A stretch of 64,000 nucleotides of DNA. Origin: Dermatophagoides farinae. Its lineage: Eukaryota; Arthropoda; Arachnida; Sarcoptiformes; Pyroglyphidae. Position 1 is the first letter of the stretch. Each line of letters opens with the position of its first letter. The translations under genes and the position numbers were made by a program. This document shows positions 1 to 64,000 of this stretch, piece after piece. The notes beneath the pieces are model-generated. The model was given only the letters and a program-made list of their open reading frames with translations. It did no database searches and was not told the origin of the DNA. The stretch is from positions 2,547,001-2,611,000 of the forward strand of contig NC_134679.1 in the NCBI RefSeq assembly GCF_024713945.1, written 5' to 3'.

Positions 1-1
1 A

Positions 2-765
2 ATCATTTCAAAAGAGAGTGGTGCCGTTGCTGATGTTCATGTTGAAAATAATGATTCAATTAAACTTGGAGAAAATATCGATCTATTGGTCAAAAGTACA
101 CCAGGTATTTCGAAATTTCTATTTCTGAAAAAAAATATTTAATTATTTACTTTTGCGATTTCTCAATTTATTTTTCGAAACAAATTTATCGTCTCTGGAC
201 AATACACTTTGCCATTTGCTATCAAGGACATACAAATGGATGTGTCTCATATTTTCTAGCTAACGGTCCATGTGTTTTTACTGGCGATGCCCTATTGATC
301 CGTGGATGTGGTCGTACCGATTTCCAACAAGGTATTGTAATTATTGTTTTCACAATTGAAATCAACGAACTTTTATGGAGAAAAAAAGACGAAAAAGATT
401 TGTTAATATTTATTAATATTTTTCCATATTGTACATTTGATTTCATGAATTCTAGGCGATTCTGGAAAACTCTATGATTCAATACATAGTCAACTATTTA
501 CAATACCGGATGAATGTATTGTTTATCCTGCCCACGATTATAATGGCAATACATGTTCAACAATCGGTGAGGAAAAACTTTATAATCCTCGTCTATGTCG
601 AACACGCGATGAATTCATTGATCTGATGAAAAATCTTAAACTTCAGCTTCCCAAATTGATTGGTAACCTTTGTCTTTTAGCTTGTTGGTATTATTATATA
701 TTTGTTTTAATTTTTTTTTATCTATAGATATTGCCGTTCCAGCAAACATGGTCTGCGGTGTTTAA
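2..765 (+). CDS. ETHE1: Persulfide dioxygenase ETHE1, 3' part (last four exons)
   Basis: Mitochondrial non-haem iron enzyme of the metallo-beta-lactamase fold; the family oxidises glutathione persulfide to sulfite in sulfide catabolism. Exons read at 2-104, 227-331, 456-662 and 728-765, all separated by phase-1 GT-AG introns of 65-124 bp. The joined protein has GHTNGC, then [33 protein letters not shown] and the C-terminal end [11 protein letters not shown], closely following animal ETHE1. The His of GHTNG and the Asp of TGDAL are two of the three iron ligands known in the family; the HxHxDH part lies upstream of the window. The family's usual HTPG is HTNG here. AATAAA signals occur at 1036 and 1062. 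The gene is 5'-truncated only by the window edge. Identification is firm; the exon limits are by eye. Confidence 0.93.
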
Positions 766-3700
766 CCAACAAATAACAATGATCCCCGATTTGAGAAAAA
801 AAATAATTTTTGTTTTCTTTAATTCATTCTTCTATATAGAAATGATATCAATATTTGATTTTCACATTGTTCGATATGATTATTTAAAAATTTTTTTTTA
901 ATTTTTAAAAATTCTGTTTATCTTGATTTAGGATCAAAATATTTATCGGATTATTTAATTTTTTTTCTATTTGTTTTCTTCCTTCTTTGTTTTGGTTATA
1001 GAATTTTTTTTTTCAATATTTGTTAAAATTATCAGAATAAATGATCATTACTCTAAACCCAAATAAAAATGTTGATAATCGAATGAATGAATGATACAAA
1101 ATAATTATATAAACCACATCAAATTTTGTTAACATTTCATTATGGACAAACGGAAATAGATTGTACATTGACCACACCTTTATAATGTTATTTAGTTTTA
1201 TTTTTTTTTTCATCATTTGAAATGAAATTGGAGAATTTTATAATTGTTGGTATGAATTTCGAAATTAAAAAATTGATCAACATTTTTTGTTCATGGTTGC
1301 TAATTATTTAATTTTCGCTACTATTTTTTTCGTGGACATTTATATTTTAATTTTTCTGTCAGATTTGTAATAGACGTGTTAATAAAAAGTTTGAATATTC
1401 GATGGCTATTTTTTATATATTTAATGTGGTAAATTTAGTATATTTAATATATATATACGATCTATGATCAATAGTAAATACCAATTGCAAGAACTGGTTT
1501 CGTATGTTGATATTAAAAGATGATTATCATATTGTCATGAGTTTTTCTTTCGATTATTATAAAGTGTGCAAAGAATGATGGGTGTAACTGCCAACCTAAA
1601 AAAACAATTATTTCAAGGTGTTTCCAAATTAACGGAATCTAATAAAAATCAACATGCAAGAATCGTCAACATTGAATTGGTAAACAATTTGTTTAATTTT
1701 CGGTCCTGTGAAACTTTCACAAAAATTTCAAGTGGCTCTCAATGTGAACATTATAAATTGAATTAAATTTATCACTGTTCATGTATGATAAGAGTAATGA
1801 AAACGAATTTTCTAGACCATATAGGGCTTCCAAAACCATTTATGGCCGGTAGCATCTGGTTTCATAATTTTTTACTTGTTTCGTCCAATATTTTTTTCTA
1901 TTTTTTTTGTGTGAGTGTGTGTTCAAATGCTATTATGATAGCTGAATTTGTATTCAATTCATTTTTTTTCTCTTCATCGTTTTGTTTCATTTAGTTTATC
2001 GTGTTCAATGATGTATGATAAACGAGAATGTCTACTATAATGTTGTGAATATTCAAAAGGTTTCAAAAAGTCGTTAACATGTGATTTAAAATCATTTATT
2101 AATTTAGACTGAATTTTTTTTCATCGTCTATGAAATTTTATGTTGCCACGTTTAAATTAATAGCATGAATAAATAAAATAACCAAATATGAACTATCAAA
2201 AAAAACACTTGAACTCGTCTCATGACTAATTTTAATTTCATTCAGACACAAACAAACAAATATTATTTACCTTGTCACAAGACACTAAATACCTGTATTT
2301 ATAATGAATCTGGTCAAAGTCAATACTTAGATTTCATCCTGGTGGCACGAAATCTATAGATCTTTTTTCGTAGTACATGTGGGTGTTTATATAAGCCCAA
2401 CAGCGATTCAGAGAATTTTCTTTTCCGCTAAAAGCAAAGGCAATATTATGTATGCGTGCAGTGATCTTTCAAGTCATGGCAGAGAAAATGGAATCAGAAT
2501 TTTAAAATAAAAAATTTATTTTAAATTTGTTGGATATTTTACATTGAAAATTGAATGACTTTATTGGTTCTATATTTTCCTACTTCCTGAATGGAAAGTG
2601 AATGAAATATTTTTTTTTATAATTTAAATATAAATAAACTAGGTCAGGAAAATGTAAAGTTGCCACTTTATTTTTCTCTAAAAGAATTTTGATTCCATTC
2701 ACATAACATCTTTTTACTTAAGTGTTATGGTATTCAACAAAAAACAATGAAGCTTCAAGAATGATAAGATTGGGTCATCACTGTTGTGTGAATTTTTTTC
2801 ATTTCCTTTTTTTTTCTCTCCATAAAAATTAAACCTCTACTTGTGTGCGTATGAATAAAAAGCCATCGGGTTACCGAACAAACGCCCTTCTATGCAAACA
2901 AACCAAAAAAAAAACGCTAGCTTCAGTTGAATAAATAATATTAAATATTCATTCGATGTTTCAATAAAGGAATAATGGTTTCCACCAAAAACTTCTAGCT
3001 AATTTACCGTTATCATCCATGTTTTAATCAACACTCTATTTGGACGTCGTATAGGTCAAGTAGAATAGAACGGATAATCAACAATTTTTTTTCATTTCAA
3101 TCGTACATTAAATGTTGATTTTTTTGGCCAAATGATTTTCGTATTCGGTAATGGTTATTCTTGGGCTATCCATATTACTTATTGTTTACTTAATGCAACA
3201 TTATTGTCTTGTTTATTAAATAAACTGTTGGCCTAGTGTAAATTTTCATTAAAAAAAGTGTAAATAAAATGGTTTCTTGGTTATTATTACATTGTAAATG
3301 TCTTTTCTTGTTTTTTTTCATCTTGTTTAACCAAAATGACAACTACGTTATCGTCGTCGTCGTCGTCGTCAAAAATGGCTCTAAAACTAACAATCAATTT
3401 CGATTATTTAAAGCCGACCAGAATCAAAAATCAATCCCAAAACTTGTGGTCACATTTATTCGAATCATACTGAATTCTGCTGTTTTCAACAAATATTTTT
3501 CTATTATCTACTTGTATTTATATTCTTTTTTGTGCTTAATTATCAAAATTTCGTTTGTGTATCTTGTGCCATTTTTTGCTGGATTAATTTTGCCAAAGTG
3601 CTCAACCATCGTTATCATCATTATTATTATAATCATCAACTTAATGCTTATGTAACCCAACGAGAAAATAAAATAAAAAAAAAATTCAAGTCACAAAAAA

Positions 3701-3784
3701 TATATTAAAAACAACAACAAAAATTTATTTAGGATTTTTCTATTTAATTCGAGATATCGAACTCTGACAAACATTACGACAACA
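766..3784. other. Intergenic region with AT-rich spacer
   Basis: No supported coding exon between ETHE1 and the peptide precursor. It holds ETHE1 3' UTR with AATAAA signals at 1036 and 1062, T/A homopolymers, and a possible core promoter near 2388. A 128-codon open frame at 3269-3655 is hydrophobic low-complexity sequence (Val and Ile runs from GTC and ATT repeats) and is not taken as a gene. Confidence 0.6.
2388..2395 (+). promoter_or_regulatory. Candidate TATA box
   Basis: TATATAAG lies in an otherwise mixed-composition stretch, with a plausible start region about 25-35 bases downstream. It could drive the peptide-precursor gene at 3785 through a 5' UTR exon plus intron. This rests on sequence match only; such motifs are frequent in AT-rich DNA. 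Confidence 0.25.
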
Positions 3785-4651
3785 ATGGAGTTTATAATGA
3801 ATCAAGAACAAAATTATGATAATCTAGACAATTCTGTCAACATCAATAATAGCATCCGTAACAACAAAAATGTTGTTAATGTAATTAAAAATTATTTGAT
3901 TCTATCATCGGCGAAAAAATCGCCATCAATAATGATGATGGCGGTGATGAAATCAAAATGTCGTCATCATAGTTCTTCATCATTGTTTTCATCTTATTAT
4001 TATCTTCTATGGCTTGCTGTTTTTGTTTTTTTCGATTTACGATTCTGGGCAATTGATCAAAATTTTGCATCAGTCGAAGCGTCAATCGTTTGTCCTAAAT
4101 TAATTCCGGTTCGAAAGACACCACGTTTTGGTAAAAGAAGTGCTGATTACAATAAAATGTATCCATTCGAATGCCTTGAATTCAAAAAACGTTTAATTAA
4201 TGAATTCCTTCCAATGGCTAAGATTGTTCATTCCTCGGAGATATCAAAAACAAATTATGAACTGATTGATTCATTAACACAAACTGGACGATCATTGGTT
4301 GCATCATCATCGGCGCCTCCAATACCGGAAGGCAAAAACATATTTGGCGTGATATATGGTCAACCTAATCAGTTTGAAAAATATTTTCTTTCAATATTGA
4401 ATAAACATGCAGCAGAGTCAACACCAACATCGGCACCATCAGTTGATGCCAACACAACAGTGTCCACAAAATCATTGATATCAACATCTTTATCACCTGA
4501 ATCTGGAATCAAAGATTCGAATGAATCATCGAATACAGACGCTGAAACGACATTACGACGTCAACGGGAGATTTTAGCACGATTATTCGTTTCATACATT
4601 GATAAATTGAAAGAACAAAATCAGCGACAACAGCAAAAACAACAACCTTAA
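3785..4651 (+). CDS. Putative neuropeptide precursor with one amidated -TPRF peptide
   Basis: Single open frame of 288 codons. A signal-peptide-like hydrophobic core (residues about 66-85, after a basic/Ser stretch) is followed by a likely cleavage after VEA at residue 89. The next residues, 90-108, end in K-T-P-R-F-G-K-R: a Gly amide donor and a dibasic site, giving a predicted 16-residue peptide SIVCPKLIPVRKTPRF-amide. The rest (109-288) is a long spacer with a KKR site at 124-126, Ser/Thr-rich stretches and a Gln-rich end. Only two Cys follow the signal, at about 93 and 120. The true start may be the Met cluster at 50-55, because residues 1-49 are Asn-rich and do not resemble a signal. The -PRF ending recalls NPF/sNPF (RxRF-amide) and PRX-amide (pyrokinin, ETH) peptides but fits none cleanly, so I give no family name. 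Confidence 0.6.
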   Translation: MEFIMNQEQNYDNLDNSVNINNSIRNNKNVVNVIKNYLILSSAKKSPSIMMMAVMKSKCRHHSSSSLFSSYYYLLWLAVFVFFDLRFWAIDQNFASVEASIVCPKLIPVRKTPRFGKRSADYNKMYPFECLEFKKRLINEFLPMAKIVHSSEISKTNYELIDSLTQTGRSLVASSSAPPIPEGKNIFGVIYGQPNQFEKYFLSILNKHAAESTPTSAPSVDANTTVSTKSLISTSLSPESGIKDSNESSNTDAETTLRRQREILARLFVSYIDKLKEQNQRQQQKQQP

Positions 4652-6563
4652 TAGCATCTTGATATAAAAATAACATGATGGTAATTCAAGTAGCATTTAT
4701 ATCTTGTTTCTGAATGAAAAAAAAAACATCATCTACTTCAAAACATTGAAATAATGAAAATATTCTCCAGATATCATTCGATGAAAATGATCATGATAAT
4801 TTGACGGAAAATTTAATGAAAAGACTCTACATCATAATCGATGGAAAGGATTTATAATAATTCACGCCAACTATCTATAAATTTCATCATTTAAATTTTT
4901 AATTTGCACTTTTTTTCATTTCTCATGCACATACACATATACACATCCTAAGGTGTTTAATTGACGTCCAAAAAATTGTTTTCATTCTAACTAATTATGG
5001 ATTTTACATTATATTATATTGTTAGACCATACGTAATAATAAACAGTAACAATTTAACTTTATTATGCTACAAAATTTATTATATAAAATATATACTCAT
5101 CACTATATTATCCTGTTTACCCAGATTCTGATAATGAATAAAAAAACCAATTACAAAAAATCCAGAAAAAAATAATCATTATATTGAAACCTAATTGTTT
5201 TTAATGCAAATAAATAAATAAATGTTGAATGTGAAAAAAAAACAAAAAAAAAGATTCGAATCGAAAACCAAATTTTGTTGACCATTCATGTGATCCGATA
5301 TGATATCGGAAAGAAATGGTTTGAATTATCGATTTACAAATAAAAAAAATTCTCATTTTCGTGGCCAAATTTCTTATTTTTAAATTCAAACATTAAATGA
5401 TAAAATCTGCTTTGGTAAATGTTTGATAGATGTCACATGATTTTTTTTTTAAAAAAAACCAAAATAAGATATGATTCAATCAAATAAATATATATGAATC
5501 GTATTATGGTTAATAATCTATTCATACTTATCAGATTTAATTTTCATTCAATTTAATATTTATTTAATTTGACATATAACTTCGACTTATATTCTGTATT
5601 CCATATTCTGGATATTTTTATACTATTATTCATTCAAATTCATATGTAATCTATGAATTTGATTAGATTTTTTTTGTGAGGGAAAAAATTTTGAATTTCA
5701 ACAACATCGATCTACTATAATGTGGAAAGAATTCGTTTTTTTCCATTTAAATTTGAATATTATTAGTACCAATACAGGTAATTTGTCATTAGAATTTCAT
5801 TCACTATTAATGATTACAGAATCATAACATTTGTTTTAATTTAAATCTAATTTTTAATATTCAGTCTGTCTGTTTGTTTGCATTTGATTCATTCATCACC
5901 ATTTGAATTTAAATTATTAGTTCAATTCCAAGAATGATTTCGATATAATCCGGTACATTTAATATAATAAAATCTGCATAAATTTTTTTTTCCGTTCAGT
6001 TCCATTAGTTTTTATCTTTTTTGTTGTTTGAAATGGACTTTGTTCAGATTAAATAATATTGTGATTTTCGTGGAATTTAATGAAATTTATTTAATAAAAA
6101 GACAGGAAAAGATAAATCGATTAGCGAAACAGAACAGATTTCGTTCCGATCAACGAGTTGTTAATTTGAGATGTATTGAAAAATGTTCATTTTAATGACA
6201 GTAACAAGAATGATGAAAAAACAAAATGAAATTTTCACAAATGTCATTCTGATCAGTTTTTTTTTGATGATGATGATGATAATAAAAAACAAATTGGAAA
6301 GAATTATCATTAAAAAAAAGTTATCAAGTATTCAAGAATGAAAATGTGGAAATGAATGTTCGAATATCGTATAAAAACAATTTCATGCGTAAAGAGACTA
6401 CATGAGGAAGAAAAAAGAATAGCTGAATCCAATACACCTTTTGGTAATGATTATGATGATGGGGATAATAATAAATGATCATATTCTTGGTAAAAATATG
6501 CAGCAAATAAATTCATCTTGCATGAGTTTCATGTATGAACATTCGTACATTATAAATTTGGAT
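4652..6563. other. Intergenic AT-rich spacer
   Basis: Convergent 3' region between the peptide precursor (+) and the chemoreceptor (-). Several AATAAA strings and A/T runs; no open frame with normal amino-acid composition was seen on either strand. Confidence 0.6.
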
Positions 6564-8298
6564 TTATCGAAGCGTCGTCGTTGTTGTTGGAATTTTTCTC
6601 TCGAATTGATTGAAAATAATCGTATAAGAATAAATGATTAGAATAAGTTTTGCCAGAAATCTTCTGTTCAATTCAATTTGTCCAAGTAAAGTGAATGTTG
6701 CTTGATTTGATAGCAGTCCATTAGCAACAAAATTTATCTATGACAGCCGTATTTGTAGCAAGTGGACAGAGAAATAAGGGAAAAAATAAACATAAAATAG
6801 AACAAAAAAAATAATAAGACATAAATTCAGAAATGGAATAAATGCAAACCTCTTCAAAAAATTTTGTTGATCTGTCCTGGGGTTTTGTATTCAATACATA
6901 ACTGTATAGAATCGATTTGGTCATTGACGATAGTTGATGGACGTCGCTCAATTCTTTTAGACCATAAAACAATATCAATGACATTAGGAATGCTAAACAT
7001 GCTGCCGAAAGAAATTGTACACTTTCACCATTGACACCCGATTCGACAATATTAATTGTTTGGCTAACGAAATAAATGATGCCAAAAAATAGAAATCCAA
7101 TAAACACTGGTATATAGAATGAGAATGAATCATCGATTTTTCGCGTTACTTTTAAAATGTTTTGAAACCTATACATTGAAGAGAGAGAGAGAGAGAGAAA
7201 GAAATAAAAAATGATGTTGGGTAATCCGAAAAAAAGATCAATAGATAATGTATTAAAGTTTTCGCACCATGATTTGATAATTTCAATGTCATCTATTTCG
7301 GGTACATCTTCGACTTTGATTAAATTTTTAATGAATAAATTCAGATGAATAATACGATATTTGAGTGACCAAACTAAAGCAATCAATAGAACAGCATCAG
7401 CGATAAAAAAATATAATGCATAAACTGTTACAAAACGCATAGTACGTAGCCAGGCTATAAGTTCAAGATCTTTATTTTCATCGGTTATTATCTCTACGGC
7501 GCTGTATATCAAATAGCCATAGTAAAAAAGAAGCAATGCGGCCAATACATATGAAATGGAAGTTAATAAATAGAATTTCCATCGATTCCATTTTAAACGG
7601 AAACAACTTCGTGCCAGCAATGTTTGACAACGTTCATTGATTGGATTTAGATCGAGTAATTGTAGAACACGCTCGATTCGTTTTCGATTAAGCCATATTA
7701 AATCAAGACCAACAACGCCAGCCAACAAATATGAAAATATGAAAATATCTTCAATCAATTCGCTAGTCAAATGTTTACGGGAGAATAAATTGTACATAAG
7801 ACGAATCAACCAAAACAAGACCATTGCGTGCGCCAAGATCGAAATGACAAATGTATAAATCTGACCATAAAAAAAATCAAACAAAGTATGGTAAGTAAAC
7901 ATACGAAAAAAATGATTGAAAATTGAAACAATATTTACTTTCATTAATTTTGAATTGACGCATGATTGTTTTTTACGATCAAAACAATAATTGAATGGAC
8001 AGCCCACAAGAATATATGGAATCATGATGGAGAAAATCGTTTCATACAATCTAATCGACATATCAATACGATCCAAATCTTTATCATCATCACCGCTACT
8101 GATGGCGATTCGCATATTATCCGAAATCAAAGATCGATATTTTTCATCCATTAACGTTTGTGGTTTATTGACATCATCCGTTGATTTTGTTGTTGAATTT
8201 TTGGAACGATTTTTCATTTCATTACAATGGTTGATGTTCGTATCATCATTTGGTTGATTGGCAACTGGAGCCACTTTCATTTCCATTGATTCTGACAT
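6564..8298 (-). CDS. Gustatory receptor family chemoreceptor (7tm_7-like)
   Basis: Predicted 540-residue membrane protein, read as exon 8298-6850, a phase-0 intron 6849-6738 (GTTTGC...TAG), and a last exon 6737-6564. The first exon encodes a polar N-terminus of about 80 residues and then a series of hydrophobic segments (about 85-106, 146-168, 182-203, 242-266, 289-313, 354-374, 392-416, 426-446). The last exon gives NRRFLAKLIL and then SYTIIFNQF, which matches the insect/chelicerate GR end motif TYhhhhhQF with Thr replaced by Ser. GRs are ligand-gated cation channels with a cytoplasmic N-terminus, used in taste or other chemosensing. I chose Met at 8298 (MSESMEMK) because upstream codons to 8445 encode an extra hydrophobic, AT-rich stretch; a start at 8445 cannot be excluded. 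The family call is good; the ligand is unknown. More than seven hydrophobic stretches suggests that one is not a true membrane span. Confidence 0.8.
7179..7198. repeat. GA/CT microsatellite inside chemoreceptor coding sequence
   Basis: About ten GA units on the plus strand. On the coding (minus) strand they read as Leu-Ser repeats within a hydrophobic segment of the receptor. The frame stays open through it. Confidence 0.8.
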
Positions 8299-11200
8299 GA
8301 TTACAAATTTGAAATCAATAATCGTAATGAAAAAAAAAACAGAAACTGAAAAAACGGTGTTTAAATCCGGATCGATGAATAGAATGAACGGAAACAAAAT
8401 CTCAGCCGAATAAATGAGATTAAAATCGATTAGATTCAGCGACAATAAATATCGCTATACTATATATATGGCATTGTTTTGACAGAAAGCTGTATGAAGC
8501 TTGATGAGAATTCGAAAACAAAACAAATCTTTGGGCAACTCGCACATAAACGACGTTTTTCTTTTTTCGTATACATACATTGATGATGATTATCAACAAC
8601 ACCATGCATACACATGTGTTCAACAACAGTTACACCCTGACCACATGTCGAAACATTCTATTATTATATTGGTCGACAATGATGGATGATAAAACCAATG
8701 TAATGTAATGTAATGTTTTTTGTTTTTATTTCTTGTAAGCAATCTAACTGATTTTAAAGTCATTGGCATTGGCATTTAAACACATGTCAAATATTCCACA
8801 ATAAAAATCATTGATAGATTAAACTAATAATAATAATAATAAAAAGGAATCGTATTGTATGACTTGCACAATCTAATTATATTTTATCGATGATGATGAT
8901 GATGATGACGACGAAATATATTAGATATATCATTGGCCGGAAAGCATCATATACCACCAGTTGATCCATATCATCATTAGAAAAAGAATTTTGTTTTTTA
9001 TTGCTTTTTCTAATATAATCTTCTATATATTTGTTAGGATTAACTTAATGGCAAAAATTAATTTGACCGATGTCATCAGTTTTGTTGTTGTTGTTGTTGT
9101 TATCATTAATTTGTTTCTCACGTCCTAATTATTCTTTAATTTAAATTGATTGAATAATACTGCAGAGAATTCACAATGAAAAAAAAAATGATGAAAGCTT
9201 AAAATGAATGTTTTTTCATCATCATCATCATCAAAATAAAAGAATAAAATTAATTGAAAATCTAATACACAGAGAATTTTAATATTATTGTGCTAGGTAT
9301 ATATATAGTAGTAAATTTTGTTCATAAATTCATTTTGTTTGAAATGAAATTCAATTTCATTCCATTTGATGGCTATGATTAATATCAAGATTTGAAGACA
9401 TTTTTTTCAGTTTTTCGCTTGAATGATTGAGCTTTTTTTATAAATATAAATAAATGTTTTATTCTCTATCCAACTACTGTTTATCATTGCATTGTTAGTT
9501 GAAAATGGTGTATATTATATATGTATGGTTTATAAACTTTATGGCCTGTGGCCGATGAAAATGACATTGACATGTGAGTATGTGATTTTACTAGAATGTT
9601 TTTTTTTCTATTTTTATCATGGCTTGAATCATTTTTTTGTTTTGTTTGTTGAAGATGAATGGAAATGAAAACACAGACACCACACAGAATAATGTGTGGG
9701 CCAAGTTTTATTGTTGTTGTTGTTGTCAGATCTTTTTGAAGGCTTTTTTTTGGAATAACTACTACTTTTTTTCATTGTTTTTTTTTCCAAATTTATTTTT
9801 TTTAATAATAGAATGTTTAATCATTCCAAAAATCGTTGTTGATAATATAGTGACATCAAATTGAAATTTCATTCATTCATTCATTCATTCAAACCAACCA
9901 AAAAAGAAGAATTTCACTTTTGAATAACACTAAAAATGATGACAACAATCGATCCATCGAAAAATCAAAAGTTATTGTTTCTGGTTTCCCTGGAACGAAA
10001 GAAAAAAAATCTACAATGGAAACGAACTATTGATAAGCGAAATTTTTTTGAAAAAAAATAACCATGCAAAACTTAACTGAATAGAAAAAAAAATGTTGGA
10101 ATTCAAAAAAAAAAACACGCACACACTGACAATAGCAACAGAATATGAAAAAGTTTCAAATCAAATTGGATTCAATATCATCAATTTTTCTTTTGATTCA
10201 AGAATCTTTAAACTTAAATCAAAAAAAAAAAAATGAACCAAGGCTATTCGTCCGATTTATTGGAATTGATTACAATTATTATTATGTTGGCTCATTGTTG
10301 ACCAAATAATGACGTACGTACAAAAAAAATGTCGAAAAAAATTCGATGAGAATTTATCATCATACCAATATATTTGCAATAAGGATTTTACCGTTATTTA
10401 TTTATTTATTTTTTTCACTGCCTATTCTATCATTGTTCATGACACATGTTTTTTGTTTTTTTTTGTAGTAAAAAAAATTCCATTATATTTTTTCGGAATT
10501 TTTTTCGTTCAATTTTTTTTTCATCGAAACAAAAATTACTTTCCATGAATTCTGTGATTCTCGAGAATTTTTTTTATAACATATTAGTAAAACTGATCGT
10601 TCATTCATCATTTGAATTCTATTTTTTTTTCTTAGGACAAAAACTTGTCCAATATTAGTTACAGAATTTGACATACTTTAAAAAAAAAAAATCATATTGA
10701 CGTAACATATTTCATCATGAACCATAGTAAATAGAAAAAATGTATGTATCCATTAACTCTTGGTGAAAATTGTATCATGAACATGTGATCAATATATTTT
10801 TAATAAAAATAGCCACAAATTTTTTTTTTCGATGTTGTTGACAAGTTTGAAATACTGATCGAAATGAAATCGATCATCATACAATCATCGAATCCGATTG
10901 ATCAACCCTCAAACAGAAGCAAACAGATTGGAAACATTGATCGGTTTTAATTTTTCGAAATAAAATCGATATAACTTGTATTATCTGTGTGTGGTGGTGG
11001 TGGTTGGGGGGGGGAGAAATAGCAAGTTTTATATGATGTTTAAGCCAAATAAGTGTCATTTTGGAAATGAAATTCAGATAAAAATTGAATCCGAAAAAAA
11101 TTGAAAGTTGACCACAACCCGTGGATTATATCAATGAAATCTGTGTGTGTGAGTTTAAAACAGCGTCTAGAATGTCAAAAATGAGAAAGGAAAAAAAATT

Positions 11201-14200
11201 TGACAATCGATATTAGATTCTTGGAATTTTTGCGTATCACAGATTCACTGAGGAAAAAACATTATCCAAGTTCAAATTTTTGTTCTCTCAAGAGGGACAA
11301 AAATCATATGGAATCTTGAACTTCAAATGTAGAAAACTGAAATAAGAACTTTGTCATTATGTGCCTATCAATGATTTGGATTCCAAGTTATTGCAATGAT
11401 AAATTTTAATGGATTTAAACTTATCATGGCTTGTTACTTCAGAATTCAGAACTACTAGACTGTTAAGTAATGATGAAAAAATACACTAATCATCATGAAT
11501 GATGTATGAAAACATTCGAAAAAAACCATTTAGACATAGAATAAAACGCTAATATTTGTGTGAAAGAGAAAGAATGAGAAAATTTATCAAAACAAATGGA
11601 TAAAAATGATTATTGATAAATCATTATCATCCAATATCAATGTGTGTGTGTGTGTGTAAGTAATTTTCATTTGAATAACAGGAAACAAAATCGAACAAAA
11701 AATCAATAATAATTGATTCAGTGAGCTTGATTTATCGGTGATAACAAGTGTGCTACCATTCTTTTTTTCAATTGATACTCAATGAAAATGTTGTTTCAGC
11801 ATAATTTTTCATCACCTCAAGTCTTCTTTTTTTTTCCCATTTATATTATCTCAGAATTATTATAGACCATTCCTAAAGATATATATAAAGAAAATATATG
11901 AAAAAAATTACATATTTTGATTGATGATGTGGATATTATCATCACTCGAAATAAGGGCCAACTAAAAAAAAAAATCATCACCGTCAATGAAGTATGAATT
12001 GATTTTCAAATATAAATAGAAAAAAAAATTAGAAGCCACTTGACTCACAAAGACACTTGGACAAAAGCTCTTGAAACTAGGATTATTGGATTGGTGGTGG
12101 TGGTCATTTTTTTTTCTATAGTTTGACTATTCTGATCGATGAAGAAGAAAGTATTTTTTTTGTGTGTGTTTTTATGTGAGATTTCACATTAAGATAATAC
12201 TCACGCTATTCATATATGATGATTTGTAGAAGAATATAAATTTTCTAATCAAGTTTCAATATAATCAATAGCAACTACAAGCTAATCAGAAAAAAACCGG
12301 ACAAAATATCAAATTGATTGGATTTTATTTTACACAAAAAGGAATGGAAAATAAAGTTACAAATCCTATGTGACCAAATGACGGGAAAAAACAATCTCAA
12401 CATTGTTCAATGTGGCGTTGTTGTTGTTGTTGTTGTTGATGACGATGATAACTTTAAATCTAAATCAAAACAAAAATGACAGAACTAAAAAAAAAAAAAA
12501 AATAGAATGACATATAATCGAAATCAGTGGCTGAAAAAAAGAGAAAAATAAATATAGAATCGACCAGAAAAAAACAACACTGAATCTCAAATGAATTACA
12601 ATCAATAATAGTAGTAATTTTTTTTTCGTTCCTAATTTATCATTCATTCAGTATTTATTTCCGTTTTTTTTTTCTTGATTTCCAAAATTGAAACTTTGTG
12701 ATTTCGATTTCGATTTTTTTTCTTTAATTAAAAGTCGATTAAAATCTCTTTCTTTCTTTTTTTCTTCTTATCACAATTTATTCATCTTATTAAGTCAATC
12801 AGTTTGGTTGGTAATTCTTTCATGTGTCAGCAATCACGATGGTTGGTTGGTTGGTTGGTTGATGGTGTTGGTGGTGGTGGTGGTTTTGTGATATAATTTA
12901 AACAAACAATTTATCATGCAGATTGATTAGCACACAGACAAAGACACATATATCATGATAAATACGTTCAGGAAGAAAAATCCCGTAGAGTGTTTGTGTG
13001 TGTGTGTGTATAAAAATAATTTCCGACCTTGTTAATGTTACTATACTCAATCAATGAAGCAATAAATTTATTACAAAAACATGGGATTTGATTTCTTGTC
13101 TTTTTTCTTAATAAAAACAAATCTCAAATCATTCACATATACACACACACACACACATATATATATAGTAGCAAATTTTCAATGTTTTGCAAATCTGAAA
13201 ATGTGATTCATGTTGTTACGTAACGATTAATGTGAAATGTTTGTTGAAACTTTTTCATTATTATTTCTTTCTTTTTTTCCCTTTGATTACTAAATCAAAA
13301 TAAATTTAGTGAACCAAAAAAAAAAAAAAAATTTATCATCATGTATTCAAAAAAAAAAACATGAATGGCCAAGGTAAATAAAAATCATTCATTGAATAAC
13401 AGAATTCTGTTTTTTTTTTTTGCAAAATCGAACCAAATACATAATATGTTTGTTTATAATTGATGACGGCTGTGATGAAAAAAAAAACACGAATGTTATT
13501 GTATGATTCATTTGTGATGATGATAACGAAGAAGTAGTGAAGCAACAATGAAAAAAAAAATTTGTCCGCATACAAGCAAACGGTTTTATACAAGAGTGTG
13601 TGTGTGTGTGTGTGTGTAGTGAAAGGAAAAAAAATGCCGAACAAAAAAAAATTCGCATAAATCCTCGTCACCAAAGAAAGGAAAAAAAAACGCCGTCATT
13701 GGACATGACTTGGGCTATTTATTTTCCAAAACATTCATGCATACATAGAGAAAAAAAAATTCGATTATCATATACAATGGTGGGTCCAAACACACACACA
13801 CAGACACCGATAGTAACAATAGAATCCAAAAGAATCATTCTTTTGCTACAGTATAGGGTTATATCTACACACACACACACACACACAGAATATAGAACAA
13901 ATTGACGAACCAAAAAAAAACGAACGAATACATGAAGTTGATTTATAAGCATTCAATATATTTAGATTTGATTTTTATTTTATTTGGATTCCATCAAGAA
14001 GAGAGAGAGAGAGAGAGAGAGATGAAAACGGAAATTAAGCCCAAAAATAGATGATTATTATTATTATATTATTATTATAATGATGGTGATGATGAAATTT
14101 TCAAATCGATAAATAAACTTTAACCATTAGAAAAGTGGAAATGAAATTTTTTCTTTTTGTCGTAATTTTATTTCATTTATTTCATTTTTAGCATTAGTAT

Positions 14201-16949
14201 TTGGGTACTAAAATCAATTTTCATCTTCTATTGGTAGTAAGTGCCAAAAAAAATTCTGGTTTATATGTGGCTTACACAACATACATAATAAAGTACATAA
14301 AGATTATATTATATATATAATGAGATTTCGAATATGGAAGAATTGGATTTAATTAGGATTCAATGGATTTTTTTTTTTGGTCGTTTAGATTTTTTTATTT
14401 TTCTTTTTCTCTCAACAGGGTCATGACATTTTCGGCTATTGGTAGCCGATTTTGCAACACAATTAGTATCTCGTTTGAAGTTGAAATATAATTTAAAGCA
14501 TACAACAAATTTTCAAATGATCCTGGACTTGCATTACCAATTTTATATAATGGTGATGATGAAGTATAAAATTGAGAAAATTAAAAAGATGAATTTCGCT
14601 TCTCGTAATACAATTGTATTGTTTCATTTTTATTCACTCACTTCTCATTCACTCTTATTCCATTATTATATTATATTCCATTTAAGATAAAAAAAAATTA
14701 TAAGAGAATGGAGATAACAAAAAAGATGCATGTATGTAAAGAGAGAATACATGCTTGCCAATTGGATTTTCTTCTATAATTTTTTCCTCTCGTTTTTTTT
14801 CTTTTCACATTTTTGTTTAGATTTCAAGGCAAATAAAAAACCCTTGTAAGTAGAATAATGTTGAAATAAAGATGAGATAATAAGAATCCAAACTACAACA
14901 ACAACAACAACAAAAACAATAATCCAGTAATTCCAAACGAGTGAATAGATTTTTTTTCTTCTTCATTTTTTTTCCCCGTACACTATTTGTGTTTGTGTAT
15001 TAAGCTGTGTCTGTGTTATATGTTTTTTTTTCTCTGTTTCTGGAACAAATAATCATATCTTGGGTCATGTTAAGCTGAAATAACAGAGTGGAAATAAGAA
15101 GAAGATAAAGTGAGAATGGAAAAAAAACAAAAAAGTTTTCATTGATTTGAAGTTTACATACATTGTTTGACATGTTTAAGCCAATGAGAATTTTTTTTCT
15201 TTCTTTCTTTCTTTTCAATTTTTTTTTCACTGATCAGGTTTTGGTTATGTGCGCATAAAGCATGTGATAGATTCATGAATGAATGTAAATATAAATGTGA
15301 AATCGAAACAAAATAGACATTTAGGATTATTAAATTTGAAATTAAACCAGATATATAGAACGAAAGATGGAAAAAAAAACGATACAAAATGATATTCTAA
15401 ACTGTGGTGACAATCCGTGAATTTCAATTTCACATAAACAATTTTTTTTTCTATTCTCGATTTCGATATTGTCGATGATGACAAACTTGTCATTATTTGT
15501 TTTTTTTTTGGCTCTAAATCCCCTCACTCTTTTCTTTTTGGTCCTGTCATTTTCATAGTTGTCCTATTCGAAAACTTGTCAACGTCAATATCATCACCAT
15601 CATCATCATCATTGTTCTAGTCCCATTGGGAGAGTTTTATTCTGTATTATTTGTTCTCTTACTTCGAAATCATCATCCGAAATTAATGGAGTAAAGTATT
15701 GACAATAAAACAAAATAAATAAACTGTTTGTTAGTATGGATGATATTTTGTTGTATATTTTCCATTAGAATTTGAATATGTAATTTTTCATTCTGTTTTG
15801 TTTTTATTAGATGCAAAAAAAAATAAATTGTGCAAAAAAAATAGTTTGTCTGGATGTTGTCCCGATAATAATTTTTTTTTCGAACGTTTCCGTTTGTAAT
15901 AAATTAATAATATCGATATTCTTTTTATCGCTTGTCAAATAATATATCGATGTTTGATGTTCCAATGTTAATAGGAAAAAGATTGCAAAAAACAAAAATC
16001 TTCTTGTTTCACATAATCATTATGATCATTGATTTGCATGGTGAAAAATTTTGTTTTTGTAGTTCAGATCATCAACTACGTTTCGAATCCATGGAAACCT
16101 ATTCTAAAGATTTTTTTTTTTGATTGAATGATTTGAAGAAAAATAAATGAAAAAACTTGTATTAGATATGCATGGAATCAAAAAACAAAAACACACACAC
16201 ACACAAATCAATCTATGAGGGGAAAAAATGAAATATCAACATTTTTATTCATATTGTTTGTTCATAAATTTATTATATATACAAATAATGATGATAATGT
16301 AGGAAAAAATATTTGTACACTTTGAAGATGTTATGCGTGTGTGTGATGGAGGTAATGGAATAGAAAAAAAAATTGCAAAAAAAAAACACATCATGATGAC
16401 CATTGGTAATTTACATCAGAAACAATATATATTTGTAATATTTGAATGTCAATAATGATGATGATAATGATAAAATATGAGAAAAAGAGTGTGGTAGAAA
16501 AAAAATGTAACCAAAATGCATTCATATTGTTAATAATAATAAAGAAACCGAGTACAAGCCACAATATAACATTAAAACACAAACATTCCATTATCAGCTA
16601 TCCATTATCGTTGTCTAGTATTTGTCAATTATTTGATTGGAATTTATATTTTCATTCAATATATACACAAGTTTTATTTCTTTTTATCCATCTATTTTGG
16701 TAGCCTATATATTCATTAATTTTGTGGATGGCCAAATGTTTTTTACGTGTGTGTGTGTGTGTGTGTTTATGTTCTGTAAAAAATATTTATACATTTCATC
16801 GAAATCATCATTTTGTGGATAACAGCAACATAATATCACAATAATCATCATCAAATTCTGATTCTGATAATAATCATTCTATTCATTTTGACAAAATATT
16901 ATCATCATTTTTGAAATGAATGATTCAAAGAAAATTAATTACCATTCTA
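8299..16949. other. Long intergenic region, microsatellite-rich
   Basis: No convincing exon was found on either strand in 8.6 kb. It holds CAT/ATG runs (for example near 8890 and 9218), CA/GT tracts (11641-11656, 12994-13008, 13139-13156, 13597-13617, 13869-13887), a GGTT tract at 12839-12861, a GA tract at 14000-14022, and many A or T homopolymers. It contains the 5' flank of the minus-strand chemoreceptor and the 3' flank of the minus-strand GPCR. Confidence 0.6.
14000..14022. repeat. GA dinucleotide microsatellite
   Basis: Uninterrupted alternation of G and A for about 23 bases. Confidence 0.9.
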
Positions 16950-19900
16950 TTAGACCATTGTTTCTTTTGGTCTATCATCGTTATCATCTTCGTTTTGGTT
17001 ATTATTATTATTATCGCTGTTAGTATCAATTTTATTTTTTATCAATTGATTGTTACCATTTTTCGAATTGATTGTAATCATTATTCTGTTTGTATCCTGT
17101 TTATTATGATCATCAACATCATCAATATTGGTGACCATTTTTGTCATCATGTTACTATTATTATTGTTGTTGTTGTTGTTTTTGCTGTTGTTATTGGTAA
17201 AACTATTATTGTCATTATTACTATTAATTCGATTTGAATTATCATTATATGGATATGATTTTAATGTTGTCTGGCTTTCACTATCATTGTTACTATTATT
17301 ATTATTTGGATTCGTTTTTGTTGTTGATAATGAAATAATGTTCATATTGGATTTTTTTGATCCATCTATCCTGGAAATTGTTGATGGTTTTGATTGTAAG
17401 GCTATCGTATTGTTAATAATGTTTTTCGATGATGCTGATGAAATATTTTTCATCCTTGTTAATGTTGTTGCCGTTGCTGTGTTTGATGAGGATAATGTTG
17501 TTGTTGTTGTTGTTGTGTTTGTTGTTGTTGATGTAGTTGTAGCTGTTGAAATGAAAGGATTCAATGATGATGATCTAGCCGTTAAACGAATTGTAAATAA
17601 ATTCTTTAGAAACATTTGCTGAAATGTTTCACGAAATGCTCGAGACATTCCACAATAGATAGCGAAATTTAAAGGGTATGATATAATAATGAAAAAATTG
17701 GAGAATATAATTGTCATTGAAAGAAAACGATCGGATACAATATCAACGGTAAACATATTCTCTGTAACATGTATAGCAGTTGCAACAGCCAATGGTATTT
17801 CAACAATCAAAAATACAGTTACAACTACAATCAACATAACAGTAGTTGAATTAGCATCACGTCCACGATTAGCTTTTCGTTGTTGTTGATGGTCATCAGA
17901 TTGTTGTTGTTGTTGTTGTTGTTTATTCCAACCAGATGAGCCATTTCGTTGTTCAGTAGATTGTTGTTTATTAAGTAGTTTATTTCTTGTTTTTTCGGCA
18001 CGTTTTAATGCATTATATAATAGAACATTGAATATTACTAATAGAAAACAAGGTCCAATATGAACAAAAACGATACGAAAAACAAAATATGTTCCAAAAT
18101 ATAAATTCTCTATAGATGTCGTCCATTTTGCTATCACTTGACGGCATGCTTTTTGTGGTTCATTGTTTATCATTGATTCATTGTTTGTATTCATTATAAT
18201 AGAATTATCGTCCATTATTGTTGGCATTATTCCTACGTCACCATCATTGAAAATCGATTTATGAGATGATGATGATAGTGATGGTGGCGGCGACGACGAC
18301 GGCGGCGGTTGAGACGACGATGATATCATAACTATAGCATCAATCCAATGGCCTTCAAAAAAACGCAACAGCTGATGGACGGATGCCAATAAAAATATGG
18401 CCAATATGGTACGTGTGACGCGTTGATTTGTACACCAAACTTTGGCCAATGTTGGGTGGCATATGTAAACATATCTGTAAATTAATTGTGTATTTCATTT
18501 AAATTAGGATAATTATTCAAATATATACATTATATTTCACATAATATTTGTAATTAAAATAATAATCTAATATAATTAGGGCCTATTGCCATTATTATAA
18601 TAATGGATTTTTATCAAAATGGATCAAAAAAATAAACAAACAACAACAACAACAACAAAAAATTCATATCTTTCAAATACAAACCTCTGACAGGCTAATA
18701 ATAATGTACACCAAATTGATGCTGTATGGAAGAATGTTGGTAGAATTTCACTCATTACATGATAAAGATTACATGATAATGCTGGATATAGTAGAAATTT
18801 ATAATAACCCAATGTATACATATAAAAATACCATGGTACAGGAAATATTAATGTTAATAGATCAGCAACAGCCATCGATAATAATACAAGATTTGTTGGT
18901 GAACGCATTGTTGGTCGTGATAATACTAGAACGATCAATATATTTGCGGCCAATGTTATTAGAAAAAATATTGGTGTTATATAACCAAACAATACAACAC
19001 GATAATATGCTTCAGGATCGGCACTTATATCTAACAGATTGCCCTGAATTGGTTCATAATTATTATTATGAATATAAAAGTGTCGATCCGGTCCATAAAT
19101 AAATCGAAATGTAATGATAATAAAATATCGACAACAACAACAAAATTATGATGATGATGATGGTGGTGGTGGTGGTATGATGTGTGTTGCAAATAAAAAA
19201 TGAAATTCGAAGAAAAAAAAGCCAAATGAATATTACATAAAAAACAGAGGGGAATGGGAGAAAAATAAATGATCAGAAAAGATTAATTGGCAATATAGTA
19301 TCATTAAAACAAAACAAAAAACAATATATTGTTTATGCGTTTGGCATAAAATCGATAAAATAAACGCAATTTAAGACATATATATACAAACACATCTATA
19401 CCAGAAAAAAAAACAAAATGATCGATCGTAATGGAAATGGAAAATAAAAAAGAACAGAAATCAACATATATTCATTTTTTATAACTGAAATGAGTAAAAA
19501 AAAAAATATATTCCACATTCACTATACAAGTTCAAGTGTTTCAATGAATGAAACACATTCTTGTTTTCATTTTTTTTTTTATCTGGATAACTACAATTAA
19601 CGGCAAAAAGCCTCCGGAAATAAAATTCAAATGCAATCAAACGATTGACACACGCATACACAAAAACAGTGGTGAACAAACATTGACTTTCTCTATATAA
19701 CAATAAACATCGTTAATGATGCTCATAATTAATATTATCATACTGAACCAGACATATGCCCCGAAAAAAAGGGATGTCTTTTAACAACAAAATCTGAATA
19801 AACATTAATGTGACGATAAAAAAAAAATTCCATGTAAAAACAAACTGAATTCATTGGAAATGAAAAAAAATTGAAATTCGATGATTATATAAATACAACA

Positions 19901-20360
19901 GCAGAAAAAAATACAGATACTCATAACTTTCTCACTTTCTTATTGTTTTCTATTGTATTTTTTTCCTGTAAGGTATATATATAGGTGTTTTTTGTTTTGT
20001 TTCGAATAATACGAAATTGAAATGTGTTTACAATAACACAAAATGATTATATATATGATTCTTGATCATAATAAACATCATTAGAATCGAAACTAACAAT
20101 GGATTCTGATTTTGTTTATTTATTATTATTCTTTTTTCCGTACAATGATCATTTATTATTATTATTATTTTGTCTCCTTTTTTTCTGTCTATTTCTCTCA
20201 TATATTGCAACCATAAAAATAACAGAAAAAAAAGACTGACCTCAAAATGACTATTGTAATCATTATCGTTCACAGTCATTTGGATGATGTTCGTTGTAGA
20301 AATTGTTGTTGTAGCCATTTTGTTATTATTATTGATTGTTTCAGAATGGTTGGCAGGCAT
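16950..20360 (-). CDS. SPR: Sex peptide receptor / myoinhibitory peptide receptor-type GPCR
   Basis: Class A peptide GPCR of 667 predicted residues. Exons: 20360-20241 (40 codons, phase 0), 19043-18685, and 18474-16950. Introns are 19044-20240 and 18475-18684, and the phases agree (0, then 2). The extracellular N-terminus has an N-H-S glycosylation site. TM1 is about 57-82, TM2 91-114, and TM3 138-160 with FFHTASIWCTLLLACQRYVY, where QRY replaces DRY as in the SPR/FMRFamide-receptor group. TM5 is about 290-311, TM6 370-394, and TM7 411-434 with SYPLNFAIYCGMSRAFRETF. Cys131 and Cys270 fit the conserved TM3-ECL2 disulfide. ECL2 carries a roughly 60-residue Ser/Pro/Asn insertion, ICL3 a Gln tract, and the tail (about 435-667) is Asn/Thr/Ser-rich. 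Known relatives couple to Gi/o and bind MIP/allatostatin-B, and in Drosophila also sex peptide. The first exon join is the least certain part. Confidence 0.85.
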
Positions 20361-23107
20361 GATTAATATATCTATTCATTATAGATGAACAAATAGCAAC
20401 AATTAGTGATGATGATGATGAACACATGAACAAAAAGTAATGTAGAATATTTTAAAGATTTTTTCCATTGTTATACTTTAAACAGTGATGATGATGAGTG
20501 AATGAATAATTTGAATGGAATAACAAGAAAAAAAAGTTGAATGTTTTTATTATTTCACCAAAGCAACAGTAAATAAATATGTGGTAATGGCCACAAGAAA
20601 AGAAAAACACTAGAATATTCAATCGAGAAAAAAATTGCAATGATGATGATGATGATAAAATGGATTTTACAATTTCGTTTGAATTCTATGCCTGTTTTTT
20701 ATCACACAAACATAGATGATATATACACGCACATACCATTCACAAAAACCAGATATTTGCAAATTGTTGTTGTTCTTTGGTGAGAATGTTTTACCAACGG
20801 AAGAGCAACAGAATTTTCATTTTATTTATTTTTTCACTGTTCACTGGTTCACAATATTTACAAAAGGCTAATTCAACCAAATAAACCCAAAAAAAAAGAA
20901 TGAATGAAAAGTGTAAAGAGAGAAAGAGAAAAAAAATGAATAAAGAAAAACCGTTTTTCTTTTTCTCAATCTTTCTTTCTCACATATATACACCCGATTT
21001 TTAGCCACCCAAATACATGTGCGTGTTCAGACATATGAATCAAATTGAATCCAAATTAAATACATACATTTCAATGACGATGATGATGAGAATCAGCAAA
21101 AAAAAAATCACTGAGCTTTTGGGTAAACAAAAATATGTGTGGGGCACACACACACACACAAACACACTCTATGGAATATTATTTGGCCATACGTCCGATT
21201 CTTTTAGAATCTAAACTGGTGATCATGATCATGATCATCACCGCATAGTCATCATCATCATCATCATCATGATACATCCGAAAAAGCAAGATGGACGAAA
21301 ATAGAGAAAGAAAGGAAAAAAAAATCCAAACTTAATTTAAATTGAAAACGCAAAAGTGCACTGTAAACACACACACACACACAAACCCCAAACACCCATA
21401 AGTGAAAGCAACAAAGTAACCATCAAATTGAATGGAAAAAATTGCCTTACTTATGATGATGATGATGATGATGTGAAAATCCTTTTTTCTTCCACACGTT
21501 CACTCAATGATGTTGTTCAATTTGAGTTTTTTTTTAGTTTCATTTCATTTCCATTTATTTTTTTTTCTCCTCTTCGGATACATCAAACAAAATATTTATT
21601 GGAAACAAACAAACCAAAAAAAAAACAAAAACGGTCATATCATTTTCATCGGTCTGTTGATTTTTAGGAAAAAAAAATTCTGGATTTTCAGTTGAATTCT
21701 GGGCGTTCAAGTGTATAATAAGTGTATGTGTTTTTATTTTGAAATGTGAATGAATCTGTTTTTCTTTGTTATCATTTCAAACTATAATTCTTTTAAATTG
21801 GATGAACAAAATTTTCAATGATTCTGTTTAGATGAAATTCTTTTTCATAATTTATCGCCGTCGTTGTTGTTGTTTGATTACAATATGGCTTCCTGTTTAA
21901 TATAAAGATTGTTCGTGTTTGTGATTGATGGTCAAAAATTATAATTCAATGTGTTTGATGTTTAGATTTTTTTTTTTAATTTTTGTAGAATCACTTCAAA
22001 TACACACAAAATGATTTGAAGTACAAATATTTTATGAAACTAAACAAAAAAAAATGTCAAAAAATTTTTCAACAATAATTTTTCACTTAAAAACTATTGA
22101 ACAAATATTGCGGTTTTTTAAGCACTTTTTTCCGGTTCAATGATGATGATGATGATGATGATTGTGATGGTGGCTACCAATATAATCGATCAACAAACAA
22201 TCGATAAAAAATTCGGTCAAATTATTTGGTTCTGATCTTTTTTTTTTTTTTTTTTTTGATCATTTGTGATTATCGTTCTTGATGTTTCGTATATGAAAAA
22301 AAAGAATCAGAATAAGCACAACAAAAACAATAGAAATAGAAAATGTTAAAAAACATTTTTCATTTCAAACTTTTCGCCCTTTTTATACTAACAGAATGTT
22401 GTTGGAAATCAGTGATTGTTTCAGTACAATCAATATGGTTGGTTTTTTTTTGTTGATGCTAGAACATTGCTGCTGTTCTGAAATATTTTTATTTCAGAGA
22501 GAGTGCGGGATTCAATATATTATATATATATATGCGCGTATTAGAATCTTGAAGGAATGTACAATACGAATTTTTTTTTCTGTGATGAAAATAATGATGA
22601 AGTAAAAATATCGTTATATCAAGAATATGAGTCATGCGCACGATGAATATATATCAAAAGGATACCGGCCGTATTTTTTCATCTTATGTTATGTTTTGTT
22701 TTGTTGTTTTTTTTATCTATAGTTTGAATCTCAATAACAGATATACATTTCAGAGAATTATACACTTGAATTCATAAATGTAATATATAAAAAGAAATCC
22801 CTCCTTATATTATCCCAAAAGAACATTGTCACAGGATTCAAATTACTTATATAACAATTTAAACAATCATTTTACCAAAACAATTCTATCTTCCTATCTG
22901 ACATGTCATGATCTTTATTTTTTTTATAGTCATTGTTCCTGGAATTTGGTTGTTGATCATCATCATCATCATCATCATTAACATTGTTGATCTGATTCTC
23001 AAGATTGTTATGTCATGTTCAACAAACCATAAAAAGAGAAGAAATTTGATATGGAAAAAAAATCGTTCAAATAGAAAAGAAGAATTTTTTTCATTTTAAT
23101 TCTGTAG

Positions 23108-23110
<3 letters not shown>

Positions 23111-23156
<46 letters not shown>
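23111..23156. repeat. AG dinucleotide microsatellite (about 23 units)
   Basis: Uninterrupted AG repeat of about 46 bases, one of the longest pure dinucleotide tracts in the window. Confidence 0.95.
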
Positions 23157-23159
<3 letters not shown>

Positions 23160-24066
23160 TTATTTCCTGATTTAGAATTGTTTTGTATAATGTTTATTAC
23201 TTCAAGATTTGAAACGGAACTAATATTCAGTGCCACAGTTATTTGCTTAAGGCTATTGGCCATTTTTTTCCATTATATCTGTGATGTCTAAGATGAATTC
23301 TTTTATTTATTTCATTTATATTTTAATTTTCAAAACTTTTTTTTCTGTTCTCTTATCACATCAAACACTTTATGTGTTATGTACATTATGAACTTTGATG
23401 TTTACAAGTACATTATTCTGGAAAGAACAATAGAATAGAATAAAATTTGAACAGCTAATTGGTGAAAAAACAAAACTTTGAATCTTTTTTCATTCAATTT
23501 CCTACTTTATTCGTAGAATTTTTATCATCGAAAGAATCTGTTCAACATTTTATTTGTTCCAAAAAAAAACTAAAATAAAATTTTCACTCAACAAGAGCAA
23601 CAACCACTAAGAAATTGTAATAGCCAAGTACATTTGAATGAGATCAAATTGCACATATTGCTACTATTTGAATACGGAAACCAATGTAAAAGGACAGTTT
23701 TCGTTAATTCTTTTCAAAAGATGAGAGTAAAAAATATTAAAAAAAAAACAAACTGTAAGATAAAAATTCTGTTTTTCTATGAGAAAAAAAAGAAAAGATT
23801 TTCGTTACCTTTTCTTTCTTTTTTTCATTCATTCTGGATTCTGGACAGGAAAACATCATTTGACGTTTACACACCCACACACATGCACACACACACACAC
23901 ACATGTCATCAATGTTTGTTTATAACGTACCAATATATGAAACGTGACCTAATCTTATTATTATTATTATTATTTTTTTTTGTATACAATCATGCTTTCT
24001 ATTTTTTATTTCATTTGACATTGTTGAACAATACAGGAGTTAGATTTCAATTTTGTTATGTATATA

Positions 24067-24265
24067 CACTCATACCCCGCTTAACGCTGCCCCGTTTAGC
24101 GCTGATTCGATATAACGCTGTATAATTACCCTACATTGCATTACATTGTTACATTGTATATGAAGGGTAAAAATGCATTATGTAAAGATAGCCCCGCTTA
24201 GCGCTGTTTCGCTTAACGCTCAGAATTTTTGGAACGTAACCCCCGCGTTAAGCGGGGTATTACTG
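24067..24265. mobile_element. MITE with Tigger/pogo-like termini
   Basis: A 199-bp element flanked by TA on both sides. The right end, read inward, is CAGTAATACCCCGCTTAACG; the left end is CACTCATACCCCGCTTAACG, so the terminal inverted repeats are about 20 bp with two or three mismatches. Such TACCCCGCTTAACGC-like ends with a TA target duplication are typical of the pogo/Tigger branch of Tc1/mariner. The interior repeats short versions of the terminal motif (CCGTTTAGCGCTG, CGATATAACGCTG, CCGCTTAGCGCTG, CGCTTAACGCT). There is no transposase frame, so it must move in trans. Confidence 0.75.
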
Positions 24266-24310
24266 TACATTTATATTGTCACTACCACCAACTGGTTCCG
24301 ATTTTTTTTT

Positions 24311-24340
24311 CTCTCACTCTCTCTCTCTCTCTCTCTCTCT
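24311..24340. repeat. CT dinucleotide microsatellite
   Basis: About 30 bases of CT repeat with one CA interruption, shortly after the MITE. Confidence 0.85.
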
Positions 24341-25244
24341 TTCTCACCTTTGTTTAGTGTATTTTTATTATTTGATTCGAATCCAAGAAAATGAATCCAT
24401 TGATCCTTGATATCGTGGCCAGTTGATTTTTGTTTTTGTTTTTTTTTTTATTGGTCACCTTGAAAAAATTATTACTGTTGACAGTTTATTAAATTGTTTG
24501 ACATAGTGAAATGGAATGATCTGACCTCTATCGGTTGCCTTGGTTGATTTGTGATTAAGAAAAAAAAAGTGGAGAACAAATGTCTCTTGTGTCACTAATT
24601 CAGATCAATTATATAATTATTATTCAAGAAAAATCAATGAACGTAAAATTTTTTTTTTTTTTGCCACCATTTTTCATACAGATAGATAGATACGAAACAC
24701 CAACAAATGACTACGTATCACATTTATCTGTCATTAGCGTTTTATTTTTCCAACTTTTTCATTAGTCGTTTTTTTTTGCTATTCAATTTCATGCCACCTG
24801 GATATGTAAGTTTTAGCAAATTATTTTTGTAACAAATGATAAATGATCGTTTCAATTTTCAGGTGCTGAATTTTATTCAGTTTTTTTTTGAAAACGATTC
24901 TATATATAGACATCTTTATTATCATCATTATAATTGCAATTGACAATATAAGAATATTAATTACAAATGTAAATTTTAACGTCTGGTCCTTATGGAATTA
25001 TAAATCATACGAGGATCATCATTATCAACACCAATGCATCAACCAAAAAAAAATTCCCTTTTTGATTCAATGATATTTTGAATTTTTGATTTGCATAGTT
25101 TCACCAATGAGTATAACTATTCCAAATGTGTAAATGAATTGATTCAATGATTTTGGAATAAGAATATTTTTGGCAAACAATCATTGATAAAATGTCATTG
25201 CCAGACTATATTGGATAGCAGTGAAAGAAGTGTTTCAAAAATGA

Positions 25245-28200
25245 ATGAAAAATTTCCATGTCATCATCATCATCAACATCAACATTATTATCAACAATAG
25301 CTTCCCATTTATCCTCCTACTCTTCATCTTCATCATCATCATCATCATCATGTTTTTTTATTCTTCATCCAGTGAACGAAGAATATCAAAGAATATCGTA
25401 ACGACAAATATACAAACAAAAAACTATTTTCAAACAAATCCATTGTCATCGAGTAAACTTTATCATTGTCATCATTCACATCGAAGTTATTATTTTCATT
25501 GTTGTTGTTGTTTGTCAAAAGTTTCCACAAGTAATTTGTTCAAGTCCAAACTTCAACATGAACAAATACGACATTATTCGTATTATAATTTGCTGTTACA
25601 TCATGCATGGCATTCATGTTTATGGTTAATTTGTTTAATAGAATTTGCAAATATTTTTACCACTACTTTGGCCAACGATAATGTTCAACACCATTTTCAA
25701 CATAGACCACCCATTTTGATTGACTCAAATCCACTATTTCCATTGTATTTGGAACCAAATAGAGCCAGACATTTGTTCAGTCATGATGATGACCATTTTC
25801 ATCATCACCATCATCATCATTATCATCCAAGTAAAATTCGTCAATTTCCGATAGCCATAATGCGAAATTCATTACCTAATAATTCCAATTCAAAACGTCG
25901 ATATGACCAACAACACTATCACACCCGTCATCGATACCATAATCATCGTGGTAAATGTTATATTAAAAAATTTCAAATTTTATTTCACACATTTGAATAT
26001 CAATTCTAGTAATTTTGTGAAATTTCATTTCATTATAGCTATAGCCTACAAACAAGCACATACACACACACACACACACTCATATGTATGGTTCAAAATT
26101 TCCACCATTTTTTCAACACCCTAATGATAATCCATTACTGGTTTAGGGAGGATAGGAAGTCTGAAATGTTTGATTTCTTACTGGTTTAAGACGGTACAAA
26201 TACAAACATGAATTTTTTTTTGCACTCACTCAGTTTTTTTTCATTAGACAACATTGAAAACGATCATCAGAGAGTAAAAGTGAAAAAGAGAAAATTCGTG
26301 AAGATCTAAATTGATAAATGTTTGTTTATTTTCTAAATTCAAGTTTTTTTCCGTTTTCTTTTTCTTTTGAACCAAATTCGTAGAATAAATGTCAATTTGA
26401 AAGTACTGTTTATTCTAGTCGATAAATATTCAATTTACAATTCTTTAATTAAAAAATTTGTTTATATATTTGAAATTTAGTTTTTTTTCTAATTATCTGA
26501 ACTATGTTTTAATTTACATTACTGATATCGGCCGTCAACCAGACCAAGAAATAGACACCTGACTTGTATTCTGTTTTTTGTTGATGACAATCTTTTTCTT
26601 GTATATTCTATGAGGATAATTAATATGAAGACGTTCTTTTTTTCTTCTAAATTGTTAAAAATAGAAAATGCTCAATCTTCCTGTTAGAGTAAACGATAGA
26701 CGATAGACGATGTCTCATGTTTGAACTATGTCTTCTAACATCTTTGATTGAACCCTAATCATTTTAGATTGAACATGCTTATAAAAACGCATACACCAAT
26801 TGTAATTAGACGCAGATGTACATAGTGACACATACACTCTGACAATCGTTACACACACTTTCTTGGCTACATACATTTTGTTATTATGATCTTCACATCA
26901 TTTCTTTGTATTAATTTCTTTCATCCATATCCATATTTTTCTTTGCTTGTTTCAATAAACTAAATTCTCAAACAGGTTATGGGTCCACATGCTTAACGCT
27001 GTGATATATCCAGATTTATTTTTTTTTTATCCTTGTGATATCAATTTTTTGAATTTCATCAATTTTTAAAATCTGCGATATATGAAAAATGGATTTGTGC
27101 TTAAGAAAGAAAGCCAAACGTTTTGCTCAATCATCATCATCCCGCATCACCAATACTTCATCAATGAAGAATCAATCTAATGGTACATCGATGGTGTTTG
27201 CGAAGAAGACAAAAGTCTTAAGCCCGAAAAGGCGTTTTCAACATGTTCGTCAAATCGTAAATCGATTCGTAAATTGCAAAAGCGGCATGAACGACGAACA
27301 ACAACGGTACGATGATGAAAAGAAACTAAAAGACCGAAAAGTTTCCCTGATTGCAGCAGTGTCAACGATTGAGTCAGCTGATCTGTCAATACCACCAACG
27401 CCAAAATTTTATGCTGGATATGGTACAAGTAATCACATGGTGAACGACCAAAATCTATTGATTAATCAGCGTCGTACTGAACAATCAATTCAATCAATGA
27501 ATGGATCTGTTCGAAATACCATCATCGGCGATCTTCCTTGTGAAGTTTTCAATGGCAAACAGTGGATCAAAAGTGTAATTAGCGATGTATTGTTCATCCC
27601 AGATCAACCATTTAATGTCATTTCAATCGGTCAACTTTGCCGCGAGAAGGGTTTTAATGGCGAAACTGACAGTGAAGGCATGATCCTTTACCGCCATAAT
27701 CAACCAATAATGATAGCCGAATGGAGCAATCAATATGTCAACATGTTTGAGCTTCGTTTACGTGTCGAGCAAAATACAGCGCCACAAACTATTGCTTCTA
27801 ATCAAAACGAATACGTTTCAAAACAAATGTGTGCTGCTGAATCATCACCAGATACCATCACCTCAACTATTGAATCAGAGGTTGATGAAGTTGGCCGCAA
27901 TATCGTCGATGAATCTATTATTTCTTGTTTACCTGGTATTTCCAGAAGGGTTGCTGATGATCAACAGCTTCCAAACCGACATATTGGCATCTATGAATCA
28001 AATTTTAACGGTGATACGACACAATTTCCATCCGAAAAGATGATGAACATCGGCGTAAACAACAAAATTCCCTTCTTTGGTTTTAAACGAATCGTGAACG
28101 AACATTATGTTCTTACCGGCAACAATGATATTTTATCCTGGACATGTGTTTCCAGAGAAGCCGAGATTTTATTGAAAAATATTGGATCATTTCCTATTGA

Positions 28201-31200
28201 TGTTTTTAAATCATCGTTTTCAAATCGTGGTATTTTTAATGAAATCGGCCATATTATCGATCCGCCACGTAATTTTTATGATTTCAATTATCATTATATC
28301 AACATGCAGCATATTGCTCATAGTGTTTTGGCCTACCATCAGTCTGGTTCGAAACGAACTGAATCTGATGATGTTTATCGAATCAACGATTTGCCTCAAT
28401 TGATTAAATCGGATGAAATTTTGTACAATTGTCAGATGAAGATGTACCGTATTGGCTATGATATTCCCGATCTCAAATATAAATTTTCTCGTATTGTTAC
28501 CAAAATTGAATCGGATGACAATTTTCTTTTGAATTATCAGCCTATTTTCAAATGTTTAATTCCTGACAAATATCCCGATTTGAATCGTTTATCAATTTTT
28601 AACAAAAGTGAATCGAATTTTCATTTCGTCAATCATCAGATGTTTTCCCATTCTTTTCCTGATGAATTTTCTGTATTTAATTATTCACTTTGGCATCATC
28701 TGATTCGAAGCTCTTTTATTGGGCACATTATTTATGAATATCATCTTGGCCAACACTCAATCTTTTCTGGCTTTATTGTCATCATATTTTATACCCCCAA
28801 AATACCTCAAAATTTGATTTTCATTTCTTATTTCTGCCGATTATCTGGCCAAACGATAAATGGTACGGGGATGACGCTGCATCGACACAATAAGCCGAAT
28901 TATTTACTGACTGATCACGTTGTTAAATCTATGAAAATTTTTATCGATCATGTCACTGCTGATTTTATTGATATTGGTTCACGTGCTCTTTATTGTTTGA
29001 GCAAACGTTTTAATTTACACCAACAGGAACCATATCGTAAGTTTTTACCTGAAACAATTTCTTGTCTCGTTACAGACGACGTCAATGGACGATCATTTTA
29101 TGGAAATTCATTTCTGGTCGCAATTTTTGATTATTCTGTTTTTATGGAAAATTCACCTATTTTATCGTATGATTTTGAACGTATCGTAAATGCCTCCATA
29201 GTCGATGACTATGATGTTTCATCTATCCGGACAGACCATCGATCTGTGATATTTGCCAAGGATGCTGTTTTGTGTCTGGCACGGCATGGCATAAAATCTG
29301 GTTTTATTTCTTCTGAATTGCCATTGCAACATGGTCTCATGGATTTATGGATACGGAAAATTGCGAACCAACCAATATTGTTATTATCGTCAAAATTGTT
29401 TGCTCTTCATGGTATAAAAATCAACAATCATATGATCATTTCAAATTATTATTTTTCTATCGAGCAAAATTTTGGACGACGAATTTATTTAACATATTTC
29501 CATATTTTCACATTTATTGAATATTCCACGAACAATCGTGATGAAAACATTGTTAAATCAGTGAAAATCAAGTTTCTAATGATCGGATATTTTATCGAAA
29601 ATTTTTCATGTTATCGTTATTATCGACGCATTGAGCTATCCGATCCTATCACTATTTATGAAAAAGTCTCATGGAAGTCGTCACATCAATCGTATTTAAA
29701 GAAATTTACCGATTTTACAGCTATCAATGCTCTTCATCGTTTTAAGGTAAATATTCCCGAAATCAATGTCGATAATGGTGGAAGAAACAACGTAAAGATT
29801 ATCACCATCGATTCCGGTGGAAGCGTTTTGAATTTTCTCGACATCAATTCTGGTGGAAGCAGCATATCTTTAATTTTCGAAAAGTTTTCTGGTACTGGCA
29901 ATTTGATCATTGCTCAAATTATTTATGAACAGTCTTATAGACGTTTACCAGTAGCTGCTAAGTCCTTCCGTAGACAAAACGACATATTTTTAGCATCATT
30001 TGAAAGAAGTCTACGAACCACCGATCATTTATTGTCAAATTATTCACCATTACTATTCGACATAGCTGGTAAAATCGCAAAACCAAGATTGGTTGACCCA
30101 CCACCAAATGAAATTATTGTATCACGTAAACGGGTTGACTTGAAGATTCGATTGTATCGAACCATACGATTTGATGATTTGATCATATCTCAAATTTTTA
30201 AATTAATCATCGTTTTTATCGTCTTTAATTATTTCGTGAAATATTTATTTGATCCTTTAGACGAAACCTTTTATTGGTTGAATTTAACCCACGAAGTAGA
30301 TTTACGTTTGTATTTAGCTTCATTTGATCATATTGAATCTGTCCTACAAACTTTGAACAAACCGAAATGGTACAATTTTATCTCTTATTTGGACGAATTG
30401 ATCAATTTCTACAAATCTACTTCGATTGGACGAAACCGATTACAAAATAACTTGGATTTTGAAAATATCCGTATTAAGTTATATTTATTGTTCATCAAGC
30501 GATTGATATTCGCACGCATCGTTTTACTCGCTCATTTTCTGCTCAACACATTGGTCAATATCAAAACGGTAAAACGATTATATCGATATTTTGATTGGAT
30601 TTCAATTGAACTTCTGGATTTATTATCGATGGATTACTTGGTATCATTGAAGCCCATTTCCATGGCATTTAAATTATTGGTCCTTTCATTTGTGGACATA
30701 TTCCTTCATCATATCCATCGTTACAACATTCAATTTGTTTTTGATCACATCTTTATTTCCAGAAGCTGCATGACCATTCGTCAATCGGGTGGAAGTGTTA
30801 GAGTAAACGATAGACGATAGACGATGTCTCATGTTTGAACTATGTCTTCTAACATCTTTGATTGAACCCTAATCATTTTAGATTGAACATGCTTATAAAA
30901 ACGCATACACCAATTGTAATTAGACGCAGATGTACATAGTGACACATACACTCTGACAATCGTTACACACACTTTCTTGGCTACATACATTTTGTTATTA
31001 TGATCTTCACATCATTTCTTTGTATTAATTTCTTTCATCCATATCCATATTTTTCTTTGCTTGTTTCAATAAACTAAATTCTCAAACACTTCCAACAAAA
31101 AAGAAAAAAGAAAAATTGTTTTTTCCTAACTAACACAGCAAAAAAACCTTTCATTTTCCAGCTTATTTTTGACCGATAAAATATAACCTTAGAAGAGCCA

Positions 31201-34200
31201 ATTTTTTTTCGTCATTGCATTAATTTATTTATTTTTTTTTTATCATTTGTCTGTACAATATAGAAAATTCTCGAATAATCAATAGTACTGGTAATGGAAA
31301 CGTTGGTTATGGTATACCGGTTTTGACTAAAACCATTGGAGAAATGATGATTATGCAACAAAATAGACCTCTTAGAAGTGATAATAAACAATGGAATAAT
31401 GATGAAAATATACCGATAATGTATCAAGATCGTGATCATTTAATTCATAATAATATGAATAACAATGAAAACAATCATACAATTTCCATTATTGATAATT
31501 ATAATAATGAAAAGAATGGAAAATATTCGATAATAAAAATGAAAAAACCATTGAATATAAATAACGAAGCTGATGATAATATTCAAATCATGCAAAAAAC
31601 ACAATCTGTGATTCAAAAAATCATACCAACAATGTTGAAAGATAAGAAATTTGTAACAAAAACTATGAAGAAGAATGAAAAGAATTTCGTCAACAACAAA
31701 ATTAATCTGAATAGCTCGAATGATGATGATGATGATGGTGATGATGGCGATGATGATGATGACAATAGAAGTATTAATAATGAAAATTTCTTAAATAGAA
31801 TTCCGAATAAACTCAATCATTCAAGTAATGACATTAAGATTCTCGATCCTATAATATCGAGTGGAAATAATAATCACAGTAACAATGAACAAATTGATTT
31901 TGATGAATATCGATTGAAAAAATGGCCAATTTTTATGGTTGAAAAACCACGGAAAAAATTTCCAATTAAAACTGATTCGATGATTAATCGTTTCGATATA
32001 GATCAAATGTCAAATACTGATTATTTTAATAGCAATGAAAACAACAAAGATCAAATAATAATTCCATTTGGAACATCATATCATCACGGAAATGATGATA
32101 ATGATAAAGTTGAACAAAAACAATCTAAAGATTGTCTTGTGAATCAAACATTATCAAATCAAATACTACAAAAATCAGAAAATTCAAATCATGATGATGA
32201 ATATGGTTCAGATTCTATGCATGAACATCATCATCATAATGGTGGCAATGATAATAATGATGGAAATGGTAATAAAATTGAAACTTTTTTAAATTTAAAA
32301 AACATTTCTACAAATCATTGGAGACCAATAGTTCAAATATCACGGCCATATTCATTGTATGAACATAATCAAAATGAAAGTCGTCAACATTCGCATCAAC
32401 AATATCATGATAATCATTATATAAATGATAACGATCAATTGGATGAAAATTACAACCAGTTTGTTCATAACAATAGTAATGATGATGATGATGTTGACAA
32501 TAATAATAACAATAACAATATCGTTTATGATGGAAACAATCTATCACTATCGAATTTCAATAACAATAATGACAATTTTGATGACAATGTTGATCATTTC
32601 AATAATATTGGAAATAAAAAGCCGACCAAAGAAATAATGGAAGAACAATATGGCCATCATCATCATCATCATCAAATGAACAAGAACAATAATGATGATG
32701 ATGATGATGATGAAAAAAATGATAGCCGACAACAAGAACAAAAAAAAGGACAAGCTATTGATGGAAGTGGTGGAAATATTGATGATTATGATGATGGTGG
32801 TGGTGATGATGATGATGATGATAAAATTTCATCAACTAGATCAAAACAACGACAAAAAAATGACATGAATTCAATCGAACAACAACAACAACAACAAGAA
32901 CATGGAATAAAAAATGAAACTTTGTCGATCAAAGTAAGTAAATGCATTGTATATAATATATGAGACCAATTTCAATCTTAGTTGACATTACAAATATGAA
33001 CTAGTTCAATCTAATTCTGTTGTTGTTATTCCGTTTTTTTTTTTTTTTTTTTTGCTATTATGCTTAGAATTTATGCCATTTTTTTATGTGAAAGCAAATG
33101 ATGAGAGAAAAAAATCGAAATTGAAATGATCGATGACTTTTTTTTATATAATTCAAATTTATAAAATGAATCAATAGATAGAGAGAAAAAACGTCATGCT
33201 CGAATAAATTGCATAATCCATATTCACATCGATGATGATGATGATCGATTTATACATACAGACAGATACAAATTACAAACCAACAGAAACATAACAAAAC
33301 AGTAAGAGGTTTATAGTTAAAAGAATTGAAATTGAGATTTTTAAAAGATAACAAAATGAAGTTCAGCAGCAGCAGAATAATCAACAAAAATGAACACTAG
33401 GTAAAGAATTTTTTTTTGTTCAATATACAAATCTTGTTCTGTACACAGGAATCGGTGAGAAATTGGCCGAATTAATTATGCAGAGAGGCACAAACAACCA
33501 ATTAGCAGACTTTAGAAACCGTTGAGTGAAAAAAATATTTTCAAAATTGTTTTGTTGATACCATCTACCAATTAAAGCGTAAGAATGTTATTACAACAAT
33601 AATCAACAGCTAATCATTAAATGAAAATCTTCTTGTAAAACTACTTATAGGATTAATTTTTTTTCACACAAAAATTTTTCATTTTTCTTATATATGTTTT
33701 CTATTATGGAAAGTTGTTTGTTACTACTGCTTCTGGTGTTTTTTTTTCCTAACATCTTTTTTTTCAGTTCATATACTCATTATTTCTTTTCTGTGATTTC
33801 ATGGCAATTGTTTCCACATTACGACGAATTTCTAAATCTAAATTGTTAGTATATCATTGCCTAGGACATAATACAATTAATTTATTTACTCATTTTTAAT
33901 TCTAATACTAATTATTTTTGCTTGTTGTTTTTCTTTTAGAACAATAGGCTCATTTCATATATTGTCAATTATTTATAAGAATCGCATTTACGGTCTATAT
34001 GGGATTTTTTTTTTACTGTTTTCCAGTTTCCAGTTTAAACTGTATATATATGACAATGAATGATTCTTGATTTTTTTTTTGTATGAGTTTTTCTTTTGGG
34101 AATCTTGTTTTTCTCGGTTTTTGATTGCTTTCTTTGTTTCAAAAGCAATCACAATTCTACAATTCTAGAATTCAGTCCATTTTGTAGACTAGACAGTTGG

Positions 34201-35532
34201 GAATTTTTTTTCAATATAATAATGAAGATTTTTTCAAAATGAAACATACATTAATTTCCAGTCTAATTTCATATCTTGTTTTTTTTTTTTGTTTTATTTT
34301 GTTAACTACAAAGATTTTCATATTAGAAAAAAAACTCTAAGACTTGCACTTAGATTTTCAAATTTTAAGACGAATCCCATCTGAAATGTTTTTCCATTCT
34401 GGAAATAAAATCAAAGAATTGGCTAAAAAAATAAATTCATCAAAATTATTGCCATTATGTGGAAGAATTGAAAGATTTTTTTTTTTTGATTTTTTTCTAT
34501 TGCCTGGTTGACGATGATTTTTATTCATTTCGTTTCACTTTTTGTTTTATATTTTCAACTAACTGCAGTAAAGAATTCCCCATTTCATCATTCATTAAAA
34601 TTGTTTGTTCACTACATTTCATTCGGAAAAAAACGTCAAAGATAATGACGAAAACAAGAAAAAAAAATTGACTACATCATCAGAATCTGAGTACGAATAT
34701 TAGGGCTTGTTCTTCTCTCACTCTACCATAATAATCTTCTGTTAGCAGGTGAAAATTAATTTGGCAATGTTTGTCATGTTTGAACTTTTTTTTCAGTCTA
34801 TCTATTTTCATGTATACGTCTTTTTCATTTGATATTTTTTATATTGTGAAAGTTTGACTATTCAATAATTCGGTTTCGTTTGTACAAAGTGTTTTATTCA
34901 TGAAAATGGTGTGAAAAAATTGAAAGAAAAAAAATAACGATTGAAATTGAATTGAATGGAACAAATAACAACAACAAACAGAATCGTGTTCAGATCAATA
35001 ATTATTACAATTAGTGCATTCGTTCAGAATTTTTTTTTCTTAGTTTTTTTTTCATTTAAAATTTTTTTTATCTTTTTTTTGTTCGTTATTTCCGGTATTA
35101 TTTGATAAAAATTCAGAAAAAAAATATTTAAAAATAAATAGAAAATTGTAAATATTCTCATATTCACGATAATAAGAAAAAAAAGTAAATTCTAGTAATC
35201 TAATTTTTTTTCATTTTCATTTTTTATTTTTTCATTTGTTTTATCTATTCAATTTTTCATTTTGGTTATAACAATATTTGCACATATTGTTCTGAAAAAA
35301 AATTAATATTTGCTCTGATCATTATCAACAAATGAAATAATAATAATAAAAAATTACACACTAGGGTTATTCAACCAGAGATCGTGGATTCGGATTCATC
35401 AAAGCATGGGCATGGGATCGTGGAACAAACATCATTTCCGAAGAACGACGTTTAAATGAAAATGTTCATCGAAAAAAATATGATGAAAAAAAATTCAATA
35501 AAAACAACAACAACAAGCAGCAGCAACACTGA
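25245..35532 (+). CDS. Asn/Asp/His-rich protein, probably secreted; unknown function
   Basis: Read as three exons: 25245-25950 (phase 1), 31264-32933 (phase 0), and 35365-35532, ending at TGA; about 847 residues. Exon 1 has an Ile-rich hydrophobic N-terminus and a second hydrophobic segment (CLWLICLIEFANIFTTTLA) that may be the real signal peptide, followed by PPILIDSNPLFPLYL and His runs. Exon 2 is dominated by Asn, Asp, Gln and His runs from GAT/AAT/CAT repeats. Between them lie more ordinary islands such as GYGIPVLTKTIGEMM, KKWPIFMVEKPRKKFP and HWRPIVQISRPYSLYEHNQ, which may be the constrained parts. Exon 3 begins GYSTRDRGFGFIKAWAWD and ends in Lys/Asn/Gln. Intron 1 (5.3 kb) hosts the LTR retrotransposon. 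The exon chain rests on matching phase and good GT/AG sites only. An alternative 3' exon at 33449 is possible. I recognise no family. Confidence 0.5.
26682..26974 (+). repeat. 5' long terminal repeat
   Basis: 293 bp, TGTTAG...AAACA. It contains a TATAAAA promoter motif at about 26780 and an AATAAA polyadenylation signal at 26954, only about 15 bases before the LTR end, so the U5 part must be very short. Confidence 0.92.
26975..27003 (+). other. Primer binding site, complementary to the internal part of initiator tRNA-Met
   Basis: The bases directly after the LTR, GGTTATGGGTCCACATGCTT and the next few, pair with the anticodon arm and D-side of eukaryotic initiator tRNA-Met (complement GGTTATGGGCCCAGCACGCTT), with one substitution and small gaps. 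Priming from a half-tRNA-iMet is the known habit of insect copia elements, which places this element in the Ty1/copia group. Confidence 0.75.
27089..30820 (+). CDS. Retrotransposon ORF: copia-like protease-region remnant fused to a large orphan protein
   Basis: 1243 codons without a stop, ending 25 bases inside the 3' LTR. Residues about 1-90 are basic and may be a gag tail; no CCHC knuckle was found. Residues about 110-220 align by pattern with the copia protease and post-protease segment: GTSNHM in place of DSGASxHM, then ISDVLFIPDQPFNVISIGQL, like the family's L-x-x-V-L-Y-V-P-x-L-x-x-N-L-I-S-V. The catalytic Asp is Gly/Tyr. The remaining ~1000 residues match no copia pol domain that I can see: no HHCC zinc finger, no DDE pattern, no YVDD, no RNase H end. 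Internal features: a second copy of the GMxLxRHNxP segment at about residue 590, three F-x-R-I-V segments, a triple Gly-Gly-Ser/Arg segment with one DSGGS at residue 908, and several hydrophobic stretches (near 1040, 1150 and 1205). An alternative ATG at 27082 opens an overlapping 32-codon frame. Function unknown. Confidence 0.75.
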   Translation: MDLCLRKKAKRFAQSSSSRITNTSSMKNQSNGTSMVFAKKTKVLSPKRRFQHVRQIVNRFVNCKSGMNDEQQRYDDEKKLKDRKVSLIAAVSTIESADLSIPPTPKFYAGYGTSNHMVNDQNLLINQRRTEQSIQSMNGSVRNTIIGDLPCEVFNGKQWIKSVISDVLFIPDQPFNVISIGQLCREKGFNGETDSEGMILYRHNQPIMIAEWSNQYVNMFELRLRVEQNTAPQTIASNQNEYVSKQMCAAESSPDTITSTIESEVDEVGRNIVDESIISCLPGISRRVADDQQLPNRHIGIYESNFNGDTTQFPSEKMMNIGVNNKIPFFGFKRIVNEHYVLTGNNDILSWTCVSREAEILLKNIGSFPIDVFKSSFSNRGIFNEIGHIIDPPRNFYDFNYHYINMQHIAHSVLAYHQSGSKRTESDDVYRINDLPQLIKSDEILYNCQMKMYRIGYDIPDLKYKFSRIVTKIESDDNFLLNYQPIFKCLIPDKYPDLNRLSIFNKSESNFHFVNHQMFSHSFPDEFSVFNYSLWHHLIRSSFIGHIIYEYHLGQHSIFSGFIVIIFYTPKIPQNLIFISYFCRLSGQTINGTGMTLHRHNKPNYLLTDHVVKSMKIFIDHVTADFIDIGSRALYCLSKRFNLHQQEPYRKFLPETISCLVTDDVNGRSFYGNSFLVAIFDYSVFMENSPILSYDFERIVNASIVDDYDVSSIRTDHRSVIFAKDAVLCLARHGIKSGFISSELPLQHGLMDLWIRKIANQPILLLSSKLFALHGIKINNHMIISNYYFSIEQNFGRRIYLTYFHIFTFIEYSTNNRDENIVKSVKIKFLMIGYFIENFSCYRYYRRIELSDPITIYEKVSWKSSHQSYLKKFTDFTAINALHRFKVNIPEINVDNGGRNNVKIITIDSGGSVLNFLDINSGGSSISLIFEKFSGTGNLIIAQIIYEQSYRRLPVAAKSFRRQNDIFLASFERSLRTTDHLLSNYSPLLFDIAGKIAKPRLVDPPPNEIIVSRKRVDLKIRLYRTIRFDDLIISQIFKLIIVFIVFNYFVKYLFDPLDETFYWLNLTHEVDLRLYLASFDHIESVLQTLNKPKWYNFISYLDELINFYKSTSIGRNRLQNNLDFENIRIKLYLLFIKRLIFARIVLLAHFLLNTLVNIKTVKRLYRYFDWISIELLDLLSMDYLVSLKPISMAFKLLVLSFVDIFLHHIHRYNIQFVFDHIFISRSCMTIRQSGGSVRVNDRR
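30788..30795 (+). other. Polypurine tract-like motif before the 3' LTR
   Basis: GGTGGAAG (preceded by G) abuts the first base of the right LTR, the place where plus-strand DNA synthesis is primed. It also codes for Gly-Gly-Ser in the long frame. Confidence 0.55.
30796..31088 (+). repeat. 3' long terminal repeat
   Basis: 293 bp, read base by base as the same as the 5' LTR. It contains the stop codon of the long frame (30818-30820), and its AATAAA near 31068 probably ends the element transcript. Confidence 0.92.
32934..35364 (+). other. Second intron of the Asn/Asp/His-rich gene, with one possible alternative exon
   Basis: Starts at a strong donor (AAA|GTAAGT) and ends at CACTAG|GG. Mostly A/T homopolymers and short repeats. 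Bases 33449-33525 form a possible alternative terminal exon, treated under findings. Confidence 0.45.
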
Positions 35533-36922
35533 CAATAACTATCAAGCATAGAATATGATCCTAGACCACAGAATGAATCGACCTTGTAGTCATTTTTTTC
35601 AACTCGAAATTGTTGTTCAAAAAAAAATGATAAAAATAAAAATTGCCAGCATTCAAAATGTCAAAGTGCCCAAAACCAAAAAAAATTGATTGACATTAAA
35701 TTTCATGATGATTGAAATGTTATTATTATTGACTCGATTTTTTTTTATTATCATTATGGGGAGAAAAAAAATAATTTACTTTTATTGATTTTGGAAATAA
35801 AAATGTCAAAGAAAAAAAATTCCATTTAACATTATGATGTAAATAGGAGAAAAAAAAGAGGTAATAAATTTGAATGCAAAAATTCCAATTCACCTCAAAC
35901 ACACACATATACATGCATGCATAAAAATTGTAATAAAAAAATAAACAGAAAAGGAAATGAAAAAAAATAACGGTACTTTTTTTCATCATCATTACAATAC
36001 ACGTAATAAAAGTAATATCATATTTGCTATTCTAGCGATCGATTGTAATATTTTTTTTTATTCTCCACAAAATATTCCATATTTGATATTGAATAACTTC
36101 ACCGAATTCCATTTGAATATAGGAAAAATTATCATCTATAGTAAGCGGTGATTATAATATCGCCTGTTGCTAACATCATAATTTAGTAGTGATTCATTCA
36201 TTCATTCAATCATCACATTATGATGCAATGGATAATTGTTTCATCGACAATCGACAATTATTTATTCATCACTTTTATTTCAATCATAATCATTTTATTC
36301 ATTCAAATTTTACGTTGCAATCAAATTTTTCTTCTTTCCTTCTCATCTGAAATGGAATGTGTGTGTGTGTGCCTGTCTGTTTGTGATAGCCATTGCAATC
36401 GTAAATGAAAATCTATTTTCAGATATTTCAATAAGCAAAAAAAAAATATTATCATATATTGAAGACAAAGAATGACGCGTCTTTTTTTTTTGATCATCGT
36501 TATCATATGGTTGGTTTGTGCATCAATAAGGGAAGTTGTAGATATCACATATACATGCACATTTGATTTCTTGTTTCGATAAATAAATAAATAAATAAAT
36601 TAATCAATCATTCAATCAATAAAAAAAGAAAAGAAAAGAAGAAATGATGATGTGATTTTTTTCTTCATTCAATAACAAAAATTTTACATTTGTTGTCGTG
36701 TTTAAAAATTTTTTTTTTTGGGAAAAAACAGGAAATTTTCATTAAATATACACACGCAGATCATCCAATCACCACATTGAAACATTGGCTACGTTGGCAC
36801 CAATCACAGTGACATTTTGTGATTTGTGTGTGTGTGTGTGTGTGTATGCGTATGTTTAGCAATCAAAATTAGTCAATCAAAATATCCAAAGAACAAAAAA
36901 AATCTCACACTATTTCGAGATC
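35533..36922. other. Intergenic spacer
   Basis: No supported exon between the Asn/Asp/His-rich gene and the TIL gene. A GTGTGT tract lies at 36359-36371 and another at 36825-36845. Several A/T homopolymers. Confidence 0.6.
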
Positions 36923-39900
36923 ATGCTATTGTCGACCATATGGACAATGTTTACATTAAATAAAAATAATGGTGTTATTAGTATACGTTCAAACACGTGG
37001 CATTCATGCGGCGTATACTTGACAATATATTTGATCATATTTGTTTGTTTCATCACAACTGGAACAATCAATGCAAATCCATCACCGATAAATATAACAA
37101 CCGTTCCAGAAACAATAGTGGAAGTGGATATTGATTTAAACAATGATGTTGATGATAATGAACAGCTTACAACAACATCTATACCGATTTTCGAAACAAC
37201 AACAAGTAATAATGAATTTATTTCTTCAGTTATTGATCAATTAAATGAAACGATTAATGGAACAAATTCATCGACTTTGGTAGATGATGTTGTAGTAGGT
37301 AACCAGAATGAACAAAAAAAAATCATGTCCCTTTCCTTTTAAGATTCACTTAATTAAACAAATAAATTTATTCCATTTCTTTCAACACACACACACACAC
37401 AGTAGAACCTTATACACCGAAATGTGATCCAATAACTGAAGTATTAAGTAATTGTTCGAATAGTTGCCCAGCAACATGTGAAGATTTGGATCGAAAACCA
37501 TGTAAAAATTTTTGCTGGAAAAGTTGTGAATGTGCACCGGGTTATGTAAGAAATTATCAATGGAAATGTATTGCCCGTGAAAAATGTCCAAGTAAGTTTG
37601 AATTCATTTCATTCAGTTAATTATTTTTGAAAATTTCAATGACAACAAACATTCAGATTGAAAAATATGACTTGTTTATTATTATTTCGAATTTTTTTCT
37701 CGCCATCCGTATATATTATCTGTCATATATTATCACCAGCCCGAGAACAGGCGCTTCGCGCCTGTCCTGGTCTGGCCCTGCGGGGCTGACTCCTTGACGG
37801 TCAATATAACTGGATACCCGCAGGGGTGGCGGCTGCGCCGCCCCCCTGCTTGGTATCCAGTCAAAGGTATCAATTCTTGACGGTCAATATAGCTGGATAC
37901 CCGCAGGTGTGGCGGCTGCGCCGCCCCCCCTGCTTGGCATCCAGCCAAAGGTGTCAATTTTAACGCTTCGTGCCTGACGGTGGATTTCTATGCACGGCGT
38001 TTTGCTTCCGGCTTTCGGTTTGGTACCGCAGGGTCAGCCATGACTTTTGTATTGTACCTGACACTTTTGAAAATGTTACGTAAATCCAACATCAACTTAT
38101 CGATCAAACAGCATACTTATTATTGTTCATCGATATTGATAAGTTGGCGGAATACGATATTTTTGGTGTAGATGCTGCGATCGTTGTTGACCTTCAGCAA
38201 AATAGCACCTTGCTTTTCCTCAATTTCCTCAACAAAAATCTTAAGATTATTTGGATTTTTGCATTGGGAAAGAGCCACATACATCATTCCATGTTGGAAT
38301 ACTGGTGTAGGAAGGTATACACCTACTTTTTCGAAAGATTGCCCTTGAGACTTATTAATTGTCAGAGCAAAAGCCAACACCACAGGAAATTGTCTGCACC
38401 AATTTGAATGGCAGTTCAGGATCTTGATCGTTTTGTTGGAAAAATCCGAGGAATCAGAGCCTCCGTGTTTTTGTGCGTTCCTGTCAATATGAGATCAGCC
38501 AATTTTGCTGAATACAATGAATGGCTTCTTAAATTGGGCAACGGTACACTTCGAGCTGAATCATCTCGAATCACAGATCCAGAATACTTTCGTATTCTAA
38601 ATCCAAATCATAAAAAATGATGATTTCATCATCAAATACTCACTCACACAGGCACACAAAATGAAAATCACGTGTGTCACATGTATTATCACAATAATCA
38701 ATTCGAAAAATTCGAATTCGAACTCTTTCTATGTTCTATTGAATGACTGCACCATCTATTGGATGCAAAAGCTGCAGCAACGTGTGCTGAGCTAGAACAA
38801 TGAAAAAAAAGCTTTGTCAAAGCTACATACCACAGAATGCGTTTCTTTGGAAGCGACTTCTACTTCTGAGCTGGACGAACTGTTCAGCGGCATTCAAAAG
38901 TTTTCCCGCATGCTCAGACACACACACACAACACACACTGAGTAGCTCATACCAAATAGTTAGGTTTGTACTGAAAATAAGCAGGAATGGCCGGCTCAGC
39001 TTCGCCGCAGTTTACACACATCCTTAGCGTCATAGTATAGTAGATTTAGAATGTTCTACAAATTATTTTTAACATTAATGATGATGATGATGGTAATTTT
39101 GTTTTTTTAATGAAAATTTTTTTATTTTTTTTACATTTATTTTGTTTACAATGAATAAGAATGTGAAAATAATGAACATTATAGAAATTGTGGACCAGAA
39201 TGTGAACAAACATGTGAAACATATCAGAATCCACCTGCATACTGTAATCGACATTATTGTAAACGTGGCTGTTTCTGTAATTATGGTTTTGTTCGTGATA
39301 TGTCCCAAAATGGAACCTGTACACCAATCAACGAATGTCGTATGTATGATTCTATTTTGAAGATAAAAGAAACATTTTTTTTTTGTTCATTCATTGTCTG
39401 TTGTGTTGTTTCTTATTTTTCTTTTTCTTTGTTATTAATTTTTAATATTGAGAAATTTATTCTTCCATAAAATGTTGATAGTGATAATAATAATAATATA
39501 TATGATTTTTATGTCTCTATTTATCTTGTTGTTTTTTTTTGGTGTATATAATATATTGATCCAATTTTTATATATATATTTTTTTTATAGCCAATAAATG
39601 TGGCCCAAATGAATATTGGGACGTGAATGGTGAACCATGTATCCGGACAACGGAAGATCCAAGGCCAAAATGTTTATTTGAAAAGCCGGTACCAGGTTGT
39701 ATATGTAATACCGGATTTGTACGTGATCCAAATACTAAACAATGTCAGCCAATAACAACAGGTTTGTCATATATATCATTGTTATGTAATGAATTTGATT
39801 TTAAAATATTGGATTTTATTTTTTTAAAACAAAAGAACCAATCAAATGTGAACATAATGAAACCTATTCACAATGTGGTTCGGATTGTGCCATGAATTGT

Positions 39901-40068
39901 TTTGATCATAATAAACGCGAAAGATGTCCCACTGTTTGTAATCGTGGATGTTTCTGTAAAGATGGTTATCGCCGTCAATATTCTACACAACGATGTGTAT
40001 TACCTGAAGATTGTAATAATAATTCGAACGGTATCGTACGTGATCAAACACTAATCGAATTTGCCTAA
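36923..40068 (+). CDS. Secreted protein with four TIL-type cysteine-rich domains
   Basis: Predicted 382 residues in five exons: 36923-37298, 37403-37591, 39160-39339, 39591-39761 and 39836-40068. Every intron is phase 1, and exons 2-5 each encode one domain, the classic exon-shuffling layout. Exon 1 has a hydrophobic core at residues about 31-48 with likely signal cleavage near 51, then an acidic, Thr-rich linker with several N-x-S/T sites. Domains from exons 2, 3 and 5 have ten Cys in the trypsin-inhibitor-like pattern, including CNRGCFCKDGYRR. The domain from exon 4 has six Cys only. TIL domains inhibit serine proteases or build extracellular multidomain proteins such as mucin/SCO-spondin types. 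The targets here are unknown. Intron 2 carries the Helitron remnant. Confidence 0.8.
37741..37772 (-). other. Helitron 3'-terminal hairpin
   Basis: Perfect 8-bp stem ACAGGCGC/GCGCCTGT with a 3-base loop, seven bases inside the CTGG end. It is the subterminal hairpin thought to signal termination of Helitron transfer. Confidence 0.8.
37794..37959. repeat. Two tandem 83-bp GC-rich units inside the Helitron
   Basis: Both units run from TTGACGGTCAATATA through GGATACCCGCAGG to CAAAGGTRTCAATT. They differ at a handful of bases. Each contains nested inverted repeats (CTGGATACC with GGTATCCAG around GGCGGC-TGC-GCCGCC), so each can fold into a long hairpin. Confidence 0.8.
38120..38485 (-). pseudogene. 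Helitron Pif1-like helicase, C-terminal fragment, broken
   Basis: The minus strand encodes ILTGTHKNTEALIPRIFPTK and then, after a frameshift near 38410, RQFPVVLAFALTINKSQGQS (helicase motif VI region) and GVYLPTPVFQHGMMYVALSQ. These follow the order of Helitron RepHel helicases. The fragment is frameshifted and lacks the N-terminal motifs, so it is non-functional. Confidence 0.85.
38480..38605 (+). pseudogene. Helitron helicase fragment in inverted orientation
   Basis: The plus strand encodes VNMRSANFAEYNEWLLKLGN, which resembles the helicase stretch (NMR...FAxWLLxLGxG) that in intact Helitrons lies upstream of the ILTG segment. Here it is on the opposite strand and starts where the minus-strand fragment ends, so an inversion has occurred inside the element. 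Confidence 0.6.
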
Positions 40069-43000
40069 AAAAAATATAATTGAACAAAAAAAAAAATTTT
40101 AATTCGAAAATTTCAAAACAAAACATGAAACTCACCGTCACCTATCGCCATCTATCGTTTCGGTAGAGAATTTTCTGACATTCAAAATGTCAATATTTCG
40201 TTCATAGATGGTACTGTAAAGAGAATTAAGAAAAAAAAACGAATTCCAGGACAATTTTTTTGTTTTGTTTCTATAATTAATTGAAATAAATATTCGCAAA
40301 ATTACTCATTCAAATTGAATTTATCCCCACAATCATTATATCGAATTGATCAATCATAGATTAAATGATATGATATGATGCGAAAAAAAAATTCATTCAG
40401 ACAACTGCTAGCTATAGGTCAATTATAAACTACAATTTAAAATTGAATTTTTTTTCTTTTGTTACGAAATATATTTGATTAAAATTCAATTCAACAAACA
40501 AACAATCGAATAGTTGTGGTGGTCAAGCGAATAAACATCATCATCATTATTATTACTCTATATATTCATCAATCGAATTTGGTGACAATGGAAATTGACC
40601 ATCATCATCATAGACAGCCAATCCATAATAGAACATTACATCGTTGTTATTCATAATATTTGAACAATTTGTCGGTGAAAAAAAATTTTTTTTTTGTTTG
40701 ATTAAATGATGATAATTTGAATATCATTACCATAATAATCATCATTTTTATCATCATTATTATTATTGCCCAAATGTAGTTTGTTTTCTCTCTCTCTCTC
40801 TCTTTCTATCATATCATCACATACCAATTTTGAGTCTAATGATAATAATAACAATCATTCATTTTTATTGACCATACGGCTCTTTTGTTGTTTGGTCGGA
40901 ATAGGTCATTTTATCATCAAGAATTTTTTTTCCTTACTCGTTCTATTTCATTTTTTTCCACTTTTCACCACCACCACCATCATCATATCTAAATTATTTA
41001 GAAATTAAAATAAACAAGATAATATGTTTCTCTCAGACAATTTGATGATGATGATGATGATGATGGTGACATTGCTCGACAATTATCAACTTGGTTGACC
41101 ATTTTTATTTAAATTTTATTTCCATCATCATCATCATCATCATTGTTGTTGTTGTTGTTGTTGTTTTGGCTGCCATATGAGGCCATTCATGTTTTTCATC
41201 ATGATAATTTGAATATTCTTTTCTTCTGATTGTACAAAGTACATGAAATGTTGTTGTTGTTGTTTGTTTTATTCAAATTAATGATAATAATAATTATTGT
41301 CATTATTGTCAGCTAAATTGTTTTTTTTTGTTGTTATCAATCAATCATAATAATAAATATTTATCTGATCAGCAATCTGATTGCTCAAAAATGAATATTT
41401 CTCTCTCTCTATCGATTTAACAATGTCAATCAATCAATCAATGATGATGATTTGAATTGCATTTTTTTTTCTCTCTCTGTCTCTTTTTTTTTGGTTACAT
41501 TTCATTCGATTATCATTATTATGTTGATCAGATTGTTGATAAAAATTCGGTGAATAATTGAGAGAATAATAAATAAATTTTATATATGTCTTTATCATCA
41601 TTATCATTATTTCTTTTCGTTTATGTAAATGTGTGGTGCGTGTGTGTGTGTGTGTGTGTGTGTGAAAAAAAATTTGCATTTAGTTAAATTTGAATATTGT
41701 GAATGGGAAATACGGAAATTTTTTTTTTATCGTGTAAATTTTTTTTTTATGACACACACACACAAACATAAATAAATAAAATGACTATGATGAGTATGAA
41801 GATTTTTTCTCCTTTTTTCCCCCCCCCCATTATTCATCGATTAGATAAAATTGTCCTGCACATGATGGCCACTAATAAATGGATCAATTAGTTAGATATT
41901 GTTAAAAGTAGGGCCGGATGTTGCTTGTTTTATTTTTATTTCGTTGTTGGTTTATTAGTGTGTGTTTGTAGGCATACGTATGTTGAATATTTTCGATCCA
42001 GGACACTAATGTTTAATTATCTTCAGTTTCTCTAATTGATTCATCATCATCATCATCATGATCTTATGACAAATAAAAATGCAAATTTGCAAATGAAAAT
42101 TCAACGTGAAATCAATATATATTTTTTCTATTCACACTATATTGTTATCTCAATTTTATTGGAATTGGAGAAAAAAAAATTCAATTTCATTCATATCTTG
42201 TTGAATGGACAACAATCATCATCATCATCATTATCATCGTTTATTTGAATTTCAATAATAAAAAAACAAACAATTGATTGGTTCAATAATAAAATAGAAA
42301 TAAATAAAATAATGATTACAGTCTTTTTGATCGTAAAAATCATCGACATGATAACAAAAAAAAATAAAAAATAAAAATATTGAGTAAATTAAACCAATTG
42401 TTTCGTCAACAATCTGTTATATTGGCCTGAAGGCTTAATATGACCATTTTTCCAATGGCCCCAACAACAACAACAACAACAACAGCAATATCAAAACGAT
42501 TATTCAATTGTAATAATAATGCCAAACATTTTTTTTTTATTGGTTGTATACAAATTAAATTATGATGATTGAATAAATCAATTTTCTTCTCCCCTAATAA
42601 CCATGATTATCATTGTATACATGAATTTTTTTTTTTTTTTTTTTGCTCATTGATAAAAGAGAGAAGAAAAAAATTTAATTTTTCAATTCGACAAAAAAAA
42701 ATACCGATTTTTTTTCAATGTAAGCGTGATCATGATCACTATTTTGGTGATGATGATGGTGATGATCATGATGATGATGATCACCAATCATTTTAATGTG
42801 TGGATATTTAGCTATCTATGGTATGGATGGCCATATTATATTTGAATTTCATCAATAGTCAATCAATTGTGAATATCATCAGTTAAATTGAAATCGGATA
42901 AACTTTTTATTTTTATTTTTTTTACATTGCCATAATTTTCGTTTTCATATATATATACACGATTCACACATTTGAGATGAAATGAAAAATTAATTGAGAT

Positions 43001-46000
43001 TTCCTTTTTTTTCATCATTTTCGATAGTGGCTCATAATCATCATCATGATCGTCAATGATTGTGATTTGATTGTGTATTGTTTGATATGATGATTACCTG
43101 TTGTTGAAAATCTTTTTTGTCAGAAAAAGCTATTTTATGGGAGATAATTTTTATTTTATTTTTTTCATTCGTCTTCGTGCAGAAAGATATTTTTTTTTTT
43201 TGGAGAAAGTATTCACTTTTTTCCCTTTTTCTTAAATCCATTCCATTAGTTTTACATGTGACAGACTCAGGTGATGATGATCATTAGATCAATAAATCGA
43301 ATTTTGAGGACAATTTCATCAGAAAAAAAAATCTGTATAAATTCTATTCGGAACTCTATATACATTTATTTGAATCAACCATGACCTTTGATGCTGTCAT
43401 TATCAGATTGCGGCAATTTTGTTTTTGAAATTTTTTTTTTATTTCAATTTATTCATCATTATGGTAATGATGATTTTTTTTTATTTAAAAATTCACATCT
43501 ATCCAGTTTTTATTTTCATAAACATCTGATTGATAACGATTTAATTGAAATAAAATGGATACATTTTGAGTTTTTTTTTTCTTTGATGATGATAATGATG
43601 AAAATTATCAATTACCACAGCCAATTATACAAGAGCCACTCTTTATTAATGGCTAGGACAGACAACATCATGATTGCCCAGCACATTATCATTGTGTCTT
43701 TTTGTATTTATGCTTATCAATGTTGATGACCATTTGAAATTATAGTAGTAGTAGTAGTATGCCAATTACATCAAAAATAAAGGTGAAAAAAAATCAATGA
43801 TCAAAAAAAAGCCGACTGGATTTTTCCAAAATGATCACAACAGCAAAAAATTGAAATAAAAAATGACTTTGGTGAATATTGACATACACACACGCATCAC
43901 ACACTTAAACACACAAGATGGGTAGTAACCATTGAATGAATGAAGAATGGAAAAAAAATTCATTATCAACTGATTATGAGGATGGAAATTGAGATGATTT
44001 TTTTTTTTTGTTTGTTTCCAGCTTTTAATTAATGATATTTGGCTTGCTTCGTGCTGCCGCTATCGACGCCATATTTATGTGTTTATCTATTTGCGACGAC
44101 ATTATAATATATACCTTCATCAATGTTTTTGTTTCATTTACGAGATGAAAAATTTGTTGATTTCTTGAGTTACTTATTTTGATCGGTCGGTGGTCGACAA
44201 TTTTTTTTTCAACTAGTTGCTGTTGTTTGCCATTAATCGTCGTTAATCTACAATGACGACGACGACGACGACGACGAAGACGATGAATACGATGTTGTTA
44301 TCTCTTTATTATGCATGTAGTTAGTACGTTTATTCTCCTCAAGAAAAAAGCTAGTTAGTATTTTATTTTTCATCATCATCATAATCATTATCAACATGAA
44401 CGTTGTCGACAAAATTAAGTCTGACAAGGGAAAAAAATCAAATTATTTCTTGATTTTAACGCATTGACTACCAAATTTTCCATACTACTGCTAGCTACTG
44501 GTCTATGGATCTTATATTCTGTAGAAAACTTTAACGTTTCTTTAACATAACCCTTTCTTGCGAATCCATTATCAGTTGTGTGATTAAGTTGTCTAAACAA
44601 AATAGAAAAGCTATTTTCGATCACAAATAAAGAATTTTGGACAATTGTCAAGATCATTATCGGTTTATTTGAGCGTTTTTTCACTGACTGTTTGTTTGTT
44701 TGTCACATTTCAATTTGACAGATGACTGAATGTTTGCATCATTAACAAAATGAATGAATAAGTCAGTAATCAACAAAACGTCATAGCATTTGACTAATTA
44801 CATAAATGCTAATTATTATTATTATGATGATGATGATGATGATGAGAGAAATTATAATAATGGGTAGCAAGAAAAAAAAACAAAAGTTTCAAAAGATTTT
44901 TGTATGGAAATGATAATAATCATCATTTTATTTCTTTCAATTCATTAGGAATATGTGTTTTTTGGGTGTGAAGAATTTCATACGAGAAAAAAGCTATGGC
45001 ATTTTTTACCTTTACGATATGAGAACAAATCATAGAAGTTTGTTTCTTTTTTTTGAAAGAGTTAATTTTCCAAATTCTTGGCAAAAATTTTCATTCAAAT
45101 CCACTCTGCAACCATAATGTCATGTTTTGATCGAATTTTTTTTTTTTTTTTTGTTATCCTTCTTTCATTTATTTATTAATTCATTCACTAATTAAAGACA
45201 AATATTTGGTCAAAAGATAAATTAAATTAAAATGAAAAAAATACACTGAACGATGTGAGATAAATTAAATGAAAAGCAACGCAAAATAATTATGAACAAC
45301 AGCAAAACTTAATTCATTCATTTTTCAGAGATTAAATTCAAGAAATTTGTGTGAGTGAAAGAGAGAAACAGAAAATAAAGTCAAGGATCGAATATTTTTT
45401 CTTTTTTCTTTTTGTTTTTTTTCACCTAATAACATGGCCATGGATTTTTTTCCAAAGAATCTAACCGGTTATATTGACCGAGTTATTAAACGAATTCTTT
45501 TTTTCTTCAAACTTTATTCGTTATGATTTTTTTTCTATTCATTCATCATTTTAAAATTCATCATTGGATATTCGTATTTTTATCCACAAGATAATCTGCA
45601 CTTTTTCTTGAAAACAATCACATAAAGATTCGCTTAACCATCATCTTCAACATTATTTGTTATCATCATCATCATCATGTCAAACCAGGCAATTTATTTC
45701 TCCATATATATAATATTTAATATCGTTGCGTTCCATTTAATTTTAATTACTGTTCACTTTATGGATGTTTAAAAATATTATCCACATACGTTTTTTTTTC
45801 TTGATGACGTTAGCTATCAGCTAATTGATGCTACAGTAATTATTTTTTTTTGAATTGAAAAAAAACTACCACTGATAAATGTGTGTTTGAAATGGGAAAT
45901 TTTTTTTCATTCATAATCAAAATTGATTATCGGTAAAAGAAAAATATTATAAGTGGATTTTTTTTTTCTTTGAATTTAAATGGTTAGGAATACAGATAGC

Positions 46001-46897
46001 CAAACAAATTGAAAAAAAAAGTTTTCCGTCAAAGAAGTTATCATTCAAAATCATCAAAATAAGTTAATTATCAAATGACTGTGTGTGTAGCATTAAAATT
46101 TAAATCCAAGTTTAGATGGAAGAATTTTTTTTTTTTTTTTTGGTTCGATAACAATTTTCAATCAAAAATCAATAAATTACCATATGAATTTTTCAATCAT
46201 GATTTGACAATGTTCAGAATACAAACGATGATTGACAATCGAAGAACGAAAGGAAGAAAAAAAATCAGATTAATTTGGTTTGAAAAAGATAATGTTCTTT
46301 TTTGTCGTTGTAAAAATCACTTAAGAATCATCAAGGCCATATTGTGAATTTGATTCAGATCTCGACAAACACACACACACACACATAAAACGTACAATAA
46401 GTGAAGTAAGCAATCAAATCGATCCCATTCATTGCAACAGACAATGATGACAAGAGTACATACAAAAAAAAAATGCAAAGCATGACAATTTAAGCAAAAT
46501 TCTTCCTCTTTTTGTTCATTTATTTTTGTTTAGTTGTTTATCATTCTCGTTAAACGTAGAAAAAAATAATTCAACGCTAATTAGTCAGCTCATTAAAGAA
46601 ATTTCGAAATGAATCGTTTTGCCAGTACAAGCAAATTTTCTAAATTACGACATGCATAGCCAAATTTTATTGATCAAATGTTAATGATCATTTTCCAAAA
46701 GAGAAAAGAAAATAAAAAGTATCCAGAGGATTTGGAAACCAAAAAAAAAAAAAATAGACAAAAATGCATGACATAAAATGGATATTTTTATTTCATTTTG
46801 TTCATACTTTTTTTTCGCAAAAATCAATAAAAAAAAATAATTGAAACACGCGATAAATAATTTAACAAAATGAATTAGATAGATGGGGGAATTATTC
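40069..46897. other. Long intergenic region, mostly simple sequence
   Basis: Holds the TIL gene 3' flank (AATAAA at 40285), CAT/ATG tracts, CT tracts near 40787 and 41401, a GTGTG tract at 41639-41662, a GAC tract at 44252-44278 and A/T homopolymers. One short stretch of normal composition at 44450-44610 (minus) could be an exon and is listed under findings. Otherwise no gene is seen. Confidence 0.55.
44252..44281. repeat. GAC trinucleotide microsatellite
   Basis: About nine GAC units, unusual among the AT-rich ATG/CAT repeats that dominate the window. Confidence 0.85.
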
Positions 46898-49523
46898 TCA
46901 TTTAGCCAATAATGTACTTCGTTGCTGCTCAGGTGATGTATTCGATGATGAATTTTTGTAATTATTGAAAACATTTCTAATATTATTTTTGTTGTTGTTG
47001 CTGTTGTTGTTTGATATGATTGTTGGTGATGATGATTGTGATATTAGATTTGATACAAATGAATTAACTGATGATGATGAAGATGACGATGAAGATGATG
47101 ATGATGATCGAAATGATGGCGATGATAATGATGTTGAAGTTGATCCGATGAATAATTTTTTTGTTGCCAATAATTCATCATTGGTCAAATGTGGATGAAT
47201 TTGATGATGATGATGCCGGAATGATGATGACGGTGATGATGAAAATAGACCATGTGTTTGATGATGATGATGATGATGATTCCCATTACCATGATTTATA
47301 TTTACAACATTATTACTATTGACAATATGTTTTTCACGTTTATGTTTTGTACGACGATTCTGGAACCAAACTTTTATTTGTGTTTCAGAAAGATTGAGAT
47401 CACGTGCAAGTTGTTTACGTTCACATCCAACAACATAACGATTTTTTTCAAATATCTCCTCTAAACGTAATAATTGTCCAGGTGAAAATGCGGTACGTAT
47501 ACGTTTTGGTTTACGAAACATATTGGAAAAATGATATGCTGCAGCAGCAGCGGCAGCTGATGCCGTTGGTGTTGTCGTTAAAGATGATGATGATGATGAT
47601 GAACCATTTGAATCAATTAAAGATGTTTTATTCACTGAAGACGGTGAAGATGGCGCTAGTTTATTCGTATTGGTCAGACCATTATTATCATGAATTAAAT
47701 GATGATGATGATGATGATGAGATGTTTGATGTTTCGATTTCATTGATAAAGGATCATATGAATCTGTGGATTGTAATTTGTAAAGAAAAAAAAATGAATG
47801 AATTAATATTCTAATAAATGAAACAAATAATTAGAGAAAAAAAAACTTAATTTTTTTTCATCATTGTAATGATTAATTTTTTTTTATTTTTATTTTTGCT
47901 CATTAGTTTTTGGTCATTATATTTATAATAAAACCCATATAACAACATCAGGAAAAAAAACCGAATGATGTTGATGATAATTATATAACTGAATTGCCGT
48001 ATGTAATAATTAGTGAAACGTCGTCGTCGTCATCATCATCAGTGTTTATTTGTCTGAAATTTTTTTTTTTTATTTTGGTGCAATACTAATTGCATGAATC
48101 AGTTTGAATGAATGAATGGATGATGCCAAATTGGGTGTATAGTATGGTGTGTGTGTGTGTGTGCGATAATGATGCTATTATTATTTTCACATCTGAATTC
48201 ACAACACTATTCATTCATTCATTCATTTATTCATTCCCTATTCATAGTCTGTATGACCATTGATGGTCAATGGCGCGAATAATTAGCTAAAGCTTTTCAT
48301 TTTGTTCATCAACCGAACATCATCATCATCATCATGGATTCAATTGCAATCGAGTTCAAATCATTCATTTAATGAAAAATTTGGATATTTCTTTCGTCTA
48401 TTTTCCCAATTGATTTCTTTTATTATCAATGAAAAGAGCGACTATCTTATCCTGAATATCAGGGATAGTGTGTGTGTGTGTGTGTCTGTGCAACTAAATT
48501 TTGCCAATCGATTGGATCATTCAAAAAATCCGCTTTTTTAACAGCATTAACTGTACATCATCATTAGACAATATTGGAATATAATTGATTTGCCATTTCA
48601 TCATCAACATTTAAATTTATTTTGGCCAATTCCGGTTTCATATTAATACTAATTTCTTTTCAATTTGATTTTGAATGAAAATTTTTGTTACCAGCTGGAC
48701 AATTATAATTGAAAGGAAAAAAAAGTGAAATAAAATCCACTATTCCAAAAATACTGCATCACAAAAAATAATGATGTTGTTGATGATGATGATGATGATG
48801 ATGAATCGTTAAGTACAGTAATGATGATTTTGCAATTGATTTCACCTTTTTTTTCACCCATATTGGTCTATTCATCATTCTTTTGTATTGTATAATCAAC
48901 ATTAACCAATTTCAATTGAATTCTAAATGGTGATGGTGGTAGTAATGTTGGGGGTGTCAATAGAAAGAGCATCGAAGCGGAATATATTTTTCGCCTACAT
49001 TGAATAGCATTTGTGGCATCTACACTATTATAAATATGATGATGATGATGATGAAAACTTTTTTTCATCATCTAATTTTAGGATTTCCAATTAACATATA
49101 AAAAAGCCGAAACAGAATCATAAACGAATTGATGTAGCAATTAATTTTCGATTGCAATAGTGTGAAAACAGCAATTTCTCTCTTTCGATTAATTCAAACA
49201 TGAAAAAAATTCTTCCACATTTGGTGATGTATTTTTGTTATAATGCATATAAAAATTGTCAATTCAATTTTCAAAAATGACTAAATAATTGATTTAATGA
49301 ATGTTGTCCTTGTTATTATTGTCATTATTATTATTGATAATGATAATGATGATGATGATGATGATGAAGAGACAAACAAATTTTCCGACAATTACAGTGC
49401 AATTATCATAATAATAATAATAATGAAAATAATAACAATAACAATAATATTTGCCATTAGAATCGTCATTTGATTGTATATTTTTATATTACTGGAATGA
49501 AAAACAGGCAAATCGATTCAATC

Positions 49524-49586
<63 letters not shown>

Positions 49587-52500
49587 AGACAAAGAAAAAC
49601 ATTTAACACATTGACAATTCAACCAATCAAATTGATGACGATGATGATTAAGATTAATATTAACATTGATTGATAACCGAAAAAAAAGACGAGAATATTT
49701 TTTGAAATCACCATTATCATCATTATCATACTGATAGTATTTTTCAATCAATTCAAAGATTGTGATGAGAAAAAATAATCGTTTTTTATATACGTATATT
49801 CTCATCGTATAGGGTTAATTTCAATCAAATTTATTATCATAATGATAATGATGATGATGATCTTCAAATTCCTTTTTCTATAATCGTGATGATCACACCA
49901 TAGTACAAACTATTAATGAAGATTATAATTATCATTCAAAATCAATGATCATTGATTGCCATTTTCTTTTTTTTTTTATTGCCATCATTTTGTCATTATT
50001 ATTATTTATATTGTCTTTATGAATATTAATGATGATGATGATGATGAGAGAATGAAAATGAACGAATCATAATCTAGAAACAAAAAACATTCAATTCAAC
50101 CACAAAGTGTGTCACAAATGATGATCATTATCATCATTATCCTTCTTTTTTAACTCTTACAATATTAAAATTAATGATGACAATTAAAATTCGAAATTGA
50201 TTGAATTGATGCACGAATGATGATAAACAATTATGTCTATACAAAATCTTGTTTTGGAAAAAATAACCAATCGATAACCAAAAGTGTATGAAACACAGAA
50301 AGGATTGAAAAACATTGAAAATAATGATAAAAAAACAAACAAACAAAGAATAAACAGGCGAACAAACAAACAAACAAAAAAATCAATTGAATGATGATAA
50401 TTAGAAATAAAAAGGCAAATCGAAAACGATCAAATTAATCGTAAACTCATTAATGCCAGACGATCATCCATTATTGATGGAGAGAATGATGATGATGATG
50501 ATAATGATTATTATTGCCATCAAATTAACAGCCTTGTTTGATTGAAAAATCTGGTATTCGAATAAAAATATTCACAATAAAATAGAAATGATTCATGGGA
50601 GCTAGTCAAAAAAAAAAGAGTTGAAAGACACCAATAACAAATGAAATGTGTATATGTGTGTGTGTGTGTGTGTGAATTCCTATTTTTATAATTAAAATGA
50701 AAATTTCTTTTTTTAAATTAATTAAAATTGTTGTCATTCCCATCTTCATATATAACTTTTTTTTAAATGTGTATGTTGTTGGAAATTGTTATTATTATCA
50801 CCGTAATAATAATGAATAGTGAACCAATCAATAATAAAAACAAAAACAAAACAAAACAAAAAAAATGCAAATGACACAATTGGAAAATGTGAGATAATAA
50901 TGATTCTCTGATGATCAGAAAATTTTCATTATTAAAATTGAATGAAAAAAAATTCCAAAATTGCTATAATAAAAATGAAACAATTCGTCAATGATTGCAA
51001 CACAGCCTGTTTTTTTTTAAAAAAAAAGGTAATATTAATGCAGGAACAAGCAAACACCTTTTGACATTTGTTATGATGTGTCCATTTAACGACGATGATG
51101 ATGATGACATTGAGCAACAGCAACAACAACAAAAACAACGACAAAATAAAAGGATAAATCAAAAACACACATCCTGGCCACGTTTTTGTTGAAAAATGCT
51201 TGTTTTTAACTTAAATTTTTTTCAAATACATCAAAAAAAAACAAAATTGATTTTAATCATCATCATCATCATCATCACAAACAAAAAACAATGACAATGA
51301 TTATGCCTTTTAATTAGATTTTTTTTTTGTTTGTTTGTTTGTTATTTTGCTCCTTTGAATCTGATAATCTAAAAATTCACGACATTTGAGTAGTTGTTGT
51401 TGTTGTCGTTGTCCATGGTGATGGATTAATAATAAAAATTGTCGAAATAAATAATTCAAATCATACAAAAACAATTATCATCATCATCATCATCATCATC
51501 ATCATGATAATTATGAAGATAATAACAGCAGAAAAAAAATAAATTTTCGAATCATAAGACGAAAAAACAGAGAAAGAGAACAGAGAAAAAAAAATTTAAA
51601 CGACATATATAAACAAAAATTATTATTATTATTATTCACAATGTTATATAGTAGTATTAATCATGATATTTCAATTCATTTCGATGTTGAAATGTCTGAT
51701 TAAAAGATTAGGATATTTTTTTCCTGTTATTTCTCTCTCTCTCTCTAGGATTAATTATTTCATTGTATACAATTTCATGTTGATGATGAATATAAATATA
51801 TATATGAATCATGCAATGACAGCAGCAGCAGCAGCTTAATAACTAAATCTAATGGCCCATTTTTAATGTTTTTTTTCTGGATCGATATATTATTTCGATT
51901 TAGAAAGAAAAAGAGTAGAATTTAATCAAATTATATATGTTTTCTGATGGCCAAATTTTAATTTTATTTTTTTTCTACTCTTGTTTTTATCTCAGCTAAA
52001 TTGATTATTAGTTTAATTTTAATTAACAACATCAAACAACAACAACAACAACTTGCCAAGTATAAATTAATTATACGATGATGATTATTTTATTTTGTAC
52101 TATAAAAAAAAACATTTATATTCCCAAACATTGGCAATCGATTAGTGATTATCATTGGGAAAAAATGATTTCTTTTTCTCATTTTTGCTATCATGTAGCA
52201 CATATCATCATCACATGTATTATGGATATATAAATTATAACCAAAAAAAAAAAAAAAAAAACTAAAACGCAAAAACATTGAATCGATACCGGGCAATAAT
52301 TATAATGGATAATATGGATATACTATGATACTTGTTAATCGATACAAGAAAAAAAATCTTAAGTGTTAATGTTAGCGACTACTAAATATATCGGCCAAAA
52401 TATACATGTTTATATTACTATGATGATGATGATGATGATTTGACTATTAAAAAAAAAAGTTTTCTCATCATCATTATTTCATTCGTTTTTCGATGAACGA

Positions 52501-55500
52501 TGAAAAAACCAATGAAATAATAATGATGATGATGATTGAAATAGATCTAAAGCCAATTAGAGTGATCGACAATCTTTTTGGTTAGAGAAAATTATAAACC
52601 TCTTGGTTTTTTTAAGAAGTAGCAGCACAGTTCGAAATAAGTTAAATATAATACCTCTTACTTTGTTTTCTATGCTTCTCAAACCGTGGCGGGGGGTTTA
52701 TTTGACACTTTTAAGGCTTTTTTCATCAAGTGTGAACCCACCATCACCACCACCACCACCACCACCATCACCACCACCACGACCACATATGCAAGTTTAT
52801 TTTAACCAAAAACATAAACAACATTATTGAATATATATACACACGTCTATGAGATGAACGATATCAAGCTTAATTAGTAATTAAAATTAATGTATGAATT
52901 GCCTGAAGGCTCAAGGTAACTAATTAAAGAGATTTAATAATCCAAAAATCTTATGAGTGAGTGGCTGTATTTTTCTTCAAGTGCAATAACCAAACTTTTT
53001 TTTTTGTTTTGTATTTGTAGCTACTGGGATTACATCCAGAAAAAAAACATTATCATCATCATAATCAAAAAATGTAGAAAATCTTTAAATACATTGAAGA
53101 TTTTGAAACACTGATTATCGATCATCAACATTATTATTATTATTATTGACATCTAATGTGAATATGATGAGAGATATTTAGTAGAAAAAAAAATGTACCG
53201 AAACCATTGCAAAGAAACAAAAAAAATTACAAAAAAAACAAAATTTTCCAATTTATTTTGATAATAATCATCAATAAATAAATTTGTTGATGACGACAAC
53301 GTCATCATCAACATTATTATTATCATAATCATCATCAATAATGGTAGCCTAAAAAAATGTTTGGATTTTTTTTTTGGTAATGATAATGAGAATTTTCTTC
53401 TTCTTTAATTATCATCAATAATAATCATTATTATTATATTATCATTTTGTTGAAACATCGAATGATTCATTATTGAAGAAAAAAAAATATCGTTATAATC
53501 ATCATCATCATTATTATTATGATTGAAAATTGTAAATAGAATCAATTCAATGGAATTGATAACAATTTCGATTCAATTCACTATGATCATGATGATCATG
53601 ATGATGATGAAATTGTACTAAATAAATTAATTTCAAAGTAAAATTGAACAAGAAAAAAAAATTTTTTTTCGTGATAAAAACGCAATATAGCCAAACGTAA
53701 TTTGTCAACTAATAAACATTGATAGGCATCTCATTATCATCATCATCATCATCATCATCATAGGCTGTAGTTGTGTGTGTTGAACTTTTTTTTTTTCGTT
53801 CGTTCGTTCGTTCGTATGTGACAATTAGTCAAATTGAGAATGAATGAATAAAATTTACTTTTCATCTACCAATGGATGTTGAATACATGTCCATCCATCC
53901 ATGATGATGTATATAATACATTCGTTATAACATCATCATCATCATCATCATCAACTCAACGGGATGGTCGTTGTCATTAGTGACATGATGATCATCATCA
54001 CCATCTAGTTAGTAGTACAACAAAAAAAAACTTTTTTTTTATTATTTCTTTCTCATTTATTCACTCATCATTATTATTATTATTTATTTTTTTTTGTTAG
54101 GACCATGAACGTGCAATGAATGTCTCATCATCATCAGAATGACGATGATGTGATGATGATGATGATCACATAACAACAAAACATTTATTTGGATTTTATT
54201 TTTCATTGTCACCATTATCATCAACATTATCCATAATCGTTGTTGATGATCAAATTAGTGGACGACGCCCCGTATATAAAGGAAATGAGATATAGAGAAT
54301 AAATGAAAAAAATAAAATTATTTGAAATTGTCATCATTAAATTGTATACATGAATTCATTATTTGATGGGCGATGAATAATGGATAATAATGATGATGGC
54401 AGTCAGCAGCAACAACAACAACAACAACAACTTCAGAAACAGCAGCAGCAGCAGCAGCAGCGTTGGCAATTAAAATTAATTCATCATTAATTATTTAGCT
54501 AAATTAATTTTGTTGAATTTTTGTTGTTGTTGTTGCTTCTTTTTACACTATTTTAGTTGACTATTTTCAATTAAAATCGTATTTTTTTCCTGGCTGATTC
54601 TATTATTTTTTTTTTTATTTTGTATGTGTACGAGTATGTGATTCAGGAACTAAAACATTCTATGCTTATAATTAGAAAATGAAGGAATGAGTGAGAGAGA
54701 GAGAGAAAGAGAAAGAGGGATACTGTACTAAAGAGACAGAAAAACAGATGGAATAGCTAATTGAAATTTACTGAAAATTGATTGCCTAAGTGTAGAATCG
54801 TAAATAGTTAGAAAAAAAAATAAAATACATGACTGTAAATTCTATGGAAACTTGATATTGACGAAATTCAACAAAAATCAAAATATAATATGTTGTTGAT
54901 CAATTTTTTTTCAAACTGCAAACTGCAAAAAATATAACAGGAAATGGAAAAAGTCAAGAAAAATCAATTGCAAACTAAAACTATAGAATTAATCATGTTC
55001 ATTTGAATTGCATTTCAATGATCATCAATGATGAATTTCTTTTTTTTTTCATTTATTTAAAATTTTTTTTTCTTGTTAATTTTACATTTTCTCTGTCTCA
55101 TGTGCTGTTTAATATTGAAAAATTAATCATCAATTACAATACACCGTTTGAAACAAAATGAATGAAGAATCAATTATGTTGAAATGTAAATACAAGTACA
55201 ACAAAAAAAAACAAAAATTACAAACTTGTATTGTTTTTTTTGTGTCTGTTTGCACGACAATAATAATTGAAATTAATTATCGTGACAATGGCCTTATTTA
55301 GAAATTGATAATGTGAATTGAAATTGATGACAGAAATTTTCAATTTGTTTGTTTCTTGTTTGTTTCAAAAATGGAATGAATTTTTTTTCAAATTTAAAAA
55401 AGCCTGGAACCAGTAGTAGAGAGGTTATTTTTTTTTTTTTTTTTTTGTTCAAGGCCAAAAGAATTGAAATTAACATTTTTAGATATTTGTGTGTTTGTGT

Positions 55501-56799
55501 TACTGTATATGTGAATGTTATGAAATGTTCAAATTTCACTTTAATTTTTCTTTTCCATAGAATCTGGATTAACTTGAATGAAATTGACATTTTCACTCTT
55601 TCATTTATGTTTATTCAGTCATTTAGTCAGTTCCATTAACACTGGATGATGACGAAGAAACAAGAAAAAAAAACAAAACAAAATGAGAAAATATTAGAAA
55701 TACACATCAAATATAAAAAAAGTTCTTAGGTTTCTTGTGTTGTTTCAAGTGAAAACCAATTTATTAGTCAAATATTAAATCTGATCTAATTGGTTTTTTA
55801 TTTTTGGTTTTTTTTCTTTCTCTTTCTCTCTGTCTCTTTTCTTTTCTATTGACTAATAGCATGTCAATGTTGTAATAATCAAACGAATTGGTATAGATTT
55901 TCGTATTTATTTATTTTGTTTTTGCCAACACAAAATGTATTCACTAATCGTTTGTAGACAAACAAAAAAATATTTATGTTAGGCAAACAGAAAAACAAAC
56001 AAACAAACAAACAAAAATCATAATTTGATTCGTTTCGATCATATTTCAATTCAATTGTGTGGCTAAACATAGTGATCAATATTTCATAATTTTGTATTGA
56101 ATAATTGATTAATAGACTATTAGAAATATGATAACGATAACCACCATCGATATACGATTCGATTGTAATTTTATTTAAGGGGTTGATGTTTATAAAAACA
56201 AAAAAAAAATATTCCAAAAGTTATTCTTCATCATCATCATTATTTAACATATACAAACAAACAATATTAATGGGTAAAAATGATGAAAAAAAACGAATAT
56301 TTAATGGTATGGCATATTCTCGATTATCATCAATTGATGACGACGACAAAAAAAACTGATGATGATGATTATGATGTAATTACTACATATATCGGTCTAC
56401 TATCCATATGGCATATGTGTATAATTGGTGCTAATAATAATAATGATATGATGATATATATATAGCAAACATTTTATAGAAAACAAACAAATATAATACA
56501 CACATGTCGATTATTTGATGTGATGAAATATCAATATATATGGCTGTTGTTGTTTGATAATTATGATGATGATGATGATGATGACAAAGTCAATATTTGT
56601 TATCAATATATATTTATATTATTAATAAAGAATGTAATGTTTCTTTGATACAAATATTAATCATCAATATTGACTATAAATTTACCATTTATTTATTTAT
56701 TCAATATTTATGATGAGATTGAGATTGTTTCAATTGTAAATAATGTATACGGTGTTTTCTGTATAGTGGGATGATTGAAGCAGTTCTAATTAGTCGTTT

Positions 56800-56831
<32 letters not shown>

Positions 56832-59016
56832 AAACAACAAACGTTGACAAACAAACAAACAAACAAAACACAATAATCATATATGTTTCGTTTTGGCTGA
56901 TATCAACTTTAGTGTATTTATTATTATCATTTCATAATTTATGTTATTTTTTTTTTAGTCGTTGTTTATTAGATTGTCTATAGATACATCAGATATAGAA
57001 TAGGGCGAAATTATATTTATCGTTTCTTTCCATGAGACATATATATTGAAAAAAAATGATGATGTGATTAAAAACCGAGTAAGTGACTAATGATGTATTG
57101 CAAAATGGTGCAATTGATTGAAAAAAGAAAGAGAGAGAGAAAGAGCAAGTGTTTAAAAGATTATTATGGAAATTATTGCTCAAAAAAAAGAAAGAAATTA
57201 TTAGATCATTGATCTATTAAAATACAATCCAATAAACATGAAGTGAATGAAACAAATCTAAATGATAACCTGACAACCAACAATTTTTCACAACATTTCC
57301 TATTATGAAAGAAAACAACAACAACAACAACAACAAAAAAATATTGGATTTTAGTAAATTGTATATATGGAAAATAGGATTGATTTTGAAACAAAACAAA
57401 ACAAAACAAAAAAAATCAATCAACCAGATCATTTTCATTTCATTTTGTTTGTAATGAATTTGACAATATATATAATTAATTAATCCAATTGAATCAATCA
57501 ACTGATTGTTGTATTATTTAACCTTGATTAATCACAAAGTGTTTGGTAATAATATAATGCATTAACACACACACACACACACACAAAACTTACCACAGTA
57601 TGGTGATGATGATTGTGATCGTGGTGATGATGGTGATGGTGATGAGTAATAATTATGACCATTTAATGAATTCTGATTATTATTTAATACATTTTTTTCA
57701 TTCATTAAATCAACAATAGACAATTCAGTTGATGATGATAATATTCCATGTCCATTTGATGTTAATGATGACTGTGAAGATGGTGATTGAGAAAATTTAT
57801 TTAATTTTCTATTAGTTTCATCATCACTTTGTTGATGACTAGAAGAATTATGTAAATTTTGTTGTCTTTTTTGTTTTGAAATATCATTATTATTATTATT
57901 ATTACAGAATGAATTCATTGCTTTGAGATATTTTCCGTCACCATTGTTATTATCACTAAATTTATTTAAATCACAAACATCATCATGATCATAATCATCA
58001 TCGATTTCAACGTGTTCGTCATCATCATCATTGTTATGATTATCGGTAACAATTTTTCTTTTTTTCAAATCATTCATTAAAGTTTGTGATTGAATCGAAT
58101 GATTATTATTATGAGAATTTTTAAATGAATCTAAACGATATAAAAGTTCAGCATATGATGATGAAATTGGAGAATTTGATTGCTGTTGCTGTTGCTGTTG
58201 TTGTTGTTGTTGAAGAAATAGATTTGCATGATATGCAAATAATTGATTTTGTCGTTGTTTATTTTCATTATTATAATTAGAAGTGATTATATTGTCACCA
58301 TTATTATCATCTGATGATGATCCAAATCGATAATGAGGAATAAATGATGATGCTAGTGATGATGAACTTTGTGATATTTGATTATCTTGTGATTGTTGTT
58401 GATTAATAATTGAAGATGATAAATTTGTATAGAATTTTTCATAATACAATTGTTGAATACGTTTTAATTCGGATTGCCATTGTTGTTGTTGTTGTTGTGA
58501 CCAGAATAGATCACTAATCATTGATGATAAATTCATCATTGATGATGATTGTGATGTTGTCGTTGTTGTTGCTGTTGTTGCTGTTGTTGTTGTTGTCTGT
58601 GATGATGATTGATCATCATCTTTAATTGAGCATTTTTTACCATCTATTTGTGATTTATCAGACAATTTTATTGTCGATGATGATGATGATTTTGAATCGC
58701 CTACAAGCACATCAATCATGAATGAAGTGGAATTTTGTCTAGTCGTCGTTGCCATCATATTGGTGGATTTATTCGTATTATTAGTAATAGCAATTTTATT
58801 GTTATTATCAAGTTTTTTATCATTCAAAATCATCATTGCATCATCATCATCATCATCAACAACATCATCAATAACATTTGTTTCGGATGAATTCGGCATT
58901 TGTAGATTGGATGTTATCGATGAATTTTTCACTATTATTGGAGATTTGATTGGAATTCGTTTTGAATCCAATTCATCAAAATCATCATCATCACCATATT
59001 CATCATTATTAGTCAT
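46898..59016 (-). CDS. ems: EMX / empty spiracles-class homeodomain transcription factor
   Basis: Two exons, 59016-57594 (phase 1) and 47763-46898, giving about 762 residues; the join reads [15 protein letters not shown]. The homeodomain (residues about 559-619) reads [20 protein letters not shown]...[35 protein letters not shown], starting like all EMX/ems/E5 proteins and with Gln50. The N-terminal exon is rich in Asp, Ser, Asn and Gln runs. A short island [11 protein letters not shown] near residue 98 may be the amino-terminal repression-type motif; this is uncertain. Exon 2 has His and Ala runs before and a long Ser run after the homeodomain. Members of this class pattern the anterior head and brain and act in the nucleus. 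Whether this is the ems or E5 paralogue cannot be told by eye. The length is well above vertebrate EMX because of the homopolymers. Confidence 0.88.
49528..49583. repeat. CA dinucleotide microsatellite, 28 units
   Basis: Pure CA tract, the longest in the window; it is followed by GAGAGA. Confidence 0.97.
52239..52261. repeat. Poly-A run
   Basis: About 19 consecutive A residues inside the EMX-class intron. Confidence 0.85.
53796..53816. repeat. TTCG tetranucleotide microsatellite
   Basis: Five TTCG units following a T run, within the EMX-class intron. Confidence 0.85.
56801..56830. repeat. Poly-T run of 30 bases
   Basis: Longest homopolymer in the window; it is a likely site of assembly or sequencing error. 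Confidence 0.95.
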
Positions 59017-62000
59017 TTTAATTGAATTGATTGATGAATAAGCTCATACAAATCACACAGGATATAAAACAGGTAAGCTCGATTATTGTTGACAATTTTT
59101 CACAATCTTGTTCACAATTTTTTTAGATTATATTGTCTACTACTATTCAATAGATTATTCTTTCACTATTTCAATTAATAGTTTCAATGAACTGTTATCG
59201 TTGTTGTTGTTGTTGTTGTTGTTGTCACTACCAATGTTAAACAACAAATGTGAATGATAATGATGAAATGAAAGAGGTGGTGGAAAAATTTGTAATCGCG
59301 GCAAATTTGATGTTGATGATGTTGATTATGTTGGCCCCAAAAAAAAAAAATTATATGTAACTATTTGATAAGCGTCTACTTGTGTGGAATATGCAATTGA
59401 AATTCACGAAGTAGTAGTAGTAGTAGTAGTGATGGTAGTAGTGGAAAAACAAAAAGAGACAAAAACTGATGAGAGAATCTTCTATACATAGAAGAGAGAA
59501 AATAAAATAAAAAAAATACAAATGAATAAGAAGAGAGACGACTACTACCAAAAAGGAATTTTAAATTTCGCGCATTTTTTTTCTCCTTTCTGCTGGAGCT
59601 ATATGAAAATAGAATGAAAATATCACATTGAAATGGAGTATATATGATGATGATGATGATGATGATGATAAAACTTATGGAGCCGCATGCATAAAAATGT
59701 TGAAAAACCATTGATGTAAAGTAAAAGATAATGAAATGTGATTCAGTAACCAAAAAAAAAAAGCAAAACAAAACAAAACAAAAAACAATATAGCAAAAGA
59801 AAAATTATCATCATCATCATCATCATCATCATTGTGTTCTATATATCCGAAACAATTTGTCCTCATATATTTCTATAGCTGTCTATACTAATTTGCTAAT
59901 TAAATTGTTAATTACAACTGCATATATAGGCATATTAATTAACTAATTAAATAAATAATTAATTAATTATTTTCTCTTTTTTTTCCATTTTAATTTGTTC
60001 TGGGCAAAATATTCACTGTTATTGTTTATTGTCAAATGTTGTTTTATTATTTTTTGTTCCATTTACTTGTCAACAAAATAATGATGATTCATAATGGAAT
60101 GTTTTTTTTTCCTTTCTGAACATAAATAGAAAATTATTATTATTTGGTTGTCACTGTGCTAGTGAGATTCTTTTGCATATTTTTTTTCTATGAAAAGTTT
60201 GGTCAAGTAATGTTTCTGTGTGTATATATACAGAAATCTGTATTCAAATATCAGACGGTTATTTTGTCGATCGATTATGGCGATATTTTCATTCATTTTG
60301 TTATACTATTGTTGTGTTTGTTATTTCTATTTGAGAGTAAATCATCTACATACACACAAAACAAATGTGTGTGGGCGTTTATTTTTCTCCAATCATGATA
60401 ATAATGATGATGAAGAAATTATCTAACACAAATACAATGCCTAATTAATTAATTGATGAGAATCAACTACTAATTTGATTTGATTTAAACACAAACATAT
60501 TGAATATGTTTATCGAAAAAAAAATCCAGATTCTGAATTCAGAATTTTGTTCATTTATTTAAAATACCATCAATTAAGTGATGTTCTGGTAATTTTTCTT
60601 CTTTTTTTCTTGTTCAAGTTTCTCATAATCAAAGAAGGTGGTCTCCATTTATAATGATGGTAATTTGGCAAATTTACCATCCATGTTCAGTTGATTGATT
60701 GATGAAACATTTTGTGTAAATAAAAGAAAAAAAATGAATAAATTTTATGGACTTTTATATTTAAGCATCAAACTGTCTTGGTGGCGGCTTCGGCAACAAT
60801 TTTTTTTGGTAAATTAAGCATCGAAACAAAAAAAAAAAGAACATATACAAAATCTAAATCTAAATCAAGGAAAAATGATAATCTTATTATATGCACAAAT
60901 GATGGTATAGTACACAATTTGTGAATTTAACTAGAATCAGATCACATTGTTCATAAGTATTTTTTTTTGCTCATTCCATATTGAATGGAATTCCAAGAGA
61001 AGCAGCCGAAAAAAAACCAAATATAAAAAGTAACTAGCTTGCAAATTTAGGTCATTATTATTATTATTACTATTTTTCAAGCCACAATAAATGAAACAAA
61101 AACCAAAAAAAAAATTAGAATTCGCTAATCACTTCAAACAAAAAGAAAGAAAAATAGCAAAAACATTGAATGCAGTTTTTTGGATTATTTTTTTTTTTTT
61201 TTTTGATCCTCAAGAATAATAAGTACAGTAATATCAAGAAAATTAGGAATTAGATGATTGAAATGGGAAAAAAATAAAAGAATGTATTCAGTTTTATCAG
61301 TAAGTAAGTTTTCGTAAAGATTTTCTTATGAAAATTCTTTAATGACCTTCAATGAAAAAAAAATAAGAGAAAAAAATTTGGAATCATAAACAAACGCGTA
61401 ATCAAATGATTTATTATTCAATTAATTGAAAATAATGATGATGATGATGATGATGAGAATCTTATTTGGTTTTTTTCTGTTCGATGATATATATGATCAG
61501 GTTAGCACAATAGGAAAAATCTGATTTTTGTTTTCTCTTTTTATTTGATGATGATATGATGATGAAAGAAAAGTTTTTTTTTCTGTTTTTAATTTCATCA
61601 CATTATCATGACAAGGTAATTTTAGCTATGAATTAAGAACCTGTGTGATACGTACCTATCTATTGTGCCTTGAAGGCAACCACAAATGTATCTTATACTA
61701 CAATCGTTCGGTTCGGTTCGTTTGATCATTGATGATTGAAATCATCATTTTTGATGATGATGGCATTAATTAAAAACATCATCATAATCACTGGATTTAA
61801 TCTTGATTATCTTTAAGTTGCAAAAAAATTAAATTGATTAAAATGAATAATTTTTTTTCATCTTTGACGGCAATGATTATTGGGATGAAGATGCACAAAA
61901 AAAAATAAACTTGTTTTTCAATTTTCAATTACAGAAGATTTGGTTCATATATATAAAAATTGCTAGAATATTTATCTTTTTTCGACAACAGATGTCGTAG

Positions 62001-64000
62001 CTGAGTCGAATTCTTTTTTTTGTTGTTCAGGTGATAGATTTTGTTTCTTTTTTCAAAGAAAGAAATGGAAAAACTTTTTTGTATTTCATGCAAACATGAA
62101 TTTCGATTTCTATGGTTCCAAGTTTTGGTTATTTTCGATGATTTTCATTTGGCCGTATTGGTATGTTTTAAATTATTATTGTCTATTAATAATAATTACC
62201 ATCTATTTTTTTTGATTTTCATAAAAAAAAACATTCACGAATCAATTGGTTTTAATTGCGTGATACAATGGTTACAATCGATAATCATCGAATATTCATA
62301 ATGGCGATATATATCTTTGTATGATGACCGAAACAAACAAACAAAAAAAAATCCCATTCAAAATATAAAATTTTATTACCATTCAATTTTTCAAACATAA
62401 TGAATTCCTTGTTTCCATTGTAAGTGAAACCATTATCAAATTATACATGAAAACATGGAAGAATATCAAATTTCAAATGAAATGAGAAGAAACAAGAAGA
62501 AATAGATAGTCTCTGTATTTACCCATCTTTTCGTTTTTCCCATTGAAACCTACATTATTTTCACGTCACGGTATTTCGAATTCTCGAGCAGTGAACAAAA
62601 AAAAAACATTCACCAATAAATGCAAATGAATGAGCAAAAAAAAGAATCAAATTGAATTCGAAAATGAAGAATTGAAGAATATCATGTATTCACGCAATTA
62701 CATCATTGAAATGAGAAGAAAAAATTCTTAATTGGCTCCAACAAAATCGATGCCAGAAAAAAAAACAATCCAACATAGAAAATATTTCGTTTTGATCCAT
62801 TTGAAATTGAATTCAAAACATCATTTATGCTACTAATGTTGAAAAAATGAACACGAAAAAATTGATTTAATTTCCAATGAAACGAATTTTTTTTCCACTG
62901 ATTTCCACTGATGCTTGAATGTGAAATAGCCTTTTATTCCTTTTCACCATTTTACCATTTCTATTCATTCATTCATTCATTTGTTTCATTATCATCATTA
63001 CTTGTTTAAACTAATGGTACAACTTGAGCAAAAATGATGATGATTGGTATACAAGAAAAATTTTTCTTCTTACAATTTCAAATTCATTCTTTTTTATTTC
63101 ATTTTCTTTTTCTTCTTTTTTTTTGATTTCGAGATCATCATCATCATCATGTGAATGTTTGAATTGTAGAACAAGAAAAAAAATGGAAAGTAATGTCCGT
63201 GAAGAGAAATGAAGAAATGAAAAAATAAAAATTCTATTTACAAAAAAAATAAATGACTTTTTTTTCGTATTTATAGCCAGAATACATATACATTTCCGTT
63301 TAAAATGTCCATTCAATTTATTTATGTTTATTATTATAAATTCAATATTGAATGAAAACATTTTTTGTTTTCTTTTCATTCGAATAATATTATAGAAACT
63401 TGATGACAAATATGACCATGATGATTATGATGATGAATAAGTGTGGCCAAATCAGGTAATAATAATAATAAAAAATGAAAATGAAATTTAGTGGACGGAA
63501 ATTTAACAGTTTTTGAATGAATGAAAAGAATCAATTCAAAAAAAAAAAGATTTACCACTTGATTGGGTTTTTTTTCTTCTTTTCTCATTATTCGTCTTCT
63601 TTTTTTTTGGTTCATTTGCTATAATTTTATTGGATAAAGCACAATAGTTTGTTTGATTTCATGGATAGAATTTAATGAAGAGTGAATCAGTCAATAAAGA
63701 AAGGAAATTACTTTGTAATGAAAATTTTTCATAGAAAATTTCCAAATTGATGTCCACCCAAAAACCATGAAAGAATGAATGATCAAATCAATCAAATATA
63801 GCTATAGTGAATAAAAAAAACGGAGCTAAAATTGTTTCAGACATTTTTTCAGGGAACATTTTATTTCTGGAAAAAAAAGAACATTTACACTATGGAACAA
63901 AACAACATATTCGTGTTAAACACACATATATATCGTATATATCGTAAATTAACTTGCTTGTTTTCAAAGCTTTTCAGATTCTTTTTTTTCATCCTCAATA
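59017..64000. other. 5' flank of the EMX-class gene and distal spacer
   Basis: No supported exon. It holds a GTT tract near 59200, a TAG tract near 59410, an ATG tract at 59646-59669, a cluster of TAATTA sites at 59890-59970 and many A/T runs. Open frames are low-complexity. Confidence 0.55.
59890..59970. promoter_or_regulatory. Cluster of homeodomain core sites (TAATTA)
   Basis: At least six ATTA/TAAT cores within 80 bases, about 0.9 kb upstream of the EMX-class start codon. This is a candidate homeodomain-binding or auto-regulatory element, but AT-rich DNA produces such strings by chance. Confidence 0.3.

Follow-up and report, generated by a model that had tools for sequence, protein, structure and literature searches.

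The closest systems to have been described are two sets of non-autonomous LTR retrotransposons. Athila families of Arabidopsis lack pol, have intact ORFs, are mobilised in trans and recombine with their relatives, as far as the available sections of that study report (PMC2410132), and RLC_Angela sub-families of wheat carry degenerate copia coding sequence and co-evolve with autonomous partners, again on the available part of the source (PMC9744471). Judged from these portions, the published elements compared here have either kept a selected protein (Athila) or gathered stops and frameshifts (Angela). The element described here lies in a window (the whole stretch of DNA that was analysed, 64,000 nucleotides) from the house dust mite Dermatophagoides farinae. 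It resembles Athila as a recombining LTR element with an intact ORF that is apparently moved in trans, and RLC_Angela as a copia element with degenerate coding sequence. It differs from Athila, which in the sections available keeps Gag and Env under purifying selection (PMC2410132), in holding a decayed Gag-Pol with an omega not different from 1, and from RLC_Angela, for which the available text describes numerous frameshifts and stops (PMC9744471), in that three of its four copies keep the degenerate frame open.

Two full-length copia elements of the same genome (C1:3694267-3696801 and C8:452807-455341) share with it a homologous polyprotein (31 per cent identity over aa 27-395 of the element's frame and 26 per cent over aa 537-918), a purine tract ending in GGAAG and a primer site of the tRNA-Met type. 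Their LTRs start with TGTTAAAG, compared with TGTTAGAG in the element, and are otherwise unlike its own; they also differ from the element in having a single open frame (1354-1355 codons) that spans gag, beta-barrel, integrase and RVT_2. Three copia elements of this genome that lack RT (L073, L074 and L077) have near-identical LTR pairs (99.3-100 per cent), one open frame (777-803 codons) and no RVT_2 match, as the element does, but they retain Gag-Pol similarity over most of that frame. L073 and L074 further differ from it as near-identical deletion derivatives of full-length elements, and L077 is 47 per cent like its best match. In the part of the literature on Dermatophagoides LTR retrotransposons that was covered, we found no description of the element's family. 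Its features are as follows.

26677..26681, no strand: target-site duplication, left copy, CTTCC (sequence)
26682..26974, plus strand: 5' LTR, 293 bp, TGTTAGAG...CTCAAACA (LTR comparison)
26975..26988, plus strand: primer-binding site GGTTATGGGTCCAC, directly 3' of the 5' LTR (complementarity to tRNA-Met (CAT))
26975..27088, plus strand: leader, with 1/114 columns variable among the three open copies
27089..30820, plus strand: single ORF of 1243 codons, its stop within the 3' LTR (ORF call, copy alignment)
30786..30795, plus strand: polypurine tract CGGGTGGAAG, directly 5' of the 3' LTR (sequence)
30796..31088, plus strand: 3' LTR, 293 bp, same sequence as the 5' LTR (LTR comparison)
31089..31093, no strand: target-site duplication, right copy, CTTCC (sequence)

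This is a real, recently inserted LTR retrotransposon. The two LTRs (26682-26974 and 30796-31088) show 0/293 differences and are flanked by the CTTCC duplication, which bears out the recent mobility proposed in the initial annotation, as well as its view that termini, LTRs, primer site and target duplication are all intact. The primer site adjoins the 5' LTR and can pair at 12/14 positions with the anticodon arm of a tRNA-Met (CAT) encoded in the mite's own genome, as predicted for a Ty1/copia element with a tRNA-primed minus strand. TG..CA LTR ends accompany a 5-bp target duplication in all four copies of the family found in the genome, the window copy included. Within each copy the LTR pair is identical (0 differences over 293, 260, 243 and 243 bp). 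Three of the four frames are open and one is broken, fewer copies than the many that the initial annotation hoped would support an undescribed system.

The ORF is not the orphan that it was first taken for. Its length is far greater than chance would give: at its own base composition, 1243 codons in a row would lack a stop with a probability of 1.4e-38, and the five remaining frames contain 68, 100, 86, 77 and 96 stops. Pfam identifies a protease-like beta-barrel (PF22936, Pol_BBD) at aa 111-189 (2.8e-10), and BLASTP with copia pieces from this genome as targets matches aa 27-395 (7e-43) and aa 537-918 (2e-20, to a full-length copia), so that the claim of a long frame matching no copia pol does not hold either. 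The second match takes in the integrase core together with the C-terminal region, which hhalign supports at 96.8 per cent. The segments recognised, all on the plus strand, are these.

27362..27775, plus strand: aa 92-229, copia protease-like beta-barrel, Pol_BBD (Pfam, BLASTP, profile comparison)
28082..28273, plus strand: aa 332-395, probably a first fragment of integrase (supported by BLAST and shuffles, not by hhalign at 1.6 per cent)
28697..28897, plus strand: aa 537-603, where the end of the beta-barrel block probably recurs in part as a second copy (sequence comparisons)
29078..29842, plus strand: aa 664-918, integrase core and C-terminal region (BLASTP, hhalign)
30089..30130, plus strand: aa 1001-1014, weak candidate for a remnant of the N-terminus of RT (sequence comparison)
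30518..30595, plus strand: aa 1144-1169, weak to moderate candidate for a remnant of the region that follows RT (sequence comparison)

Beta-barrel and integrase thus follow one another in the order of copia-type sequences, with a partial duplication probably lying between them, and the comparisons firmly indicate that the ORF derives from a rearranged, decayed Ty1/copia Gag-Pol. The alternative raised at the outset, a polyprotein too diverged for motif reading, is therefore the one that the homology at aa 92-229 and 664-918 upholds. In six-frame blastx of the ORF against copia, 51 rows fell in the ORF's frame and five in frame -2. Two segments have no match of their own (aa 233-331 and aa 396-536), and frame-shifted or antisense copia sequence was rejected there, the frame -2 rows standing at E 1.7.

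Much of what a copia element needs is missing or damaged. No RT, RNase H or capsid is recognisable in the ORF by Pfam to E 10 or by profile comparison, hhalign of the ORF for RT and RNase H gave nothing above 7.4 per cent, and none of the 45 RVT_2 matches in the genome falls at the four family copies; short vestiges are at most what may remain of RT, as the weak matches suggest. The earlier statement that integrase, RT and RNase H are all absent stands for the latter two and fails for integrase, since the integrase-core match that was named as counter-evidence exists by homology, although Pfam rve has no match in the ORF. The gag domain of a relative, L042, is aa 80-212, and the ORF's match starts at L042 aa 212, so the capsid is gone. 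The relative's protease motif ADTGAS reads AGYGTS within aa 92-229, which removes the catalytic Asp, and in the integrase region the second Asp is retained and the Glu is replaced by Asp. Without capsid or RT, and with catalytic positions damaged, the element is best regarded as non-autonomous, and it has transposed recently without recognisable enzymes of its own; it is almost certainly a decayed copia moved in trans, and probably borrows the machinery of another element. Of the earlier suggestion of a non-autonomous family with a captured or newly evolved protein, the first half is supported and the second, given the copia homology, is not. The structure prediction that had been proposed was run on single sequences and was useless for assigning a fold (mean pLDDT 44.8 for aa 930-1243 and 31.4 for aa 90-396). 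Among viral contigs, three stretches fit a pattern and none encodes a relative.

The open frame itself calls for an explanation. Over 1240 codons, the three open copies carry 130 singleton substitutions, for which 6.8-7.1 stops are expected; none is seen, and 0, 2 and 6 of 4000 simulations on three backgrounds were stop-free. Without the changes of the window copy, 4.8-4.9 stops are expected and about 31-35 of 4000 simulations are stop-free. The four indels upstream of the 3' LTR among the open copies are all multiples of 3, and the window copy is 15 codons shorter in frame than the other two owing to an LTR difference that includes a 7-base gap, an out-of-frame change at the frame's far end. 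In the broken copy, C4, the frame stops after 70 codons, eight stops occur in total and 17/25 indels are out of frame. C4 nevertheless has 0/243 LTR differences and a 5-bp duplication, so it moved recently, and movement does not strictly depend on an open frame in cis.

Openness is not matched by clear selection on the protein. Changes in aa 396-1243 are even across codon positions (37/36/32), and the composition score there is -0.032 +- 0.021, where 17 other copia pieces score 0.052 to 0.146 and random sequence free of stops scores -0.106. For the whole frame in the three open copies omega is 0.79, statistically indistinguishable from 1 (p 0.25); the purifying selection first looked for as support is thus not established in this four-copy family. 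NG86 gives 0.54-0.89 among the open copies, and the two parts (0.598 for aa 1-395 and 0.855 for aa 396-1243) do not differ from 1. Point estimates below 1 leave room for weak constraint at the protein level, and GC by codon position (0.404/0.316/0.318), highest at position 1, is a remaining coding signature. We infer that amino-acid identity in the final two thirds is of little consequence. Both ends of the internal region are conserved in the manner of cis signals: besides the leader, 3/270 columns vary on the 5' side and 4/427 on the 3' side, compared with 100/2100 in the middle.

A non-autonomous Ty1/copia family that is moved in trans and keeps its frame open chiefly for reasons of RNA or translation has, in our judgement, an even chance of being the correct account. 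That openness is kept for such reasons and not for the protein is a proposition just short of even, resting on three open copies with mostly common history. More tentatively, translation or RNA fate may be selected across some 850 codons with almost no selection on the protein, coding serving to shield the parasite's RNA. The RNA would retain its copying signals (LTRs, tRNA-Met primer site, purine tract and conserved internal ends), and proteins of another copia would package, reverse-transcribe and integrate it. Candidate helpers are the full-length copia elements at C1:3694k and C8:452k, which come nearest on the resemblance of purine tract and LTR start alone. Nearly all of the internal region would stay open because transcripts with an early stop fare worse, most likely since a long untranslated 3' part exposes them to decay or since they lose an advantage that translation confers. 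The first 395 residues may still be constrained as protein or RNA.

It is unlikely, but the most serious of the alternatives, that the frame specifies a protein, new or reduced, which acts in trans or cis and evolves fast under weak constraint, for instance an RNA-binding or particle-associated Gag-Pol remnant. The evidence for this lies in aa 1-395, where composition is copia-like (0.126 +- 0.028) and changes are mostly at third positions (7/4/14; Fisher p 0.021 for the position 3 share compared with aa 396-1243), and in aa 1-90, where omega is 0.09 (p 0.057). RNA constraint explains aa 1-90 equally well because there are few changes there at all, as in the leader. Against a protein stand the lost catalytic positions of protease and integrase, the lack of a codon-position signature in aa 396-1243, the absence of omega below 1 at p<0.05 in any ORF segment tested, and the movement of C4 without it.

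Less probable again is that no selection acts on openness, and that a recently open ancestor and luck, or recombination that removed broken pieces, account for the pattern. The copies are few with one broken, and they have mosaic relations, C4 showing 0/243 LTR differences from C10 and 0/300 differing interior columns from C8. This account has to accommodate the shortfall of about seven stops, and the last two thirds have lost nearly all copia features without gaining a stop, which requires long drift with the frame held open. Capture of a host gene within a copia element is very improbable: the two unmatched segments would suit it, but no other Pfam family reaches the cut-off in the ORF, no solved structure in the PDB is matched by the whole ORF to E 10, and matches in the mite's genome outside the element's family (22/29 rows) all begin in copia-like segments.

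If an RNA or translation role is correct, the protein has been lost while the open frame was kept, which would make selection on translation separable from selection on protein and the role of RNA surveillance in shaping parasite genomes testable. The element also cautions against inferring a functional protein in mobile DNA from the length of an open frame alone. House dust mites reportedly, on partly available sources, lack piRNAs and use siRNAs against transposons, which gives selection at the RNA level on their elements particular interest. One possible partner with the same primer site (C2:2677k) was rejected, being another small element with LTRs at 97.5 per cent identity and an unlike sequence.

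The initial annotation described an LTR retrotransposon with intact LTRs, target-site duplication (TSD), primer site and one long frame, all of which were borne out:
Window 26682-31088: LTR retrotransposon with two 293-bp LTRs, 0 differences
CTTCC: TSD
GGTTATGGGTCCAC: primer site
CGGGTGGAAG: purine tract
Window 27089-30820: single ORF, 1243 codons
The ORF spans the internal region, from 114 bases past the 5′ LTR into the 3′ LTR. The chance of a stop-free frame of this length is 1.4e-38 at the ORF's own base composition, and the five remaining frames of the region contain 68-100 stops each. A separate 546-codon frame rich in runs of Asn and Asp adjoins the element (window 31323-32963).

The 62.4-Mb assembly contains a Blo-t-5 family gene whose product shows no difference from Der f 21 across the aligned residues 20-131, which identifies the host as Dermatophagoides farinae. 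An LTR search of this assembly returned at least eight matches, making up at least four elements, located in the window and on contigs C8, C10 and C4. LTR pairs were without difference in all four copies (293, 260, 243, and 243 bp), each with a 5-bp TSD (CTTCC, GCTCA, GATTC, and TGAAT). All four copies have therefore moved recently, and three have open frames (1243, 1258, and 1258 codons), that in the window being 15 codons shorter because its LTR differs, including a 7-base gap. The frame of the C4 copy stops after 70 codons, and its matched stretches contain 8 stops. Against the window copy it shows 25 indels, 17 of them not multiples of three and one of them the window copy's own 3-base gap. 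Most of its deletions (1-46 bases) are packed into about 1 kb (internal-alignment columns about 1750-2820), with nearly unaltered flanks. The LTRs of the C4 and C10 copies are identical (0/243 differences), yet their interiors are mosaic, with C4 matching C8 at mid-interior (0/300 and 0/265 columns differ), which may reflect template switching or conversion.

The frame had been regarded as an orphan protein lacking integrase, and neither description holds, as it descends from copia. Pfam identified the copia protease-like beta-barrel Pol_BBD (PF22936, aa 111-189, E 2.8e-10) and no second family at its cut-off. The ORF had 29 matches in its own genome, seven to the family itself and 22 to other copia elements, the latter within ORF segments 25-282 and 642-929. 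BLASTP against a full-length copia relative (L042), among pieces of same-genome copias, aligned aa 27-395 (7e-43) and aa 537-918 (2e-20), the second of these covering the integrase, and hhalign scored aa 92-226 at 99.6 per cent and aa 557-866 at 96.8 per cent. When ORF segments were compared with 11 copia pieces (60 shuffles each), the best z-scores were 73 (aa 91-232), 24 (640-770), 12 (770-930), 11 (537-640), and 10 (300-395); in the same comparison aa 233-330 and 396-536 were at noise level and aa 1-90 reached 2.8. Residues 338-602 of L042 aligned twice along the frame, indicating that the beta-barrel-to-integrase block is duplicated, which for the first integrase fragment is graded as probable because hhalign profile comparison gave only 1.6 per cent there.

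The enzymes themselves have been lost. The domains of L042 are gag, beta-barrel, gag_pre-integrs, rve (integrase core), SH3-like, and RVT_2 (copia RT), and the frame's match begins at the end of its gag domain. The protease motif ADTGAS of L042 is AGYGTS in all three open copies. The integrase part, once aligned, still has the second Asp (RTDHG to RTDHR/Q); where the alignment is loose, Asp stands in place of the Glu found in (V/C/A)ER of the relatives, one zinc-site cysteine is substituted, and the first Asp is uncertain. We take these positions to be the catalytic Asp/Asp/Glu and zinc site. The absence of RT noted initially was upheld, with no Pfam or profile match and hhalign of at most 7.4 per cent. 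Two short stretches are possible vestiges of the RT region, namely aa 1144-1169 against locus L032 (z 5.4, 0/200 shuffles as high) and aa 1001-1014 against locus L017 (4/200 as high).

A coding trace is still present, as GC at codon positions 1/2/3 is uneven (0.404/0.316/0.318). On a composition score discriminating copia proteins from random stop-free sequence, aa 1-395 scored 0.126 ± 0.028 and aa 396-1243 scored -0.032 ± 0.021, relative to 0.052 to 0.146 for 17 other copia pieces (one of which, L058, overlaps the training set) and -0.106 for random sequence. Pairwise NG86 dN/dS among the open copies was 0.89, 0.54, and 0.69, and codons with amino-acid changes numbered 55, 67, and 60 against 49.7, 65.4, and 57.1 expected if the same changes were placed randomly. 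In a codon model of the three copies, omega was 0.79 and could not be distinguished from 1 (p 0.25). The same held at p<0.05 for every segment, aa 1-90 coming closest to a difference (omega 0.09, p 0.057), and it held for aa 1-395 (0.598) and the remainder (0.855). Singleton changes at positions 1/2/3 numbered 7/4/14 up to aa 395, compared with 37/36/32 from aa 396 on; the difference in position 3 share (Fisher p 0.021) is indicative, because the split at 395, taken from the homology map, preceded the count but followed the composition result.

If the same 130 changes were scattered at random, 6.8-7.1 stops would be expected in the open copies, where none occurs; this expectation is biased low because the changes counted are survivors. 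Stop-free runs numbered 0, 2, and 6 of 4000 on three backgrounds (34, 31, and 35 of 4000 with C8 and C10 changes only). All four indels 5′ of the 3′ LTR were multiples of three; leader indels were of 6, 2, and 1 bases. We suggest that the family is mobilized in trans and that selection against stops would act at the RNA level. Two studies describe full-length retroviral RNAs as exposed to decay owing to long 3′ untranslated parts (PMC2925335, PMC5580461), and the extent of this frame leaves no long untranslated part. The C4 copy shows that a single movement is possible without an open frame, and the effect of openness would be one of degree.

Both element ends are conserved among open copies, as would be expected of RNA signals. 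The leader has 1/114 variable columns and the first codons have 3/270; the next stretches have 10/426 and 12/490, the middle 100/2100, and the 3′ end 4/427. At 12/14 positions the primer site is complementary to the anticodon arm encoded by a tRNA-Met gene. A small minus-strand element elsewhere (L081, about 1302-2685; 199-bp LTRs 97.5 per cent identical, gag-like fragment) has a similar primer site. Repeat pairs were obtained in 20 of 21 locus pairs examined, and only two full-length copia elements, C1:3694267-3696801 and C8:452807-455341, had a tract ending in GGGGAAG followed by TGTTAAAG, the closest to GGTGGAAG-TGTTAGAG of the window element. Their LTRs are identical inside each copy, so both have moved recently as well, and from these terminal likenesses they are candidate helpers.

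Among pol-less Athila families, ORFs are retained under purifying selection (PMC2410132), whereas non-autonomous Angela elements hold frameshifts and stops (PMC9744471). The present family is intermediate, decayed yet open. Three other copias in this genome lack RT and have LTR pairs and open frames:
C5:640800-646500 (L073): 787 codons, LTR identity 99.3 per cent
C5:3299800-3305300 (L074): 803 codons, LTR identity 100 per cent
C4:2314800-2320000 (L077): 777 codons, LTR identity 100 per cent
Two of these arose recently by deletion, which makes an RT-less open frame ordinary in itself here; only the depth of decay in the present element is unusual. What remains odd is an open frame outliving its protein, as seen in three copies. 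At two truncated copias (L075, C6:4893000-4898000; L076, C10:1071500-1077000), about 1 kb on the left recurs on the right at 97.4 and 98.9 per cent; the assembly may have fused two haplotypes there.
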